Positions 1 through 64,000 of a stretch of 64,000 bases of DNA are shown here, piece after piece. Positions within the stretch are counted from its first letter, which is position 1. Every line of letters starts with the position of its first letter. This stretch comes from Solirubrobacter phytolaccae. GTDB lineage: Bacteria > Actinomycetota > Thermoleophilia > Solirubrobacterales > Solirubrobacteraceae. Below the pieces are notes generated by a model that was not told the origin of the DNA, searched no databases, and saw nothing but the letters and a program-made list of their open reading frames with translations. Location of the stretch: assembly GCF_027587195.1 (NCBI RefSeq), contig NZ_JAPDDP010000035.1:1-64000 (forward strand). The letters are read 5' to 3'. The translations under genes were made by a program, and so were the position numbers.

Positions 1-158
1 CGCTCCGCGAAGCCCGGCCCGAGTCGCGCGCCGGCGCGCACGACGAGCACGTCGCCGGCCGCCGCGCGCAGATCGTCCACGGCGCGCGCCGCGAGGCCGA
101 GCGCGCGCAGGTGCGCGACGGTGTCGTCCGCCGGCGCCGGATGGACGAGAACCTCCAG
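1..158 (-). CDS. Partial gene, possible glycosyltransferase N-terminus
   Basis: An open frame begins directly after the TAA stop of the methyltransferase gene and runs off the left edge. It reads about 52 residues (LEVLVHPAPADDTVAHL... then GDVLVVRAGARLGPGF). The second stretch resembles the strand before the donor-binding loop in GT-A glycosyltransferases, but the fragment is too short to assign. The frame has no ATG, GTG or TTG near its beginning: the choices are a CTG at base 158, immediately after the upstream stop, or a GTG at base 80. It lies at the end of a leftward glycan-export operon, which fits a glycosyltransferase. Function is inferred mainly from context. Confidence 0.4.
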   Translation of the reverse strand, partial: MEVLVHPAPADDTVAHLRALGLAARAVDDLRAAAGDVLVVRAGARLGPGFAE

Positions 159-1130
159 TTAGAGCTCCCAGCGCGAGACGGGCTGATCCTCCGGGATCGC
201 CTCGAGCTCGGCGGCGTCGATCGGCTCCAGGTCGGCGTCCGTGAAGCCGGCCTGGTCGAAGATCTCCCGCATCGTGAACGCACGCCGCTTGCCGTCCACG
301 AGCGCGAACAGGCGCTCGTCGGGCGTCTTGACGACGCGCACGCCCTCGACCTCGTGGAGCGCCGGCTCGCGGCGTAGGAAGCCGAAGATGTCGCGCCCGC
401 TCGTCACGGGCCACATCGGGTCGCCCACGGCCGGCCAGTCGCTGACGACGCGATGCATCGAGTAGCGGCCGAGCTGCGCGAGCGCGCCCAGCTGGTCCTC
501 GCTCATGTAGTAGATGTGCCCGAGGCGGTGCGGGTCGTCGAACGGCCGGCTCCACGTGTCCTGCACGTACTGGACCTCGAAGTGGTACGAGCCGCCGGGC
601 GAGTCGAGGTTGATCGCGTGGATCAGGATCACGCCGCCCGGACGCAGGATCCGGCGCGCGCTGAGCAGGTAGCTGAAGACGTTCTGCGGCTGCAGGTGCA
701 GCAGCACGTCGTAGCTGTAGATGAAGTCGATGCTGGTGTCGGCCACGCCCTCGAAGTCGCGGCCGTTGAGCTGCAGGTAGCTGACGTCGGGACCTTCACC
801 GACGTGCGCCTTCGTGCGGGCGAGCATGTCGGACGAGATGTCCGCGCACGTCAGGTGACGGGTGCGCTCGCGCAGATGGGCGCTGAACTTGCCGCCGCCG
901 CAGCCGAGCTCGAGCACGTCGACGTCGCCGAGGAACGGGGCCGCGACCTCGGTGATGATCCGCTCCGCGAACTCGGGCCCACCCCACTCCTCGCCGAGCA
1001 CCTTCGTGCCGAGGTTGAGATCCGGTCGATCGGCCCATTCACGGGCGTACTTGGACCACGTCTGATTCAGCGCCTGAACGGGATCGGCGGCCGGTGAAGG
1101 TGCGCTTTTCTGGCGCTTCCGCAGCTGCAT
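159..1130 (-). CDS. Class I SAM-dependent methyltransferase
   Basis: A predicted cytoplasmic methyltransferase of 323 residues. The SAM-binding motif I is VLELGCGGGKF at about residues 72-82, and the post-motif segment ILRPGGVILIHAINL follows near 155-170. The N-terminus is basic (RKRQK). The last third (about 240-323) is an extra domain that I do not recognise. It sits 25 bases downstream of the ABC permease gene in a leftward operon with exporter genes, so its substrate is probably a sugar or lipid-linked glycan. The methyl acceptor cannot be deduced from the sequence. The ATG at base 1130 is the first start that keeps the whole domain. Confidence 0.8.
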   Translation of the reverse strand: MQLRKRQKSAPSPAADPVQALNQTWSKYAREWADRPDLNLGTKVLGEEWGGPEFAERIITEVAAPFLGDVDVLELGCGGGKFSAHLRERTRHLTCADISSDMLARTKAHVGEGPDVSYLQLNGRDFEGVADTSIDFIYSYDVLLHLQPQNVFSYLLSARRILRPGGVILIHAINLDSPGGSYHFEVQYVQDTWSRPFDDPHRLGHIYYMSEDQLGALAQLGRYSMHRVVSDWPAVGDPMWPVTSGRDIFGFLRREPALHEVEGVRVVKTPDERLFALVDGKRRAFTMREIFDQAGFTDADLEPIDAAELEAIPEDQPVSRWEL

Positions 1131-1155
1131 GCCGCAGCAGTGAAGCAGAACGGAT

Positions 1156-1989
1156 CTAAAGGTTCTCGGCGATGTTCGGCGCCTCGCGCTGGAAGACCCA
1201 GAGGCCCAGCGCGAACGATCCGAACACGATCACGGCGGTGATCAGCAGGTGCCACGGCTCGCCCACGGCGTCGAAGATCGACGGCGCGTTGTGATCCACC
1301 ATCGCGTGCCGCATCTGCGTCAGCACGGCCGCGATCGGGTTGATCAGGTACACGTCGCGGTACTCCTCCGGCACCATCGTGGCGACGTACAGGATCGGCG
1401 AGCCGTAGAAGAGCGCCTGCTGGACGACGTCCCAGATCGGCGCGATGTCGCGGAAGCGGACGAACAGCGAGCCGAGCAGCATCCCGAGCCCGGCGGCGAA
1501 GATCAGCAGCGCGCCGACCAGGAACGGCAGCTCGATCCACGTCCACATCGGATAGACGCCGTTGAGCAGCGCGAAGATCAGCACGGCCACGAGCGTCATG
1601 CCGACGTTGAACAGCGCGCCGAGCACGATCGACAACGGGATGACGAGCCGTGGGAAGCGTACTTTTCGCAACAGGCTCTCGCGGGCGACGAGCGACTGCA
1701 CCGAGCCGCCCGCGATCTCGCCGAAGAACGTGAAGAGCACGATCGCGAAGAGGATGTAGACCGCGTAGTGCGGCACGTCGTCGCCGAGCTTGGCGAACTC
1801 GCTGAACACGAGGTAGATCACGCCGAAGAGGGCGAACGGGCGCGCGAGCGACCACAGGTAGCCGAGGAAGGAGCCGTAGAACCGCAGCTTCCACTCGGTG
1901 ACCGCGAGCACCCAGGCGAGGGTCCACGTGCGGCGGATCGTGGCGCTGCGCTCGTTGCCGCTCGCGTTGCGAACCGTGATGGCACTCAT
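1156..1989 (-). CDS. ABC-2 type polysaccharide export permease (Wzm/TagG-like)
   Basis: This is the membrane subunit of a two-gene exporter that moves lipid-linked polysaccharide or teichoic-acid-like glycans across the cytoplasmic membrane. The 277-residue protein has about six hydrophobic segments and a cytoplasmic N-terminal stretch, as in ABC2_membrane proteins. GSLFVRFRDIAPIWDVVQQ and the following short helices (about 185-210) match the family's conserved cytoplasmic loop. Its ATG overlaps the stop of the ATP-binding subunit gene by 4 bases, which implies translational coupling. The C-terminal Wzt-type domain of that partner suggests that a finished glycan is recognised before export. 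Confidence 0.9.
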   Translation of the reverse strand: MSAITVRNASGNERSATIRRTWTLAWVLAVTEWKLRFYGSFLGYLWSLARPFALFGVIYLVFSEFAKLGDDVPHYAVYILFAIVLFTFFGEIAGGSVQSLVARESLLRKVRFPRLVIPLSIVLGALFNVGMTLVAVLIFALLNGVYPMWTWIELPFLVGALLIFAAGLGMLLGSLFVRFRDIAPIWDVVQQALFYGSPILYVATMVPEEYRDVYLINPIAAVLTQMRHAMVDHNAPSIFDAVGEPWHLLITAVIVFGSFALGLWVFQREAPNIAENL

Positions 1990-3239
1990 GCGCGCTTGAT
2001 CTCCAGGACCTGATCGAGATCGACGAGCCCGCCCGTGCTGCGCGTCGCGAACACGAGCAGCGTCGCCGCGTGCTCGCGCTCGTCCACGATGTCGGCCGCG
2101 TTGCCGGCCCGCGCGACCACCGGGCTGAGCGAGTACTGGCCGGCCGAGAAGCGGAACGAGAACCCGATCTTGACCACGACGGTCTCGCCCGCCTTAAAGG
2201 CGCCGGTCTCCCCGCGTTCGAACTGCGAGGAGGCGGCCATCACGGTCTGCCCGGACTGCGTGTGCAGCGCCCATCCGACGATCGGGTCCTGCATGTCCTC
2301 GAGGAACTTGACTTCGAAAAGCCCGAAGCAGAACTCGCCCTGCGAGAGCGTGCTCACATGCTGCCAGGACTCGTTCTCGAACCACGTCCGCGTGATCTCG
2401 GCGGACTTGCGGTCGCCGTGGCGGCGCTCCTCGACGGCCTCGTGCACGACCCCGGCGAAGTTGAGCTGGTTGTAGGCGCGCGCGACCTCGCGAGGTGCGC
2501 CCAGCGTGACCATCTTGCCCTTCTCGACGAGCATCGCGCGGTCGCAGAAGCGCTCCACGGCCGACATGTCGTGGGTGACGAAGATGATCGTCTTGCCCTC
2601 GCTCTTGAGGCGCTCGAACTGCTGATAGCACTTGTGCTGGAAGGCGGCGTCGCCGACCGCGAGCACCTCGTCGACGAGCAGCACGTCGGCGTCGACCTCG
2701 ATCCCGATCGAGAACGCGAGCCGGACGGCCATGCCCGACGAGTAGTTCTTGAGCTTGAGGTCGATGAACTCCTCGAGCCCGGCGAAGGCGATGATGTCGT
2801 CGAACCGCTCACGCGCCTGCTTGGGCGTGAGCCCGAGCATCGTCGCGTTGATGATCACGTTCTCGCGCGCCGTCAGGTCCATGTTGAACCCGACGCCCAG
2901 CTCGATGAACGGCGACAGCCGCCCGTCGATCGTGATCGAGCCCGTGTCGACGCGGTAGATCCCGGCGAGGCACTTGAGCAGCGTGCTCTTGCCCGAGCCG
3001 TTGCGGCCGACGATGCCGAAGAACTCACCCGGGGCGATCTGCACCGAGATGTCCTGCACGGCCTTGAGCTCGTCGAACACGCGCGAGCGGAACGGGTGCA
3101 GCGCGCGCTCCTTGAGCGTGGAGTAGCGCTGGTGCGGGAGCCGGAACGTCTTGGAGACCGAGTCGATGACCACCGCCGGGTGGCCCGTCGACGCGGCCGC
3201 CGAGTCCTTTCCGGGCATGGCGTCGATCACGGTCGGCAA
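1986..3239 (-). CDS. ABC transporter ATP-binding protein with C-terminal glycan-binding domain (Wzt/TagH-like)
   Basis: This is the ATPase subunit of the exporter. Of its 417 residues, Walker A is GIVGRNGSGKST (75-86), the signature is YSSGM (166-170) and Walker B is VLLVDEVLAVGD (186-197). Residues after about 265 form a beta-rich domain of the Wzt C-terminal type (QSGQTVMAAS, FRFSAGQYSLSPVV), which in characterised systems binds the finished polysaccharide end. The chosen start is a TTG at base 3239: a TAGCGT box ends exactly 7 bases upstream, the spacing seen at many starts here. An ATG at base 3218 is the alternative. It is followed without a gap by the permease gene. Confidence 0.9.
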   Translation of the reverse strand: MPTVIDAMPGKDSAAASTGHPAVVIDSVSKTFRLPHQRYSTLKERALHPFRSRVFDELKAVQDISVQIAPGEFFGIVGRNGSGKSTLLKCLAGIYRVDTGSITIDGRLSPFIELGVGFNMDLTARENVIINATMLGLTPKQARERFDDIIAFAGLEEFIDLKLKNYSSGMAVRLAFSIGIEVDADVLLVDEVLAVGDAAFQHKCYQQFERLKSEGKTIIFVTHDMSAVERFCDRAMLVEKGKMVTLGAPREVARAYNQLNFAGVVHEAVEERRHGDRKSAEITRTWFENESWQHVSTLSQGEFCFGLFEVKFLEDMQDPIVGWALHTQSGQTVMAASSQFERGETGAFKAGETVVVKIGFSFRFSAGQYSLSPVVARAGNAADIVDEREHAATLLVFATRSTGGLVDLDQVLEIKRA

Positions 3240-3246
3240 GCGGCCA

Positions 3247-3252
3247 ACGCTA
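3247..3252 (-). promoter_or_regulatory. -10 box (TAGCGT) for the Wzt/Wzm operon
   Basis: On the minus strand TAGCGT is followed by 7 bases and then the TTG start of the ATPase gene. No Shine-Dalgarno sequence lies between them, so the transcript is probably leaderless. The box sits in the 19-base gap after the upstream methyltransferase gene and would give the exporter its own promoter. Confidence 0.5.
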
Positions 3253-3258
3253 GCAACG

Positions 3259-4203
3259 TCATCCGAGCCGGAACCCGAGCTCGCGCGCGTCCTCAGGCAG
3301 GTCCTGGAGCTCGGTGGCGACGAACCGCAGGCGGTTCGCGCCGGTCGCCAGCTCGAGGTCCAGCGCGTGCGCGCCGGGGCTCAGCGCGCGGTCGATCCCG
3401 ACGCCGGTGACCTGCACCGAACCCGTCTCGAGCGTGAGCTCCAGCGTGTACGGGGTGGCCGCGTCGGCGTACAGCAGCAGCTCCGCCTCGCCGGCCGCCC
3501 AGCGCCAGCTCGAGCCGTCCGCGCCGTGCTCGCGGCGGTAGAAGCCGGTGTTCCAGACCGCGGCCACGGGCGGCCCCGCGCCGTCGGTGCGGGCGAACCC
3601 CTCGCCCTCCCACAGCCAATCGTCGCGGATCTCGAGCTCGACCCGCTCGAACCCGGCACGGTGCAGCTCGTCGCTGAGCAGCAGGCCCGTGAACCCGGCG
3701 TGGTGGTAGTCACCGTTGTAGGCCTGCGTGCCGAACAGGAAGTGCATGATCTCGCGGTGGCGCTCGGCGGTGTCGTCCTGCTGCAGCCAGCGCAGCAGCG
3801 CCTCCAGGTCCGGGACGCGCAGCCACAGCCGCCCGCCCGGGGCCAGGAGCCGGCGCCACTCCTTCAGCGCCACGGGCACGTCGTCGCGCTCCAGGTGTTC
3901 GAGGATGTCCTGCGCGATGACCTCCTCGTAGCGCCCGCTCGGTAGGGCCGTGAGCGCGCGGACGTCGCCGACGAGATCCGGGCTGTGGAAGTCGTGCAGA
4001 TCCACGTTCAGGTAGCCGGGGCGGTTGTCCCAGCCGGAGCCGAGGTTCACGCGCGTCGGGAATGCGAGCGGGTCGAACGGCTTGGGCGGATGGCCGAAGC
4101 GGTCGACGAGCCGGTTGCGCAGACCCATGGGGACCCGGCGACGCCAGCGCTGGGGAACGCGGCCGGCAAGCTCCTGCAAGGGGATGGGCATCGGCGCACG
4201 CAT
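3259..4203 (-). CDS. SAM-dependent methyltransferase with C-terminal beta domain
   Basis: A 314-residue protein. Residues 52-71 (VNLGSGWDNRPGYLNVDL) match the compact methyltransferases found in polysaccharide clusters, where LGSG replaces the usual DxGxGxG. EEVIAQDILEHLERDDVP and LLAPGGRLWLRVPD complete the fold to about residue 200. Residues 225-314 look like a beta-sandwich rich in Leu, Thr and Val (GAHALDLELATGANRLRFVA), possibly a carbohydrate-binding module; that is inference. It lies 21 bases downstream of the large membrane protein gene in a leftward operon. The methyl acceptor is unknown and is presumably a sugar of the exported glycan. Confidence 0.75.
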   Translation of the reverse strand: MRAPMPIPLQELAGRVPQRWRRRVPMGLRNRLVDRFGHPPKPFDPLAFPTRVNLGSGWDNRPGYLNVDLHDFHSPDLVGDVRALTALPSGRYEEVIAQDILEHLERDDVPVALKEWRRLLAPGGRLWLRVPDLEALLRWLQQDDTAERHREIMHFLFGTQAYNGDYHHAGFTGLLLSDELHRAGFERVELEIRDDWLWEGEGFARTDGAGPPVAAVWNTGFYRREHGADGSSWRWAAGEAELLLYADAATPYTLELTLETGSVQVTGVGIDRALSPGAHALDLELATGANRLRFVATELQDLPEDARELGFRLG

Positions 4204-4224
4204 GTTAGGCGGCGCCGATGAACG

Positions 4225-6516
4225 TCAGGGGGTGATGTAGCCGTCGAGGTACATGCCGCACGCCTCCTCGGCGGGCAGCGTCCGGTCCGCGTCGTCGCGC
4301 GTGGCGACGATCGTGCCGAGAGCGGCGCCGCCCTGGCGGCCGATCGGCGTCTTGTCGGCGACGGTCACGTACACGTCGGTCGGTTCACCGGTGGCGCGGA
4401 CCCTGCCGACGGGCCACAGCGCGCCGTAGGTCTCCAGGTTCGACGGCAGCGTGCGCGAGAACCCTTCCGCGTCGACTTGGATGTTGCGGCTACCGGAGTA
4501 CTGGAGCGAGAGGTCCCATTCGCCGGGCGCCAGCGTGAGCCGCTGACGGACGGTCGCGCCCGGCGGGACCTCCGCGAACGTGCTGTTCGGGTTCGTCACG
4601 GGCGCCGTGCCGTCGAGGTAGCGCCACTGCGGGCCGGGCGAGCCGATCGGCTCCCGTCGCACGAGCGCCTGCGCGTCGGCGCCGATCGACGGCACGCCAC
4701 GGCGGCACTGCAGCTTCGAGCCTGGGAGCCCTTCCGCCTCGATCAGCTGCTTGTCCGGCACGGGTCCGTTGCGCTTCCACAGCGTGTAGAAGGACGATCG
4801 CTGAATCGGCGTCCAGTCGCCCGGCAGGCGGCTGATGTAGCCCGTGCTCGACGTGATCGCCAGCTCGGCCTTGGCGTACGTCGCGGGTGTCACCGCGTCC
4901 GGGTCCACGGGCACGCCGCTGCCGATCCGCTTGCGGAACTCGATCGGGAACGCGGGGTTGATCGAGTACTGCGCGACCATCGCGACACGCGCGTCGATCA
5001 GCTCCCAGGCGACGAAGTTGTCGTAGCCGATGAAAAGCACCTCGCGGTCCTCGATCGCGGGCGAGAACGTCCGCAGGTCGAGCGCGGGGGACAGCGAGCC
5101 GACGTTCGAGCTGCGCAGGGCGAGGCTCGAGCTCCACAGCATCAGCGCCGCGGCCACGGCCCCGGCCCCGTACGCCGCGATCCGCAGGGTTGGGACGCGG
5201 ACCGACAGCAGCCCGCGCAACAGCACGCAGACGGCGAGCGGGGCGAGGATGACCATCGCCTTCGCCGTCACGTACGGGCCCTGGATCTGACGGGTGGCGA
5301 GGTAGATAACGAGCGCTGCGATGAACGCCGAGCCGAGCGCGAAGCGGCGCTTGCGCGCGTCGCTGACGAGCGCCGCGACGATCCCGATCGTGAACACGAT
5401 GGCGAGACCGTTCACGAGCGCCATGTTCGACGGTTCGAGGCGGAAGTCGCCCGACGGCCAGACCCCGAGCACCTGGCGCAGCGGTAGGTAGCCCCAGAGG
5501 TTGCCGAGGAACGCCTTCTGGTCGCCGCCGCCGGCCGCGTTCTCGGCCGCGTTGAAGGTGACGAGCCGGTCGATCTGCGGCAGGCTCAGCGCGATCAGCA
5601 CGCCGACGGCGGTCGCGCCGAGGACGACGACGCGCTTGACGTCGGCGCCGTTCGGCCGCCACCGGGTGGCGACCGCCGTGGCCACCAGCCACACGCCGAG
5701 CGTGCCCACGAGCCAGGCCGGCCCGGGCGCGCCGAGCGTGCCGAAGGCCCCGGCGGCGAGCAGCGCCAGCAGCGCCACCGTCCCCCGGCGCCAGTCGCGA
5801 TCGGCCGCGACGCGCTCCAGCGCGACGGCGAACGCGAACGTGAACAGCGCGGCGATCAAGTCCTTGAACGCGAACTGGCCGAAGTACGCCGCGGGCAGGA
5901 AGCCGAAGGCGGCCGCGGCGGCGCACAGGCCGCGCATCCACGCCGGTCCGTCCGTGATCGCCGTCGCGGCGACGGCGCCCATCGCGATCACGGTGACGAG
6001 CATCAGCGCGGTGAACACGGCCGGGTCGTCGCTTCCGAGCAGGCTCACCAGGCCGGCGGCGAGGGCGTGCGGCGCGATCGGATAGCTGTTCAGCGCCCCG
6101 GTCAGCGGCAGGGCGATGTTCAGCCGGAGCGAGTCCGCCAGCGCCCAGTGCGAGCCGACGTCGTCGAGCTTGCCGACGCCGAGGATGCCGAACCGGCCTT
6201 CGGCGAGGAACGGCAGCACGCCGGCGACCGCGACGAGGCCCATCGCGACCAGCACCGCGCGATCCGGCATCACGAGGTCGCGGCGGGCGATCCAGGCAGC
6301 TACGAGCACGGTCGTCACGAGCACCACCGCGGCGCTCGTCCCGTGGCCGGGGAGGCGCACGCCCAGCACCGCGACGAGCAGCAGCAGGCTGAGCCCGAAC
6401 GCGAGCTCGAGGCCGCCGAGCGCGCGGGCGTCGGCCAGCACGAGCGCCGCCCGTCCGACCAACCAGCTGCCGCCGAGCATGCAGGCGAGCGCGACGATCA
6501 TGGCGAAGGCGCTCAT
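4225..6516 (-). CDS. Large polytopic membrane protein, putative GT-C type glycosyltransferase
   Basis: A 763-residue protein. Roughly residues 1-470 contain a dozen or more hydrophobic helices. The remainder is a soluble domain (GYDNFVAWELIDARVAM onward) ending in a beta-rich stretch (LTLAPGEWDLSLQYSGSRN). This layout, a many-helix N-terminus followed by an extracytoplasmic domain, is typical of GT-C enzymes that use polyprenyl-phosphate sugars. An acidic pair in an early loop (GVGKLDDVGSHWALAD) is a candidate catalytic loop. No family-specific motif is certain. The gene is the first of the leftward arm and diverges from the methyltransferase gene at 6564. A similar architecture is encoded at 8658-10856. 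Confidence 0.65.
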   Translation of the reverse strand: MSAFAMIVALACMLGGSWLVGRAALVLADARALGGLELAFGLSLLLLVAVLGVRLPGHGTSAAVVLVTTVLVAAWIARRDLVMPDRAVLVAMGLVAVAGVLPFLAEGRFGILGVGKLDDVGSHWALADSLRLNIALPLTGALNSYPIAPHALAAGLVSLLGSDDPAVFTALMLVTVIAMGAVAATAITDGPAWMRGLCAAAAAFGFLPAAYFGQFAFKDLIAALFTFAFAVALERVAADRDWRRGTVALLALLAAGAFGTLGAPGPAWLVGTLGVWLVATAVATRWRPNGADVKRVVVLGATAVGVLIALSLPQIDRLVTFNAAENAAGGGDQKAFLGNLWGYLPLRQVLGVWPSGDFRLEPSNMALVNGLAIVFTIGIVAALVSDARKRRFALGSAFIAALVIYLATRQIQGPYVTAKAMVILAPLAVCVLLRGLLSVRVPTLRIAAYGAGAVAAALMLWSSSLALRSSNVGSLSPALDLRTFSPAIEDREVLFIGYDNFVAWELIDARVAMVAQYSINPAFPIEFRKRIGSGVPVDPDAVTPATYAKAELAITSSTGYISRLPGDWTPIQRSSFYTLWKRNGPVPDKQLIEAEGLPGSKLQCRRGVPSIGADAQALVRREPIGSPGPQWRYLDGTAPVTNPNSTFAEVPPGATVRQRLTLAPGEWDLSLQYSGSRNIQVDAEGFSRTLPSNLETYGALWPVGRVRATGEPTDVYVTVADKTPIGRQGGAALGTIVATRDDADRTLPAEEACGMYLDGYITP

Positions 6517-6526
6517 CGAGCGCAGC

Positions 6527-6532
6527 AGGATA
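6527..6532 (-). promoter_or_regulatory. -10 box (TATCCT) for the leftward glycan operon
   Basis: TATCCT on the minus strand lies 10 bases before the ATG at 6516. A second box, TACCGT, faces the other way at 6551-6556, so the 47-base gap holds back-to-back promoters for the two arms of the glycan locus. Confidence 0.45.
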
Positions 6533-6550
6533 GTCCGGGGCCTGGCCCGC

Positions 6551-6556
6551 TACCGT
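6551..6556 (+). promoter_or_regulatory. -10 box (TACCGT) for the rightward glycan operon
   Basis: TACCGT is followed by exactly 7 bases and the GTG start at 6564 with no ribosome binding site, which is the leaderless arrangement. Confidence 0.5.
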
Positions 6557-6563
6557 CGGGCCG

Positions 6564-7439
6564 GTGAACGCGATCGACGAGACCTGCAAGGTGTGCGGCT
6601 CGGCCACCGAACCCGTTGGGGTGGTGACCGGGCGCCTGCGTGGGCGGACGTTCCACGTCCGCCGCTGCGGCACCTGCGGCTACGGGTTCATCGCCGATCC
6701 GTGGACGGACTACGGCGAGATCTACTCCGACGCGTACTACGCGGGCGAGGGGGCCGATCCGCTCGTCGACTACGTCTTCGAGATGGAGCACGTGGACCGC
6801 ACGATCCGTCGCTACGAGTGGCGCGGGATCGCCGCGCGGGTGCACGCGCTGACGCCGGTCGGCGCCGCGACGCGCTGGCTCGACTACGGGTGCGGCACGG
6901 GCGGGCTCGTCACCTACCTGCGCGGTCGCGGTGTCGACGCGGTCGGCTTCGAGCAGGGCTGGAGCGTGCCGCGCCTGCGCGAGCGCGAGGTGCCGATCGT
7001 CGACGAGCTCGACGAGCACGCCGGCCGGTACGACGTGGTGACCGCGATCGAGGTCCTCGAGCACGTGCTCGACCCGGTCGAGGAGCTGCGCCGGATGGCC
7101 GCGCTGCTGCGGCCGGGTGGGCTGCTGTTCCTGACCACGGGCAACGCCGAGCCGCACCGCGAGAAGCTCAACGAGTGGAACTACGTGATCCCCGAGATCC
7201 ACGTGTCGTTCTTCGAGCCCCGAACGCTGGTGACGGCGATGGAGCGCGCCGGCCTGCGTCCCGAGCGCCCGGGCTTCGGGCCGGGCTGGACGGACATCAT
7301 CCGCTTCAAGGCGCTCAAGAACCTCAAGCGCCGCACCGTCTCGCCGCTGGACCGGGCACTTCCGTGGCCCGTTCTGGCCCGCGCACTCGACCGTCGGATC
7401 CACACGTCCGCGCACCCGGTCGGCTGGGCGCCTCGCTAG
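6564..7439 (+). CDS. Zinc-ribbon class I SAM methyltransferase
   Basis: A 291-residue protein. Cys8/Cys11 and Cys35/Cys38 form a zinc ribbon at the N-terminus, as in the sugar C-methyltransferase-like group. The Rossmann methyltransferase domain follows, with motif I WLDYGCGTGGLV at about 105-116, AIEVLEHVLDPVEEL near 156-170 and LLRPGGLLFLTTGN near 176-189. Proteins of this build act in sugar or polyketide tailoring. The start is a GTG placed 7 bases after a TACCGT box. It is the first gene of the rightward glycan arm and precedes the heptose genes. The substrate is not deducible. Confidence 0.8.
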   Translation: MNAIDETCKVCGSATEPVGVVTGRLRGRTFHVRRCGTCGYGFIADPWTDYGEIYSDAYYAGEGADPLVDYVFEMEHVDRTIRRYEWRGIAARVHALTPVGAATRWLDYGCGTGGLVTYLRGRGVDAVGFEQGWSVPRLREREVPIVDELDEHAGRYDVVTAIEVLEHVLDPVEELRRMAALLRPGGLLFLTTGNAEPHREKLNEWNYVIPEIHVSFFEPRTLVTAMERAGLRPERPGFGPGWTDIIRFKALKNLKRRTVSPLDRALPWPVLARALDRRIHTSAHPVGWAPR

Positions 7440-7442
7440 GGT
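7437..7442 (+). promoter_or_regulatory. Possible -10 box (TAGGGT) for the isomerase gene
   Basis: TAGGGT overlaps the stop codon of the preceding gene and ends 8 bases before the ATG at 7451. It could give the heptose genes an internal leaderless promoter. Confidence 0.35.
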
Positions 7443-7450
7443 CGTCGCCC

Positions 7451-8059
7451 ATGTCCGACTTCGCCGACACCTACTTCGAGGCCGCCGCGGAGCTCTCGCG
7501 TTCGGTGCCCCGCGACCGCGTGGACGCGATGGCGCAGCGGCTCGCCGCCGTGCGCGACGGTGGCGGACGCCTGTTCATCCTCGGCGTCGGCGGCGGCGCC
7601 GGGCACGCCTCGCACGCGGTCAACGACTTCCGCAAGCTGTGCGCGCTCGAGAGCTACGCGCCGTCGGACAACGTGTCCGAGCTGACCGCGCGCACGAACG
7701 ACGAGGGCTGGGACACCAGCTACATCGAGTACCTGAAGACCTCGCGCCTGTCGGAACGTGACGCGATCCTCGTCTTCTCCGTCGGCGGCGGCTCCCGCGA
7801 GCACAACGTGTCGATGAACCTGGTGCGCGCGGTCGAGCACGCCAAGGAGGTCGGCGCGCTGATCTGCGGCGTCGTCGGCAGCGCCACGGGCACGACGGCC
7901 CAGCTCGGCGACGTGGTGATCGTCGTCGACGCGCCGCCCGCGCTCAAGACGCCGCTCGTCGAGTCGCTGCAGGCGCTCGTCTGGCACGGGGTCATCACGC
8001 ACCCCGACCTGGCCGCCGCGGCCGGCAAGTGGGAGAGCGTGGAGGCCGCGACGCGGTGA
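7451..8059 (+). CDS. gmhA: SIS-domain protein, sedoheptulose 7-phosphate isomerase (GmhA-like)
   Basis: Predicted to convert sedoheptulose 7-phosphate into D-glycero-D-manno-heptose 7-phosphate in the cytoplasm, the first committed step to activated heptose. The 202-residue protein is one SIS fold with the phosphate loop LFILGVGGGAGHASHAVNDF (about 38-57) and a second loop, VFSVGGGSREHNVS, near 111-124. Length fits GmhA. The SIS fold alone does not prove the substrate. The call rests on the directly overlapping GmhB-like phosphatase and the HddA and HddC genes nearby. Its stop overlaps the GTG of the phosphatase gene by 4 bases. Confidence 0.75.
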   Translation: MSDFADTYFEAAAELSRSVPRDRVDAMAQRLAAVRDGGGRLFILGVGGGAGHASHAVNDFRKLCALESYAPSDNVSELTARTNDEGWDTSYIEYLKTSRLSERDAILVFSVGGGSREHNVSMNLVRAVEHAKEVGALICGVVGSATGTTAQLGDVVIVVDAPPALKTPLVESLQALVWHGVITHPDLAAAAGKWESVEAATR

Positions 8060-8634
8060 GCCGCGCGGCGATCTTCCTGGATCGCGACGGCGTGTTGAAC
8101 GACCCGGTGCCCGACGGTGACGGGCCTCCGGAGTCGCCGTATCACCCCGAGGACGTGCACCTCTCGACCGGCGCGGTCGAGGGCGCGCGGGCGCTCCGCG
8201 CGGCGGGGTTCGCGCTCGTGGTGGTGACCAACCAGCCCGCCGCGGCCAAGGGCACGGCGACCGTGGCCGCGCTGATGGCCGTCAACTCGCGCGTGCGCGA
8301 GGTGCTCGCAGACGCCGCCGTCGAGCTGGACGGCTGGTACACGTGCCTGCATCACCCGGCCGGCACGGTCCCGGAGCTGAGCGGGCCGTGCGACTGCCGC
8401 AAACCCGCGGCCGGGATGCTCCTGCAGGCCGCGCGCGAGCTGGACCTCGACCTCGCGGCGAGCTGGATCGTCGGCGACTCGGACTCCGACGTCGGCGCCG
8501 GCGAGCGCGCGGGCGTGCGCACCGCCCTCGTGGAGCACCCCGGGTCCGCGCACCGACGTTCGGATCTCGTGGCCCCGGACGTGCGCGCCGCGGACCTCGC
8601 GGAGGCCGCCGCCGCCATCGTCGCGGCCGCCTGA
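8056..8634 (+). CDS. gmhB: HAD phosphatase, D-glycero-D-manno-heptose 1,7-bisphosphate 7-phosphatase (GmhB-like)
   Basis: Predicted to remove the C7 phosphate from heptose 1,7-bisphosphate. The 192-residue protein has the HAD nucleophile motif FLDRDGVLND (residues 7-16), the TNQ motif (VVVTNQPA) and the zinc-binding loop typical of the GmhB/HisB-N group (CLHHPAG followed by CDCRKPAAGML), then the acidic motif IVGDSDSDVGAG. The start is a GTG inside the end of the isomerase gene (GTGA overlap), so the two are translationally coupled. GmhB is the best-supported member of the heptose pathway here because of the cysteine-rich loop. Confidence 0.8.
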   Translation: MSRAAIFLDRDGVLNDPVPDGDGPPESPYHPEDVHLSTGAVEGARALRAAGFALVVVTNQPAAAKGTATVAALMAVNSRVREVLADAAVELDGWYTCLHHPAGTVPELSGPCDCRKPAAGMLLQAARELDLDLAASWIVGDSDSDVGAGERAGVRTALVEHPGSAHRRSDLVAPDVRAADLAEAAAAIVAAA

Positions 8635-8642
8635 ACCGCCGC

Positions 8643-8648
8643 TACCCT
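8643..8648 (+). promoter_or_regulatory. -10 box (TACCCT) upstream of the membrane protein gene
   Basis: TACCCT ends 9 bases before the ATG at 8658 in the 23-base gap after the phosphatase gene. Confidence 0.4.
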
Positions 8649-8657
8649 CGTCGCCGC

Positions 8658-10856
8658 ATGCCTGAAGGCCTCACCATTCTCGTGGACCTCCTCATTGCCA
8701 CGGCGGTCCTGAGTGGCGGGCTCGCGGTCATCGGATTCCCGATCCGCGCCTTGCTCCTCGATGGTCCTGAAGGGCGCTCCCCCGTGCCGAGCGTCGTCGT
8801 CGGGCTCGCCGTCGTCCAGATCGTCGGCTGGTACTGGATCGTCACGGGCCACGACGGGCTGCGCGGGCCGATGATCGTGCTGCTGGTGCTGGGCGCGCTC
8901 GGCAGCGGCTTCGCGCTCCTGCGACGCGGCGTGCCGCGGCCGCGGTTCCAGGACACCACGGTGCTGATCGCGATCGCGGGCACCCTGATCGCGTTCGTCG
9001 CGATGTACTGGCAGGTGTTCAACCTCGGGACGCACACGCCGGCGTCCCTCGGCAACCTCGACGTCGCCTCGTACTCGATCGTCGGCCAGCACCTCGCCGA
9101 GCGCGGCTTCGACGACGGCGGGCAGATCGGTGGCATCGGCGACCGGTCCAAGTGGGACGCGTTCGGCTCGACCGTCCTGCTGGGCGCCTCGTCGGCGGTG
9201 ACCGGCGTGGGCGTGTGGAAGCTCGCGCTGCCGGTCATCCTCATCTTCCTGCTGCTGTCGGCGACGACGCTCGCCCGGCTGCTCAACGAGCTGTTCCCGA
9301 AGGCGCCGCTGCAGGCCGGGTTCGCGTCCGTGGCCGCGAGCGTCAGCTTCCTGGGGCTGTACGTCGTCGGGCACTACTTCCTCGGTCAGGTGATGGCCGC
9401 GGCCCTGATCCCGATCCTGTGCGTCGCCGCGCTGCGCGCGCGCGACGTGGTGAGCTGGCGGGCCGGCGCGCGGCTGAGCGGGGCCGTGGCGGTCGTCGTG
9501 GTCGTCTTCCTCTCCCACTACTTCCACATGCTCCCGCCGACGCTGGCCTTCGTCGGGTTGGCCGGGGTCGCGGCGAGCGGGCGCGCGTTCCGGACCGCCG
9601 TGCCCAAGGTCGCCGGCGTGCTCACCGCCGGCCTGCTGCTCGGCGCCCTCATCGTGCCCGAGATGGTCAAGCTGGGGGTCGACCGCGGGCGCATGCTCAG
9701 CTCGGTGCAGGCCGGGTTCGCGCTCCCGGGGTTCACCCCGTTCGAGATCGCGGGCGCGATGGACGGGAAGTTCGCGCCCTCGGGCACGCTCGACATCGTG
9801 CTCTCGGTGGTGCTGCTCGGCGCCGTGCTCGCCGCCCTGTTCGCGCTCCGGCGCACCCACGGGCGCGTGGCGCTGTTCGCGGGCGTGATGGTCGCGCTGA
9901 TCCTGCTCAGCTACCTCGTGCTGTATCTGATCGAGGGCGCAAGCTACCGGCAGTGGAAGTGGATCACGTACTTCCAACCGCTCTACGCCGCGCTCGTGTT
10001 CATGGTGCTGTGCATGGGGATCGCGAGCCTGTGGCGCTCGCGCCCCGCCCGGTGGGTCGTGGCGGGCTCGTGCGGCGCGCTCGCCGGGCTCGCGCTCGTC
10101 CTGCTCGCTTACGGCGGCATGGTGCGCACACGGCCGCTCGCGCCGTTCCAGTCGGCGGCGCCGGGTGAGCTGACGTTCATCTACGTGGATCGCAACGTCT
10201 CCAACCTGGAGGTGAACCCGGTCGTCGAGCAGGCCGGCGGGATCAACGTCGACATCGTCCCGTGGTGGGAGACGATGTGGGCGATCTACTTCCTGCGCGA
10301 TCACGCGGTGACGATGCAGAGCGTGTCCTACTTCGGCGTGAACGAGCCGACGCAGCCGTGGACGCTGGTGCCGCGCAGCGCGCTGGTGTCCGGCAGCTTC
10401 CTGACGCCCGTCAACGACCGCTACGAGCTCGAGCGGCGGTGGACGGGCCCGACGAGCGTGACCGGCGAAGGACTCGACGCGACGCTCGCCCCCAACGCGA
10501 CCACGCTGACGGCGGCGAGCAAGGGCGTGCCGGTCCTCTTCGGCGTCGCGATCACCAACACGGGGACCAGCGCGTGGCTGCCCTCGGGCGAATCACCCGG
10601 CGCGGTCAACCTCGAGGCCCGTTTCAAGCGGCTGTCCGGCGGCCGGCCGGTGGGGCGCACCGTCGGTCCCATCACCGAGGTCTCGGTGATCCCGGCGCGG
10701 ACCCGCGTGCTCCCGCCCGGCGGGGTCGCGCACACCGCCGTCAGCATCCCCGCACCGCGGCCCGGACGCTACGAGCTGCAGCTCGAGATGGCGGGCGAAG
10801 GGTCGGGGACGTTCGGTCCCGTGGCGACCGTCCAGGTGACCGTGCAGGATGATTGA
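8658..10856 (+). CDS. Large polytopic membrane protein, putative GT-C type glycosyltransferase
   Basis: A 732-residue protein with about twelve hydrophobic helices up to residue ~500 and a soluble C-terminal part. The segment NLDVASYSIVGQHLAERGFDD (about 134-154) carries acidic and histidine residues in an early loop, the usual site of GT-C catalysis. The final ~130 residues (VPVLFGVAITNTGTSAWLP to the end) are beta-rich and resemble immunoglobulin-like or CARDB-type modules. The frame is open further upstream, but the ATG at 8658 starts a clean membrane segment and has a -10-like box ahead. It resembles the product of 4225-6516 in layout, not obviously in sequence. The acceptor is unknown. 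Confidence 0.65.
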   Translation: MPEGLTILVDLLIATAVLSGGLAVIGFPIRALLLDGPEGRSPVPSVVVGLAVVQIVGWYWIVTGHDGLRGPMIVLLVLGALGSGFALLRRGVPRPRFQDTTVLIAIAGTLIAFVAMYWQVFNLGTHTPASLGNLDVASYSIVGQHLAERGFDDGGQIGGIGDRSKWDAFGSTVLLGASSAVTGVGVWKLALPVILIFLLLSATTLARLLNELFPKAPLQAGFASVAASVSFLGLYVVGHYFLGQVMAAALIPILCVAALRARDVVSWRAGARLSGAVAVVVVVFLSHYFHMLPPTLAFVGLAGVAASGRAFRTAVPKVAGVLTAGLLLGALIVPEMVKLGVDRGRMLSSVQAGFALPGFTPFEIAGAMDGKFAPSGTLDIVLSVVLLGAVLAALFALRRTHGRVALFAGVMVALILLSYLVLYLIEGASYRQWKWITYFQPLYAALVFMVLCMGIASLWRSRPARWVVAGSCGALAGLALVLLAYGGMVRTRPLAPFQSAAPGELTFIYVDRNVSNLEVNPVVEQAGGINVDIVPWWETMWAIYFLRDHAVTMQSVSYFGVNEPTQPWTLVPRSALVSGSFLTPVNDRYELERRWTGPTSVTGEGLDATLAPNATTLTAASKGVPVLFGVAITNTGTSAWLPSGESPGAVNLEARFKRLSGGRPVGRTVGPITEVSVIPARTRVLPPGGVAHTAVSIPAPRPGRYELQLEMAGEGSGTFGPVATVQVTVQDD

Positions 10857-10884
10857 CCCAGGTCGGGGTGTCCTGACCCTCCGC

Positions 10885-10890
10885 TAGCCT
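10885..10890 (+). promoter_or_regulatory. -10 box (TAGCCT) for the transaldolase gene
   Basis: TAGCCT ends exactly 7 bases before the GTG at 10898, with no Shine-Dalgarno sequence. It may drive the long operon that follows. Confidence 0.5.
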
Positions 10891-10897
10891 GTCATCG

Positions 10898-11608
10898 GTG
10901 TTCGACCGGATCTCAACCCGGATCTTCGCCGACGGCGCTGATCTCGACGGCATCCTGCGGCTGGCCGCCGACCCCAAGATCAGCGGGTTCACGACGAACC
11001 CCACGCTGATGTGGAAAGCGGGCCTGACCGAGTACGCCGACTTCGCCGAGCGTCTTCTCGAGCGGATCACCACGCACCCCATCTCGTTCGAGGTGTTCGC
11101 CGACGACGAAGCCGAGATCCGCCGCCAGGCGCGCAAGATCGCCGGCTGGGGGAAGAACGTCTACGTCAAGATCCCGGTGACGACGACGAGCGGTGAGTCG
11201 CTCGCGCCGCTGGTGCGCGAGCTGTCCGAGGACGGCGTGCAGGTCAACGTGACCGCGCTGTTCACGACCGCGCAGGTGGAGCTCATCACCGCGGCGGTCG
11301 CGCAGGGCGCGCCGAGCTACATCTCGGTGTTCGCCGGCCGGATCGCCGACGCGGGCGTGGACCCGCTGCCGATCATGGCCCGTTCGGTGGAGATCATGGC
11401 CGACGCGCCACGCTCGGAGCTCATCTGGGCCAGCCCGCGCGAGGTCCTGAACGTCGTGCAGGCCGATCAGGTCGGCTGCCACATCATCACGATGACGCAC
11501 GACCTCCTGAAGAAGCTGGACTCGCTGGGCAAGAACCTCGAGCAGTTCTCGTTGGAAACCGTCCAGATGTTCCGCCGCGACGCGATCGCCGCGGGATTCA
11601 CCCTCTGA
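10898..11608 (+). CDS. Transaldolase family protein
   Basis: A 236-residue TIM-barrel aldolase of the short transaldolase/FSA type. The Schiff-base lysine is Lys91 in VYVKIPVTT. ISGFTTNPTL near residues 28-37 and QVNVTALFT are family motifs. Transaldolases interconvert fructose 6-phosphate plus erythrose 4-phosphate with sedoheptulose 7-phosphate plus glyceraldehyde 3-phosphate. Placed among GmhA, GmhB, HddA and HddC genes, it probably supplies sedoheptulose 7-phosphate for GDP-heptose rather than serving central metabolism; that role is inference. The next gene begins 7 bases after its stop. Confidence 0.85.
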   Translation: MFDRISTRIFADGADLDGILRLAADPKISGFTTNPTLMWKAGLTEYADFAERLLERITTHPISFEVFADDEAEIRRQARKIAGWGKNVYVKIPVTTTSGESLAPLVRELSEDGVQVNVTALFTTAQVELITAAVAQGAPSYISVFAGRIADAGVDPLPIMARSVEIMADAPRSELIWASPREVLNVVQADQVGCHIITMTHDLLKKLDSLGKNLEQFSLETVQMFRRDAIAAGFTL

Positions 11609-11614
11609 GGTCCC

Positions 11615-12583
11615 ATGCATAGAGCGCTTGTCACCGGCGGAGCCGGGTTCATCGGCAGCACGCTGGCCGATCGACTCGCGGCGGACGGTGTCGAGGTCGT
11701 CGTGCTCGACGACTTCCGCACGGGCTACCGCGCGTTCGTCGCCGACCTGCTCGAGCGTCCCAACGCGTCCCTCGTCGAGGGCGACGTGCTCGACCCCGAA
11801 GCGCTCTCGCGCGCGATGGACGGCGTGGACACGGTCTTCCACCTGCAGGCCAACGCCGACGTGCGCTTCGGCCTCGACCACCCCCAGCGAGACCTCGAGC
11901 AGAACACGATCGCGACGTCGAACGTGCTCGAGGCGATGCGCGCGGCCGGCGCGAAGCGCATCGTCTTCTCGTCGACGGGCTCGGCGTACGGCGAGCCGAC
12001 GACGTTCCCGACGCCCGAGACCGAGGCCTTCCCGATCCAGACGTCGCTGTACGGCGCGTCCAAGGCGGCCGGCGAAGGGCTCATCTCCGCCTACTGCCAC
12101 GGCTACGGGTTCACCGGCGTCGTCTACCGCTTCGTCTCGATCCTCGGCGAGCGCTACACGCACGGGCACGTCTTCGACTTCTACCGCGCGCTCAAGCGCG
12201 ATCCGTCGAAGCTGCGCGTGCTCGGGGACGGGCGTCAGGAGAAGTCCTACCTCTACGTGCAGGACTGCGTGAACGGCATCCTCACCGGCCTCGCCGCGCA
12301 GGACGGGCCCGGCTTCGAGGTCTACAACCTCGGGAGCGACGAGACCCTCGTCGTCGACGACTCGGTGGCGCGCATCACGGCGCGCATGGGCGTCACGCCG
12401 GAGATCGAGCATGCGGGCGGCGCCCGCGGCTGGATCGGTGACAGCCCGCTGATCCAACTCGACTGCACGAAGATCCGGGCGCTCGGCTGGAAGCCGCAGC
12501 TGACGCTCGGCGAGGCCATCGACCGCACGCTGGACTGGTTCGAGGCCCATCCCGAGATCGTCCTGGAGACAAGCCCCGCATGA
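11615..12583 (+). CDS. NAD-dependent nucleotide-sugar epimerase/dehydratase (extended SDR)
   Basis: A 322-residue extended SDR acting on a nucleotide-activated sugar. The NAD-binding motif is TGGAGFIG (7-14) and the catalytic pair is Tyr146/Lys150 in SLYGASK, with SSTGSAYGE (119-127) supplying the Ser/Thr. It resembles UDP-glucose 4-epimerase-type enzymes, but the exact reaction cannot be read from these motifs. Its position between the transaldolase and HddA suggests it may modify GDP-heptose or another donor for the same glycan. The end overlaps the ATG of the kinase gene by 4 bases. Confidence 0.8.
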   Translation: MHRALVTGGAGFIGSTLADRLAADGVEVVVLDDFRTGYRAFVADLLERPNASLVEGDVLDPEALSRAMDGVDTVFHLQANADVRFGLDHPQRDLEQNTIATSNVLEAMRAAGAKRIVFSSTGSAYGEPTTFPTPETEAFPIQTSLYGASKAAGEGLISAYCHGYGFTGVVYRFVSILGERYTHGHVFDFYRALKRDPSKLRVLGDGRQEKSYLYVQDCVNGILTGLAAQDGPGFEVYNLGSDETLVVDDSVARITARMGVTPEIEHAGGARGWIGDSPLIQLDCTKIRALGWKPQLTLGEAIDRTLDWFEAHPEIVLETSPA

Positions 12584-13566
12584 GCGTCATCTTCTCCCGT
12601 GCCCCGTTGCGCCTGAGCCTGGGCGGCGGGGGCACCGACCTGCCGTCGTACTACGAGCGCCGCGGCGGCTTCCTGATCAGCGGCGCGATCGACAAGTACA
12701 TCTACTTGACGACGCACACGGTGTTCCAGCGCCGCTACCGGATGAAGTACTCCGAGTTCGAAGAGGTGGATCACGCCTCCGAGATCCGCCATCCGATCCT
12801 GCGCGAGACGCTGTGCCGGCACTGGAACGGCGCGCCGCTGGAGATCGCGTCGGTCGCCGACGTGCCCGCGGGCACGGGCATGGGCTCCTCGGGCTCGTTC
12901 ACGGTCAACGTGCTCAAGGCGCTCGCGCTGGCCAAGGGCATGGCCACGACGCCCGGCCGGCTGGCCGAGCAGGCGTGCGAGATCGAGATCGACATCCTCA
13001 AGGAGCCCGTCGGCAAGCAGGACCAGTACGTGTCCGCGCACGGCGGGATCTGCTCGTACACGTTCAACCCGGACGGCTCCGTCGACGTCGAGCCGCTCGA
13101 GCTCGCGCCGGCGACGCTGACGAACCTGCGCAACAACTTCCTGCTCTTCTACACGGGCGAGGCGCGCAGCGCGTCGAAGGTCCTCTCGGACCAGGTCAAG
13201 CGCACCGAGGCCGCCGACGACGAGATGCTCGCGAACCTGGACCGCACGAAGGAGATCGGCTACCAGAGCCGCGATCTCCTGCTGTCCGGCGACCTCGACG
13301 CGTACGGCGAGCTGATGCACGTGCACTGGGAGAACAAGCGCCAGCGCTCTCCGGGCATGGTCAACGAGCGCATCGACACGCTGTACACGCTGGCGCGGCG
13401 CGCCGGCGCCGTGGGCGGCAAGCTCGTGGGTGCCGGCGGCGGCGGGTTCCTGCTCGTCTACGTGCACAAGCCCGAGGACGTCCGCCAGGCGATGGCGGCG
13501 GCGGGAGCGCCCGAGCTCCCGTTCGACTTCGAGTTCCAGGGGTGCTCGGGCACCGTCTACGCGTGA
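12580..13566 (+). CDS. hddA: GHMP kinase, D-glycero-alpha-D-manno-heptose 7-phosphate kinase (HddA-like)
   Basis: Predicted to phosphorylate C1 of heptose 7-phosphate, giving the alpha-1,7-bisphosphate that leads to GDP-heptose. The 328-residue GHMP kinase begins with APLRLSLGGGGTDLPSYY (8-25), a hallmark of the HddA/fucokinase-like group, followed by the ATP loop PAGTGMGSSGSF (96-107) and the C-terminal VGGKLVGAGGGGFLL. The alpha-anomer kinase of the GDP branch (HddA) is this family, whereas HldE of the ADP branch is a PfkB kinase. Translationally coupled to the epimerase (ATGA) and to the oxidoreductase (GTGA). Confidence 0.85.
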   Translation: MSVIFSRAPLRLSLGGGGTDLPSYYERRGGFLISGAIDKYIYLTTHTVFQRRYRMKYSEFEEVDHASEIRHPILRETLCRHWNGAPLEIASVADVPAGTGMGSSGSFTVNVLKALALAKGMATTPGRLAEQACEIEIDILKEPVGKQDQYVSAHGGICSYTFNPDGSVDVEPLELAPATLTNLRNNFLLFYTGEARSASKVLSDQVKRTEAADDEMLANLDRTKEIGYQSRDLLLSGDLDAYGELMHVHWENKRQRSPGMVNERIDTLYTLARRAGAVGGKLVGAGGGGFLLVYVHKPEDVRQAMAAAGAPELPFDFEFQGCSGTVYA

Positions 13567-14576
13567 GCGCTCCGTTGCGCGTCGCGATCGCGGGCTGCGG
13601 CCTGATCGGTGGCAAGCGAGCGGAGGCGCTCGCGGCCGACGACGTGGTCGTCGGCACCTACGACGTCGTGCGCGAGGCCGCGGAGCGGCTCGGCCCGGCC
13701 GTCGACTCCTACGAGGCGCTGCTCGCGCTCGAGCCGGACGTCGTCGTCATCGCCACCTCGCACGACCAGCTGTCCGCGCTCGGGGTGCAGGCCCTGGAGG
13801 CCGGCGCGCACGTGCTCGTGGAGAAGCCCGCGGGCGTCTCCGTCGCGCAGGTCGAGGCGCTGGCCGCCGCGGCCGAGCGCACCGGCAAGCTCGTCAAGGT
13901 CGGCTTCAACCATCGGTTCCATCCCGGCCTCGCGCGTGTCGCCGAGGAAGTCCACTCGGGCCGCTGGGGCGAGGTCCTGCACGTCCGCGGCCGCTACGGC
14001 CACGGCGGCCGCGTGGGCTACGACCGCGAGTGGCGCGCCGAGCCGGCCCGTTCCGGCGGCGGTGAGCTGATCGACCAGGGCATGCACCTGATCGACCTCA
14101 CGCACTGGATCCTCGGGCCGCTGCCGCTGCACTCCGCACTGCTGCGCACGCAGTTCTGGGACACGAGCGTGGACGACAACGCGGCGCTGCTGCTCGGCGA
14201 GGCGAACTCCCGCACGGCGCCGTGGGCGACGCTGCACGTCAGCTGGACCGAGTGGAAGAACCTGTTCTCGCTCGAGGTCTACTGCAGAACGGCGAAGTTC
14301 CACGTCGAGGGCCTGGTCCGCTCGTACGGCCCGCAGAAGCTGCGCATCTTCGCGATGAAGCCCGAGCTCGGGCCGCCCGACGTCGAGGAGATCGACTACT
14401 CGCCCGAGGATCCGTCGTGGCAGGCGGAGTGGGCGAACTTCAGCGCCGCGATCGCGGCCGGCGACGAGTCGTTGATCATCGGCGGGCTGGCCGACGCGCG
14501 CTACGCCTGGCAGACGGTCGAGGCGGCCTACGCCGCCGGCGGCTACGACGACATGCGTGCCGAGGTGGGCGGATGA
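13563..14576 (+). CDS. Gfo/Idh/MocA family oxidoreductase
   Basis: A 337-residue NAD(P)-dependent sugar dehydrogenase-like protein. The nucleotide-binding motif is IAGCGLIGGKRA (9-20) and the conserved EKP of the family is at 87-89 (LVEKPAGVS). FNHRFHPGL follows. HLIDLTHWILG near 176-186 provides the usual His/Asp region. Such enzymes oxidise a ring hydroxyl of nucleotide sugars. It starts with a GTG overlapping the kinase stop and ends in a 4-base overlap with the SDR gene, so it belongs to the same operon. The substrate is not deducible. Confidence 0.85.
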   Translation: MSAPLRVAIAGCGLIGGKRAEALAADDVVVGTYDVVREAAERLGPAVDSYEALLALEPDVVVIATSHDQLSALGVQALEAGAHVLVEKPAGVSVAQVEALAAAAERTGKLVKVGFNHRFHPGLARVAEEVHSGRWGEVLHVRGRYGHGGRVGYDREWRAEPARSGGGELIDQGMHLIDLTHWILGPLPLHSALLRTQFWDTSVDDNAALLLGEANSRTAPWATLHVSWTEWKNLFSLEVYCRTAKFHVEGLVRSYGPQKLRIFAMKPELGPPDVEEIDYSPEDPSWQAEWANFSAAIAAGDESLIIGGLADARYAWQTVEAAYAAGGYDDMRAEVGG

Positions 14577-15373
14577 GCGTCCTCGTCACGGGCGGCAGCA
14601 CCGGGATCGGGCTCGCCTGCGCGACCGAGCTCGCGCGTCGCGGCGAGGCGGTCACGCTCGTCGCGCGCACCCAGTCCGACCTCGACGCCGCGCTCGCCGG
14701 GTTGCCCGGCGAGCGTCATCGGGCGGTCGCGCTGGACGTCGGTGACGCCGACGCCTGGGAGCGCCACGACTGGAGCGGGGTCCGCGGCGTGGTCACCGCC
14801 GCCGGCGTCCTCGGCCCCATCGGCGAGCCCGGCAGCTACGACCCGCGCGCGTTCGGCGAAGCGGTGCAGATCAACCTGCTCGGTACCCTGCTGGCCGTGC
14901 ATCACTGCCTGCCCGCGCTGCGCGAGGCCGGCGGCGCGGTCGTGACGTTCTCGGGGGGCGGCGCGACCGGCCCGCTCGCGCGCTACGACGCTTACGCCGC
15001 CTCCAAGGCCGCGGTCGTGCGACTCACGGAGAACCTGTCGGTCTCCGGCGTGCGCGCGAACGCCGTCGCCCCGGGGTTCGTCGCCACCCGGATCCACGCG
15101 GCCACGCTCGCCGCGGGGCCCGACGTGGTCGGTGAGGCGTATTTCGAGCGCACGCAACGCGACATCGAGGCGGGCGGGGTGCCCGCGGAGCGCGCGGCCG
15201 AGCTGACCGCGTTCCTACTCTCCGAGGAGGCGAGTGCCATCAGCGGCAAGCTGCTGTCCGCGCAGTGGGACCCCTGGGAGGACGCGACGTTCCGCGCTCG
15301 GCTGGCGGCCGAGCCGGACCTCGCGACGCTGCGCCGCATCGACGACCAGTTCTTCTCGGCGGTGCAGCGATGA
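14573..15373 (+). CDS. SDR family oxidoreductase
   Basis: A 266-residue classical SDR. The cofactor motif is TGGSTGIG (6-13). The catalytic residues are present: Ser127 (TFSGGG), Tyr141 and Lys145 in YAASK. VAPGFVATRIHAATL follows. The C-terminal ~45 residues (DPWEDATFRARLAAEPDLATLRRID) extend past the usual fold and resemble the tail of SDRs in nucleotide-sugar or glycan clusters. It may reduce a keto-sugar made by the preceding oxidoreductase or epimerase; that is inference from gene order. Overlaps both neighbours by 4 bases. Confidence 0.85.
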   Translation: MSVLVTGGSTGIGLACATELARRGEAVTLVARTQSDLDAALAGLPGERHRAVALDVGDADAWERHDWSGVRGVVTAAGVLGPIGEPGSYDPRAFGEAVQINLLGTLLAVHHCLPALREAGGAVVTFSGGGATGPLARYDAYAASKAAVVRLTENLSVSGVRANAVAPGFVATRIHAATLAAGPDVVGEAYFERTQRDIEAGGVPAERAAELTAFLLSEEASAISGKLLSAQWDPWEDATFRARLAAEPDLATLRRIDDQFFSAVQR

Positions 15374-16257
15374 GCGCGCTCGCGGCCCTGCGTCCGCCCG
15401 CCGGGCTGGACGCCGTCCCGGAATTCGATCGCGGTTGGCGCATCGATGGCGCCCTCCAGCCGTTCTTGTCCTACGAGCAGGTGGCCGACCTGAACTGGTC
15501 GGCCGAGCTCGAGGAGCTCCATGAGGAGAGCAGCCGAACCCACTTCATCGACGTGCTGACGCGCTGGGCCCTCATGCGCGGCATCCGCGAGGCTCTGAAG
15601 CCGGGCGCGCTGATCTTCGACGTCGGGTGCTCGTCGGGCTATCTGCTGGCCGATCTGCGCCAGGCGCAGCCGGCGGCGACCACGGTCGGCATCGACCTGG
15701 TCCCGGAAGGGCTCCGGCGTGCGTACGCCGAGGTCCCCGACGCTCCGCTGCTGCTCGCCGACTGCCTCGCGTTGCCGATCGAGGACGCTGCCGCGGATGC
15801 GATCGTGTCCGCCAACGTGCTCGAACACGTCGCCGACGACGAGGGCGCGCTGCGCGAGATGCACCGGATCCTGCGCCCCGGTGGCGTCGCTGCGGTCGTG
15901 GTGCCCGCTGGGCCCGGCGTGTACGACGCCTACGACGAGCATCTCGGTCACGAGCGCCGCTACGCCCGCCACGAGCTGGCGCGCAAGGGCGAGGCCGCCG
16001 GCCTCGAGGTGCTGCAGGACGCGTACCTGGGCTCGATCGTGTTCCCGCCCTTCTGGCTGACCAAGAAGATCAACCGTCGCCGGCACCGCAACCTCACGGA
16101 GGCGCAGCGCCAAGAGCTCGTGGAGCGCAGCATCGAGCGCACGCAGGGCTCGCGCCTCGGCGACGCGGCCAGCGCGATCGAGCGGCGTCTGCTCACGCGC
16201 GGCAAGACCATCCCGTTCGGCATCCGCTCGCTCGCGGTCTTCCGGAGGCCCGCATGA
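15370..16257 (+). CDS. Class I SAM-dependent methyltransferase
   Basis: A 295-residue protein with motif I LIFDVGCSSGYLLADL (81-96), a DLVPEGLRRAYAE acidic loop and SANVLEHVADDEGALREMHRILRPGGV (about 145-171), the standard Methyltransf_11 layout. The C-terminal 80 residues contain a hydrophobic stretch (GSIVFPPFWLTKKINRRRH) that may contact the membrane or a lipid-linked substrate. It sits between the SDR and a DPM1-like glycosyltransferase with 4-base overlaps on both sides. A sugar or polyprenyl-linked acceptor is likely but unproven. Confidence 0.8.
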   Translation: MSALAALRPPAGLDAVPEFDRGWRIDGALQPFLSYEQVADLNWSAELEELHEESSRTHFIDVLTRWALMRGIREALKPGALIFDVGCSSGYLLADLRQAQPAATTVGIDLVPEGLRRAYAEVPDAPLLLADCLALPIEDAAADAIVSANVLEHVADDEGALREMHRILRPGGVAAVVVPAGPGVYDAYDEHLGHERRYARHELARKGEAAGLEVLQDAYLGSIVFPPFWLTKKINRRRHRNLTEAQRQELVERSIERTQGSRLGDAASAIERRLLTRGKTIPFGIRSLAVFRRPA

Positions 16258-17240
16258 ACGACGAGCTCCTGTCGATCATCGTCCCCGCCTACAAGGAGGA
16301 GGACAACGTCGAGCGGTTGTACCACCGCATGAGCGAGGTCCTCGCTCCGACGGGCGTGGACTGGGAGATCATCTTCGCCGTCGATCCGTCGCCGGATCGC
16401 ACGGAGGAGCGGATCCTCGCGCTGCGCGAGCTGGACTCGCGCGTGAAGATGCTGCGCTTCTCCCGGCGCTTCGGTCAGCCTGCCGCGACGATCGCGGGCC
16501 TCGAGGCCGCGACCGGCGATGCCGCCGTGGTCATCGACTGCGATCTGCAGGATCCCCCCGAGGTGATCGTGGACATGATCGCCAAGTGGCGTGAGGGCTT
16601 CGACGTCGTGTACGGGCAGCGCCGCACGCGCGAGGGCGAAACGCTGCCGAAGCGCATCGTCGCCGCGCTCGGCTACCGCGTGATCAAGCGCGTGGCCGAC
16701 GTCGAGATCCCGGAGAACACAGGAGACTTCCGGCTGATGTCGCGCCGGGTCATCGACGCGGTGGTCGCGCTCGACGAGGCCCACGGCTTCCTGCGCGGGC
16801 TCGTGGCCGTGGTCGGCTTCCGCCAGACCGCCGTGCTCTACGACCGCGACGCACGCGCGGCCGGCGACAGCAAGTACAACCGCTTCATGGGCTCGCTCGT
16901 GATCGGGCTCAACGGCATCGTGAGCTTCTCGCGGTACCCGTTGCATCTCATCTCGATCGGCGGCATCTTCCTGTCCGCGTTCGCCGTCTTCATCGGCGTC
17001 CTGTACCTGGCGCTGAAGATCTTCGGCGTGGACTTCCCGACGGGCAACCCGACGATCGTCTTCATCATCTGCCTGTTCAGCGGCATCCAGCTGCTCAGCC
17101 TCGGGATCATGGGCGAGTACGTGGGCCGGATCTACGACGAGGTCAAGCGACGCCCCAAGTACATCGTGGAGTCGGCGTTCGGCGTCGAACCCCAGGGGCA
17201 CCGCGAGGCCGAGGCCGAGATCGCCAACGAGCGCGCCTGA
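16254..17240 (+). CDS. Family 2 glycosyltransferase, polyprenyl-phosphate sugar synthase-like (DPM1/ArnC type)
   Basis: A 328-residue GT2. LLSIIVPAYKEEDNVERL (5-22) starts the GT-A fold. The metal-binding DCD motif (95-97) is part of IDCDLQDPPEV, the signature of dolichyl- or undecaprenyl-phosphate sugar synthases. DAHGFLRG-like sequence (DEAHGFLRGLVAVVGF) and two C-terminal transmembrane helices (about 230-310) complete the type. It probably transfers a sugar from a nucleotide donor to polyprenyl phosphate on the inner membrane face. The GtrA protein encoded nearby could flip the product to feed the GT-C-like membrane proteins. Confidence 0.85.
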   Translation: MNDELLSIIVPAYKEEDNVERLYHRMSEVLAPTGVDWEIIFAVDPSPDRTEERILALRELDSRVKMLRFSRRFGQPAATIAGLEAATGDAAVVIDCDLQDPPEVIVDMIAKWREGFDVVYGQRRTREGETLPKRIVAALGYRVIKRVADVEIPENTGDFRLMSRRVIDAVVALDEAHGFLRGLVAVVGFRQTAVLYDRDARAAGDSKYNRFMGSLVIGLNGIVSFSRYPLHLISIGGIFLSAFAVFIGVLYLALKIFGVDFPTGNPTIVFIICLFSGIQLLSLGIMGEYVGRIYDEVKRRPKYIVESAFGVEPQGHREAEAEIANERA

Positions 17241-17244
17241 AGTC

Positions 17245-17937
17245 GTGTCCCTGCCCACCGTCTGCATCCTGGCCGGCGGGATCGGTAGCCGTCTCGGCGA
17301 GCACGTTCGCGCGGTGCCCAAGCCGCTCGTCGAGGTGGCCGGCGAGCCCTTCCTGTTCCACCAGCTTCGCCTGCTGCGCCGCCACGGGGCGCAGCAGATC
17401 GTGCTCTGCGTCGCCTACCTCGGCGAGACGATCGTCGACGCGATCGGCGACGGCGCTGAGTTCGGCCTCGAGGTGGGGTATTCCTTCGACGGGCCGGAGC
17501 GGATCGGCACGGCCGGCGCGGTGCGCCAGGCGCTGCCGCAACTCGGTCCGGAGTTCCTGGTCCTGTACGGCGACACGTACCTGCGCATCGACTACGCCGA
17601 CGTCGTGCGCGTCCACCGCGCGAGCGGCCTGCCGGCGACGATGACCGTGCTCCGCAACCAGGGCCGGTGGGACACGAGCAACGCCACCTTCGACGGCCGC
17701 CTCGTGGGCTACGACAAGCACACTCCCTCGCCGCAGGCCGAGTGGATCGACTACGGCCTGGCCGTCGTGAGCGAGCGCGGGTTCACGTCGGTCGAAGGCG
17801 AGCCGGCCGATCTCGCGGACGTGTACGCCGAGTTGTCGCGCCGCGGCGAGCTGGCAGGTTACGAGGCGACCGAGCGCTTCTTCGAGATCGGCACGCCGGA
17901 GGCGCTCGCCGAGACGAGCGTCTTCCTGCAGCGATGA
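17245..17937 (+). CDS. hddC: D-glycero-alpha-D-manno-heptose 1-phosphate guanylyltransferase-like nucleotidyltransferase (HddC)
   Basis: Predicted to make GDP-D-glycero-alpha-D-manno-heptose from heptose 1-phosphate and GTP. The 230-residue nucleotidyltransferase has the activation loop ILAGGIGSRLGEHVRAVPKPL (8-28) and LVLYGDTYLRIDYADV (about 108-123), whose Asp binds the metal. The length (~230) matches HddC and is shorter than full GlmU or RmlA proteins. The nucleotide preference (GTP versus CTP or UTP) cannot be proven from sequence; HddA in the same operon argues for the GDP branch. Starts with a GTG 5 bases after the GT2 stop and overlaps the GtrA gene by 4 bases. Confidence 0.8.
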   Translation: MSLPTVCILAGGIGSRLGEHVRAVPKPLVEVAGEPFLFHQLRLLRRHGAQQIVLCVAYLGETIVDAIGDGAEFGLEVGYSFDGPERIGTAGAVRQALPQLGPEFLVLYGDTYLRIDYADVVRVHRASGLPATMTVLRNQGRWDTSNATFDGRLVGYDKHTPSPQAEWIDYGLAVVSERGFTSVEGEPADLADVYAELSRRGELAGYEATERFFEIGTPEALAETSVFLQR

Positions 17938-18362
17938 AGCTTCTCCGGGTGCTGATGGCGCCGCGCGCCGAACCGCTGCGCTTCGCGATCGTCGGCGGGC
18001 TGGCCGCCGTCACCTACTTCGTGCTGTCGCTCGGGCTCGCCACGGCCGGGCTGGCAATCCAGCTCGCGATGGTGATCGCGTACCCGGCGGCGTTGTTGGT
18101 GCACTTCTCCGGCCAACGCTGGTTCGCGTTCGCGAGTGCCGAGGGCTTCGCGCTCGCCTGGCGCCAGCAGGCCGGGCGCTACATCACGATCGGCGTGATC
18201 CAGCTCGCGCTCTCGCTGCTCATCACGACCTTCGTGCCGTCGCTGATCGGTGTCGACGAGCGGATCGTGTACGCGGTCGCGACCGTCGCGCTCACCACCG
18301 CCACCTACATCCTCCTGCGGCTGCACGTGTTCCACTCGCCGACGCTGGGGCACGTGGACTGA
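17934..18362 (+). CDS. GtrA-like membrane protein
   Basis: A 142-residue protein with four hydrophobic segments (about 15-35, 40-60, 83-103 and 113-130), the size and pattern of the GtrA family. FAIVGGLAAVTYFVLSLGL at the N-terminus is typical. GtrA proteins are thought to flip undecaprenyl-phosphate-linked sugars. Here it lies two genes after a DPM1-like synthase, which fits. Translationally coupled to HddC, and its last base overlaps the ATG of the next glycosyltransferase. Confidence 0.8.
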   Translation: MKLLRVLMAPRAEPLRFAIVGGLAAVTYFVLSLGLATAGLAIQLAMVIAYPAALLVHFSGQRWFAFASAEGFALAWRQQAGRYITIGVIQLALSLLITTFVPSLIGVDERIVYAVATVALTTATYILLRLHVFHSPTLGHVD

Positions 18363-19513
18363 TGGACATCGCGATCGTCGCGCCCTGCCCGATCCCGTAC
18401 GTGATCGGTGGAGCGGAGAACCTCTGGCGTGGCCTCCAGGACCACATCAACGCGCACACGCCGCATCAGGCCGAGCTGATCAAGCTGCCGACCCCGGAGC
18501 TGACGTTCTGGGAGCTGGTGGACAGCTATCGCCGCTTCGCCGAGTTGGACCTGACGGGGTTCGACCTCGTGATCAGCTCGAAGTACCCCGCCTGGATGGT
18601 CTCTCACCCGCGGCACGTGGTCTACATGCTCCACAAGCTGCGCGGCCTCTACGACACCTACCACTTCCTGCAGCTGCCCGACCGTCACCCGACCGAGGTG
18701 GCGCCCGTGCAGGAGCTGCGTGCGTTCATGGCCGCTCGTTCCGGAGACCGTGCAGCGCTGGAGGAGTTCTTCGGGCGCCTCGAGGAGCTGCGCGGCGCGG
18801 CCGGGCTGCCCGACGACCTGTTCGCGTTCCCGGGCTCGTTCATCCGCGAAGTCGTGCACTGGCTCGACGACATCGGCCTGGCGTCGTCGGCGATCCACGG
18901 CTACGGCGCGATCGCCGACGCCGTGCGTCAGCGGCCCGACCACTTCCCGCCCGACCGTGACGTCTTCGTCGGCCACCCGCCGACCGGCCTGCGGGGCCTG
19001 CACGAGGGGCGCGGCAAGTACCTGTTCACCGCCAGCCGGCTGGACAACGCCAAGCGCGTCGGCCTGATCGTGGAGGCGATGGCGCACGTCAAGCGCGACG
19101 TCGAGCTGCGGATCGCGGGCGGCGGACCGCTGGACGAGCACCTGCGTGCGCAGGCCGCGGACGACCCGCGGATCACGTTCTGCGGGCGCGTCTCGGACGC
19201 CGCGCTCGTTGACCTGTACGCGGGCGCGAAGGCCGTCGTCTTCGTGCCCTATTTCGAGGACTACGGATACATCACGCTCGAGGCGATGCTCTCAGGCAAG
19301 CCAGTGATCACGTGCACGGACTCGGGCGGGACCACGGAGCTCGTGCGCGACGGCGTCACCGGGCTCGTCGTGGAGCCGTCGGCCGAGGCACTCGGCGCGG
19401 CGATCGACAGCCTGTGGGGCGACCGGCGCGCGATCAAGCGGATGGGCGCGGCCGGGCTCGAGGCCGGGCAGCGCGTGAGCTGGGACGCCGTGCTGAAGGA
19501 CCTGCTCGCGTGA
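18362..19513 (+). CDS. Family 4 glycosyltransferase
   Basis: A 383-residue GT-B enzyme. The N-domain begins IAIVAPCPIPYVIGGAENLW, with the glycine-rich acceptor-side loop. The C-domain has YLFTASRLDNAKRVGLIVEA (about 219-238), ELRIAGGGPLDEHL and the donor-binding E-x7-E region YFEDYGYITLEAMLSGKPVI (about 297-316), followed by TDSGGTTELV. Length and motifs are normal for GT4. Donor and acceptor cannot be predicted. Overlaps the GtrA gene (TGATG) and the next glycosyltransferase (GTGA). Confidence 0.88.
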   Translation: MDIAIVAPCPIPYVIGGAENLWRGLQDHINAHTPHQAELIKLPTPELTFWELVDSYRRFAELDLTGFDLVISSKYPAWMVSHPRHVVYMLHKLRGLYDTYHFLQLPDRHPTEVAPVQELRAFMAARSGDRAALEEFFGRLEELRGAAGLPDDLFAFPGSFIREVVHWLDDIGLASSAIHGYGAIADAVRQRPDHFPPDRDVFVGHPPTGLRGLHEGRGKYLFTASRLDNAKRVGLIVEAMAHVKRDVELRIAGGGPLDEHLRAQAADDPRITFCGRVSDAALVDLYAGAKAVVFVPYFEDYGYITLEAMLSGKPVITCTDSGGTTELVRDGVTGLVVEPSAEALGAAIDSLWGDRRAIKRMGAAGLEAGQRVSWDAVLKDLLA

Positions 19514-20739
19514 AGCCCAAGCTCGTCGTCGCGACCAGCTTCGGCGTCCATCCGCCCAAGGGCGGCGGCCAGTCACGCGTCGCCGGGCTCTACGGCGCGC
19601 TCGCGCGGCTCGGTGTCGAGATCGAGATCGTCTCGCTCGTCGGGCGCACGGACCGCGACGGCTGGATCGACCCGGCCCCCGGCGTGCGCGAGCTGCGCGT
19701 TCCCCGGACGCCCGAGCACGAGAGCGCCGACTGGCGGCTGAACCAGCTCGTCGGCGTGCCCATCGGCGATGTCGGGCTGGCGCTCAACCACGCACGCACT
19801 CCCGCGTACGCCGAGGCCGTCGCCGCGTGCGCGGCGGACGCCCAGGCGGTCGTCGCCTGCCATCCGTACGCGCTTCCGGTGCTCGAGCCGCTCGGGCTGC
19901 CGGTCATCTACGAGGCCCAGGACGTCGAGGCCGACCTCAAGGGCGCGATGTACGCCGAGACTCCGGACGGTCCCGAGCTGGCGCAGCAGGTCCGAGAGGT
20001 CGAAGCGGCGTGCTGCGCGGTCGCGCACCACGTGCTGGTGTGCGCCGCCCGCGACGGGGCGCGGCTGGGCGAGCTCTACGGGGTCGCGCCCGAGCGCGTG
20101 CTCGAGGTCCCGAACGGCGCCGACCCGGCGACCATCCCGTTCACGTCGCTCGCTCGCCGGCGCGCGCGGGTCCGCGAGCTGGGTCTCCAGGACCGGATGA
20201 CGGCCCTGTTCGTCGGTTCCTGGCATGAGCCCAACCTCGTGGCCATCCGCGACCTGCTGCAGATCGCCGAGGAGCTGGACGAGGCGGGCGTGCGCGTGCT
20301 GGTGTGCGGCAGCGCAGGGCTCGCGTTCGCCGACTACGGCATTCCGGGGAACATCGACCTGTGCGGCGTCGTCGACGACGCGTTCCTGGGCAGCCTGCTG
20401 GGCCTCGCCGATGTTGCGCTCAACCCGATGCGATCCGGCTCGGGTTCCAACCTCAAGATGCTCGACTACGCGCTCGGGGGCGTTCCGCTGGTCTCGTCCA
20501 CGTTCGGCGCCCGCGGATTCGACGTGGAGCCGGGCACGCACTACCTGCCCGCTGAACCCGAGGAGCTGCCGACGGTGCTCGCGGCACTCCACGACGAACC
20601 CTTCGCGATCACCGAAACGCGGGTCGCCACCGCGCGCGATCACGTCGAGACCCGCTTCTCATGGGAACGGATCGCGGCCGGCTGGCACGCGAGCCCCGCC
20701 CTGCAAAGTCTGTTCGGCCCCGTGGAGGTGCCCTCGTGA
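19510..20739 (+). CDS. Family 4 glycosyltransferase
   Basis: A 409-residue GT-B protein. N-domain: VVATSFGVHPPKGGGQSRVAGLY (6-28). C-domain: RMTALFVGSWHEPNLVAIRDLL (about 230-251) and the donor loop GSGSNLKMLDYALGGVPLVS (about 312-331). The E-x7-E motif is weak, as in several GT4 subfamilies. It starts at a GTG overlapping the previous stop and is followed by the giant fusion gene with an overlap of 1-4 bases. It is presumably one of three transferases working on the same glycan. Confidence 0.85.
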   Translation: MKPKLVVATSFGVHPPKGGGQSRVAGLYGALARLGVEIEIVSLVGRTDRDGWIDPAPGVRELRVPRTPEHESADWRLNQLVGVPIGDVGLALNHARTPAYAEAVAACAADAQAVVACHPYALPVLEPLGLPVIYEAQDVEADLKGAMYAETPDGPELAQQVREVEAACCAVAHHVLVCAARDGARLGELYGVAPERVLEVPNGADPATIPFTSLARRRARVRELGLQDRMTALFVGSWHEPNLVAIRDLLQIAEELDEAGVRVLVCGSAGLAFADYGIPGNIDLCGVVDDAFLGSLLGLADVALNPMRSGSGSNLKMLDYALGGVPLVSSTFGARGFDVEPGTHYLPAEPEELPTVLAALHDEPFAITETRVATARDHVETRFSWERIAAGWHASPALQSLFGPVEVPS

Positions 20740-23700
20740 TGCATGTCGCCGTCGTCGCCCGTGGAAACGGCCTCGCGGAGGCACGGGTGCTGGCGCAGAC
20801 GCTCGAGCGTCAGCAGCCAGGGTGGGCGCTGACCGTGCTGCTCATGCCCGGCCTGCGGCCCGAGCTGCATGAGGGGGCGGAGCCGTTCGAGGTGCTCGTG
20901 CCGGGGAACCTCGAGTTCCCCTTGCGTGGCCTGCTCGAACGCGCGCCCGCGCCGGCACTGGCCGGGCTGTTGCGCCCGCTGCTGGCCGCCGAGCTCTTCG
21001 CCCGCGGCGCCGACCGCGTGCTCGTGCTCGCCCCGGACGCCGAGCTGTACGGTCCGCTCGACGCGCTCGAAGCCGCGCTTCAGAGCCATTCGGCCGTGCT
21101 CGTGCCGCGCTTGGACGGACGGCTCCCGCAGGACGGCAAGCGCCCCGACGGGGCCGATCTCGTGGATGCGGGCGAGATCGACGACGAGCTCGTCGCGATC
21201 CGCGGCGACGAGGTCGGCCAGGCGTTCGTGACGTGGTGGCGGGATCGGGCGTTCGAGGCTGCGGAGGCGGCTGCGAAGCTCGAGTCGCCGGCCGACGCGA
21301 CACGGCTCGCCGCGAGCCCGCTCAGCAGCGCCGAACGCGTCTTCGAGGGGCTCACCCGCCTCGGGGACCCCGGCTACGACGTCTCGCACTGGAACCTGCA
21401 CGAGCGCCCGCTCGCGCAGGGCGAGGACGAGCTGACGGCCGCCGGACGGCCCGTGCGGCTCCTGCGCTGGGCGGGCTTCCGGCCCGATCGCCCGTGGTGG
21501 CTGTCCGAGCACGGCTCGCGCACGCTGGTGCTCGACGACCCGGTGCTCTCGACGCTGGTGCGGCGCCGCGCCGAGGCGCTGCGCATCGCCGGCTGGCTCC
21601 GTCTCGACCATCTCTCCGTCAACCCCGACGACCTGCCGAACGGGCTCGTCTACGACGCACGGCTCCAGCGTCTGCGCGCCGAGGCTGAGGACGCCGGCGA
21701 GCGGATGGGCGATGTCATCTCACCGACGGGTGCAGACGCGTTCGCCGAGTGGTTGACGGCACCGGCGCCCCAGGGCGCCGCGGCTGGGTTGAACCGCTAC
21801 AGCTACGACGTCTGGAAGGAACGCGCCGACGTGCGCTCCGCCTACCCCGACCTCGACGGGCCTGACGCCGAGGGGTTCCTCGGCTGGCTGTGGGTGCACG
21901 GCCGCGAGGAGCTCAAGCTGCAGACCGCGCTGCTGCCGTCCCCGCCCGACTGGGCCGCGAAGCCCGAGCACCGCGTCCCGAGCGTGCTCGTCGCGGGCTA
22001 CCTGCGCGGCACGCTCGGGCTCGGCCAGGCCGGGCGCGCGTACACCGCCGCGCTGCAGTCCGCCGGGGTGGCGGTCGCCACCCGCACGCTCGCGGTCGAC
22101 CCGCCGTCCGACGGGCTGGAGCGCAAGGCGCCGCCGCGGCCGCAGGAGCGCACGTTCACGGACGTCGCCCTCCCCGTGGGCGAGGAGCCCGAAGTCAACT
22201 TCCTGTGCGTCAACGCCGACCAGACGCCGGAGCTCGTCGAGGCGCTCGGCGAGGAGATGGACGGCCGCTACACGATCGCCTCGTGGGCGTGGGAGACGGA
22301 CTACATCCCCGAGCGCTGGGATCGCGCGTTCGGGCTCGTGGACGAACTGTGGGTGTACTCGACCTACATCGCCGACAACCTCGCGCGGGCGTCGAACGTC
22401 CCGATCGTGGTCATGCCGCTGCCGGTCGAAGCGCCGGACCCGGCCGGGGCGACGGTGCCGTTCGCGGTGCCGGACGGCTTCGTCTTCCTGTTCGTGTTCG
22501 ACTTCTTCTCCACGCTCGAGCGCAAGAACCCGCTCGGGCTGGTGGAGGCGTTCAAGCAGGCGTTCGCCCCCGGCGAGGGGCCGACGCTGCTGCTGAAGAC
22601 GATCAACGCGGACTACCGCGTGCAGGAGCGCGAGCGGCTGCGCTACGCGATCGGCGATCGGCCGGACATCGTGATGGTCGATCAGAGCCTGGAGCCGAAC
22701 GAGCTCGCGGCCCTGTTCACCCGGGCCGACTGCTACGTCTCGCTGCACCGCGCCGAGGGCTTCGGGCTGACGCTCGCGGAGTCGATGGCGCTCGGCAAGC
22801 CCGTGATCGCCACGGGGTTCTCGGCCAACACGGACTTCATGACGCCGTCGAACTCCTACCTGGTGGACTGGGAGCTGACGGAGGTCGGGCCGGACGCGGA
22901 GCACTACCCGGCGAACGCGCACTGGGCCGAGCCGTCGCTCGAGCATGCCGCGGCGCTCATGCGCGAGGTCTTCGACGACCAGGACGCCGCGCGAGCCCGC
23001 GGCGACCGCGCGCGGCGCGACGTGCTCGCGTCGCTCAACACGAAGGCGATCGGCGAGCGTGCGCGGGCACGGCTGCTGCGCGTCTCCGCGCTGCGGGCCG
23101 GCCGTGCGCAGCCGGACGAGCGGTGGCCGCATCCGGACCTGCCGGGTCGGCTGGGCTTCGACCTTTCGGGCGGTGCCGCGGGTGGCGCGCGCGGGCTCGT
23201 GCGCCGGGGCGTCTTCCGCGCGCTCAAGCCGTACACCACGTCCGAGCGCGCGCTCGATGAGACCCTCGTGGAGAGCATCCGGCGTCTGTCGCTCGAGCTC
23301 GACGCCGAACGCGCGGCGTGGGCCCGGGAGCGCCGCATGTCGGCGCAGCGCGACGCGCGCCTGGAGGAGCTGCGGGTGCGGCTGGAGACGGCGGACCGGC
23401 ACCGGCGGGCGCCCGATCAGGAGCGCATGGCTCAGGAGCTCGCGCAGCTGCTGACCGCCGCGCGCGCGATCCCGTTCATGGCCGGCGATCCGTTCGAGTA
23501 CTTCGCGCACCCGGTCGCCGGGCGTGTGTTCGGGTTCCGCGCTGCAGCGGGCGAGGGCGTGCCCGACGAGGAGGCCTATCGGGCCTTCGAGGACATCTTC
23601 CGCGGCTCGCACGAGCGGGTGCGCTCGCTCGCGGAGCCGTACGCCGAGCTGATGGCCGGCCACGGCCCGGTGCTCGACGTGGGCTGCGGCCGCGGCGAGC

Positions 23701-24161
23701 TGCTCGAGGTGCTGCGCGACGCGGGGATCGAGGCGCGCGGCGTGGACCTCGACGCGGGCATGGCCGCCCGCGCCGCCGAGCGCGGGCTCGACGTGGTCGT
23801 CGGTGACGGCGTCGCGTACGTGGAAGGACTCGAGCCGGCGTCGGTCGGCGCGATCGTGTCGATGCAGGTGATCGAGCACCTCCCGCGGGAGGCGTTGCTG
23901 CGCCTGTTCGCGGCCGCCAAGCGCGCGCTGCGTCCCGGCGGGCTGTTCGTCGCCGAGACGGTCAACCCGCACGCCGGGCACGCGCTCAAGACCTTCTGGG
24001 TCGACCTGACCCACCAACACCCCGTCTTCCCGGAGGTCACGCTGGCGCTCGCCGCGGACGCGGGCTTCGCGGGCGCGTTCGTGTGCCATCTCGCCGGGGG
24101 CCGTGACGCCGAGCGTGACCGGTTCTCGGAGTCCTCGTACGCAGTGGTGGCCACCGCCTGA
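20739..24161 (+). CDS. Three-domain protein: GT-A-like region, GT4 glycosyltransferase and SAM methyltransferase
   Basis: An 1140-residue fusion. Residues ~1-300 look like a GT-A type nucleotide-sugar domain (ADRVLVLAPDAELYGPLDAL, about 89-108). Residues ~415-800 are a GT4 module (VLVAGYLRGTLGLGQAGRAY near 415; RAEGFGLTLAESMALGKPVI near 671-690). A charged coiled coil (about 845-900) links to a methyltransferase with VLDVGCGRGELLEVL near 978-992 and IEHLPREALL after it. Fusions of this kind control chain length or cap glycans with a methyl group in some O-antigen systems (WbdD is a kinase/methyltransferase with a coiled coil), so a capping role is possible. The ATG at 20739 follows an in-frame GTG at 20736. 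Last gene of the operon. Confidence 0.8.
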   Translation: MHVAVVARGNGLAEARVLAQTLERQQPGWALTVLLMPGLRPELHEGAEPFEVLVPGNLEFPLRGLLERAPAPALAGLLRPLLAAELFARGADRVLVLAPDAELYGPLDALEAALQSHSAVLVPRLDGRLPQDGKRPDGADLVDAGEIDDELVAIRGDEVGQAFVTWWRDRAFEAAEAAAKLESPADATRLAASPLSSAERVFEGLTRLGDPGYDVSHWNLHERPLAQGEDELTAAGRPVRLLRWAGFRPDRPWWLSEHGSRTLVLDDPVLSTLVRRRAEALRIAGWLRLDHLSVNPDDLPNGLVYDARLQRLRAEAEDAGERMGDVISPTGADAFAEWLTAPAPQGAAAGLNRYSYDVWKERADVRSAYPDLDGPDAEGFLGWLWVHGREELKLQTALLPSPPDWAAKPEHRVPSVLVAGYLRGTLGLGQAGRAYTAALQSAGVAVATRTLAVDPPSDGLERKAPPRPQERTFTDVALPVGEEPEVNFLCVNADQTPELVEALGEEMDGRYTIASWAWETDYIPERWDRAFGLVDELWVYSTYIADNLARASNVPIVVMPLPVEAPDPAGATVPFAVPDGFVFLFVFDFFSTLERKNPLGLVEAFKQAFAPGEGPTLLLKTINADYRVQERERLRYAIGDRPDIVMVDQSLEPNELAALFTRADCYVSLHRAEGFGLTLAESMALGKPVIATGFSANTDFMTPSNSYLVDWELTEVGPDAEHYPANAHWAEPSLEHAAALMREVFDDQDAARARGDRARRDVLASLNTKAIGERARARLLRVSALRAGRAQPDERWPHPDLPGRLGFDLSGGAAGGARGLVRRGVFRALKPYTTSERALDETLVESIRRLSLELDAERAAWARERRMSAQRDARLEELRVRLETADRHRRAPDQERMAQELAQLLTAARAIPFMAGDPFEYFAHPVAGRVFGFRAAAGEGVPDEEAYRAFEDIFRGSHERVRSLAEPYAELMAGHGPVLDVGCGRGELLEVLRDAGIEARGVDLDAGMAARAAERGLDVVVGDGVAYVEGLEPASVGAIVSMQVIEHLPREALLRLFAAAKRALRPGGLFVAETVNPHAGHALKTFWVDLTHQHPVFPEVTLALAADAGFAGAFVCHLAGGRDAERDRFSESSYAVVATA

Positions 24162-24187
24162 CCGCGGTTGCCACAATGGGTCGCCGG

Positions 24188-25159
24188 ATGGGCCTCTTTC
24201 GTCGCACGTTCACGCCGCGCGAGTTCCGGATCGTCGCGTACGTGGCGCTCGCCGTCTGCGCGATCATCGTGTTCTCCGGCGCCGCCGTGCGGCTCACGGG
24301 CTCCGGCCTCGGCTGCTCGGACTGGCCGCGCTGCAACGGCACGAGCCTCACGCCCGAGCTGAGCTACCACGCGCTGATCGAGTTCGGCAATCGCCTGATG
24401 ACGAGCGTCGTCGCGATCCCGTGCCTGCTCGCGGTGTGGACGGCGTGGCGCCGTCGCCCGTTCCGGCGTGACCTGCTGCTGATCGCGGCCCTGCTGCCGG
24501 TCGGCGTGGCCGCGCAGGCCGTCTGGGGCGGCCTGACGGTCATCTTCGACCTGGCGCCCGGCTGGGTGATCATGCACTTCCTGCTGTCGATGTTGCTGCT
24601 GGTGGCGAACGTGGCGCTGGCGTGGCGGGCGACGTTCGAGTCCGGCACGCGGCCGCTCGCGCGTGATCGCGTGAGCACGTGGTCCGTCCGCCTGCTGGTG
24701 CTGCCGGGCTTCGTGTCGCTCACGGGCGGCACGATCGTCACGGCCGCGGGCCCGCACGCCGGCGGCGCGGGCACCGGCGACGTCGTCGAGCGGATCACGT
24801 GGCAGGGGCCCGGCGAGACGCTCAACTGGGCGATCGAGCGCCACTCGACGATGGGTGCGATCCTCGGGCTCCTGAGCGTCGCCGTGTGGGTGATCGTGCG
24901 CCGCCGGGACGACGACCCGCTGATCCGGCGCACGACGACCGTGGTCTGCCTGCTGCTGGCCTGCCAGGGCGCCGTCGGCATCGTCCAGTGGCAGCTGCAC
25001 CTGCCGCCCGGGCTGGTGTGGGTCCACGTGACGCTCGCGACCGTGACGTGGATCGCGGTGCTCATCTCCGCGTGCGCCGGCGGGCGAATCCGCCAAGTGC
25101 AGTCGCCGGTCGAGCCGCCGGAGCGGCAGGTTCCCGCGCGCGAGCTGGCTCGCAGCTGA
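24188..25159 (+). CDS. ctaA: Heme A synthase, COX15/CtaA family
   Basis: Converts heme O to heme A in the membrane for cytochrome aa3 oxidases. The protein is about 323 residues with eight predicted helices. SGAAVRLTGSGLGCSDWPRC gives the first conserved loop with its cysteine pair. Histidines in HALIEFGNR, IMHFLLSML, ERHSTMG and WVHVTLATV are the expected heme ligands of the two half-bundles. The ATG at 24188 is preferred because it begins directly with MGLFRRTF; an in-frame ATG at 24176 is the alternative. No heme O synthase gene lies next to it. It follows the glycan operon by 26 bases and may have its own promoter. Confidence 0.88.
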   Translation: MGLFRRTFTPREFRIVAYVALAVCAIIVFSGAAVRLTGSGLGCSDWPRCNGTSLTPELSYHALIEFGNRLMTSVVAIPCLLAVWTAWRRRPFRRDLLLIAALLPVGVAAQAVWGGLTVIFDLAPGWVIMHFLLSMLLLVANVALAWRATFESGTRPLARDRVSTWSVRLLVLPGFVSLTGGTIVTAAGPHAGGAGTGDVVERITWQGPGETLNWAIERHSTMGAILGLLSVAVWVIVRRRDDDPLIRRTTTVVCLLLACQGAVGIVQWQLHLPPGLVWVHVTLATVTWIAVLISACAGGRIRQVQSPVEPPERQVPARELARS

Positions 25160-25166
25160 TGGCCCG

Positions 25167-26123
25167 ATGACCCACGTCTCACGCTGGCTCGGCGTGGTGG
25201 TGTCGGCCATCGCCGTCGGCGCGGTCGTCTACTGGATGACCCACCAGCCCGCGCCCGAGCTGCCGTCGACCGCGTCCGGCTTCGCCTGGCTCGGGCTGGC
25301 GCTCGCGCTCTCGCTGGCGGCGCTGGGCCTGCGCGGCTGGCGCTGGCACCGGATCATGGCCGTCGCGCAGATCGACCACACGCGCACGGACGCGCTGGCG
25401 CTGACCGCGGTCGCGTCGATGGGCAACAACGTGCTGCCCGCGCGCGGCGGCGAGGTGCTGCGGATCGCGCTGCTCGGTCAACGGTCGACCTCGCGGCGCC
25501 GGGACATCCTCGGCACCGTCGTCGCCGAGCGGCTCGTGGACGCGGTCGTGCTGGCCGCGGTGTTCGCGGTGCTGAGCCTCGGCCTCGCGGACTCGCCGGC
25601 CGGAGCGGGCACCGCCGCGCTCGTCGGCGCGGCGATCGTCGCCGGGTTCGGCGCGCTGGCGGTCTACGTCTACCTGCGCCGGGCGGGCCGCTTCGACCGC
25701 TTCGCGGAGATCGTGCGGCCGTTGGGGCGCTCGCTGCGGCTGTTCGCGCACCGCTCCGGCGTGCCGATCGTCGGCTGGTCGCTGGCGATCTGGGCCGCCG
25801 AGGCGGCGATCCTGCTGGCCATCGCGCGCTCGGTCGGCCTGACGATTATGCCCCAGGACGCGGCGCTCATCGTCGCCTTCGCGGCGCTCGCGACCGGGAT
25901 CCCCGCCGCCCCGGCCGCGGCCGGCACCTACGACGGCGCGATGGTGCTGGGCCTGAAGGCCGCCGGCATCGCGGGCAGCGCGGCCTCGGGCATCCTCATC
26001 CTCAGCCGCGTGATCGTCTTCGGGCCGCCGACGCTGATCGGCCTGGTCGTGCTCGTCGTGCGCTACGGCGGCCTGCGCGCGGGCTACAAGACCTCGCGCA
26101 GCCTGCCGGTGTCCACGTCGTAG
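25167..26123 (+). CDS. Lysylphosphatidylglycerol synthase-like flippase-domain membrane protein (UPF0104)
   Basis: A 318-residue protein with about eight hydrophobic helices. GWRWHRIMAVAQI, then ASMGNNVLPARGGEVLRIALLGQ and GTVVAERLVDAVVL match the N-terminal flippase domain of MprF and the stand-alone UPF0104 proteins common in Actinobacteria. The aminoacyl-transferase domain of MprF is absent, so it should not make lysyl-phosphatidylglycerol. A role in lipid or glycolipid translocation is inference. Its last 40 bases overlap, tail to tail, the carbonic anhydrase gene on the other strand. Confidence 0.82.
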   Translation: MTHVSRWLGVVVSAIAVGAVVYWMTHQPAPELPSTASGFAWLGLALALSLAALGLRGWRWHRIMAVAQIDHTRTDALALTAVASMGNNVLPARGGEVLRIALLGQRSTSRRRDILGTVVAERLVDAVVLAAVFAVLSLGLADSPAGAGTAALVGAAIVAGFGALAVYVYLRRAGRFDRFAEIVRPLGRSLRLFAHRSGVPIVGWSLAIWAAEAAILLAIARSVGLTIMPQDAALIVAFAALATGIPAAPAAAGTYDGAMVLGLKAAGIAGSAASGILILSRVIVFGPPTLIGLVVLVVRYGGLRAGYKTSRSLPVSTS

Positions 26124-26572
26124 ACGAACCCGCGCGCCTGCTTGTGCTGGATGAACGCGCTGTTGCGGATCCGGTTGAGCGAGTTGCGGACCTCGGCGTC
26201 GAGGTCGGAGAAGGACTCCGGTGACCACGGCGGCTTCATCCCGGTCTCCTGGCGCAGGTTCTCGCGGAACTCGTCGTCGGTGAACGTCAGCATCCCGCAC
26301 TCGGTGTGGTGGATCACGATGATCTCGCGCGTGAAGAGCTTGCGCTGGGAGATCGCGAGCGAGCGGATCACATCGTCGGTGACGACGCCGCCGGCGTTGC
26401 GGATGATGTGCGCCTCGCCGTTGCTGAGTCCCAGGAGGGCGAAGATGTCCATGCGCGAGTCCATGCACGTGACGACCGCGACCTTCTTGCGTGGCGGCGT
26501 CGGCAGGTGGCCGCTGTCGAACCGGATCGCATAGGCCTGGTTGTTGATCAGGAACTCGTCGGTCGCGCTCAT
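26084..26572 (-). CDS. Beta-carbonic anhydrase
   Basis: Interconverts CO2 and bicarbonate using zinc. The 162-residue protein has the ligand set Cys36 with Asp38 and Arg40 (VTCMDSRMD), then His89 and Cys92 (VIHHTECGM). The length equals the short mycobacterial beta-class enzymes of the Rv1284 type. The frame stays open upstream to 26812, but the ATG at 26572 has GGAG 7-8 bases ahead and the upstream part overlaps the cupin gene, so the shorter form is chosen. Cytoplasmic, no signal peptide. Divergent from the cupin gene with a 30-base gap. Confidence 0.9.
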   Translation of the reverse strand: MSATDEFLINNQAYAIRFDSGHLPTPPRKKVAVVTCMDSRMDIFALLGLSNGEAHIIRNAGGVVTDDVIRSLAISQRKLFTREIIVIHHTECGMLTFTDDEFRENLRQETGMKPPWSPESFSDLDAEVRNSLNRIRNSAFIQHKQARGFVYDVDTGRLREVL

Positions 26573-26587
26573 TTTGTCTCCGGAGCC

Positions 26588-26593
26588 TAGACT
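26588..26593 (+). promoter_or_regulatory. -10 box (TAGACT) for the cupin/NAD kinase operon
   Basis: TAGACT ends 9 bases before the ATG at 26603, in the 30-base gap between divergent genes. Confidence 0.4.
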
Positions 26594-26602
26594 CTCGGGC
26601 TC

Positions 26603-26962
26603 ATGCCCGAGTTGATCGAGGCCCCGTCGCGTGTCGAGGCGGCGGGCACCAAGCCCAAGCTCATCGACGAATACGTCGGTCGGGTGAACACCGGCGAGGA
26701 CCGTGTGAGCGTGGCCCACATGCGCTCTCCGGCCGGCTGGGTCGAGCCCGGGCAGCGCCCGGACTTCGACGAGTACACCGTGGTGCTCAACGGCCGCATC
26801 GTGGTCGAGCACGAAGGCGGCTCGCTGGAGGTCGCCGCCGGCCAGGGCGTGCTCACGCGCGCCGGAGAGTGGATCCGCTACTCGACGCCCGAAGGCGCCG
26901 AGTACATCGCCGTCTGCCTACCCGCCTTCGCCCCGGACACCGTCCACCGCGACGACTCGTGA
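26603..26962 (+). CDS. Small single-domain cupin protein
   Basis: A 119-residue cupin. The first motif is degenerate (PGQRPDFDEYTVVLNGRIVVEHEGG, about 51-75) and the second is GQGVLTRAGEWIRYSTPEGAEYIAVCLP (about 80-107). Several usual histidine ligands are replaced by Glu, Asp or Tyr, so metal binding is uncertain. The substrate is unknown. The stop overlaps the GTG of the NAD kinase gene, and the two probably share a promoter. Confidence 0.75.
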   Translation: MPELIEAPSRVEAAGTKPKLIDEYVGRVNTGEDRVSVAHMRSPAGWVEPGQRPDFDEYTVVLNGRIVVEHEGGSLEVAAGQGVLTRAGEWIRYSTPEGAEYIAVCLPAFAPDTVHRDDS

Positions 26963-27828
26963 AGGGGGTCGCGATCGGCGTCGTGCTGCATCCGCGACGC
27001 GACAGCCGGGAGCACGTGGACCGGATCGTCCGCTGGGCGGACCGGCGCGGGATGGAGGTGCGCACGCTCGAGGAGGCGACGGACCTCGTCCCGTCCTCCG
27101 TGCGCACCGTGCCCGACGAGGAGCTCGCGATCGACGCCGCGCTCGTGATCGGCCTGGGCGGCGACGGCACGATCCTGCGGGCGCTGAAGGCCGCCACCGC
27201 GCACCAGGTCCCGGTGCTGGGCGTCAACCTCGGCCGGCTGGCGTTCCTGGCGGAGGTCAACCTCGACCAGCTCGCGGACGCGCTGGACCGGATCGATCGC
27301 GGTGAGCACTGGCTCGAGGAGCGCGCCGTGATGACCGTCAGCGGCACGTGCTTCCCGATGGAGATCAGCTCCTTCAACGACTCGGCGCTGTCGCGCATCC
27401 CGGGCCACGGCCCGGCCGCGCTGGCCGTCGAGGTCGAGGGCGAGATCTTCGCCCGCTACACGGCCGACGCGCTCGTGATCGCGACGCCGACCGGCTCCAC
27501 CGCGTACTCGTTCGCGGCCGGCGGGCCGATCGTCTCGCCGCGCCACCGGGGGTTGCTGGTCACGCCGGTCGCGCCGCACGCCGCGTTCGACCGCGCCGTG
27601 TTCCTGCACCCCGAGGAGACGCTGCGCGTCCACGTGCTGGAGCGGTCCGCGCCGCTGCTGCTGGAAGCCGACGGCCAGCGCGTGGCCGAGCTGCGCGAGC
27701 GCGACTGCATCGAGTTCTCCATCAGCGCGACCCCCGCGCGGATCCTGCGCCTGCACGCGCAGGGCTTCTACGAGCGCGCGCGTCGCAAGCTCCAGATCGC
27801 GGACTCGAGCGAGCTGGCCCCACGGTGA
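26959..27828 (+). CDS. nadK: NAD kinase
   Basis: Phosphorylates NAD to NADP using ATP or polyphosphate. The 289-residue cytoplasmic protein carries the GGDGT motif (IGLGGDGTILRAL, about 64-76), the NLGRLAFLAEV loop and the conserved C-domain segment ATPTGSTAYSFAAGGPIVSP. Length is usual for actinobacterial NadK. The GTG start at 26959 lies inside the end of the cupin gene. In many actinobacteria nadK sits beside recN and a TlyA-type methyltransferase gene; here the neighbours are a cupin and a spermidine-synthase-like gene instead. Confidence 0.93.
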   Translation: MKGVAIGVVLHPRRDSREHVDRIVRWADRRGMEVRTLEEATDLVPSSVRTVPDEELAIDAALVIGLGGDGTILRALKAATAHQVPVLGVNLGRLAFLAEVNLDQLADALDRIDRGEHWLEERAVMTVSGTCFPMEISSFNDSALSRIPGHGPAALAVEVEGEIFARYTADALVIATPTGSTAYSFAAGGPIVSPRHRGLLVTPVAPHAAFDRAVFLHPEETLRVHVLERSAPLLLEADGQRVAELRERDCIEFSISATPARILRLHAQGFYERARRKLQIADSSELAPR

Positions 27829-28598
27829 ACCGGCGCGGGCGGGAGCGGCGCGGCCGGCCGGCTCCGGCGCCCGTCGCGGTCCGCACCGCGTTCGCCCAGG
27901 CCGAGGTCATCGCCAACGGCGCGTCGTCGCGGACGTTGTTCCTCGACGGGCGCGAGGCGGGCGTGGTCGACCTCCGCGACCCGACGAAGCTCACGTTCGG
28001 CTACATGCGCCGGATCGCCGATCTGATCGACGCCTTCCGGCCCGCGGGGTCGTCGATCGACGTGCTGCACGTCGGCGGCGGCGCGTGCGCGCTTCCCCGC
28101 TACGTCGAGGCGACGCGACCGCGCTCGAACCAGACCGTGTGGGAGATCGACGCGGGCGTGGTCGCGCTGGCCCGCGAACACCTTGGCCTGCGGGCGTTCC
28201 CGCGGCTGCGCGTGAAGGTCGGCGACGCGGCCGAGCTGATCGCCGGGCGGGCCGACAAGTGCGCCGACTTGGTGATCGGCGATGCCTTCGACGGACCCCA
28301 TGTGCCAGGTTCCTTGTCCGTGGCCGGATTTGTGGAGCAGGTGCGACGGGTGCTGCGGCCGGCGGGCGTGTACGCGCTCAACGTGATCGACGTGCCTCCG
28401 CTGGAGGAGGTGCGCGTGCACGACGAGCTCATGCGCGCCGTGTTCGCGCACGTGGCGTGGGTCGCCCCGCCGGGCGTGCTGCGCGAGCGCTCCCCGGGGA
28501 ACGTCGTGCTCTTCGGGAGCGGCGTGCCGTTACCGCTGGCGACGCTGCAGCGCCACGCGGCGGCCGCGGTCCCGCGTGAGCAGGTGCTGGAGCGGTGA
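27825..28598 (+). CDS. Spermidine synthase-like methyltransferase-fold protein
   Basis: A 257-residue protein. The Rossmann motif is VLHVGGGACALPRYV (about 77-91), then VWEIDAGVVALAREHLGL gives the acidic residue that contacts the nucleoside ribose, and LVIGDAFDGPHVPGSL is the region where spermidine synthases place the catalytic Asp. FVEQVRRVLRPAGVYALNVID follows. Stand-alone actinobacterial relatives of this sort often lack polyamine activity, so the reaction is left open. Starts with a GTG overlapping the NAD kinase stop and overlaps the transporter gene by 4 bases. Confidence 0.75.
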   Translation: MNRRGRERRGRPAPAPVAVRTAFAQAEVIANGASSRTLFLDGREAGVVDLRDPTKLTFGYMRRIADLIDAFRPAGSSIDVLHVGGGACALPRYVEATRPRSNQTVWEIDAGVVALAREHLGLRAFPRLRVKVGDAAELIAGRADKCADLVIGDAFDGPHVPGSLSVAGFVEQVRRVLRPAGVYALNVIDVPPLEEVRVHDELMRAVFAHVAWVAPPGVLRERSPGNVVLFGSGVPLPLATLQRHAAAAVPREQVLER

Positions 28599-30010
28599 CG
28601 CGCTCGCGCAAGCAGCTCGCGCTCGTCGCCGCGATCATGGGCTCGTTCGTCGCGGGCCTGGACTCGACCGTGGTCAACGTCGCGCTCCCGGCGATCCGCG
28701 AGGACCTCGGCGGCGGGCTCGCGGGCCAGCAGTGGGTCTCGAACGCCTACCTGCTCACGCTCGGGTCGCTGATCCTCGTGGCGGGCTCCCTCGGCGACAT
28801 CTACGGCGAGCGGCGCGTGTTCTCCGTCGGCGTCGGCGGGTTCGGCGTGGTGAGCGTGCTGTGCGCGGTCGCGCCCTCGATCGAGGTGCTCGTGGCCGGC
28901 CGCGCGCTGCAGGGCGTGTTCGGCGCGCTGCTGACGCCGAGCGCGCTGGCCGTCATCATCGCCGCCTTCCCGCCCGACGAGCGCGGCGCGGCGATCGGCT
29001 CCTGGACCGCCTGGTCGGGGATCGCGATGGTCATCGGCCCGCTCGCCGGCGGCTGGCTCGTCGACACGCTGACCTGGCGCTGGATCTTCGCCATCAACGT
29101 CCCGTTCGTGCTCGCGACGCTGATGCTCGTGTCGATGGCGGTGCCGCCCTCGACACGCCGGCGCGGCGTGCGCCTGGACTGGCTCGGCGCCGTCCTGACG
29201 ACGTTCGGCCTCGCCGGCCCGGTGCTCGCCCTGATCAACCCGTCCCTGTGGTTCGCGGCGCCGATCGGCGTGGCCCTGCTCGCGGTGTTCATCTGGCACG
29301 AGCGCCGCACCCCCGCTCCGATGCTCCCGCTGGAGCTGTTCGCGCGCCGCAACTTCCTGTTCGGCAACCTGCAGACGTTCGCCATGTACGGCGGCCTCGG
29401 CGCGCTGTTCTTCTTCCTCACGCTCTTCCTGCAGCAGGTCGCGGGCTACACGGCGCTCCAGGCCGGCGTCGCGACGATCCCGACGACGCTGGTCATGTTC
29501 ACGCTGTCGCGCCGCTTTGGCGCGTTGGCCGACAAGCTCGGCCCGCGCCTGTTCATGGGCTGCGGCCCGCTGGTCAGCGCGGTCGGCATCGCCCTGATGC
29601 TCCGCCTGGACGAGACCGTCGCCTACTGGACCGACCTCTTCCCGGCCCTGCTCCTGTTCTCCCTGGGCCTGACCGCCACCGTCACGCCCTTGACCGCGAC
29701 CGTCCTGGCCGACGCCGACGAGCACAACGCCGGCATCGCCTCCGCCGTCAACAACGCCATCGCCCGGGTCGCCTCGCTGCTCTGCATCGCCGCCGTCGGC
29801 GCGGTCGTGGCGTCCGTCTCCTCCGGCCCGGACGGCACGTTCGGCCTCGACGGCTTCCACACGGCCGTCGCGATCTGCGCGACGCTGCTCGCGCTGGGCG
29901 GCGCGCTCGGCCTCACGGGCATCCGCAACCCGCGCCGTGAGGTGCGCTGCGCGGACTGCGCGGCGGGCGCGCAGTCCGTCAACGAGCCTCCGGTCGCGAC
30001 GACTACTTGA
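28595..30010 (+). CDS. MFS transporter, DHA2 drug-efflux type
   Basis: A 471-residue polytopic protein of the EmrB/QacA group. The first helix has MGSFVAGLDSTVVNVALPAI, the classic D1 motif of DHA2 proteins, and GSLGDIYGERRVFSVG is motif A. WTAWSGIAMVIGPLAGGWLVD is motif C of antiporters. It is predicted to export hydrophobic compounds in exchange for protons; the substrate is unknown. The last gene of the cupin-nadK operon, its final 8 bases overlap the convergent cupredoxin gene. Confidence 0.87.
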   Translation: MTRSRKQLALVAAIMGSFVAGLDSTVVNVALPAIREDLGGGLAGQQWVSNAYLLTLGSLILVAGSLGDIYGERRVFSVGVGGFGVVSVLCAVAPSIEVLVAGRALQGVFGALLTPSALAVIIAAFPPDERGAAIGSWTAWSGIAMVIGPLAGGWLVDTLTWRWIFAINVPFVLATLMLVSMAVPPSTRRRGVRLDWLGAVLTTFGLAGPVLALINPSLWFAAPIGVALLAVFIWHERRTPAPMLPLELFARRNFLFGNLQTFAMYGGLGALFFFLTLFLQQVAGYTALQAGVATIPTTLVMFTLSRRFGALADKLGPRLFMGCGPLVSAVGIALMLRLDETVAYWTDLFPALLLFSLGLTATVTPLTATVLADADEHNAGIASAVNNAIARVASLLCIAAVGAVVASVSSGPDGTFGLDGFHTAVAICATLLALGGALGLTGIRNPRREVRCADCAAGAQSVNEPPVATTT

Positions 30011-31091
30011 CGCGGATCGTGCCCGTCATGCCGCGATGGAGCGTGCAGACGTACTGGAAGCTGCCCTTCTTGGGGAACTTGCGCTTGTAGGTGCCGCTCT
30101 TCTTGACGGCGGTCTTGAAGTTGGAGCCGACGACGTCGTGGCCCTTCTTCCCGACCCAGCGCCAGGTGACGGTGCCGCCGGCCGCGATCGTCGCCGTCTT
30201 GGGGGAGAAGACGTTGTCGCCGACCTGGACGGTGGCGGCCTTCTGGGCGACGGAGGCCTTGGCCTGCTTGGCCGGGCGGAGGGTGACGGCGCGGGTCTCG
30301 GTCTTGCCGGCGACGGTGAAGCGCAGAGTGACCTTGAGCTTGCCGAGCTTGCGCAGGGCGCTCTTGCCCTTCGCGCTCAGCGGGAGCGTGAACTTCTTCG
30401 TGGCGCCCGGGGCGACGGTGTAGCTCGCGCGGCCGACGCGGACCGGCTTGGCCTTGGCCTTCAGGGCGGCGAGGGTCTCGACCGTCACGGTGGCGCTGGT
30501 CGAGCCGCCCTTGATCGAGCCGGCGACCGCGATGCCGCGCTGGGTCGCGGCCAGCGTCAGCTTCGGGGCGGTGGCGCCGGAGGTCGGCGGGGCGGTCGTG
30601 TCCGCGGGGCCGCCGCCCGGGGGCGGCGTGGGCGTAGCGGCGCCGGGCAGCGGAGTGGCGGTCGGGGTCGGCGTCGGGGTCGCCTCGACCGGGAGCGTGC
30701 CGTCCGGGTTGGCGACGGTGACCTTGCCGTCCATGCCGTTGTGGTCGTCGCAGATGAAGCGGTACACGCCGGGACCGGGGAACGTGCAGGTGCCGGTCCA
30801 GCCCGGGCCCTCGGAGCTGGCGGGGAGGACGCTGCCGGTCGGGCCGGTGCGACGGCCCGCGAGCTGCGTGCAGGTGACGCTCCGGTTCGCGAAGTTCACG
30901 TTGTGGACCTCGTCGCCCTCGGCGTAGTCGAACCGGACCGCCCCGCCGACCGCCACGGTGGACTCGGCGGGCGCGTACACGTTGTCGCGCACGTCCACGT
31001 TCGCCAGCAGCGGCAGCTGCCGCGCCTGGGCGATCGCCACCACGCCCACGAAGAGCGCCACCATCAATGCTCCGACCCGCAGCGTCGCCAT
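30003..31091 (-). CDS. Secreted protein with two cupredoxin (plastocyanin-like) domains
   Basis: A 362-residue exported protein. The signal sequence is about residues 1-23 (ATLRVGALMVALFVGVVAIAQA). Domain 1 (about 30-105) keeps a full type-1 copper set: His in EVHNV and C-x2-H-x2-M in FICDDHNGM. A Pro/Thr linker follows, then a basic beta domain (about 150-270). Domain 2 (about 285-362) repeats the copper ligands (KKGHDVVGS and VCTLHRGMTG). It probably carries electrons or copper outside the membrane. The frame is open upstream, but the ATG at 31091 has GAAGGGG ahead at good spacing and begins the signal peptide. Confidence 0.82.
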   Translation of the reverse strand: MATLRVGALMVALFVGVVAIAQARQLPLLANVDVRDNVYAPAESTVAVGGAVRFDYAEGDEVHNVNFANRSVTCTQLAGRRTGPTGSVLPASSEGPGWTGTCTFPGPGVYRFICDDHNGMDGKVTVANPDGTLPVEATPTPTPTATPLPGAATPTPPPGGGPADTTAPPTSGATAPKLTLAATQRGIAVAGSIKGGSTSATVTVETLAALKAKAKPVRVGRASYTVAPGATKKFTLPLSAKGKSALRKLGKLKVTLRFTVAGKTETRAVTLRPAKQAKASVAQKAATVQVGDNVFSPKTATIAAGGTVTWRWVGKKGHDVVGSNFKTAVKKSGTYKRKFPKKGSFQYVCTLHRGMTGTIRVK

Positions 31092-31191
31092 CCCGAACCC
31101 CTTCGTCAAGGTACCTTTACAGCTTTCGTCCGGCATCCTACTGAGGTCTGACACCTGTCCAGTTGGAGAGGACAAGCTTCAGCTTCCGCGC

Positions 31192-31197
31192 TACGGT
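31192..31197 (+). promoter_or_regulatory. -10 box (TACGGT) for the small zinc-ribbon gene
   Basis: TACGGT ends 8 bases before the ATG at 31206. It supports this very short gene being expressed. Confidence 0.4.
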
Positions 31198-31205
31198 CGA
31201 CCGCG

Positions 31206-31385
31206 ATGGCTGACGTGACCCAGTCCTTGCTCGCCGCCGGCTTCGTGGAGACGGTCTTCCATTGCCCGTCCTGCGGGTTGGGGGGCACCTCGCTCTCGCG
31301 CCCCACGCAGCTGCTCGACCGCACGTGCGCCGACTGCAACGAGCCGGTCGTGTCGACCGTGCTCGACCGCTTCAGCCGCGGCTAG
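31206..31385 (+). CDS. Small zinc-ribbon protein
   Basis: A 59-residue protein (MADVTQSLLAAGF at the start) with two CxxC knuckles, CPSC at about 19-22 and CADC at about 40-43, which together would bind one zinc ion. There is no signal peptide or membrane segment. The function is unknown. A TANNNT box ends 8 bases upstream, and the last 14 bases overlap the convergent acetyltransferase gene. Confidence 0.55.
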   Translation: MADVTQSLLAAGFVETVFHCPSCGLGGTSLSRPTQLLDRTCADCNEPVVSTVLDRFSRG

Positions 31386-31935
31386 CCCACTCACGGGCGA
31401 GGATCGCGTAGATCCCGGTGTCCGCCCACTCGCCCTTGAACCACTCGTCCTCGACGAAGTGCGCCTCTTCACGCAGGCCCAGCCGGCGGCACAGCGCGGT
31501 CGAGCCGTCGTTGCGCGGGTCGAGCACGGCGATGATCCGGCGCAGCCCGACCTGGTCGAACGCGAGCGCGAGCATCGCGCCGGCCGCCTCGCTCATATAG
31601 CCGCGCCCCTGGAAGTCCGGGTGCAGGCTCCAGCCGATCTCGGCCGTCTGCTGCTCGACGCTCTTGATCGTGAAGTACACGTCGCCGATCACGCGGCCGT
31701 CGAGCGTCGCCGCGATCTGCCAGTAGTCGCCGTCGCCGGCGAGCACGTGCGCGTCGGCGTACTGGGTGACCTTCTCGGCGACGGTCGGCCGATCGCGCGG
31801 CTCGTAGGTCATGTACCGGCAGACGTCCTCACGCGACTGGTAGGCGTGGACGTCGTCGATGTCGCTGACGGTCATGAACCGCAGGACGAGCCGCTCGGTC
31901 CGGAGCGGCGACGGGAACGAGAACGGCAGCTGCAC
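31372..31935 (-). CDS. GNAT family N-acetyltransferase (RimJ/RimL-like)
   Basis: A 187-residue acetyltransferase. It opens with LRTERLVLRFMTVSDIDDVHAYQS, typical of the RimJ/RimL group that acetylates protein N-termini or small amines. The acetyl-CoA loop is HPDFQGRGYMSEAAGAML (about 105-122), and VLDPRNDGSTALCRRLGLREEAHF follows. The GTG at 31935 is chosen over the upstream in-frame ATG at 32010 because a TAGCGT box ends exactly 7 bases before it. The substrate is not deducible. Confidence 0.85.
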   Translation of the reverse strand: MQLPFSFPSPLRTERLVLRFMTVSDIDDVHAYQSREDVCRYMTYEPRDRPTVAEKVTQYADAHVLAGDGDYWQIAATLDGRVIGDVYFTIKSVEQQTAEIGWSLHPDFQGRGYMSEAAGAMLALAFDQVGLRRIIAVLDPRNDGSTALCRRLGLREEAHFVEDEWFKGEWADTGIYAILAREWASRG

Positions 31936-31942
31936 GCCGGCA

Positions 31943-31948
31943 ACGCTA
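31943..31948 (-). promoter_or_regulatory. -10 box (TAGCGT) for the acetyltransferase gene
   Basis: On the minus strand TAGCGT plus 7 bases leads straight to the GTG at 31935, marking a leaderless start. The rest of the gap to 32209 shows no other clear signal. Confidence 0.5.
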
Positions 31949-32209
31949 CGGGATCGACCCAGCCGAGTCAGAACCCGAACCGGCCGAAAAGCGAAGAATT
32001 GCCTGGCCACGCGATCCAGCGACGGGCGGCGCGCATGTATGCATCCGGTCGTGGATCATGCAACTGCCGTTCCTCCTCACATCGGCGGGGCCGCGCCCGC
32101 CGACACGGGCGCGGCGCTCCGCACCGAACCGCGCATGGCGGTTGTCCGCCATCCATCCGGTGTGCTGGCTCCATATCGGCGGGGCCGCCGGTCCCGGAAG
32201 CTCCTCGGC

Positions 32210-32632
32210 ATGGACCTCAACGCCCTTGAAGGGAGCTTCGATCTCGTCGCGCCGCGCGGCGACGAGCTCATGGAGCTCTTCTACGCCCGCCTGTTCGCGA
32301 CGGCCCCGGCGGTGCAGCCGCTGTTCGCGCACGCCGACATGGCCCGCCAGCGCCAGATGCTGCTCTCCGCGCTCGTGCTCCTGCGCCGCAGCCTGCGCAA
32401 CCTGGACGCGGTGCTCCCGCGGCTGCGCGAGCTGGGCGCGCGCCACGTCGCCTACGGCGCCGAGGAGGCGCACTACGCCGTGGTCGGCTCGACGCTGATC
32501 GGCGCGATGGCCGAGCTCGCCGGCGGCGACTGGCGGATCGAGTACACCGAGGCCTGGACCGAGGCCTTCGGCGTCGTCGCGGGCGCGATGCTCGAGGGAG
32601 CGGCCGAAGCCGAGCTCCTCGCCGCGGCTTAA
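32210..32632 (+). CDS. Single-domain bacterial hemoglobin (flavohemoglobin-type globin)
   Basis: A 140-residue globin like the heme domain of flavohemoglobins and Vitreoscilla hemoglobin, without the reductase. The N-terminus (SFDLVAPRGDELMELFYARLFATAP) matches the A-C helices, and the proximal histidine is in ARHVAYGAEEAHYAVVGSTLIGAM (about 81-104). It probably binds oxygen or nitric oxide in the cytoplasm. The frame is open to 31859, but the ATG at 32210 has GGAAG about 9 bases ahead and starts where the family does. A strong hairpin follows the gene. Confidence 0.82.
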   Translation: MDLNALEGSFDLVAPRGDELMELFYARLFATAPAVQPLFAHADMARQRQMLLSALVLLRRSLRNLDAVLPRLRELGARHVAYGAEEAHYAVVGSTLIGAMAELAGGDWRIEYTEAWTEAFGVVAGAMLEGAAEAELLAAA

Positions 32633-32637
32633 CGCGC

Positions 32638-32665
32638 GAAGGGCCGGCGCGGACGCCGGCCCTTC
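32638..32665. terminator. Bidirectional terminator hairpin
   Basis: A perfect 12-bp stem (GAAGGGCCGGCG / CGCCGGCCCTTC) closes a 4-base loop CGGA between the convergent globin and HtrA genes. The palindromic stem could end transcription from both sides. There is no long U-tract, as is usual in GC-rich actinobacteria. Confidence 0.75.
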
Positions 32666-32688
32666 AACGCTCCTCCCACGGCAGCGGG

Positions 32689-33813
32689 CTACCAACCGCC
32701 GCCGAAGCCGGGCACCTCCTCCTGGGGCTGCTGCTGCTGCTCCTCCTGGGCGGAAGACGTAGTGGTGGTGGGACGCTCGCCGAGCTTGACCGTCAGCGTC
32801 TGCTGCTTGCCGGAGCGCGTGATCTGCACCTCGACCGAGTCGCCGGCCTTGTGCTCGTCGACCAGCGAGGAGAGCGAGGAGCTGTCCTCGACGGCCTTGC
32901 CGCCGAGCGACGTGATGACGTCGCCGACCTGCAGGCCGCCGGTCGCCGCCGGGCCGCCCGCGGTGACCGCGCCGACCTGGGCGCCCGCGCCCTGCGCGTC
33001 ACCGGACTGCACGCCGAGGTAGGCGTGGCTGACCTTGCCGCTCGCGCGCAGCTGCTCGACGACGGTCTTGACCGTGTTCGAGGGGATCGCGAAGCCGATG
33101 CCGACGTTGCCGGCCTGGCCGCCGGACGAGCTCGAGCCCGTGGACTCGATCTGCGAGTTGACGCCGATCACCTGGCCGGCCGCGTTGAACAGCGGGCCGC
33201 CCGAGTTGCCGGGGTTGATCGCGGCGTCGGTCTGGATGACGTCGTCGATCGAGAAGCCGTTGGGCGAGGAGATCTCGCGCTGGAGCGCGGAGACCACGCC
33301 GACCGTGAGCGTGCGGTCGAGGCCGAACGGGTTGCCGATCGCGTACGCGTCGTCGCCGACTTCGACGCCGCTGGAGTCCGCGAGCTGGAGCGGCTTGAGG
33401 TTGGAGGCGGTGACCTTCAGCAGCGCGAGGTCGGTCGAGGCGTCCTCGCCCACGAGCTTGGCGTCGAGCGTCTTGCCGTCACCGATCTTGGCCTTGATCT
33501 GGCCGTTCGCGCCCTCGATGACGTGCGCGTTGGTGACGAGGTAGCCGTCGTTGGAGACGACGAAGCCTGAACCGGTGCCGGAGCCGGTCGTGATGTAGGC
33601 GACGGAGTCCTTCGCGGACTGGTAGACGTCGTGCGGGGAGAGGGCGGTGGACGAGTCGGACGTGGTGGCGGCGACGGTGCGCGTGGTCGCGACCGTCCGG
33701 ACGGAGGGGGAGTCGTCGTGCAGAGCGGTGGTAGCGACGGCGCCCGCGCCGCCGCCGATCACCGCGGCGGCGGCGAGGGGGAGGAGGGGCTTCACAAGCT
33801 TCATGCCAAGCAT
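32689..33813 (-). CDS. Membrane-anchored HtrA-like serine protease with PDZ domain
   Basis: A 374-residue S1C protease. The N-terminal hydrophobic segment (about 10-30) is a membrane anchor or signal. The catalytic triad is His97 (TNAHV), Asp128 (STDLALLK) and Ser204 (NPGNSGGPL). One PDZ domain spans about 258-340. The C-terminus is a Gln/Glu-rich tail ending GFGGGW. It probably degrades misfolded proteins outside the membrane. The ATG at 33813 has GGGG about 10 bases ahead; a second ATG at 33804 is possible. Convergent with the globin gene. Confidence 0.9.
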   Translation of the reverse strand: MLGMKLVKPLLPLAAAAVIGGGAGAVATTALHDDSPSVRTVATTRTVAATTSDSSTALSPHDVYQSAKDSVAYITTGSGTGSGFVVSNDGYLVTNAHVIEGANGQIKAKIGDGKTLDAKLVGEDASTDLALLKVTASNLKPLQLADSSGVEVGDDAYAIGNPFGLDRTLTVGVVSALQREISSPNGFSIDDVIQTDAAINPGNSGGPLFNAAGQVIGVNSQIESTGSSSSGGQAGNVGIGFAIPSNTVKTVVEQLRASGKVSHAYLGVQSGDAQGAGAQVGAVTAGGPAATGGLQVGDVITSLGGKAVEDSSSLSSLVDEHKAGDSVEVQITRSGKQQTLTVKLGERPTTTTSSAQEEQQQQPQEEVPGFGGGW

Positions 33814-33897
33814 GTTCGGCCCCGTCGCTGAGCGTTTCCTAGCGGCGCGCTAAGCCGTCCCTCGCGGCTTTATAAGAAGCTCGCAAGAGCCTCCCGG

Positions 33898-35490
33898 CTA
33901 GCGCTCGGAGGGGAGCTTGACGTTGTCGACGGCCGGGGTCGTCGGTGCGGCCTGCTCGGTCACCGCGCGTGAGGCGGGCTGGCCGTAGAGCTGCGGGTCG
34001 AGGTACTTGCCGCGGTCGTCGGCGCTCTTGGTGGTGACCGGGTCGATCGCGTGCTGCTTTGCCTGCGGGTCGCGACGGACGCCGATCACGTTCCAGGAGA
34101 CCTTCGTGCGCGGGTGCTCGGTGCGGATCACGAAGCGGCCCTTGCGGACCTCGCGCTCGACGATCGCCTGGCCGAACGTGCCGATCGGCGTCAGCTGGTA
34201 GCGCCAGTCGGCGGCGAGCGTCTCGGCGTATTCGGGGAGCTTGACCGTGGCGCGGCCCTTCGCGTCGGTGCGCACGTTGCCGCTGTAGGTGACGGTCATC
34301 GTGTCCGTCTCGACCGGCGTGTGCGTGAGCGTGCGCTGCGCCGGCGCGCGCGGGTCGTCGATCTTGAAGCCGCTCTTGGTGCCGGTGACGGTCAGGTCGC
34401 CGTTGATCTGGACGCGGCCGTTGAACACCGCGGCCGTCGCACCCGCTCCGGCGTTCCCCTGGACGAACAGCGCGGTGCCGTTGACGCCGTTCGTGACCGC
34501 CTCCAGCGTGTTGTTCGGGTTGCTGGCGTTCGTGTTCTCGAAGCGGCCCGCGTTGCCCTTGCCGCCGCTGATGCCCGTCTGACCGAGCACGCCGATGCCG
34601 CCGTTCGGGTCGGTGACGAACCCGCGGACGCCGTAGCCGCCCTCGCCATCCATCCGGCCGACGATCGCGCCCAGGCCGTTGCACTTGCCGACGTTCTGCT
34701 CGCAGACCGCGCCGTTCTGGCGCCCGACGATGACCTCGCCGCGCGAGCTGTCGCCGACCACCGCCGCGTTGGACATGGACTCGGTGATGCCCCAGATCGC
34801 GTTGCCGGCGGTCATGGCGAAGACGCCGGCGCTCGGGCCGTCGTTGTCGACGACCAGCCCCCGTGCCCCCGAGGTGCCGGGGACGTTGAGCGTGAGCGCG
34901 TCGTCGGTGTCGTTCGTGGCGAGCGTGATCGGGGCCTTGAGCCCGGCTTTGACCGTCTCGCACGTCACCGTGCCGTCGGCGGCGACGGAGCGCACGTAGG
35001 AACCGGCCACGCACGTGCCGGACACGCGCTGCTGGTAGCCCGAGGCGGGAAGTCCGCCGAGCAGGTCGGCGTCGAGGGCGGAGCCTGCGCCGTCGACGGT
35101 CAGCAGCTTGGCGAGCACGTCCTGCGCGCTGTCGGGCGAGCCGGCGGGCCCGATCGCGCCGGTCTCACCCTTGGTGCCGGTCTCACCCTTGGCGCCCGGC
35201 GCGCCCGCGGCGCCCGGAGCGCCGGCGTCACCATTGGCGCCCGCCTTGCCGTCCTCGCCCTTCGCGCCGGCCGTGCCCTCGACCACCCACGTGATCTTCT
35301 TCTGGCGGCCGGCGCACTTGGCGTTCTTGGTCGTCAGGTTGAGCGTCTTCGACTTCGCCGCGACGCATGCGTACAGCTGCGTGGGCGGCACGGCGGCCTC
35401 CGCCGCGGGCGCGCCGGCAACGGCGGTCCCGACGGCCGCGACGAGCGCGACCAGCGCGCGGCATCGCAGGAACGAGGCGAGGTCAGGCAT
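33898..35490 (-). CDS. Secreted collagen-like protein
   Basis: A 530-residue exported protein. The signal peptide is about 1-32 (LVALVAAVGTAVAGAPAAEA). Residues ~75-120 are about 15 Gly-X-Y triplets (GAKGEDGKAGANGDAG..., GETGTKGETGAIGPAG), a short collagen-like triple helix. The rest is Gly/Asn/Thr-rich beta sequence resembling tail-fibre or adhesin folds (VFNGRVQINGDLTVTGTKSGF). A conserved YACV...CAG cysteine pair precedes the helix. The function is unknown; surface display is inferred. The ATG at 35490 begins the signal peptide and has GGGAG upstream. Transcribed toward HtrA. Confidence 0.75.
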   Translation of the reverse strand: MPDLASFLRCRALVALVAAVGTAVAGAPAAEAAVPPTQLYACVAAKSKTLNLTTKNAKCAGRQKKITWVVEGTAGAKGEDGKAGANGDAGAPGAAGAPGAKGETGTKGETGAIGPAGSPDSAQDVLAKLLTVDGAGSALDADLLGGLPASGYQQRVSGTCVAGSYVRSVAADGTVTCETVKAGLKAPITLATNDTDDALTLNVPGTSGARGLVVDNDGPSAGVFAMTAGNAIWGITESMSNAAVVGDSSRGEVIVGRQNGAVCEQNVGKCNGLGAIVGRMDGEGGYGVRGFVTDPNGGIGVLGQTGISGGKGNAGRFENTNASNPNNTLEAVTNGVNGTALFVQGNAGAGATAAVFNGRVQINGDLTVTGTKSGFKIDDPRAPAQRTLTHTPVETDTMTVTYSGNVRTDAKGRATVKLPEYAETLAADWRYQLTPIGTFGQAIVEREVRKGRFVIRTEHPRTKVSWNVIGVRRDPQAKQHAIDPVTTKSADDRGKYLDPQLYGQPASRAVTEQAAPTTPAVDNVKLPSER

Positions 35491-35505
35491 GCGGCTGCGT
35501 CTCCC

Positions 35506-35525
35506 GGAAGGATTCAAGTCCTTCC
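35506..35525. repeat. Short inverted repeat in the leader of the collagen-like gene
   Basis: GGAAGGA-TTCAAG-TCCTTCC, two 7-base arms around a 6-base spacer, just ahead of the ribosome binding site of the collagen-like gene. A second palindrome (GGCAGCCGCTGCC) lies at 35527-35539. Either could end the MaoC operon or act as an operator or leader hairpin. Confidence 0.4.
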
Positions 35526-35551
35526 AGTAGTCGGCAGCCGCTGCCGGTGCT

Positions 35552-36310
35552 TCAGTCCGCGAGCTTCACGAGCTCACCCTCGAGGTGTCCGTGGACGGCG
35601 AAGCGGTCCCCGTCCTCGCCGAAGGTCACCTTCGACGGCAGCAGGATCGGCTGCTTGAAGCGCACCTCGACCGCGAACGCGTCCGGGAGCCGGAGCGACG
35701 CCAGGCAGCGGGCCTTGGTCCACATGCCGTGCGCGATCGCGCGCGGGAAGCCGAGCGCCTTGGCGGTGATCGGGTGCAGGTGGATCGGGTTGCGGTCGCC
35801 GGAGACGGACGCGTAGCGGCGACCGAGGTCGTCGGCCACGCGCCACTGTGCGGTGACGGGAGGCGGTTCGAACGCCGGCGGCTTCGGCACCGACTCGTCC
35901 CCGGCGCCGCGCTTGAGGTTCGTCGCGAAGCCCTGCCAGACGAGCTCGTCGCGGACGCGCGCCTCGGTGACGAAGTCGAAGGTCTTGCCGCGCCGGTGCG
36001 GCTCGAAGCCCCGCACCGAGGCGGTGATCGTCAGGTCCTCGCCGAGCAGGAGCGGCCGGTGCTGGACGATCCGGTTGGCGATGTGCACCACGCCCACCGC
36101 GCTGAACGGCGCCTTCCCCAGCAGCGCCATGTGCAGCGGGTGGCCGAGCACGTGCGGGTACGTCGGCGGGAGCTCGTCGCGCAGCGTGAAGCCACACAGG
36201 TGCGCGTAGTCGGCGAGGTGGTCCGCGTCCACCGTCACCTCGCGCGTCAGCAGGTCACCCGGCAAGCCGGAACCGCGGCCGGGCAGCGCGGCCTTCAACG
36301 TCGTCAGCAT
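35552..36310 (-). CDS. MaoC-like enoyl-CoA hydratase
   Basis: Predicted to hydrate trans-2-enoyl-CoA to a 3-hydroxyacyl-CoA. The 252-residue double hot-dog protein has a degenerate N-terminal half and a C-terminal MaoC half with the hydratase-2 motif ASVSGDRNPIHLHPITAKALGF (about 172-193), where Asp and His are catalytic, followed by AIAHGMWTKA. The start is the ATG at 36310, two bases after the reductase stop; a GTG at 36316 overlapping that stop is also possible. Last gene of the acyl-CoA operon. Partner steps are encoded directly upstream. Confidence 0.85.
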   Translation of the reverse strand: MLTTLKAALPGRGSGLPGDLLTREVTVDADHLADYAHLCGFTLRDELPPTYPHVLGHPLHMALLGKAPFSAVGVVHIANRIVQHRPLLLGEDLTITASVRGFEPHRRGKTFDFVTEARVRDELVWQGFATNLKRGAGDESVPKPPAFEPPPVTAQWRVADDLGRRYASVSGDRNPIHLHPITAKALGFPRAIAHGMWTKARCLASLRLPDAFAVEVRFKQPILLPSKVTFGEDGDRFAVHGHLEGELVKLAD

Positions 36311-36312
36311 GT

Positions 36313-37572
36313 TCACGCCCCCAGCAGCGACTGGCCGCAGACCCGGACGACGTTGCGATCGACGCCGGAGCCCGCCAGCCACGCGACGGTCTCGGCCACG
36401 TCGACCGGCAGCCCGCCCTGGCGCAGCGAGTTCAGCCGGCGGCCGACCTCCCGCACGCCGACGGGCATCGCCGCGGTCATCGCGGTCTCGATGAAGCCGG
36501 GCGCCACGGCGTTCGCGGTGATCCCGCGTTCCAGCGAAAGCCCCGTCACGAGGTCGATCAGCCCCGCCTTGGACGTCGCGTAGTTCGTCTGCCCCGCGTT
36601 GCCCGCGATCGCGGCCATCGAGGACACGCACACGATCCGCCCGTCGTCGCGCAGGACCGGCAGCAGCGCGTCCGTCAGACGCTCCGGCGCGAGCAGGTTG
36701 ACCTCCATCAGCGACTGCCAGCGGTCCTCGGGCATCTTCGCCAGCGTGCGGTCCTTGGTCACGCCCGCGTTGTGGACGAGGATGTCGAGGCCGTCCGCGA
36801 AGCGCTCCGCCAGCACCTCCGGAGCCTCGGGCGCCGTGATGTCGAGCTCGACGTCCGCATCCTTCAGATCGAGCCGGACGACTGTCGCGCCCTCGCGCTC
36901 GAGCACGTCCGCGATCGCCGCGCCGATCCCGCGCGAGCCGCCGGTCACCAACGCCGTCCGGCCCGCGACGGGCCGCTCCGAACCGCTGCCGACCTGGATG
37001 ACCTGGCCGGAGACGTAGGCGGAGCGCGGCGTGAGGAGGAACCGCAGCGTCGGCGCGAGCTGGTCCTCGGCGCCTTCGTCGACGTGCACGAGGTTGACCG
37101 TGACGCCGCGCGGCCCGACCTCCTTGCCGAGCGACCGCGTGAAGCCCTCCAGAGCGCGCCGCCCGTCGCCGAGCACGACGACCCGGCCGCTGCGCTGCAG
37201 CCGTCCCACCGTCGGATAGAAGAACCGCTGCAGCTCGACGAGCCCCGCGGAGTCGACGATGCCCGTCGCGTCGAACACGAGCGCGCGGAACTTCTGATCG
37301 GCCGGCGCCTCCGGGTTGAACACGGCCGCGTCCAGGCCGGCCCGGGCGGCGGACTCGCGCACCGGGTCGTCCAGCGCGGTCGCGGAGTCCGCGCCCATCG
37401 CCTTCAGGACCCGCGCGGCCGCCTCGGCCACGCGCCCCGCGCCGCCCAGCAGCACGCGCCCGCCCACCTCGGACGACCCGCGCGCCAGCTCGACCGGCTG
37501 CGGCAGCCCGATCTTCTTGCCGACCGTCGAGGTGACCGGCATCCGCATCAGCTGCGAGTAGAGATCGGCCAT
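36313..37572 (-). CDS. High-molecular-weight 3-oxoacyl reductase (FabG4-like)
   Basis: A 419-residue two-domain SDR like mycobacterial FabG4 (Rv0242c). The N-terminal ~190 residues form a flavodoxin-like domain (VLLGGAGRVAEAAARVLKAMG). The C-domain is a classical SDR with TGGSRGIGAAIAD (about 214-226) and the catalytic set Ser (VSSMAAIAG), Tyr and Lys in YATSKAG. FabG4-type enzymes are NADH-dependent and act on CoA esters, unlike FabG1 of fatty acid synthesis. In this operon it would interconvert 3-hydroxyacyl-CoA and 3-ketoacyl-CoA. It lies 3 bases after the thiolase gene. Confidence 0.88.
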   Translation of the reverse strand: MADLYSQLMRMPVTSTVGKKIGLPQPVELARGSSEVGGRVLLGGAGRVAEAAARVLKAMGADSATALDDPVRESAARAGLDAAVFNPEAPADQKFRALVFDATGIVDSAGLVELQRFFYPTVGRLQRSGRVVVLGDGRRALEGFTRSLGKEVGPRGVTVNLVHVDEGAEDQLAPTLRFLLTPRSAYVSGQVIQVGSGSERPVAGRTALVTGGSRGIGAAIADVLEREGATVVRLDLKDADVELDITAPEAPEVLAERFADGLDILVHNAGVTKDRTLAKMPEDRWQSLMEVNLLAPERLTDALLPVLRDDGRIVCVSSMAAIAGNAGQTNYATSKAGLIDLVTGLSLERGITANAVAPGFIETAMTAAMPVGVREVGRRLNSLRQGGLPVDVAETVAWLAGSGVDRNVVRVCGQSLLGA

Positions 37573-37575
37573 CGT

Positions 37576-38847
37576 CTACTTCTCCAGGATCGCGACGACG
37601 CCCTGGCCGCCCGCCGCGCAGATCGAGATCACGCCGCGGCCCGAGCCGCGCTCGTCCAGCGCCTTCGCCAGCGAGGCGACGATCCGCCCGCCGGTCGCGG
37701 CGAACGGATGCCCGGCGGCCAAGGACCCACCGTTGACGTTCAGCTTCTCGGACGGGATCTCGCCCAGCGGCGCGTCCTGGCTGAGCCGCTCGCGCGCGAA
37801 CACCGGATCGCGCCACGCTCTCAGCGTCGCCGCCACCTGCGCGGCGAACGCCTCGTGGATCTCGAACAGGTCCACGTCGCCGAAGCCGATCCCGGCCCGG
37901 TCGAGCAGCTTCGGCAGCGCGTAGGCGGGCGCCATCAGCAGCCCTTCGCCCTTGTGCACGTGATCGACGGCGGCCGTCTGCGCGTCGGCGAAGTACGCGA
38001 GGATCGGCAGGCCGCGCTCCTTGGCCCACTCCTCGCTCGCCAACAGCACGGAGGAGGCGCCGTCCGACAGCGGCGTCGAGTTGCCGGCGGTCATCGTGCC
38101 GTCGGCCCCGCCGAACACCGGCTTGAGCTTCGCGAGCTTCTCGACCGACGAGTCCGGCCGCAGGTTCTGGTCGCGCTCGAGCCCGAGGTACGGCGTGATC
38201 AGGTCCCCGAAGAACCCGCGCTCGTACGCCGCCGCCATCCGCTGATGCGACTGCGCCGCGAGCTCGTCCTGCTCGGCGCGCGTGACGCCCCACTCCTTGG
38301 CCATCAGCGCCGTGTGCTCGCCCATCGACAGTCCGGTGCGCGGCTCGCTGTTCTGCGGCACCTCCGGCACGACCTGCCCCGGCCGCAGCCGCGTCAGCGT
38401 GCGCGCCCGCGACGGCAGCGACTTCGCGCGATTGAGGTCGAGCAGCACCTGCCGCAGGTCCTCGTTGACGGCGATCGGCGCGTCGGAGGCCGTGTCCACG
38501 CCGCCGGCGATCCCGACGTCGATCTGGCCCAGGGCGATCTTGTTCGCGACCGCGATCACGGTCTCCAGCCCGGTCCCGCACGCGCGTTGGATGTCGTAGG
38601 CGGGCGTGTCCGGCGCGAGCTTGGAGCCGAGCACGGCCTCGCGCGTGAGATCGCGATCGCGCGAATGCTTCAAGACGGCGCCGGCGACGACCTCGTCCAG
38701 CCGTACGCCCTCGAGGCCGAACCGCTCGACGAGCCCGTCCAGGGTCGCCGTGAGCATGTCCTGGTCGGACGCGTGTGCGTACGGCCCGTTCGACCGCGCG
38801 AACGGGATCCGGTTGCCGCCGACGATGGCGACGCGACGTGTGTTCAT
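37576..38847 (-). CDS. Acetyl-CoA acyltransferase (thiolase)
   Basis: Cleaves 3-ketoacyl-CoA with CoA, the last step of beta-oxidation. The 423-residue enzyme has the nucleophile Cys90 in IQRACGTGLETV, the conserved histidine in IHEAFA, NVNGGSLAAGHPFAATGGR and the second cysteine in ISICAAGGQGV near the end. It belongs to the FadI/FadA2-like group of about 430 residues. The ATG at 38847 (not the upstream in-frame start) has GAGGT ahead and overlaps the TetR stop by 4 bases, so the regulator and thiolase are coupled. Confidence 0.92.
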   Translation of the reverse strand: MNTRRVAIVGGNRIPFARSNGPYAHASDQDMLTATLDGLVERFGLEGVRLDEVVAGAVLKHSRDRDLTREAVLGSKLAPDTPAYDIQRACGTGLETVIAVANKIALGQIDVGIAGGVDTASDAPIAVNEDLRQVLLDLNRAKSLPSRARTLTRLRPGQVVPEVPQNSEPRTGLSMGEHTALMAKEWGVTRAEQDELAAQSHQRMAAAYERGFFGDLITPYLGLERDQNLRPDSSVEKLAKLKPVFGGADGTMTAGNSTPLSDGASSVLLASEEWAKERGLPILAYFADAQTAAVDHVHKGEGLLMAPAYALPKLLDRAGIGFGDVDLFEIHEAFAAQVAATLRAWRDPVFARERLSQDAPLGEIPSEKLNVNGGSLAAGHPFAATGGRIVASLAKALDERGSGRGVISICAAGGQGVVAILEK

Positions 38848-39416
38848 CGTGACCTCAGTCCGGGTTCGATCGTGCGAATCAACAGCTCGGCGGTGCGTTC
38901 CGCGCTCATTGCGCCCGAGCGCAGCCACCAGCGGCCCAGCGCCTCCGCGGCGCCGAAGATGGCCACCGAGAGCGGCTCGACGGCGCGCGACTCCGTGCGC
39001 TCAGACAGCGCGGCGGTAACCATCGCCTCCATGTCGTCGCGGTACTCCCGCGCACGCACCGCGATGTCCCCGCCCGACGGCAGCGAGTCGTCGTGCAGCA
39101 TCCGCCACGCGTCCTTGTCCGCGTCGAGGAACGCGAAGAACGCGTGGATGCCGTCACGCAGCGCCTCGGGTGCGCTGGCGGCGGCCGAGACGGCGCTCAC
39201 CACGTGCTCGGTCAGCGCGTCGGCGGCGGGCTTCATGCACGCCAGGAACAGCTGTTCCTTGTTGCCGAAGTAGTTGTAGAGGAGCGGCTTCGTGACGCCG
39301 ACCGCGGCCGCGACCTGGTCCATCGTCACGGCCGCGTACCCGTGCGCCGCGAACAGCGCACGGGCCGTGTCCAACGTCTGCTGCTCCCGCTCGGCGCGGG
39401 GCAGACGCGTTCTCAC
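38844..39416 (-). CDS. TetR family transcriptional regulator
   Basis: A 190-residue repressor-type protein. The helix-turn-helix is at about 9-55 (ARALFAAHGYAAVTMDQVAAAVGVTKPLLYNYFGNKEQLF). The ligand domain follows. Unusually it lies inside the operon: its GTG start overlaps the acyl-CoA dehydrogenase stop and its stop overlaps the thiolase start. It probably represses its own operon in response to an acyl-CoA, through the palindrome at 41323-41350; both points are inference. Confidence 0.88.
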   Translation of the reverse strand: MRTRLPRAEREQQTLDTARALFAAHGYAAVTMDQVAAAVGVTKPLLYNYFGNKEQLFLACMKPAADALTEHVVSAVSAAASAPEALRDGIHAFFAFLDADKDAWRMLHDDSLPSGGDIAVRAREYRDDMEAMVTAALSERTESRAVEPLSVAIFGAAEALGRWWLRSGAMSAERTAELLIRTIEPGLRSR

Positions 39417-41311
39417 GCCGGAACCCGCTCCTGCTCGTTCGCGACGACGCGCGCGTCGCCGAGCGCGGTCTCCGGCACGCCGAACGCGTCCACGAGCTCA
39501 CGTGAGTGCGGGCGCAGCTCGCCGCACAGGGTGTTGACGGCCTTGATGACCGCCTTCGAGCGGGCGCCCGAGAGCCGTCCGTGCTCCTGGTAGTAGCCGC
39601 GCTCGTCCTCGATCGTCGAGAGCGCGTACAGCGAGCACAGCTTGCTGAGGAGCGGATTCTGCTCGGCGGCGGCCACGAACGACTCGAGGATCACGAGGTC
39701 CACCCACGAGCGACCGACCGCGAGCACGTGGTCCTGGGTGTCGACGAGGACGCTGAACGGGTCCTTGCCCGCGTCCATCCCGCCCTTCAGCCGTCGCGCG
39801 GCGGCGGTGAGCAGGTGCTCGTGGCGCCAGCGGAACAGGTCCAGCTGCGTCTTGTGGGCGAGCAGGTCGGCGTCGTCGTCGCGGCCCGGGAGCACCGAGT
39901 CGGCGACCTTGCGCAGCGCGGTCCGCTCGCTCAGCACGCTGAGCGCCTGGCCGGCGACGAACTGGACCATCGCGATCGGGTTCAGGTCGCCGAACGAGTC
40001 CTTGTAGTCCGTCAGCAGGTTCTTGGCCGTCAGCTGCAGCAGGACCGTGTTGTCGCCCTCGAACGTGGTGAAGACGTCGGTGTCGGCCTTGAGCGCCGCG
40101 AACCGCGACGAGCGCAGGTAGCCCGCGCCGCCGCACGCCTCGCGGCAGGTCTGGATCGTGTCCGTGGCGTTCCAGGTGGCCAGCGCCTTCACGCCCGCGG
40201 CGAGCGTCTCGAGCTCACGCCGCTCGCGCTCCGGGGTGTTCTCGTCGGTGAACACCGCGTGCAGGTCCTTGATCAGCCGCAGCTGCGTGAACGACAGCGC
40301 GTACGTCTTCGCGAGCGGGATCAGGAGCCGGCGCTGGTGCGTGCGGTAGTCCATCAGCAGCGCTTCCTGCTCGGCGCCCGGGACGCCGAACTGGCGGCGC
40401 TCCAGCCCGCGGCGGATCGCGATCGTGAGCGCGACCTTCGAGGCGCTGATCGACGCGCCGCCGACGCTCACGCGGCCCTGCACGAGCGTGCCGAGCATGG
40501 TGAAGAAGCGCCGGGTCGAGCTCTCGATCGGGCTGAAGTACGTGCCGTCCTCGTGCACCTGCGCGAGCTTGTCGAGCAGGTTCTCGCGCGGGATCCGCAC
40601 GTTGTCGAACCAGATGCGGCCGTTGTCGACGCCGTTGAGGCCGAGCTTCGGGCCGCAGTCCTCGATCCGCACGCCGTCGCAGACCTCGCCGTCCTCATGA
40701 CGGATCGGGACGAGCAGCGCGTGCACGCCGCGCGACTCGCCGCCGGTGATCAGCTGCGCGAAGACCACGGCGAGCCGACCGTCGCGGGCGGCGTTGCCGA
40801 TGTAGTCCTTGCGCGCGTCGTCGTCGGGCGTGTTGACGACGAACTCCTGCGTGTCCGGGTCGTAGGTCGCGGTCGTGCGCAGATGCTGCACATTGGAGCC
40901 GTGACCGGTCTCCGTCATCGCGTAACACCCCGGGAGCTCCATCGAGCCGACGTCCTGCAGGTAGCGAGCGTGATGCTTCTCGGTGCCCAGGTGCAGGATC
41001 GCGCCGCCGAACAGGCCGAACTGCACGCCGCACTTGACGAGCAGCGACAGGTCTCCGAGGGCGAGCGTCTCGAACGCGGCCACGACCGCGCCCGGGTTGT
41101 CCTTGCCGCCGTACTCGGCGGGGTAGCCGATCGCGGTGTCGCCCTGGGAGGCGAGCTCGCGGCTCCACTCGAGCACACGAGCGCGGTGCTCCTCGAGCGG
41201 CAGGTCGTCGACGGGTTCGTTGCCGGGCTGCGACAGCCACCAGCGGACCCGATCGCGGGTCTGCGTGTAGGGGCCGTCGAGCAGGGCGCGCAGGGTTTCG
41301 GCGGTGCTCAT
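39413..41311 (-). CDS. Acyl-CoA oxidase-like acyl-CoA dehydrogenase
   Basis: A 632-residue flavoprotein that introduces the trans-2 double bond into acyl-CoA. Its length and motifs (CYAMTETGHGSNVQHLRTTATYD near 132-154; FEGDNTVLLQLTAKNLL near 418-434) match the acyl-CoA oxidase branch, not the ~380-residue dehydrogenases. Whether electrons go to oxygen or an electron-transfer protein cannot be told from sequence. It is the first gene of the operon, and an AT-rich palindrome lies just ahead of its ATG. Confidence 0.87.
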   Translation of the reverse strand: MSTAETLRALLDGPYTQTRDRVRWWLSQPGNEPVDDLPLEEHRARVLEWSRELASQGDTAIGYPAEYGGKDNPGAVVAAFETLALGDLSLLVKCGVQFGLFGGAILHLGTEKHHARYLQDVGSMELPGCYAMTETGHGSNVQHLRTTATYDPDTQEFVVNTPDDDARKDYIGNAARDGRLAVVFAQLITGGESRGVHALLVPIRHEDGEVCDGVRIEDCGPKLGLNGVDNGRIWFDNVRIPRENLLDKLAQVHEDGTYFSPIESSTRRFFTMLGTLVQGRVSVGGASISASKVALTIAIRRGLERRQFGVPGAEQEALLMDYRTHQRRLLIPLAKTYALSFTQLRLIKDLHAVFTDENTPERERRELETLAAGVKALATWNATDTIQTCREACGGAGYLRSSRFAALKADTDVFTTFEGDNTVLLQLTAKNLLTDYKDSFGDLNPIAMVQFVAGQALSVLSERTALRKVADSVLPGRDDDADLLAHKTQLDLFRWRHEHLLTAAARRLKGGMDAGKDPFSVLVDTQDHVLAVGRSWVDLVILESFVAAAEQNPLLSKLCSLYALSTIEDERGYYQEHGRLSGARSKAVIKAVNTLCGELRPHSRELVDAFGVPETALGDARVVANEQERVPA

Positions 41312-41322
41312 GCTCCCATGGT

Positions 41323-41350
41323 TACCGACCTATAAATTTATATGCCGGTA
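41323..41350. promoter_or_regulatory. Probable TetR operator overlapping the acyl-CoA operon promoter
   Basis: A 28-base interrupted palindrome, TACCG-N3-TATAAATTTATA-N3-CGGTA. The centre is a perfect 12-base palindrome and strikingly AT-rich for this genome. It starts 12 bases upstream of the dehydrogenase ATG and includes TATAAA/TATAGG, which could serve as the -10. A TetR gene lies in the operon. It could also affect the divergent subtilase gene. Confidence 0.6.
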
Positions 41351-41405
41351 TGTGTGCAGAAACACACTCCTCAAGGTTGCGCACCGGGTAGCCGATAGGG
41401 GAGTG

Positions 41406-43073
41406 ATGCGCCGCGTCTCAGCCTTGATCGCCGTCTTCCTGTTCGCCGCTCCGGCCGCGGCGCACGCCGGCGAAGGCGACATCATCGTCATCCGCGAGCC
41501 GGGCGCCGACGCCCGCGACATCCGCGAGGACGCCGGCGTCCGCATCGTCAAGCCGCTCGGCCTCGAGCACGCCGAGCTGGTCAAGCCGCGCGACGGTGAC
41601 GTCGCCGAGGCGGTCACCGAGCTGCGCGCCGACGACGACGTCGTGCTGGCCGAGCCCGACCGCCGCGTCTCGATCAACCGCCTGGACGCGCCGAACGACC
41701 CGTACTTCGCGTCGCTGTGGGGCCTGCCCGACAGCGCCGTCCCCGCCGCCTGGACGAGCACCACCGGCGCCGGCGTGACCGTCGGCGTCGTCGACACCGG
41801 CGTGCGCGCCGACCACCTCGACCTCGCCGGCCAGCTCACGGGCAACCCGGGCGAGATCGGCGGCGGGCGCGAGACCAACGGCCTCGACGACGACGGCAAC
41901 GGCCTCATCGACGACTTCCGCGGCTGGGACTTCATCTCCGCCGACAACCTGCCGCAGGACGGCAACGGCCACGGCACGCACGTGACGGGCACGATCGCCG
42001 CCCTCGCCGACAACGGCCGCGGCGTCGCCGGCGTCGCTCCTGGCGCGAAGGTCGTCCCGCTCCGCGCGCTCGACAACAGCGGCAACGGCTTCATGAGCAC
42101 GATCGCCAGCGCGCTCGACTACGCCGGCGACCTCGGCCTGCCCGTCGTCAACGCCTCGCTCGGCGGCGGCTACTCGACCGTGCTCGAGCGCGTCGTCGCC
42201 GCGCATCCGAACACGTTGTACGTCGTCGCCGCCGGCAACTCGAACGCCAACAACGACGATCCCGCGATCGCGAGCTTCCCGTGCGCGCTGCCGCAGGCCA
42301 ACGTCCTGTGCGTCGCCGCGCACGACCGCGACAACGCCCGCGCGAGCTTCTCCAACTACGGCGCGACCACCGTCGACCTCTCCGCTCCGGGCGTGAGCAT
42401 CGTCTCCACCTGGAGCACCGGGTCGAACGCCTACGCGACGACGCAGGGCACGTCGATGGCCTCCCCGCACGTCGCCGGCGCCGCCGCCGACGTGCTCTCC
42501 GCCCGGCCCGGCGTCACCGCCGCCCAGCTCAAGTGGGCGCTCACGTCCTCCACGGACATCACCCCCGCGCTCGTCGGCACGACGGTCACGGGTGGGCGCC
42601 TGGACACGGCGGCCGCCGTCGCCGCGATCAACGGCACGCTGCCCGTCGAGGTCGCTCCCCCGACGCCGACGGTCACGCCGACGCCCGACGCGCCGGTCGT
42701 CACGCCCCCGCCGCCGCCCCCGCCGGTCGCGATCGCGACGCCGACCCCGGTCGTCACGCCCGAGCCGACGCCCGCGGAGCCCGCGTCGCCGCGCCTGACC
42801 GACGTCAACGTCGGCGGCTCGCTCTCCGGGGTCAAGGGCAAGCTGCGCGTCTCCTTCAAGCTCACGCGCTCCGCCAAGGTGCGCTTCGCCGTGCACGCCA
42901 AGGGCAAGTCGAAGGCGCTCGCGACCTGGACCAAGCAGGCGCACCGCGGCGGCAACCAGTTCACGCTCACGCGCAAGCTGCCGACCGGCAAGACGCTCAA
43001 GCGCGGCGCCTACACGCTCTCCGTCTCGCTCAGCGCGAGCGCGCAGTCTTCGACTGCGATCCGCGTCCGGTAA
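41406..43073 (+). CDS. Secreted subtilisin-like serine protease
   Basis: A 555-residue S8 peptidase. Signal peptide about 1-21 (VSALIAVFLFAAPAAAHA). An I9-like propeptide spans 22-95. The catalytic triad is Asp130 (VGVVDTGV), His189 (GNGHGTHVTG) and Ser350 (GTSMASPHVAG). After the catalytic domain (ends about 415) comes a Pro/Thr linker (PPTPTVTPTPDAP) and a ~95-residue beta module (GKLRVSFKLTRSAKVRFAV). The ATG at 41406 begins the signal peptide; the open frame further upstream crosses the promoter. The 3' end overlaps the gene at 43030 by 44 bases. Confidence 0.9.
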   Translation: MRRVSALIAVFLFAAPAAAHAGEGDIIVIREPGADARDIREDAGVRIVKPLGLEHAELVKPRDGDVAEAVTELRADDDVVLAEPDRRVSINRLDAPNDPYFASLWGLPDSAVPAAWTSTTGAGVTVGVVDTGVRADHLDLAGQLTGNPGEIGGGRETNGLDDDGNGLIDDFRGWDFISADNLPQDGNGHGTHVTGTIAALADNGRGVAGVAPGAKVVPLRALDNSGNGFMSTIASALDYAGDLGLPVVNASLGGGYSTVLERVVAAHPNTLYVVAAGNSNANNDDPAIASFPCALPQANVLCVAAHDRDNARASFSNYGATTVDLSAPGVSIVSTWSTGSNAYATTQGTSMASPHVAGAAADVLSARPGVTAAQLKWALTSSTDITPALVGTTVTGGRLDTAAAVAAINGTLPVEVAPPTPTVTPTPDAPVVTPPPPPPPVAIATPTPVVTPEPTPAEPASPRLTDVNVGGSLSGVKGKLRVSFKLTRSAKVRFAVHAKGKSKALATWTKQAHRGGNQFTLTRKLPTGKTLKRGAYTLSVSLSASAQSSTAIRVR

Positions 43074-43326
43074 CCCGGCGCGGGAGCGGCACGGGCGACA
43101 TCCGGTCGGCCACCGCGCCGGCGAACGCGCGCGGCTCGAGCTTGGACGCGATGTCGATCAGCTCGTGGCGTTCGGCCGGCGTGAGGTGCCGCGCGCGGCG
43201 CACGAGGTGCGCGGCCCGCCGGCGCTCGGTGGGTGTGAGCGCGCCAAGATGGCGGCGCGCCAGGAGGGCCAGCTGGAGGGCGGCAATGACCTTGAAGAGC
43301 GGCAAACGGCTTACGGTCCGGAGCAT
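43030..43326 (-). CDS. Small protein of unknown function
   Basis: A 98-residue basic protein. Residues 5-30 are partly hydrophobic (LPLFKVIAALQLALLARRHLG) and could form one amphipathic or membrane helix. The middle (LTPTERRRAAHLVRRARHLTPAERHELIDIASKLEPRAF) looks helical, with two LTPxER repeats. I do not recognise a family. A TAGCCT box ends exactly 7 bases before the ATG, which supports a real gene. Its end lies antisense to the last 44 bases of the subtilase gene. Confidence 0.6.
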   Translation of the reverse strand: MLRTVSRLPLFKVIAALQLALLARRHLGALTPTERRRAAHLVRRARHLTPAERHELIDIASKLEPRAFAGAVADRMSPVPLPRRVTGRGSQSKTARSR

Positions 43327-43333
43327 CGAGTCG

Positions 43334-43339
43334 AGGCTA
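43334..43339 (-). promoter_or_regulatory. -10 box (TAGCCT) for the small gene at 43030
   Basis: TAGCCT plus 7 bases leads to the ATG at 43326 on the minus strand; no ribosome binding site is present. Confidence 0.45.
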
Positions 43340-43385
43340 CCCAGCTCAAGGTCAGCATGAAAACGTCGATCACACGGGGCGCTTC

Positions 43386-44546
43386 ATGTCTTTTGCATCT
43401 GCATCGTCGCTGCTGCCTCTGTCGCTGCTGCCCGAGGCGGCGGTGATCCTCTCCCCGGACGGGGAGGTGCTCGTCGCCAGCCCGCCGGCCCGGGACATGT
43501 TCCGGCGCGACCCGGTCGGGCTCGGGCTCGACGAGCTGGTCGCCGACCCGGACGTGCTCGCCGTCGCCGTCGCGGAGCTCGGTCGCTTCGACTTCCTCCC
43601 GCAGGTCGCGCTCGAGGGCGTGCGGGAGGACGGGACGCCGTTCGCGATCGACGCCAGCGTGCGCGCCCTCGACGGAGGCGCGCTGCTGTGCGTGTTCCGC
43701 GAGCTGCAGCGGTTGCACCACGGGGCCCTGGACTTCGCGTTCGACCACGCCGCGGTCGGGATGGCGCTGTTCAACACCGACGGCGAGTTCATCCGCCTCA
43801 ACGCGGCGATGTGCGGCCTGGTCGGGCGGCCCGCGGACGAGCTGCTCGGTCGCCGCGACCAGGAGTTCACGCACCCCGACGACCGCCAGGCGGACATCGA
43901 CGCGGCGTGGCGGATCCTGCGCGGCGACATGCACAACTTCCAGGGCGAGAAGCGCTACGTGCTGCCGGACGGCGAGCACCGCTGGGTGCTCGCCAGCGTC
44001 ACCTTCGTCCGTGACGGCCACGGCCGGCCGGTCTGCTGGCTCGGCCAGTTCCAGGACATCACCGAGCTGCGCCGGCTCGCGTCGCGTGACCCGCTCACCG
44101 ACACGCTCAACCGGCGCGCGTTCCACGTCGAGCTCGAGCGCTCGCCGGTCGGCGCGCTGCTGATGCTCGACCTGGACGGGTTCAAGGACATCAACGACGC
44201 CCACGGCCACGAGGCGGGCGACGAGCTGCTGCGCGTGATCGCCGGCGCGATCGCCCGCCGGCTGCGGCGCGACGACGTGCTCGCGCGCCTCGGCGGCGAC
44301 GAGTTCGCCGTCCTGCTGCCGCGCTGCCCGCTCGACGAGGCCACCCGCGTGGCCTCCGACCTGACCGCGCTCGTGGCCGAGCAGCGGTTCGTCTTCGACG
44401 GCGTCGAGCGCGGCGTCACCGCGTCGATCGGCATCTCAGCGGTCGAGGCCGGGGACGTGCCCGCCGAGGCGCTGGCCGCCGCCGACCGCGCGATGTACTC
44501 GGCGAAGGCCGTCGGCGGCGGGCGCGTGCGCCTTCACCGCGTGTAG
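43386..44546 (+). CDS. Diguanylate cyclase with PAS sensory regions
   Basis: Makes cyclic di-GMP. In the 386-residue protein, residues ~10-110 form a first PAS-like region, ~117-230 a clear PAS/PAC domain (ALFNTDGEFIRLNAAMCGLVGRPADELLG), and 235-386 a GGDEF domain. The active-site motif is intact (GGDEF at 303-307). An RxxD inhibitory site is present at 294-297, five residues ahead, so feedback inhibition by the product is expected. There are no membrane segments, so it is cytoplasmic. The last 13 bases overlap the convergent trypsin-like gene. Confidence 0.9.
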   Translation: MSFASASSLLPLSLLPEAAVILSPDGEVLVASPPARDMFRRDPVGLGLDELVADPDVLAVAVAELGRFDFLPQVALEGVREDGTPFAIDASVRALDGGALLCVFRELQRLHHGALDFAFDHAAVGMALFNTDGEFIRLNAAMCGLVGRPADELLGRRDQEFTHPDDRQADIDAAWRILRGDMHNFQGEKRYVLPDGEHRWVLASVTFVRDGHGRPVCWLGQFQDITELRRLASRDPLTDTLNRRAFHVELERSPVGALLMLDLDGFKDINDAHGHEAGDELLRVIAGAIARRLRRDDVLARLGGDEFAVLLPRCPLDEATRVASDLTALVAEQRFVFDGVERGVTASIGISAVEAGDVPAEALAAADRAMYSAKAVGGGRVRLHRV

Positions 44547-45448
44547 GCGACCTCGAACTCCGCCCAGCCGCCCGCCGTGCGGGCGGTCACGATGCACGTG
44601 CGGCGCCCGTTGGCGCGGCCCTTGCGGACGCTCAGCTTCGTGCCCGCCGGCCGCCAGCGCCCGCGGTTGCAGCCCGCGCTCGTCGCCCGTGGCGGGCGGG
44701 TCGCGTACGGCGCGGTACGCGCCGGGAGGGCGCCGGTGATCAGGGCGAGGTGCGGCAGGACGCGCTCGCTGACGTCCGCCGGTCCCTCGCCGCACTCCCT
44801 GAGCTGCGTCTCGCCGCCCCAGCTGACCACGCCCACGACCTGCAGCACGCCGTCGCGGGTGACCATCACCGGGCTGCCGCTGTCGCCCGGGCAGGACTGG
44901 GACTTGTTCGGCGTCGGGTCCTGCGTGCACAGGTGGAAGGACGGGTGCAGGAGGCGCTTGAAGTAGCCCTTGCACGTCGCCGACGGGAGCACGGCCTGGC
45001 TCGCGGCGCGCGGGGCGTCGGCGACGTCGGTCTCCGCCCCCGTCATCCCGCGGCCGATCGTGGTGGTCGGCTCGCCGTCGGCGGGCGCGGTGGTGGCGAG
45101 GACGAGCGGCGCCACGTCCGTGACGGGCGCGCGCAGCACGATGATCGCGGCGTCGCGGACGGCGGCCGACGCGCTGTAGCTCTCGGGCGCGGCCGGGCTC
45201 GGGATGACCCGGTAGCGCGGCGAGAAGTAGATCCCCCGCGCAGGACGCTCGCGGCCGCCGACGATCACGTCGAACGTGCTCGGGCTCGCGCCCTGGACGC
45301 AGTGCGCCGCGGTAAGCACGCGGTCGGGCGCGATCAGGCTGCCGCCGCAGAAGTGTCCACCGCCCGCGCTGAGCGACACGAACGCCGGCAACTCCGCGGG
45401 TGTGCCGTGGAAGATCGAGGCGGAAGCGAGTACGACAGCGGCGAGCAT
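44534..45448 (-). CDS. Secreted trypsin-like serine protease
   Basis: A 304-residue S1 peptidase. A short hydrophobic N-terminus (LAAVVLASASIF) acts as signal or anchor. The catalytic His49 lies in VLTAAHC, the Asp in RDAAIIVLRAPV and the Ser in CPGDSGSPVMV, where the usual GDSGGP reads GDSGSP. Cysteines flank the active site as in chymotrypsin folds. A C-terminal extension (about 235-304) forms a small beta domain with one cysteine pair. The ATG at 45448 lies 8 bases after a TACGGT box and diverges from the DtxR gene. Confidence 0.85.
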   Translation of the reverse strand: MLAAVVLASASIFHGTPAELPAFVSLSAGGGHFCGGSLIAPDRVLTAAHCVQGASPSTFDVIVGGRERPARGIYFSPRYRVIPSPAAPESYSASAAVRDAAIIVLRAPVTDVAPLVLATTAPADGEPTTTIGRGMTGAETDVADAPRAASQAVLPSATCKGYFKRLLHPSFHLCTQDPTPNKSQSCPGDSGSPVMVTRDGVLQVVGVVSWGGETQLRECGEGPADVSERVLPHLALITGALPARTAPYATRPPRATSAGCNRGRWRPAGTKLSVRKGRANGRRTCIVTARTAGGWAEFEVAYTR

Positions 45449-45456
45449 GACCCGGA

Positions 45457-45462
45457 ACCGTA
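45457..45462 (-). promoter_or_regulatory. -10 box (TACGGT) for the trypsin-like gene
   Basis: TACGGT on the minus strand ends 8 bases before the ATG at 45448. It shares two base pairs with the opposing TAACCT box, so the divergent promoters overlap and probably compete. Confidence 0.45.
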
Positions 45463-45466
45463 ACCT
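45461..45466 (+). promoter_or_regulatory. -10 box (TAACCT) for the DtxR-type gene
   Basis: TAACCT ends 6 bases before the ATG at 45473 in the 24-base divergent gap. Confidence 0.45.
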
Positions 45467-45472
45467 AGAGGC

Positions 45473-46135
45473 ATGGCGCGGCCGTCGGAGGCGATCGAGG
45501 ACTACGCGAAGGCGATCTACTCCCTGGCCCGCCAGGGGGACGGTACGGCGACGACCAACGCGCTCGCCGAGCGGCTCGGCGTCACGCCGGCTTCGGTCTC
45601 CGCGATGGTCAAGAAGCTCGACGAGCGCGGGCTCGTGCGCCACGTGCGGTACAAGGGCGTGGCCCTCACGCCGGACGGTGAGCGGGTGGCGCTGGAGGTC
45701 ATGCGCCACCACCGGCTGCTGGAGACCTACCTCGCCGAGCACCTCGGGGTGCCGTGGGATCGCGTGCACGAGGAGGCCGAGGCGCTCGAGCACGTGCTGT
45801 CCGAGTACCTGGAGGCGCGGATCGCGGCCGTGCTCGGCCACCCGACGCACGACCCGCACGGGGACCCGATCCCGACCGCGGAGCTGGAGATCGTCGAAGA
45901 GGACTCGCTGCGGCTCTCCGAGCTCGAGCCGGGCGACTGCGGCCGGTTCGTGCGCGTCTCGGACTCCGACCCGGCGATGCTCCGCTACTTGGACGAGCGC
46001 GGCGTGAAGCTGGGCGACGACCTCGAGGTGCTCGAACGCCAGCCGTTCGACGGCCCGCTGACCGTGCGCTTCGGCGACAACCTCCACGTCCTGGGCGGCA
46101 CGCTCGCCCAGGCGATGCGCGTCGAGCGAACCTAA
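45473..46135 (+). CDS. DtxR/MntR family metal-dependent regulator
   Basis: A 220-residue repressor. The winged helix is at about 5-65 (LAERLGVTPASVSAMVKKLDERGLV), then the metal-binding dimerisation domain (MRHHRLLETYLAEHLGVPWDRVHEEAEALEHVLS, with His, Glu and Cys-replacing residues) and a C-terminal SH3-like FeoA domain (about 145-220). DtxR proteins sense Fe(II), MntR proteins Mn(II); the ligand cannot be decided here. It is followed by a nested hairpin and the copper operon, which it is unlikely to control. Confidence 0.9.
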   Translation: MARPSEAIEDYAKAIYSLARQGDGTATTNALAERLGVTPASVSAMVKKLDERGLVRHVRYKGVALTPDGERVALEVMRHHRLLETYLAEHLGVPWDRVHEEAEALEHVLSEYLEARIAAVLGHPTHDPHGDPIPTAELEIVEEDSLRLSELEPGDCGRFVRVSDSDPAMLRYLDERGVKLGDDLEVLERQPFDGPLTVRFGDNLHVLGGTLAQAMRVERT

Positions 46136-46177
46136 AGCCACCTAAAGGGGTCAGACCCCTTTAGGTTCGTTTAGGTT
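46129..46177. terminator. Nested inverted repeat, terminator or mobile-repeat relic
   Basis: Outer arms AACCTAAA (46129-46136) and TTTAGGTT (46170-46177) enclose inner arms ACCTAAAGGGG (46140-46150) and CCCCTTTAGGT (46156-46166), with 3-base internal loops and a TCAGA loop. The outer left arm includes the DtxR stop codon. It probably ends DtxR transcription before the copper operon. The GGGGTCAGACCCC core resembles dispersed intergenic repeats in other bacteria. Confidence 0.6.
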
Positions 46178-46184
46178 TCTCCAG

Positions 46185-46201
46185 ATACCCCCGGGTGGTA
46201 T
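46185..46201. promoter_or_regulatory. CsoR-like copper operator, copy 1 (ATACC-N7-GGTAT)
   Basis: ATACC-CCCGGGT-GGTAT lies 9 bases upstream of the CopZ start codon. The arms and 7-base spacer match the form of CsoR operators of copZA operons in Firmicutes. The position at the operon promoter fits copper-responsive repression. No csoR gene is in the window. Confidence 0.65.
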
Positions 46202-46210
46202 GGTGAAGGT

Positions 46211-46420
46211 ATGGCCGACACCCTCACCTACCGCGTCGATGGCATGTCCTGCAACCACTGCGTCGTCGCGGTGAGTGGTGAGGTGGGCCGGGTTCCCGGG
46301 GTGAGCACGGTCGATGTGGACCTCGACACGAAGCTCGTTCGCGTCGATGGTGCAGGGATCGACGCGTCGGCGGTCGTCGAGGCCATCGACGAGGCCGGCT
46401 ACGACGCGGCGCCGCTATGA
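46211..46420 (+). CDS. copZ: Copper chaperone, heavy-metal-associated domain (CopZ-like)
   Basis: A 69-residue cytosolic chaperone that passes Cu(I) to the CopA ATPase. It is a single HMA domain with the metal-binding motif GMSCNHC (about 11-17) and the fold-typical VSGEVGRVPGVSTVDVDL. The start lies 9 bases after a CsoR-like operator, with GAAGG just ahead. Overlaps the next gene by 4 bases (ATGA), forming one operon with the exported protein and CopA. Confidence 0.9.
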   Translation: MADTLTYRVDGMSCNHCVVAVSGEVGRVPGVSTVDVDLDTKLVRVDGAGIDASAVVEAIDEAGYDAAPL

Positions 46421-47192
46421 GTGCGCCCGTCAAGCTCGCCGGGTTCGCGGCGCTGCTGGTGCTCGTGTTCGGCGTGGCCGTGGCGGCCGGCGACGTGATC
46501 GGCCCGGATCGGCAGGCCTCGGAGATACCCCAACCCGGTATGGGTGAGCACGGGGCCGTCGACCCGATCCGCGGGCTGTCGATCGCCGAGGGCGGGCTCT
46601 CGCTGGAGGTCGCGGAGACCTCGCCGGAGCTCGTGTTCACGATCCGCGGCGAGGACGGCGAGGCCGTGCGCGACTTCGAGGTCGAGCACGAGCGCCGCAT
46701 GCACCTGATCGTCGTCCGCCGGGACGGCACGGGCTTCCAGCATCTGCATCCCGAGCTGGGCGCGGACGGGGCGTGGCGCACGCCCTTGACGTTGCCGGAG
46801 CCGGGCGCGTACCGCGTGTTCGCGGACTTCAACCACGACGGCACCTCCTACACGCTCGCGGCGGACGTGACCGTGGACGGCGCGGCGACGTACCGGAGCT
46901 TCCCGGCGCCGGCGAGCGCGGATACCACCGATGGGTATGACGTTCGCATGCGCGCGGACGGTGAGCAGCTGCGGTTCGACATCACCCGCGGCGGCGCGCC
47001 GGTCGAGACCGAGGAGTACCTCGGCGCCGGCGGGCACCTCGTCGCGCTGCGCGAGGGCGACCTGGCGTTCCTGCACGTGCATCCGAACGACGACGGCGTG
47101 TCCTTCGAGGCCGACCTGGAGCCGGGCACCCGCTACCTGCTCTACCTGCAGTTCCAGCACGAGGGCCGTGTCCACACGGCGGAGCTCGTCCG

Positions 47193-47196
<4 letters not shown>
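46417..47196 (+). CDS. Exported histidine-rich protein of the copper operon
   Basis: A 259-residue protein with an N-terminal hydrophobic signal or anchor (about 5-25). The body contains two similar halves: [20 protein letters not shown] (about 90-109) and [20 protein letters not shown] (about 207-226). Each has one His, then an aromatic-x-His-x-His-Pro cluster 10-13 residues later, followed by a YRV or YLLYLQF strand. This suggests a duplicated beta domain with two metal sites outside the membrane. Sandwiched by 4-base overlaps between CopZ and CopA. Role in copper binding is inference. Two CsoR-like elements lie inside its coding sequence. Confidence 0.75.
46525..46541. promoter_or_regulatory. 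CsoR-like element, copy 2, inside coding sequence
   Basis: ATACC-CCAACCC-GGTAT, same arms and spacer as the operator at 46185. It includes an in-frame ATA isoleucine codon, which is rare in such GC-rich genes, suggesting the DNA sequence itself is conserved. Confidence 0.45.
46922..46938. promoter_or_regulatory. CsoR-like element, copy 3, inside coding sequence
   Basis: ATACC-ACCGATG-GGTAT, the third copy in 754 bases, 397 bases after copy 2, within the gene between CopZ and CopA. Confidence 0.4.
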
Positions 47197-49451
<2,255 letters not shown>

Positions 49452-49488
49452 GCGCAAACAAAATCAACACGGCGACTGGTGAGTCGGT

Positions 49489-49494
49489 TAGGCA
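49489..49494 (+). promoter_or_regulatory. Possible -10 box (TAGGCA) for the LamG protein gene
   Basis: TAGGCA ends exactly 7 bases before the ATG at 49502. The last base departs from TANNNT, so it is a weaker match than the others. Confidence 0.3.
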
Positions 49495-49501
49495 TCGGTG
49501 C

Positions 49502-51286
49502 ATGTTCGCCCGTGCTCTGCTGGTTCTCCTGCTGGTCATCGTCGCTCCCGCGTCCGCGCACGCCGCCACGTGGTACGTCTCGCCGTCCGGATCCGGAACG
49601 GCCTGCACATCGGGTACGCCGTGCGGGTCGTTCTCGGCCGCGTACGCCGCCGCCTCCCCGGGCGACGTCGTCGAAGTGGCGGCGGGGAGCTACGGATTCC
49701 AGTCCACGCCGGAGGGCACGCGGTCCGGTCCGCCGGTCGTCTTCCGGGAGAGCGGCGGCGACGTCGAGGTCAGCGCGCTGGACGCCGGCGGCGACTGGAC
49801 GACGTTCCAGGGGTTCGAGATCACGACCGGCGGCGTCGGCGTCGTCTCGACCATCGCGAACAACAAGGCCATCGGCAATCGCTTCGAGGATGTCCGCATG
49901 GTGGGCGGGCTGTACCTCCAGAACACCGATCAGACGGCGATCATCGGTGGTGAGATCTGCTGTCGTGCGGACACGAAGGTCATCAACATGGCCGGGCAGA
50001 TCGGCGGGGATCCCGCGAACACGGCCAACACGGACGTGCTGATCGACGGCACGGACATCCACACCGCGACCCGCACCAGCGGCAGTGTCCACACCGAGTG
50101 CGCGTTCCTGATCGCGGTGCAGGGGATGACGATCCGCAACACCCACTGGTGGAACTGCGCGGTCTACAACTTCGGCATCGGGAAGATCGGCAGCGACCTC
50201 TGCCCGTCGGACATCCTGATCGAGAACAGTGTGTTCGAGGCCTCCGACGACATCACCGTCGGCGGCAAGCAGGGCTACTACGCCGGGTACGTCCAGAGCT
50301 GCGGGGTCGACGTCCAGTTCCGCAACAACGCCTTCGAGCAGGGTCTCGAGCTGGATCCGACGGCGTCGCCCGAGCCGCTGGTCACCGGCAACCTGCTCTA
50401 CCAGGGCTTCAACTGCAACGACGCGACGTTCGTGCACAACACGATGGTGCGCGGCGGAGGCGCGTGCTCCGGCGGCGATGACCACGACAACGTCTCGATC
50501 GCGAGCCTCGCCGACCAGTGGATCGATCCGGCGAACGACGACTATCGGCTCAAGCCGACGTCGCCCGCGATCGACGCCGCCGACCCGAGCGACGCGCCGG
50601 CGCTCGACAAGGACGGCCGCGTCCGTGACGCCCTACCGGACGCCGGGCCGTACGAGTACGAGCCCGCGGTCGCCAAGTGGGCGCTCAACGAGACGAGCGG
50701 CACGACCGCCGCGGACTCGATCAATGGGCTCGACGGGACGCTCACCAACGGCGCCGCCTGGACCGCCTCCGGCAAATACGGCGGCGCGGCGACCTTCGAC
50801 GGCACCGACGACTACGTGAACGTTCCGGACGACACCCTGCTGGACCTCGACACGTTCACGCTCGAGGCCTGGGTGTACCCCACGTCGCTGTCGGGCTCGC
50901 AGTACCGGTCCGTGATCTTCAAGGAGGACGGCGCGAACAGTCGGCAGGCGTACTCGCTGTACGCGAGTGAGGGCGCGTCGCACCCGACGGCCGAGGTCGG
51001 GGACCCGCTGAGCTCCGGCGTCGAGCGCATCATCGGCTCGCAGACGATCGCCGCGAACACCTGGACGCACATCGCTGCCACCTACGACGGCACCGCGCTC
51101 AAGGTGTTCAAGAACGGCGTCGAGATCGGCGCTCAAGCGCTCACCGGCACGCTGCCGACGAGCTCGAGCCCGCTGCGCATCGGCGGCAACATGATCTATT
51201 GGAACGAGTGGTTCGAAGGGCACATCGACGAGGTCGCCGTGTACGACCGCGCGTTGTCGGCCGCGGAGATCGCCGCCGACATGTGA
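49502..51286 (+). CDS. Secreted beta-helix protein with C-terminal LamG domain
   Basis: A 594-residue exported protein. The signal peptide is about 1-21 (ARALLVLLLVIVAPASAHA). Residues ~22-370 look like a right-handed beta-helix (repeated short strands with Asn and Gly turns; WYVSPSGSGTACTSGTPCGSFSAAYAAA is the common opening of such proteins) and contain cysteine pairs. Residues ~390-594 are a concanavalin-like LamG domain (GGAATFDGTDDYVNVPD; EAWVYPTS; HIDEVAVYDRALSAAEI). It probably binds or cleaves polysaccharide outside the cell; no catalytic motif is recognised. The ATG at 49502 is chosen because it starts the signal peptide. Confidence 0.8.
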   Translation: MFARALLVLLLVIVAPASAHAATWYVSPSGSGTACTSGTPCGSFSAAYAAASPGDVVEVAAGSYGFQSTPEGTRSGPPVVFRESGGDVEVSALDAGGDWTTFQGFEITTGGVGVVSTIANNKAIGNRFEDVRMVGGLYLQNTDQTAIIGGEICCRADTKVINMAGQIGGDPANTANTDVLIDGTDIHTATRTSGSVHTECAFLIAVQGMTIRNTHWWNCAVYNFGIGKIGSDLCPSDILIENSVFEASDDITVGGKQGYYAGYVQSCGVDVQFRNNAFEQGLELDPTASPEPLVTGNLLYQGFNCNDATFVHNTMVRGGGACSGGDDHDNVSIASLADQWIDPANDDYRLKPTSPAIDAADPSDAPALDKDGRVRDALPDAGPYEYEPAVAKWALNETSGTTAADSINGLDGTLTNGAAWTASGKYGGAATFDGTDDYVNVPDDTLLDLDTFTLEAWVYPTSLSGSQYRSVIFKEDGANSRQAYSLYASEGASHPTAEVGDPLSSGVERIIGSQTIAANTWTHIAATYDGTALKVFKNGVEIGAQALTGTLPTSSSPLRIGGNMIYWNEWFEGHIDEVAVYDRALSAAEIAADM

Positions 51287-51296
51287 CGCGTCGCTC

Positions 51297-51833
51297 CTAG
51301 GCGGGGCGCAGGCCGGCGAGCAGCACGGCGACGATTCGGCGGGCGGCGTCCGCGCCGCCGGTCGCGATCAGCGCGCTGTTCGCCACGAGGAGCGCGCCGA
51401 GGTCGTCGCGGGTGAAGGACGGATCGCCCGTGCGGACCGCGTCGAGCAGGCGCGCGCCCTCGTCGAGGGCGGCGGCGCAGACGGCGCTCACGTCAGGGGA
51501 CCCTTCGTAGGCGCGGGCCACGGCGTCGCTGACGGCCGGGTCGGCGATCTGCATCTCCAGCAGGCCGTTGAAATAGCGCTCGACGCGTTCCCAGGGGTCG
51601 GTGGCGGCGTTCGCGTCGAGGCGGATGCGCTCGACGTTGGCCGCCATGAGGTCGGGGATGACCGCGTCGATCAGCGCCTCGCGCGAGCCGAAGCGGTTGT
51701 AGAGCGTCCCCACGCTCACGCCGGCGCGCTTCGCGATCTCCTCCAGCGGGGAGCCGAGGCCGCGCTCGCGGAAGACCTCGAGGGCCGCGGCCTTGAGCCG
51801 ATCCAGGTTGCGTTGCGCGTCGGCGCGGAGCAC
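51297..51833 (-). CDS. TetR family transcriptional regulator
   Basis: A 178-residue regulator with an N-terminal helix-turn-helix (LEEIAKRAGVSVGTLYNRFGSREALI, about 24-49) and a typical TetR C-terminal ligand domain. The GTG at 51833 is chosen because TATCCT ends exactly 7 bases before it and because the residues match the start of the domain. It diverges from an SDR gene across 42 bases that hold a 16-base palindrome, so it probably represses the SDR gene and perhaps itself. Confidence 0.85.
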   Translation of the reverse strand: MLRADAQRNLDRLKAAALEVFRERGLGSPLEEIAKRAGVSVGTLYNRFGSREALIDAVIPDLMAANVERIRLDANAATDPWERVERYFNGLLEMQIADPAVSDAVARAYEGSPDVSAVCAAALDEGARLLDAVRTGDPSFTRDDLGALLVANSALIATGGADAARRIVAVLLAGLRPA

Positions 51834-51840
51834 GAAGTTG

Positions 51841-51846
51841 AGGATA
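51841..51846 (-). promoter_or_regulatory. -10 box (TATCCT) for the TetR gene
   Basis: TATCCT on the minus strand is followed by 7 bases and the GTG at 51833. Confidence 0.5.
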
Positions 51847-51868
51847 GCCTCAGGTTCTCTGCTACAAG

Positions 51869-51884
51869 TTGAGACATGTCTCAA
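51869..51884. promoter_or_regulatory. Probable TetR operator centred on the SDR start codon
   Basis: The perfect 16-base palindrome TTGAGACATGTCTCAA contains the SDR ATG (51876-51878) at its exact centre. A -10-like TACAAG precedes it at 51863-51868, 7 bases before the ATG. A repressor bound here would cover the transcription and translation start of a leaderless gene. Confidence 0.6.
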
Positions 51885-52583
51885 GTTATCGCCGTGTTCG
51901 GTGCCGGGCCTGGCCTCGGCGCGTCCGTCGCTCGTCGCTTCGGGCGGGAGGGCTACCGCGTCGCGCTCGTCGCTCGGCGACTTGCCCCGCTGGAGGCGCT
52001 CGTCGCCGAGCTCGCCGCGGAGGGGATCGAGGCGGCCGCGTTCAGCGCGGACCTGACCGACCAGGCCGCGGCGCTCAACGCGGTCGATGCGATCCGCGCG
52101 CGCTTCGGCCGGATCGACACGCTCTACTACGCGCCCGTCAACGCCGAGGTGGGGTTCGTCCCCGCCCGCGAGCTGCGCGCGGAGCACGTGCGGTCGCTGC
52201 TCGAGCTGCTCACGCTCACGCCGATCGAGGTCATCCACGCCGTGCTGCCCGAGCTGGTCGAGCGCGGGAGCGGCGCGATCCTCGTCGGGCACGGCGCCAG
52301 CGCCGTCCACGCCATGCCGGGGATGAGCGGCCCCGGCCTCCCGATGGCCGCGACCCGCAACTACGTGCACACCCTGAACGCCGAGCTGGCCGACAGCGGC
52401 GTCTACGTCGGCACGATCGCGATCACGGCGATGATCGCCAGCAGCGCCGCGCACACGGCCTGGACCAGCGGCGCGCTCGACCTCGGGACCACCGAGTTCC
52501 CCGTCGTGCAGCCCGACGAGCTCGCCGACCTCGTGTGGGAACTGGTCACGCGTCGCGATCGCGTTGAAGTTCTGCACCCCTGA
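51876..52583 (+). CDS. Atypical SDR family protein lacking the YxxxK motif
   Basis: A 235-residue SDR-like protein with the cofactor loop VFGAGPGLGASVARRF (6-21). Aligning the C-terminal half with classical SDRs places Pro and Met where the catalytic Tyr and Lys should be (MSGPGLPMAATRNYVHTLNAEL, about 150-171), so normal oxidoreductase chemistry is doubtful. It may bind NAD(P) or a ligand in a regulatory role, or use other residues. Controlled, by inference, by the divergent TetR gene through the palindrome over its start codon. Confidence 0.75.
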   Translation: MSQVIAVFGAGPGLGASVARRFGREGYRVALVARRLAPLEALVAELAAEGIEAAAFSADLTDQAAALNAVDAIRARFGRIDTLYYAPVNAEVGFVPARELRAEHVRSLLELLTLTPIEVIHAVLPELVERGSGAILVGHGASAVHAMPGMSGPGLPMAATRNYVHTLNAELADSGVYVGTIAITAMIASSAAHTAWTSGALDLGTTEFPVVQPDELADLVWELVTRRDRVEVLHP

Positions 52584-52620
52584 CCGATGAATCGGGCCGC
52601 CGTGTGTAGTCATATGCGGC

Positions 52621-52995
52621 ATGACCGACATCACCGGGGTGGACTTCGTCGCCATCATGACCAAGGACCACGACGCCGCCGTGAAGTTCTACGGCGAGAC
52701 GCTGGGCCTGCCGTTCCTGAAGAAGTGGGGCAACATGCCCGGCTCGGAGTTCCAGGCCGGCAACCTCACGCTCGCGGTCATGCAGCCGGACGCGTTCGGC
52801 TTCGAGTGGTCACCGAGCGCCACGATGATCGCGCTGCAGGTCGACGACGTGGCCGCCACGCGCAAGCGGCTGGAGGAGGCTGGGGTGGAGTTCCGCGGCG
52901 AGATCCTCGACTCCGGCGTCTGCCACCAGTCGTTCTTCGCCGACCCGGACGGCAACCCGCTGAACCTGCACCACCGCTACGCCCCCAAGGACTAG
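52621..52995 (+). CDS. VOC family (glyoxalase-like) protein
   Basis: A 124-residue protein with two beta-alpha-beta-beta-beta modules: VDFVAIMTKDHDAAVKFYGETLGLPF (7-32) and MIALQVDDVAATRKRLEEAGVEF (about 69-91). The closing DPDGNPLNLHHRY has the Glu/His positions used for metal in this superfamily, here with Asn in place of Glu. The substrate is unknown; VOC proteins include dioxygenases and resistance proteins. Its last 4 bases overlap the convergent fdhD gene. Confidence 0.82.
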   Translation: MTDITGVDFVAIMTKDHDAAVKFYGETLGLPFLKKWGNMPGSEFQAGNLTLAVMQPDAFGFEWSPSATMIALQVDDVAATRKRLEEAGVEFRGEILDSGVCHQSFFADPDGNPLNLHHRYAPKD

Positions 52996-53741
52996 AGCAC
53001 TCGCTCCGGCCGCGTGTAGACGTTCACGCCGCCGCGGCGCGCGAAGCCCGCGAGCGTCAGGCCGCGGTCCTCGGCGAGCGAGACCGCCAGCGAGGTGGGC
53101 GCGCCGACCCCGACGAGGATCGGCGCCCCCGCCACGGCGGCCTTCTGGACGAGCTCGAAGGACAGTCGCCCGCTCACGCACAGCACGGCGCCGTGCAGCG
53201 GGAGCGCGCCGTCGAGCAGCGCGCGGCCGATCACCTTGTCCATCGCGTTGTGGCGCCCGACGTCCTCCCGCACGCACAGCAGCTCGCCGTCGGGCGTGAA
53301 CCGCCCGGTCGCGTGCAGCCCGCCTGTGCGGTCGAAACCCGGCTGGCGTAGGCGCTCCGGCAGGTCGGCGAGCAGCGCGCGGGAGATCCGCGGACCCGGC
53401 GGGAGGTCCGGCGCGTGGACCGCGACCTCCTCCAGCGCGCCCTTCCCGCACACGCCGCAGGACGACGTGGTGTAGAAGGAGCGGGCGGACGGATCGCGCG
53501 TCAGCGGCCCGGTGACGACGACGATGTTGCCCGCGAAGTCCTCGGTCGGCCCGGCGGCGCGCGGCCCGTCGATCAGGCCTTCGCCGTACAGGAACCCGAG
53601 CGCGAGCTCCTCGTCGTGGCCGGGCGTGCGCATCGTGACGGCCAGCGGTGCGCCGTCCACGCGGATCTCGAGCGGCTCCTCGATCGCGACTTCGTCATCC
53701 ACTCCGTCGTGTTCGACGGGTCGCGTCAAGGGGCCGCTCAT
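52992..53741 (-). CDS. fdhD: Formate dehydrogenase accessory sulfurtransferase FdhD
   Basis: Transfers sulfur to the molybdenum cofactor of formate dehydrogenases. The 249-residue protein has the CxxC sulfur-carrying motif Cys95-Cys98 (TTSSCGVCGK), followed by RTGGLHATGRF and REDVGRHNAMDKVIG, all conserved in FdhD. No formate dehydrogenase gene lies in the window. It is 24 bases downstream of the LVIVD gene on the same strand. TAGACA lies 8 bases before its ATG, so it may have its own weak promoter. Confidence 0.92.
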   Translation of the reverse strand: MSGPLTRPVEHDGVDDEVAIEEPLEIRVDGAPLAVTMRTPGHDEELALGFLYGEGLIDGPRAAGPTEDFAGNIVVVTGPLTRDPSARSFYTTSSCGVCGKGALEEVAVHAPDLPPGPRISRALLADLPERLRQPGFDRTGGLHATGRFTPDGELLCVREDVGRHNAMDKVIGRALLDGALPLHGAVLCVSGRLSFELVQKAAVAGAPILVGVGAPTSLAVSLAEDRGLTLAGFARRGGVNVYTRPERVL

Positions 53742-53765
53742 GGTCTGACTGTCTAGCAGCGTCTC

Positions 53766-55331
53766 CTACGTCGCGGGCAGGAAGCAGAGCCCGGCCGTGG
53801 CCGGGTCGGCGATCAGCTCCGACGCCTGCGCGGCGATGAACGCCCGCTGCTTGGCCGACGGCGACGGCGCCGTGACCTCCCGCTTGGCCGCCCGCGCGGC
53901 CTTCGCGCCGCCCGTCAGCCGGAGGATGTCGACGCCGCGCGTGCGGTCGGCGGTGTAGATGTAGCCGTCGCGCAGGTACGACGCCCAGACAATCCCGTCA
54001 TCCGGCCGCCAGTACGCGAACTGACGCGGGTTCGCCGGGTCGGAGATGTCCAGGAGCCGGGTGCCCTCGCCGTACCAGGCGTAGGTGACCGTGCTGCCGT
54101 CCACGTCGAAGTAGTGGGCGGAGCAGAAGTTCGCCAGCGGCGTGTACTGGCCCGCGGGGCGCGAGCCCTCCTGACCGTACGGCGACCAGGAGCCGACGAC
54201 CGGCATGCGGAACTTGTTCGTCGGCGTCGACTTCCACGCCTCGCCGTTCAGGCTGCCCTTGATCGACGCGATCGTGAACTTGCCCTGCTTGCTGCACGCC
54301 TCGGTGGCGGGGCCGAAGTCCTCCTCGGTCATCAGCAGCAGCTCGCCCTTGCGGTAGCGCTCGTCGCGCGGCGCGTCCTTGCCGATCGGCCGCCACGCGT
54401 TGTGCATGAAGCCGCCGTTCTCGTCGTTCGTGTGCTCCGGCCCGATCCCGCCGCCGCCGTACGGGATCGGCTTGAGCGCCGTGGCGTGGCGGTGGCGCCG
54501 GTCGAGCGGGTCGTAGTGCACGCCGTCGGTCCAGTAGCCGCGCGTGCCGCCGTCGCCGGAGACCCAGGCGATGCCGGCGTCGTCGACCTGCACGTCGTGC
54601 GAGTAGGCGGTCACGCCGTCGCGCCGGAACAGGTCCACGGGCTGCAGCGGGTAGCCGCGTGGCCGCTTCGGGTCGCTGAGGTCGGTGACGATGATCGGCC
54701 GGCCGCCGACCCACCCGTTGGCCTGCTGGGTGGTCGTCGCCGCCGGGCCGCCGGACCACAGCGCGCGGCACCCGTTGACGCAGGTGGTCGTGTGGCCGGT
54801 CGGGAGCTGCTGGAAGGCGAGCAGGCGCAGCGCCTCCGGGTCCTTGGCGTCGACGATGTAGACGCCGGCGATGTTCGTGGCGCCGTTCGGGTCCGGCTCG
54901 CCCGGCTCGCGCGTCGTCGAGCCCGCGTACGCCCGCGGGTCACGCGACAGCAGGACCAGCTTGCGGTCCTGGTCGACGTCCATGTCCTCGTTCTGCCAGA
55001 AGGTCGAGCGCGGGGCCGACGTGTCGGGCGGACCGAAGTCGACGTCCGGGTCGCCTTCGAGCTTGAGCCGCTCCGCCGACAGCTCGTCGAGCAGCTGCGG
55101 CTTGGCCGGGTTGTCGATGTCGTAGGACTTCAGACCGAACCGACCGGTTACGAGCATGACGGTGCGCTTCCCGCGCCAGCCGTCGCGGTACTCGAGGAAG
55201 TTGATCGCCGTGGCGTTCTTGGCCTCGGTGATCTGCTTCACGAGCTCCACGTTCTTCTGCGCGCCGAACGCCGGCGCGGCGAACACGAGTGACGCGCCGA
55301 GCGCGCCCAGAACCAGCCCTTTACCGCTCAC
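53766..55331 (-). CDS. Secreted LVIVD-repeat beta-propeller-like protein
   Basis: A 521-residue exported protein with signal peptide about 1-23 (LVLGALGASLVFAAPAFGA). The body contains LVIVD-type repeats: GLKSYDIDNPAKPQLLDEL, GVYIVDAKDPEALRLLAF, RPIIVTDLSDPKRPRGYPL and TRLLDISDPANPRQFAYW. Such repeats are thought to form a propeller. Cysteines are few. The function is unknown. The GTG start at 55331 has GGGAGG six bases ahead. Confidence 0.8.
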   Translation of the reverse strand: MSGKGLVLGALGASLVFAAPAFGAQKNVELVKQITEAKNATAINFLEYRDGWRGKRTVMLVTGRFGLKSYDIDNPAKPQLLDELSAERLKLEGDPDVDFGPPDTSAPRSTFWQNEDMDVDQDRKLVLLSRDPRAYAGSTTREPGEPDPNGATNIAGVYIVDAKDPEALRLLAFQQLPTGHTTTCVNGCRALWSGGPAATTTQQANGWVGGRPIIVTDLSDPKRPRGYPLQPVDLFRRDGVTAYSHDVQVDDAGIAWVSGDGGTRGYWTDGVHYDPLDRRHRHATALKPIPYGGGGIGPEHTNDENGGFMHNAWRPIGKDAPRDERYRKGELLLMTEEDFGPATEACSKQGKFTIASIKGSLNGEAWKSTPTNKFRMPVVGSWSPYGQEGSRPAGQYTPLANFCSAHYFDVDGSTVTYAWYGEGTRLLDISDPANPRQFAYWRPDDGIVWASYLRDGYIYTADRTRGVDILRLTGGAKAARAAKREVTAPSPSAKQRAFIAAQASELIADPATAGLCFLPAT

Positions 55332-55405
55332 GGATGCCCTCCCAGGATCCGGGGATACGAACTAGGCGGCGGAATCTACTTCATCGGTCTCTCATCGAGC
55401 GAGCG

Positions 55406-55945
55406 TCATTCGCTCTCGTCAGCGTCCTTTCCCGCGTTGGCGCGCGTGGCCGCCATACGAGCCAGCATCTGCGCCTCCTGCTTGGGCGTCAACGCCGGTT
55501 TGCCCTCGGCGGCGCGCCGCTTGCTGGCCATCGCGACGATCCTCTGGTCGTACGCGACCGCCTCGGCCTCGGCCGCATTCTTGCGGGTCTTGTCGGCTTC
55601 GAGCATCGAGCCCAGCCGTGCCTCGGCGGCCTCCCGGTCCTCGTCGGTGAACTCCGACGCCCACGCCGCCTCGCGGTCGGCGACGAGCGCCTCCACGGTC
55701 AGGTCGGACCGGCCGGCGTCGATGAGCGCGTCGTACCCGTCCTTGGCCGGCGCGTGGACCTTCGCGCGCACGTAGGCAACGAGCGCGGTGCCGTCCTCGG
55801 CGCGGCGCTCGACGGCCTGCCCGAAGCGCGTGATGTGCAGCGGCCGCTTCGCCGCGTTCACCGCGCCCGACGTGGGCGTGATGACCACCAGCTCCCGCAG
55901 TCGTGCCAGTAGCGCCTTCTGCGCGTCGTTGACGTCAGGACTCAT
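55406..55945 (-). CDS. Conserved-looking protein of unknown function
   Basis: A 179-residue hydrophilic protein without signal or membrane segment. The N-terminal half (RLRELVVITPTSGAVNAAKRPLHITRFGQAVERR) may be folded; the C-terminal half (about 85-179) is charged and mostly helical, probably coiled coil (EDREAAEARLGSMLEADKTRKNAAEAEAVAYDQRI). No family is recognised. Codon use matches the surroundings. A GAGCGA/TCGCTC inverted repeat spans its stop codon (55397-55415) and may act as a weak terminator. Confidence 0.6.
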   Translation of the reverse strand: MSPDVNDAQKALLARLRELVVITPTSGAVNAAKRPLHITRFGQAVERRAEDGTALVAYVRAKVHAPAKDGYDALIDAGRSDLTVEALVADREAAWASEFTDEDREAAEARLGSMLEADKTRKNAAEAEAVAYDQRIVAMASKRRAAEGKPALTPKQEAQMLARMAATRANAGKDADESE

Positions 55946-56056
55946 GGAGGGCGGGCCGCTTCGCGATCATGCCGTGCACGGTACGACCCCACGCGGAGTA
56001 CGGGCTACTCCTTGGTCAAGCGCGGCGAAGCTGAGGTCCGGTTCAGGTTCCTCTCA

Positions 56057-56062
56057 TACGGT
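56057..56062 (+). promoter_or_regulatory. -10 box (TACGGT) for the lipoprotein gene
   Basis: TACGGT ends exactly 7 bases before the GTG at 56070 and decides this start over an in-frame GTG at 56061, which overlaps the box. Confidence 0.5.
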
Positions 56063-56069
56063 GGAGGAC

Positions 56070-56438
56070 GTGAAGCTCTACGCCCTGCCGGTCGCCGCTC
56101 TCTGCGCCTTCGCCCTCGTCGGTTGTGGCGAGGAAGCCGCCGAGATCCGTGACAACGTCGACCAGGCCCGTGAGGGCGTCCGCGACGCCGAGCGCCTCCG
56201 CGACACCGTGCGCGACTTCGACCTCACCGGCGCCGAGGCCCGCGCCCGCGAGGCGATCGGCGACGGCCAGCCGGTCAAGGACGTCTCGTGCCCGGTCAAG
56301 CCGCGGATCAACTGGGACCTCGGCGCCGTCGAGGTCCGCTGCACCGCCACGCTGGACTCGGGCGACGCGCTCAGCGTCCCGGTCCGCTACGTCCCGGGCG
56401 AGGGCTTCTCGACGGGCCGCGTGCAGCCCGCGGGGTAG
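56070..56438 (+). CDS. Small predicted lipoprotein
   Basis: A 122-residue protein with a lipoprotein signal: LPVAALCAFALVGC, where LVGC at 16-19 is a lipobox and the Cys would be lipidated outside the membrane. Residues 20-60 are charged and helical (EIRDNVDQAREGVRDAERLRDTV). The C-terminal half is a small beta domain with two cysteines (VSCPVK and VRCTAT). The function is unknown. Start chosen by the -10 box; the next gene begins 11 bases after its stop. Confidence 0.7.
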   Translation: MKLYALPVAALCAFALVGCGEEAAEIRDNVDQAREGVRDAERLRDTVRDFDLTGAEARAREAIGDGQPVKDVSCPVKPRINWDLGAVEVRCTATLDSGDALSVPVRYVPGEGFSTGRVQPAG

Positions 56439-56441
56439 GCT
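56436..56441 (+). promoter_or_regulatory. -10 box (TAGGCT) overlapping the lipoprotein stop codon
   Basis: The TAG stop of the lipoprotein gene is the first half of TAGGCT, and the GTG of the next gene follows after 7 bases. Confidence 0.45.
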
Positions 56442-56448
56442 GGCGCCG

Positions 56449-56958
56449 GTGGAGCGCCGGTCGCAGCGGATGTGGGAGCTGCGCGAGACGTTGCGCGCCG
56501 TCCTCCGTGACCGGGCGTTCTCTGCACCCGACCCGGCCGTCGCCCAGGTGATCGAAGCGGTCCGGGAGGAGATCTGTCGGTTCCGCTTCGAGGAGTACGT
56601 GCTCGTGTGGGCCGCCCGGCACGAGTTGCCGCCCGACCTCGCCATCAGCGAGTTGCTCACCCGCCCGCCGGCGCCGATGTCGCGTGCGCACCTCCCGATC
56701 GGCTACGTCGCGCGCGACTTGATCAGCGAGGTCGTGGCCCGCGACGTCCTCGAGCTCGACATCCGCTTCGACATGGCCTACGACACCGAGGTCTGCGACG
56801 AGCCCCGCGCCGTCGCGATCATCGACCGGCTGTTCGGCACGCTCGACCGCCCGGTCTTCTGGAGCTCGACCGGCCTGACCCCTCAGACGTTCAACGAGGG
56901 GATCATCGCCGCCGACTCAGAGCACGTGCTCGTCGTTTGGCTGGGCGACGAAGACTGA
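56449..56958 (+). CDS. Protein of unknown function
   Basis: A 169-residue soluble protein (VERRSQRMWELRETLRAVLRD at the start). Middle: EEYVLVWAARHELPPDLAISELL; end: HVLVVWLGDED. It is acidic, with mixed helix and strand and no signal or membrane segment. No family is recognised. The GTG start is set by the TAGGCT box 7 bases ahead. It precedes the toxin-antitoxin pair by 38 bases but shows no link with it. Confidence 0.6.
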   Translation: MERRSQRMWELRETLRAVLRDRAFSAPDPAVAQVIEAVREEICRFRFEEYVLVWAARHELPPDLAISELLTRPPAPMSRAHLPIGYVARDLISEVVARDVLELDIRFDMAYDTEVCDEPRAVAIIDRLFGTLDRPVFWSSTGLTPQTFNEGIIAADSEHVLVVWLGDED

Positions 56959-56966
56959 GCACCGTT

Positions 56967-56994
56967 CCTTTACTTCCCGTTGATACGGTAAAGG
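56967..56994. promoter_or_regulatory. Nested inverted repeat at the VapBC promoter
   Basis: CCTTTAC (56967-56973) pairs with GTAAAGG (56988-56994), and inside them CCGT-TGAT-ACGG forms a second pair. It lies over the -10 box TACGGT (56984-56989) and ends 2 bases before the antitoxin ATG. Toxin-antitoxin operons are usually autoregulated at such sites. Confidence 0.5.
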
Positions 56995-56996
56995 GC

Positions 56997-57215
56997 ATGA
57001 GCCTCGTGTCCCGGAAGAATCAGATCACGATTCCGGCCGAGGTGATGCGTGAGGCGGGATTGGCCCCGGGCGATGATGTGCGCGTGCGGAGCGCAGGCCC
57101 AGGGCGGATCGAGCTGGTCAAGACCAACGAGCTCATCGGGGAGTTCGCAGGCATGCTCGACGACAGCGTCTACCCGCCCGGATATCTCGACGAGGTCCGC
57201 TCCGAGTGGCGCTAG
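56997..57215 (+). CDS. vapB: AbrB/MazE-type antitoxin (VapB)
   Basis: A 72-residue antitoxin. Residues 3-45 form a swapped-hairpin AbrB domain (SLVSRKNQITIPAEVMREAGLAPGDDVRV), which binds DNA. The C-terminal tail (ELIGEFAGMLDDSVYPPGYLDEVRSEWR) would wrap around the toxin. The ATG at 56997 lies 7 bases after TACGGT. Its end overlaps the toxin GTG by 10 bases. Confidence 0.87.
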   Translation: MSLVSRKNQITIPAEVMREAGLAPGDDVRVRSAGPGRIELVKTNELIGEFAGMLDDSVYPPGYLDEVRSEWR

Positions 57216-57616
57216 TCGTTTTCGACAGCGACGTTCTCATCGGCTTTCTCAATCGCGACGACGCTCATCACGCCGCCGCTGTCCAACGCGTGCGTGAAGC
57301 GCTCGTACCCGGCACTCGTCGGATGCTCTGCGCGGTCAACTATGCGGAGATCCTCATCGGGCCGGTTCGCGCCGGCGTCGAAGACCGTGTCCGCCAGATG
57401 CTCGCGCAGCTGAGCATCGAGGTCGTGAGCGTGGACTCCGACTTGGCGGAGCGCGCGGCTGCGGTACGGGTTCAAACCGGGTTGAAGCTTCCGGATGCGT
57501 TTGCGCTTGCGACGGCCGTCCAAGCCGAGCGCCGCGGCCATGCCGACGTCGAGCTTGCGAGCTTCGACGAGCGAGTCCGCAAGGCATACGCCGGGCTGCG
57601 CTCCGACACGCCCTGA
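57206..57616 (+). CDS. vapC: PIN-domain ribonuclease toxin (VapC)
   Basis: A 136-residue Mg-dependent RNase of type II toxin-antitoxin systems. The acidic PIN residues are Asp7/Asp9 (VVFDSDVLIGFL), Glu48 (NYAEILIG) and Asp97 (LKLPDAFALATA). The size is normal. The GTG start lies within the antitoxin gene. The RNA target is unknown. A hairpin terminator follows. The pair shows no sign of recent transfer: GC content and neighbours are ordinary. Confidence 0.9.
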   Translation: MALVVFDSDVLIGFLNRDDAHHAAAVQRVREALVPGTRRMLCAVNYAEILIGPVRAGVEDRVRQMLAQLSIEVVSVDSDLAERAAAVRVQTGLKLPDAFALATAVQAERRGHADVELASFDERVRKAYAGLRSDTP

Positions 57617-57624
57617 ACGACGAA

Positions 57625-57648
57625 GGGCCGCCTCGCAAGAGACGGCCC
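57625..57648. terminator. Bidirectional terminator hairpin
   Basis: GGGCCG-C-CTC-GCAA-GAG-A-CGGCCC: a stem of nine pairs interrupted by one C/A mismatch with a GCAA tetraloop, between the convergent vapC and nrdJ genes. Confidence 0.65.
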
Positions 57649-57688
57649 ATCGAGTGAAGCTTCAGCCGGCTACCCGGCTAGTTGAGAA

Positions 57689-60586
<2,898 letters not shown>

Positions 60587-60717
60587 GATGCTTGCCATCT
60601 CCCTCGGGCAGGGACTTTCAAAGTGCGGGCGGTGGACTATGCACCACGGACCGGACGACTTCACGCAATCGCGGCCGGTACTACGTGCAGAGCGAAAATC
60701 CTGCTTTTGCAGAGCAA

Positions 60718-60723
60718 ATTCTA
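60718..60723 (-). promoter_or_regulatory. Candidate -10 box (TAGAAT) for nrdJ
   Basis: GATAGAAT on the minus strand, close to TATAAT, would give a leader of about 125 bases. The leader contains CTGC-AAAA-GCAG, two GCTCTGCA repeats and the palindrome ACTTTCAAAGT (60614-60624 region). The rest of the 192-base gap shows nothing else. Confidence 0.35.
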
Positions 60724-60778
60724 TCGAACGAAGGGGTTCGGGTAGCCCCCGAAAGCCCCGCTCTCTCCGCCTTAAACC

Positions 60779-61525
60779 TCAGCGCCCGAGGCGCAGCCAA
60801 TCCGTGAAATCCGCCCATGTCGTGCGGGTGCGGAAAGCGGCTTCGCGCCAAGCCGGCGAGTTGCGGCCGAAGATCAGCAGCGCGAGGGCGCCGATGAACG
60901 CGAGCGCGACCAGGACCCCCGGGATCAGGAGCTTGCTCGAGTCGGCCTTCGTGGACACGAGGCCAGGGGTCACGCTGGGCAGCGGCGTCGTCGCGGGCGC
61001 CACGGTCGGCACCGGCGTGACCGACGGCGCGACGGTCGCGGTCGCCTCCGGCGGGAGCGTCCCGTCCTCGGGCGTGCCCGTGCCGTCGTCGGTCGGCGGG
61101 ATCGCGCCGTCGTCGGTGCCGCCGCTGTCGTCGTCGGGCGGCGGCAGCGTGCCGTCGTCCGGTGAGGCCGTGGCCGTCGCGGTGGCGCTTGCCGTCGCCG
61201 TCGCTGTGGCGGTCGCGGTGGGCGTCGCCGTGGCGTCGCAGCGCCCGTTGTCGTGGCGCTGGATGCCGGCCTCGATCGCCTCCCGGAAGTCCGGGTAATC
61301 CGTGTCGAAGTCGGGCTCGATCGTGTCCAGCGCGTCCTCGAGATCGGCGCGCTCGTGCTCGCAGACGTCGATCTTGCCGTCGCGCCGGTAGTCCTCATAG
61401 ATGAGCTTGACCGCGTCCGACGCGCTGTCGGGCGGTCCGGGCGTCGCGGTCGGCTCCTGGGCGAAGGCGGTGGCGGGAAGAAGCGCCAGCGCGGCCACCA
61501 GGACCGTGATCAGGCGCAGTCCCAT
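60779..61525 (-). CDS. Secreted, wall-spanning protein with C-terminal membrane anchor
   Basis: A 248-residue exported protein. Signal peptide about 1-22 (LITVLVAALALLPATAFA). Residues 23-95 form a small charged domain with two cysteines (VCEHERADLEDAL and NGRCD). Residues ~98-190 are low-complexity Thr/Ala/Pro and Asp/Gly (TATPTATATATAT and PPDDDSGGTDDG). One transmembrane helix (about 205-225) and a basic cytoplasmic tail follow. It looks like a stalked surface protein whose linker crosses the cell wall. The function is unknown. The ATG at 61525 lies 9 bases after TACACT. Confidence 0.65.
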   Translation of the reverse strand: MGLRLITVLVAALALLPATAFAQEPTATPGPPDSASDAVKLIYEDYRRDGKIDVCEHERADLEDALDTIEPDFDTDYPDFREAIEAGIQRHDNGRCDATATPTATATATATASATATATASPDDGTLPPPDDDSGGTDDGAIPPTDDGTGTPEDGTLPPEATATVAPSVTPVPTVAPATTPLPSVTPGLVSTKADSSKLLIPGVLVALAFIGALALLIFGRNSPAWREAAFRTRTTWADFTDWLRLGR

Positions 61526-61534
61526 ACCACTTCG

Positions 61535-61544
61535 AGTGTACGAT
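61535..61544. promoter_or_regulatory. Overlapping divergent -10 boxes (TACACT minus, TACGAT plus)
   Basis: TACACT (minus, 61540-61535) and TACGAT (plus, 61539-61544) share two base pairs, each 9 bases from its start codon (61525 and 61554). The divergent genes are only 28 bases apart, so RNA polymerase can probably serve just one at a time. Confidence 0.45.
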
Positions 61545-61553
61545 CCGGCGCGC

Positions 61554-62108
61554 ATGGAGGACCGCGCGTTCGCATCCCGCGAGGAGTGGGAGACCTGGCT
61601 GGACGCCAACCACGTCAGCGCGGACGGCGTCTGGGTCCTGTTCCCGAAGAAGAGCACGGGACTACCAACGGTCGACTTGGTCGAAGCGATCGAAGTTGCG
61701 TTGTGCTTCGGCTGGATCGACGGGCAGCGCAAGGGCCTGGACGAGACGCACTACCGGCAGAAGTTCACGCCGCGGCGCGCGCGTTCGAAGTGGTCGCAGA
61801 TCAACGTGGGGCGCTGCGAGGAGCTGGTCGCGGCCGGGCGGATGCGCGCGGCCGGGCACGCCGAGATCGACGCCGCGAAGGCCGACGGGCGCTGGGACGC
61901 CGCCTACGCCCCGCCGTCGAAGATCGAGGTGCCGGAGGACCTGCGGACGGCGATGGCCGCCGCGGGCGTCGAGGCGCGGTTCGCCGCCCTCAAGAGCCAG
62001 GAGCGCTACTCGATCCTCTTCCAGATCCACGACGCCAAGCGCCCCGAGACCCGCGCGCGGCGGATCGCGAAGCACGTCTCAGCGCTCGCTGACGACCTCG
62101 AAGTCTGA
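61554..62108 (+). CDS. YdeI/OmpD-associated family protein
   Basis: A 184-residue protein. The start FASREEWETWLDANHVSADGVWVLFPKK and the middle EAIEVALCFGWIDGQRKGLDETHYRQKFTPRRARSKWSQIN match the YdeI family, sometimes labelled bacteriocin-protection proteins. The C-terminal ~60 residues (VPEDLRTAMAAAGVEARFAALKSQERYSILFQI) are the OmdA-type helical domain. The biochemical role is not established in the family. Cytoplasmic. The last 30 bases overlap the convergent gene. Confidence 0.82.
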   Translation: MEDRAFASREEWETWLDANHVSADGVWVLFPKKSTGLPTVDLVEAIEVALCFGWIDGQRKGLDETHYRQKFTPRRARSKWSQINVGRCEELVAAGRMRAAGHAEIDAAKADGRWDAAYAPPSKIEVPEDLRTAMAAAGVEARFAALKSQERYSILFQIHDAKRPETRARRIAKHVSALADDLEV

Positions 62109-62924
62109 GCCGCGCAGCGCCTTCAGCGCCCGCAGCGCGTCGTTGTCCCACTGCTGGTGGGGTGCGCCGCTCAGGTACCAGTCCGAGCCGTTGTCGGCGA
62201 CGAGCATGCCGTAGCGCTTGAGCGCGGTCGCGACGATCCGCGCCTGGCGCGGCAGCTTGCTGATGTCGACGCCCGCCTTGAGCCGGAAGCGCTGGCCCAT
62301 CGCGGGGAGGTCGGGGTCGGTGAGCGTCGAGGCGTAGTGACGGGCGGGGAAGACGAACGCCTTGCGGGTGCGCGAGACCGTGAAGCGCAGCGCGTGCTTG
62401 ATCTCGCCGGCCGCCACCTCCTCGTAGCGCGCGAGCCCGGGCAGGATCGGCAGCCCGGCGGCGTCCGCGCTCGTCCAGCCCTTCGGGCGCAGCTTGTTCG
62501 AGCGCAGGTTGAAGATCGCGCCGCTCCCCGCATGCCAGGTGGAGTCGCGCCGCTCGGCCGCGAACAGCTCGAACAGCCGGCAGCTCCCCCGTTGCACGAG
62601 CAGCAGGTGGCGGTCGCCGCCGCCCTCGATCCTGGGGTTGGCCGGGATCGGGTACGGCCCGCGGTCGGACTCGCCCGCGTAGGTGAAAGCGACGCTCGAC
62701 CGCTTCTGCGAGCGCGACACGACCTGGTACGGGATGCCGATCGGCCGGCCCTCGTAGGTGCCCGAGCCGAAGTCGGGATGGACCGTGTCGTCGGCGCCGA
62801 TGGCCTGCACCATCGCGTCCGAGCGCGGATGGACGGCCCGGTCGTCGACGCGCTGGTTCCAGGGGCTGGACGCCGGGAACACCGGGCACCCGGCGATCGC
62901 CGCGACGGCGAGCTTGGAGCGCAT
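62079..62924 (-). CDS. Uncharacterised, possibly exported protein
   Basis: A 281-residue protein. The N-terminus (RSKLAVAAIAGCPVFPASSPWNQRVDD) is weakly hydrophobic and may be a short signal sequence with Cys13. The body is beta-rich (LLLVQRGSCRLFELFAAERR; HALRFTVSRTRKAFVFPARHYAS). The sequence ASSPWNQRVD followed by HPDFGSGTYEGRPIGIPY recurs in actinobacterial secreted proteins as far as I recall, but I know no function. It lies 3 bases downstream of the Lrp-type regulator in the same direction. Confidence 0.6.
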   Translation of the reverse strand: MRSKLAVAAIAGCPVFPASSPWNQRVDDRAVHPRSDAMVQAIGADDTVHPDFGSGTYEGRPIGIPYQVVSRSQKRSSVAFTYAGESDRGPYPIPANPRIEGGGDRHLLLVQRGSCRLFELFAAERRDSTWHAGSGAIFNLRSNKLRPKGWTSADAAGLPILPGLARYEEVAAGEIKHALRFTVSRTRKAFVFPARHYASTLTDPDLPAMGQRFRLKAGVDISKLPRQARIVATALKRYGMLVADNGSDWYLSGAPHQQWDNDALRALKALRGSDFEVVSER

Positions 62925-62927
62925 GGC

Positions 62928-63395
62928 TCAGACGGTAGTGACCGGAACGGGCGCGGAGGGCTTGATCGCCTGCAGGCGGAGCATCGTGAGCGCGCGGCCG
63001 GCGCCGGCGCGCTTGAGGCCGAGCACGAGCCGATGGAGGTCCTGCGGGCTCGCCGTGGCGACGTGCAGGAGCGCGTCCTGGTCGCCGGAGATGGTGTCCG
63101 CGCGCAGGACGCCGGGCATGTCCGCGACGGCGCGGGCGAAGCGGGCGTCGGCCTCCGCGCTGTGGTCGGTGAGCGCGACGAGCACGAAGGCCTGGAGCGG
63201 GAGCCCGACGGCGTCCGGGGAGACGACGGCGCGGACGGCCTCGATCACGCCCTCGGCCCGCAGGCGGGTGACGCGGCGGGAGGTGGCCGCGGGCGAGAGG
63301 CCGACCGTGCGGGCCAGCTCGAGGTTCGGCGTGTCGCCGCGTTCCTGCAGCAGCGCGATCAGCGCGCAATCGATCTCGTCCAGGGGCGTCTTCAC
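62928..63395 (-). CDS. Lrp/AsnC family transcriptional regulator
   Basis: A 155-residue regulator. Residues 5-50 are the winged helix ([46 protein letters not shown]). Residues ~65-150 are the RAM ligand domain (LQAFVLVALTD...; GDQDALLHVATASPQDLHRLV), which binds amino acids and mediates oligomerisation. The start is a GTG. It diverges from a RidA-family gene across 47 bases containing CAATCATTG, a small palindrome that could be its site. Confidence 0.88.
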   Translation of the reverse strand: MKTPLDEIDCALIALLQERGDTPNLELARTVGLSPAATSRRVTRLRAEGVIEAVRAVVSPDAVGLPLQAFVLVALTDHSAEADARFARAVADMPGVLRADTISGDQDALLHVATASPQDLHRLVLGLKRAGAGRALTMLRLQAIKPSAPVPVTTV

Positions 63396-63442
63396 GTATC
63401 AATCATTGCGCAGGCCTTGGGTGCGGCGACGAGTCTGTACGC

Positions 63443-63796
63443 ATGTACGCCTCAGGACCTGACTACGCCCACTCCGCCGAAGTGGTCGCACCCACCCGCT
63501 GGCTGTTCGTCGCGGGCACGATGGGGCTCGACGCCGGTGGCGGCGCGCCACCGACGCTCGCCGAGCAGCTCGAGCTGGTGTGGGCGAACCTGCGGGAGAT
63601 CCTCGCCGACGCGGGGATGACGGTGGACCACATCGTGCGCGTCACGAGCTACCTGCGCTCGGCCGACTACGCGGAGGAGAACGCCGCCGCGCGGCTGGTC
63701 GCGCTGGGTGGGCGGCGGGTGCCGACGACCGCGATCGTCGTCGGCACGCTGTCTGAGAGTTGGCTGGTAGAGCTCGAGGTGGTCGCCGCCGCGTAG
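63443..63796 (+). CDS. RidA/YjgF family protein
   Basis: A 117-residue trimeric-barrel protein. LFVAGTMGLDAGG (21-33), LVWANLREILADAGMTVDHIVRVTSYL (45-71) and the closing VELEVVA are family features. The key arginine of deaminase-active RidA (PxR...) appears replaced: the text reads VPTTAIVV, with Thr96 in its place, so classical imine deaminase activity is doubtful. It diverges from an Lrp-type regulator that probably controls it. Confidence 0.85.
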   Translation: MYASGPDYAHSAEVVAPTRWLFVAGTMGLDAGGGAPPTLAEQLELVWANLREILADAGMTVDHIVRVTSYLRSADYAEENAAARLVALGGRRVPTTAIVVGTLSESWLVELEVVAAA

Positions 63797-63797
63797 C

Positions 63798-63803
63798 TAC
63801 CCT
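63798..63803 (+). promoter_or_regulatory. -10 box (TACCCT) for the galE-like gene
   Basis: TACCCT ends exactly 7 bases before the ATG at 63811. It begins 2 bases after the preceding stop. Confidence 0.5.
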
Positions 63804-63810
63804 CGCGTCA

Positions 63811-64000
63811 ATGCGCCTTCTCGTCACCGGCGGTGCCGGCTACATCGGCTCGATCGTCGCTCAGCACCTCGTGGCGCGCGGCGACGAGGTCACCGTGCTC
63901 GACTCGCTGTACAAGGGCCACCGCGCCGCGGTGCCCGAGGGCGCCGAGTTCGCCGAGGTCGACCTGCTCGACGCGGACGCCGTGCACGCGGTCGTCGCGC
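63811..64000 (+). CDS. galE: UDP-glucose 4-epimerase (GalE-like), partial
   Basis: The first 63 residues of an extended SDR: MRLLVTGGAGYIGSIVAQHL with the NAD motif TGGAGYIG, then VTVLDSLYKGHRAAVPEG. VLDSLYKGH closely matches GalE proteins, where the residues after the Asp set the cofactor and family. It runs off the right edge, so the catalytic YxxxK cannot be seen. Confidence 0.8.
   Translation, partial: MRLLVTGGAGYIGSIVAQHLVARGDEVTVLDSLYKGHRAAVPEGAEFAEVDLLDADAVHAVVA

What the first reader, a model, noticed from the sequence alone, without database searches (positions are those of the whole stretch)
46185..46938. Three CsoR-like elements (ATACC-N7-GGTAT) in and ahead of the copper operon, two within a gene
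Seen: identical 5-base arms with identical 7-base spacers at 46185, 46525 and 46922. Ten fixed bases in a GC-rich genome are expected about once per million bases, so three in 754 bases is far beyond chance. The first is at the CopZ promoter. Copy 2 uses a rare ATA codon, suggesting selection on DNA sequence. The arms match known CsoR operators. Inference: downstream sites may support DNA looping, road-blocking by the repressor or internal promoters.
Basis: partly seen in the sequence, partly recalled or inferred. Interest (0 to 1): 0.75.

Follow-up and report, generated by a model that had tools for sequence, protein, structure and literature searches.

The report
Copper-repressor operators hidden inside a gene
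In one branch of the soil bacterium Solirubrobacter, the copper-export operon carries two extra binding sites for its copper-sensing repressor inside a protein-coding gene, and these bases have been kept by evolution at otherwise free codon positions, which suggests that the repressor also acts on transcription after it has started.

Summary
ATACC-N7-GGTAT occurs exactly 4 times in the 7.74 Mb genome: three in this copper operon and one at the start of a DUF4396 gene. A one-mismatch copy precedes the only csoR gene. The same motif is the promoter operator of this operon in about 100 Actinomycetota loci, and it fits the TAC-N9-GTA dyad that Streptomyces CsoR needs. The two intragenic copies keep their place, and the dyad, in all five genomes of one Solirubrobacter clade. 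Across copZ, the 259-aa gene and copA (1046 aligned codons, four lineages), only five third codon positions hold an invariant A or T. Four are the arms of the two intragenic sites; the fifth is the first base of the copA start codon. So the sites are under selection as DNA. They lack a -10 element on either strand, which speaks against internal promoters. Their spacing changes by half a helical turn between lineages, which speaks against a rigid loop. Best reading: auxiliary CsoR operators that, in low copper, block RNA polymerase leaking from the copZ promoter or reading through from the upstream mntR-like gene. Binding and roadblocking are inferred, not shown.

The parts
45473..46135 (+). 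mntR-like DtxR-family regulator gene, same direction, upstream neighbour in the whole clade with intragenic sites
   Evidence: Pfam Fe_dep_repr_C 4e-31, FeoA 8e-17; adjacency in G000, G135, G138, G133, G134 and not in G137, G136, G022, G140
46185..46201 (.). CsoR operator 1 at the copZ promoter, ATACCCCCGGGTGGTAT
   Evidence: exact match; orthologous promoter operator in nearly all related loci; 23.1 bits
46199..46204 (+). putative -10 element TATGGT; the copZ ATG follows after 6 nt, so the mRNA is probably leaderless
   Evidence: sequence; equivalents TATGCT, TATACT and TATCGT in relatives
46211..46420 (+). copZ, 69-aa copper chaperone
   Evidence: Pfam HMA 8e-16
46417..47196 (+). 259-aa membrane-anchored protein with two beta-sandwich domains and HLHP/HVHP motifs; hosts operators 2 and 3
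   Evidence: no Pfam or NCBIfam family; AlphaFold model pLDDT 89.6, helix 3-28 plus two all-beta domains; FnIII-like matches only
46525..46541 (.). intragenic CsoR operator 2, ATACCCCAACCCGGTAT, codons ATA CCC CAA CCC GGT AT(G)
   Evidence: conserved at place with an invariant wobble A and T in four lineages; 19.8 bits
46922..46938 (.). intragenic CsoR operator 3, ATACCACCGATGGGTAT, codons (G)AT ACC ACC GAT GGG TAT
   Evidence: conserved at place with an invariant wobble T in GAT and TAT in four lineages; 20.6 bits
47193..49451 (+). copA, copper P1B-type ATPase; no operator inside
   Evidence: Pfam E1-E2_ATPase 6e-53; no site with up to 1 mismatch in copA of the seven Solirubrobacter genomes

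Best explanation
The operon mntR-like / copZ / 259-aa protein / copA carries one CsoR operator at the copZ promoter and two auxiliary CsoR operators inside the coding sequence of the second gene. Supported here by comparative sequence evidence: the intragenic sites are CsoR-type operators under purifying selection as DNA. Inferred: in low copper, apo-CsoR (two tetramers per operator, as in Streptomyces lividans) sits on all three sites. The promoter operator blocks initiation, and the internal two stop or terminate RNA polymerase that leaks past the promoter or reads through from the mntR-like gene just upstream, so copA is not made. Cu(I) releases CsoR from all sites at once and the whole operon is transcribed. 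Rough odds by step: CsoR operator identity and DNA-level selection 0.9; an effect on transcription of the operon 0.75; roadblock of elongation as the main mechanism 0.5.
For: Four exact sites in 7.74 Mb, all at copper-type genes, and a one-mismatch operator before the sole csoR. This CsoR is closest to S. lividans CsoR 4ADZ and keeps the aligned Cys, His and Cys. Its operator requires TAC-X9-GTA (PMC3902906), which every intragenic site of the clade keeps. Third codon positions: 5 invariant A/T of 1046, 4 of them the operator arms and the fifth the copA start codon. Of 46 other A/T-ending codons in the window's genes, none is kept in all four lineages, against 4 of 4 in the operators. The amino acid changes (Ile to Val) while the wobble A stays. 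Synonymous shuffles give two such sites in at most 2 of 5000. No -10 follows any intragenic site. A co-directional mntR-like gene is 1 to about 310 bp upstream exactly in the clade that has the sites. An intragenic box of another metalloregulator, Zur of B. subtilis, mediates 4- to 9-fold cis-repression (PMC4324032).
Against: No binding, footprint or expression data. All genomes with the sites form one clade, so the mntR adjacency is a single coincidence, not a replicated correlation; the outgroup G137 also has an apparent co-directional upstream ORF but no intragenic sites. In G138 and G134 site 3 is ATACGG..GGGTAT, weaker than almost all promoter sites (14.7 and 17.5 bits). Since the same Cu(I) signal empties all sites, the gain over promoter repression could be small. 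Many intragenic sites of other regulators are inert, although those are not conserved (PhoB, PMC10294691).
Confidence: 0.6

Rival explanations
1. DNA looping: CsoR bound at the internal operators bridges to CsoR at the promoter, as LacI does between O1 and O2, and so strengthens repression of initiation.
For: Three operators in 737 bp, and the spacing of 340 and 397 bp is identical in G000, G135 and G138. Two tetramers bind each CsoR operator (PMC3902906).
Against: In G133 and G134 the spacings are 409 and 427, shifts of 6.6 and 2.9 helical turns, so the phase between sites 1 and 2 is not kept. I know of no report of CsoR bridging distant sites (own knowledge).
Confidence: 0.2
2. The internal sites are repressed internal promoters giving extra copA (or antisense) transcripts in high copper.
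For: At the copZ promoter the operator runs into the -10, and each internal site also ends in TAT.
Against: All intragenic sites in the clade run into TATGGG, TATGGC, TATGAC, TATGAG, TATCGC or TATCGG, none with the -10 T, whereas copZ promoters have TATGGT, TATGCT, TATACT or TATCGT. The reverse strand has none either (read). The consensus scan finds no promoter in 45300-49700.
Confidence: 0.06
3. The rare codons themselves are selected (slow translation after the membrane anchor and at the domain boundary), and the match to CsoR operators is a by-product.
For: Site 2 lies just after the anchor helix in a low-confidence linker and site 3 at the start of the second domain. ATA, GTA, GGT and TAT are rare.
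Against: Does not predict the full 17-bp pattern with the promoter's spacing, nor conserved GAT (11.7% of Asp codons), nor scores of 19.8 and 20.6 bits on a PWM from other genera. No other A/T-ending codon in the three genes is kept in all four lineages except at the copA start codon.
Confidence: 0.05
4. The sites bind CsoR but serve as a sink or are inert, with no effect on the operon.
For: Intragenic sites of other bacterial regulators are often inert (PMC10294691).
Against: Inert sites are not expected to be conserved at synonymous positions; these are. Two extra sites are a small sink.
Confidence: 0.09

Closest known systems
Type 2 CsoR operators of Streptomyces lividans (csoR, copZA1, copZA2; PMC3902906)
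   Same: TAC-X9-GTA dyad with G/C tracts; copZ promoter and csoR promoter sites; nearest solved CsoR is 4ADZ from S. lividans
   Different: There all three described sites lie upstream of genes; here two of the operon's three lie inside a coding sequence
Roadblock operators inside transcribed regions: PurR at E. coli purB, CodY and CcpA in B. subtilis (cited in PMC10294691 and PMC4324032)
   Same: Repressor site downstream of the promoter in transcribed DNA, no promoter of its own
   Different: Different repressor family; two sites rather than one (for purB from own knowledge); here the effect on elongation is inferred only
Intragenic Zur boxes of B. subtilis (PMC4324032)
   Same: Metal-sensing repressor, boxes within coding sequence
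   Different: Those are scattered over many genes outside the core regulon; here they lie in the repressor's own target operon and are conserved at synonymous sites
lac O2 / gal OI auxiliary operators of E. coli (own knowledge)
   Same: Auxiliary operator inside the first structural gene, one promoter operator
   Different: Those work by looping; here the helical phase is not kept between lineages
Chlamydia trachomatis YtgR operator in trpRBA (PMC6504234)
   Same: Metal-dependent repressor proposed to stop transcripts coming from upstream
   Different: That site is intergenic with its own promoter

Membership tests
CsoR (type 2) operator | TAC-N9-GTA inverted repeat, essential for binding | tested here: met
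   All intragenic and copZ-proximal sites of the clade keep it; requirement from PMC3902906
CsoR (type 2) operator | G/C tracts inside the dyad (ACCCC / GGGGT) | tested here: inconclusive
   Site 1 and G138/G134 site 2 good; G000 site 2 (CCCC..CCCGG) and site 3 (CCA..GGG) partial, within the range of promoter operators elsewhere; G138 and G134 site 3 weak
CsoR (type 2) operator | A CsoR with the Cu(I) Cys-His-Cys ligands is encoded in the genome | tested here: met
   One PF02583 protein; aligned Cys, His and Cys in YCIDVL and GHTRHC
CsoR (type 2) operator | Restricted to copper or csoR genes in the genome | tested here: met
   4 exact sites in 7.74 Mb, all at copZ/259aa/copA or DUF4396; csoR site with one mismatch
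CsoR (type 2) operator | Bound by apo-CsoR, released by Cu(I) | not testable with these tools
   needs EMSA or footprinting
Roadblock operator (purB / CodY type) | Site in transcribed DNA downstream of the promoter, without its own promoter | tested here: met
   Coordinates; no -10 at the intragenic sites; no consensus promoter
Roadblock operator (purB / CodY type) | Occupancy lowers transcript downstream relative to upstream | not testable with these tools
   needs RT-qPCR, RNA-seq or reporter fusions
Looping auxiliary operator (lac / gal type) | Helical phase between operators conserved | tested here: not met
   340/397 bp against 409/427 bp; at this length the criterion is weak
Looping auxiliary operator (lac / gal type) | Repressor able to hold two distant operators | not testable with these tools
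   not known for CsoR

The most novel reading that the evidence does not exclude
CsoR works as a copper-dependent transcript attenuator inside its own operon: partial copper release frees the promoter first, giving copZ and part of the operon, while internal operators of different strength hold back copA until copper rises further, so one repressor sets an ordered chaperone-before-pump response and also insulates the pump gene from read-through from the mntR-like gene.
Probability: 0.25. Interest if true: 0.75.

Novelty: new variant of a known kind. Interest (0 to 1): 0.58.

Why it matters
Intragenic matches to repressor motifs are usually discarded: a 2025 study of a CsoR/RcnR-family regulator removed them explicitly (PMC12724321), and many proven intragenic sites of other regulators look like noise (PMC10294691). 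Here the DNA sequence is kept at wobble positions where nothing else of the kind is kept, so these are likely functional. It would extend CsoR from control of initiation to control inside the operon. It also gives a simple, general test (invariant A/T wobble bases in GC-rich genes) for finding functional intragenic operators.

Tried and rejected
Internal or antisense promoter: no -10 after any intragenic site on either strand. RNA hairpin as the conserved object: folding is inconsistent (z from -0.2 to -3.6), and in G138 and G134 the site 3 arms do not pair with each other. Recurrence in other lineages: near-operators at or above 10 bits inside the orthologue were found in about four other lineages (10 hits against 1.1 expected by synonymous shuffle). 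On inspection the Streptomyces one breaks the dyad (GTACC...GGGGCAT). The Actinoplanes one follows the conserved protein motif TPGQYR and its wobble bases vary. The S. soli one (GAACCCC...GGGGTAT) breaks TAC. So none is counted as a proven case. Solved structures did not identify the 259-aa protein: the ubiquitin hits come from a short composition match, and one search shows only generic FnIII-like sandwiches.

Full report
Check of the observation. The three 17-bp sites are exactly where stated. In the whole genome (7.74 Mb, 169 contigs) the exact pattern occurs four times and the reversed control never. The fourth copy overlaps the start of a 149-aa DUF4396 membrane protein (Pfam 9e-41). With one mismatch there are eight more places, one of them just before the only csoR gene of the genome, followed by a TAGAAT -10 and then the ATG. 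In the seven genomes of the genus there are two to four exact sites each, 18 in all, and none of the control pattern. Those I inspected lie at this operon, at DUF4396-type genes, or between csoR and the copper operon in G136.

What the motif is. In loci from about a hundred Actinomycetota holding a relative of the 259-aa gene, nearly every locus has this motif, exact or with one mismatch, upstream of the operon, often as two copies 34-40 bp apart. A matrix from 150 such sites in 95 loci, the window's clade left out, scores the window sites 23.1 (46185), 20.6 (46922) and 19.8 (46525) bits against a promoter median of 22.2; the next place in the window scores 6.2. S. lividans CsoR needs the dyad TAC-X9-GTA, binds as two tetramers per operator and is released by Cu(I) (PMC3902906). 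Every site in this operon has that dyad, and the closest solved relative of this genome's CsoR is that same S. lividans protein, 4ADZ. So 'CsoR operator' is as firm as sequence can make it.

Are the intragenic copies selected? The 259-aa gene was found in 56 of 146 genomes of the family. Both intragenic sites are present at the orthologous place in five genomes that form one well supported clade (100/99): the window, G135, G138, and G133/G134, which are identical at this locus. In G138 and G134 each site has one mismatch but keeps TAC-N9-GTA, although inner bases and amino acids changed (I-P-Q-P-G-M against V-P-E-G-G-M and V-P-D-G-G-M) and G134 has an insertion just before site 2. In G137 (Solirubrobacter soli, 64% identity) site 2 is GAACCCCACGGGGGTAT and site 3 is gone. 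Codon alignment of copZ, the 259-aa gene and copA over four lineages has 1046 aligned codons. 530 keep the third base, but only five keep an A or T: ATA/ATA/GTA/GTA at 46525, GGT at 46537, GAT at 46921, TAT at 46936, and CGA at 47191, whose A is the first base of the copA ATG. Outside these, of 46 A/T-ending codons in the window's genes only 7, 10 and 4 are kept in G135, G138 and G134, and none in all. ATA is 3 of 636 Ile codons in the window, TAT 5%, GGT 7%, GAT 12%. Four named columns all falling among five of 1046 has a chance of about 1e-10 if columns were independent. This is direct evidence of selection on the DNA.

Mechanism. At the copZ promoter the operator runs into a -10 (TATGGT, TATGCT, TATACT, TATCGT in the four lineages); in the window, G135 and G138 the start codon follows 6 nt later, so the mRNA is probably leaderless. 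None of the intragenic sites has the -10 T, and the reverse strand has no -10 either, so internal promoters are unlikely. The spacing is 340 and 397 bp in three genomes but 409 and 427 in G133/G134, which changes the helical phase by about half a turn for sites 1-2; a stiff loop is not favoured. What remains is a repressor sitting in the path of RNA polymerase. In all five genomes with the sites, and in none of the four related operons without them that I checked, a gene for an MntR/DtxR-like regulator lies directly upstream in the same direction. In G138 its stop codon touches the operator. Read-through from that gene would bypass promoter repression, and internal CsoR sites would stop it before copA. 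This is a single evolutionary event and so only suggestive.

Limits. Nothing was measured in the laboratory. Site 3 is weak in G138 and G134. Whether the effect is roadblock, looping or another form of auxiliary repression needs the reporter tests listed. Literature checks found no report of intragenic CsoR operators, but the held library is not complete. Known parallels are purB/PurR, CodY, CcpA and the Zur boxes of B. subtilis; roadblocking in vivo depends on affinity and promoter firing rate (PMC4132739).

Noticed in passing
46144-46162: AAAGGGGTCAGACCCCTTT palindrome between the mntR-like gene and the copZ operator; 10 exact copies (AAAGGGGTCNGACCCCTTT) in the genome and no control match, so a dispersed repeat family; also scores as a terminator-like hairpin.
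   Followed up: partly
L001:1501-1517 (G000:C81:1526-1542): The fourth exact operator lies inside the 3' end of an upstream LuxR-type regulator ORF and overlaps the start codon of a DUF4396 gene; similar sequence context in G133, G134 and G138 suggests DUF4396 is a CsoR-regulated copper gene.
   Followed up: partly
46417-47196: Uncharacterised family between copZ and copA across Actinomycetota: N-terminal membrane helix plus two FnIII-like beta domains, each with invariant His (HLHP, HVHP); no Pfam or NCBIfam family; a likely copper-binding partner of CopA.
   Followed up: partly
L017, L019, L020, L023, L024, L027, L030, L032, L033, L040, L042, L043 promoters: Tandem CsoR operators 34-40 bp apart before the operon in many relatives; the gene-proximal copy often ends in CCGTAT instead of GGTAT.
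   Followed up: no
about 48730-48830: copA of this genome has about 30 residues more than its close relatives (752 aa against 722-724), a repetitive PGSSA stretch in the region of the ATP-binding domain.
   Followed up: no
L088, L131, L137 (Actinoplanes), inside the orthologous gene near codon 140: TAC-N9-GTA near-operator within the codons for (D/N)TPGQY, up to 18.3 bits in A. utahensis; possible independent intragenic site, but it may follow from the protein motif.
   Followed up: partly
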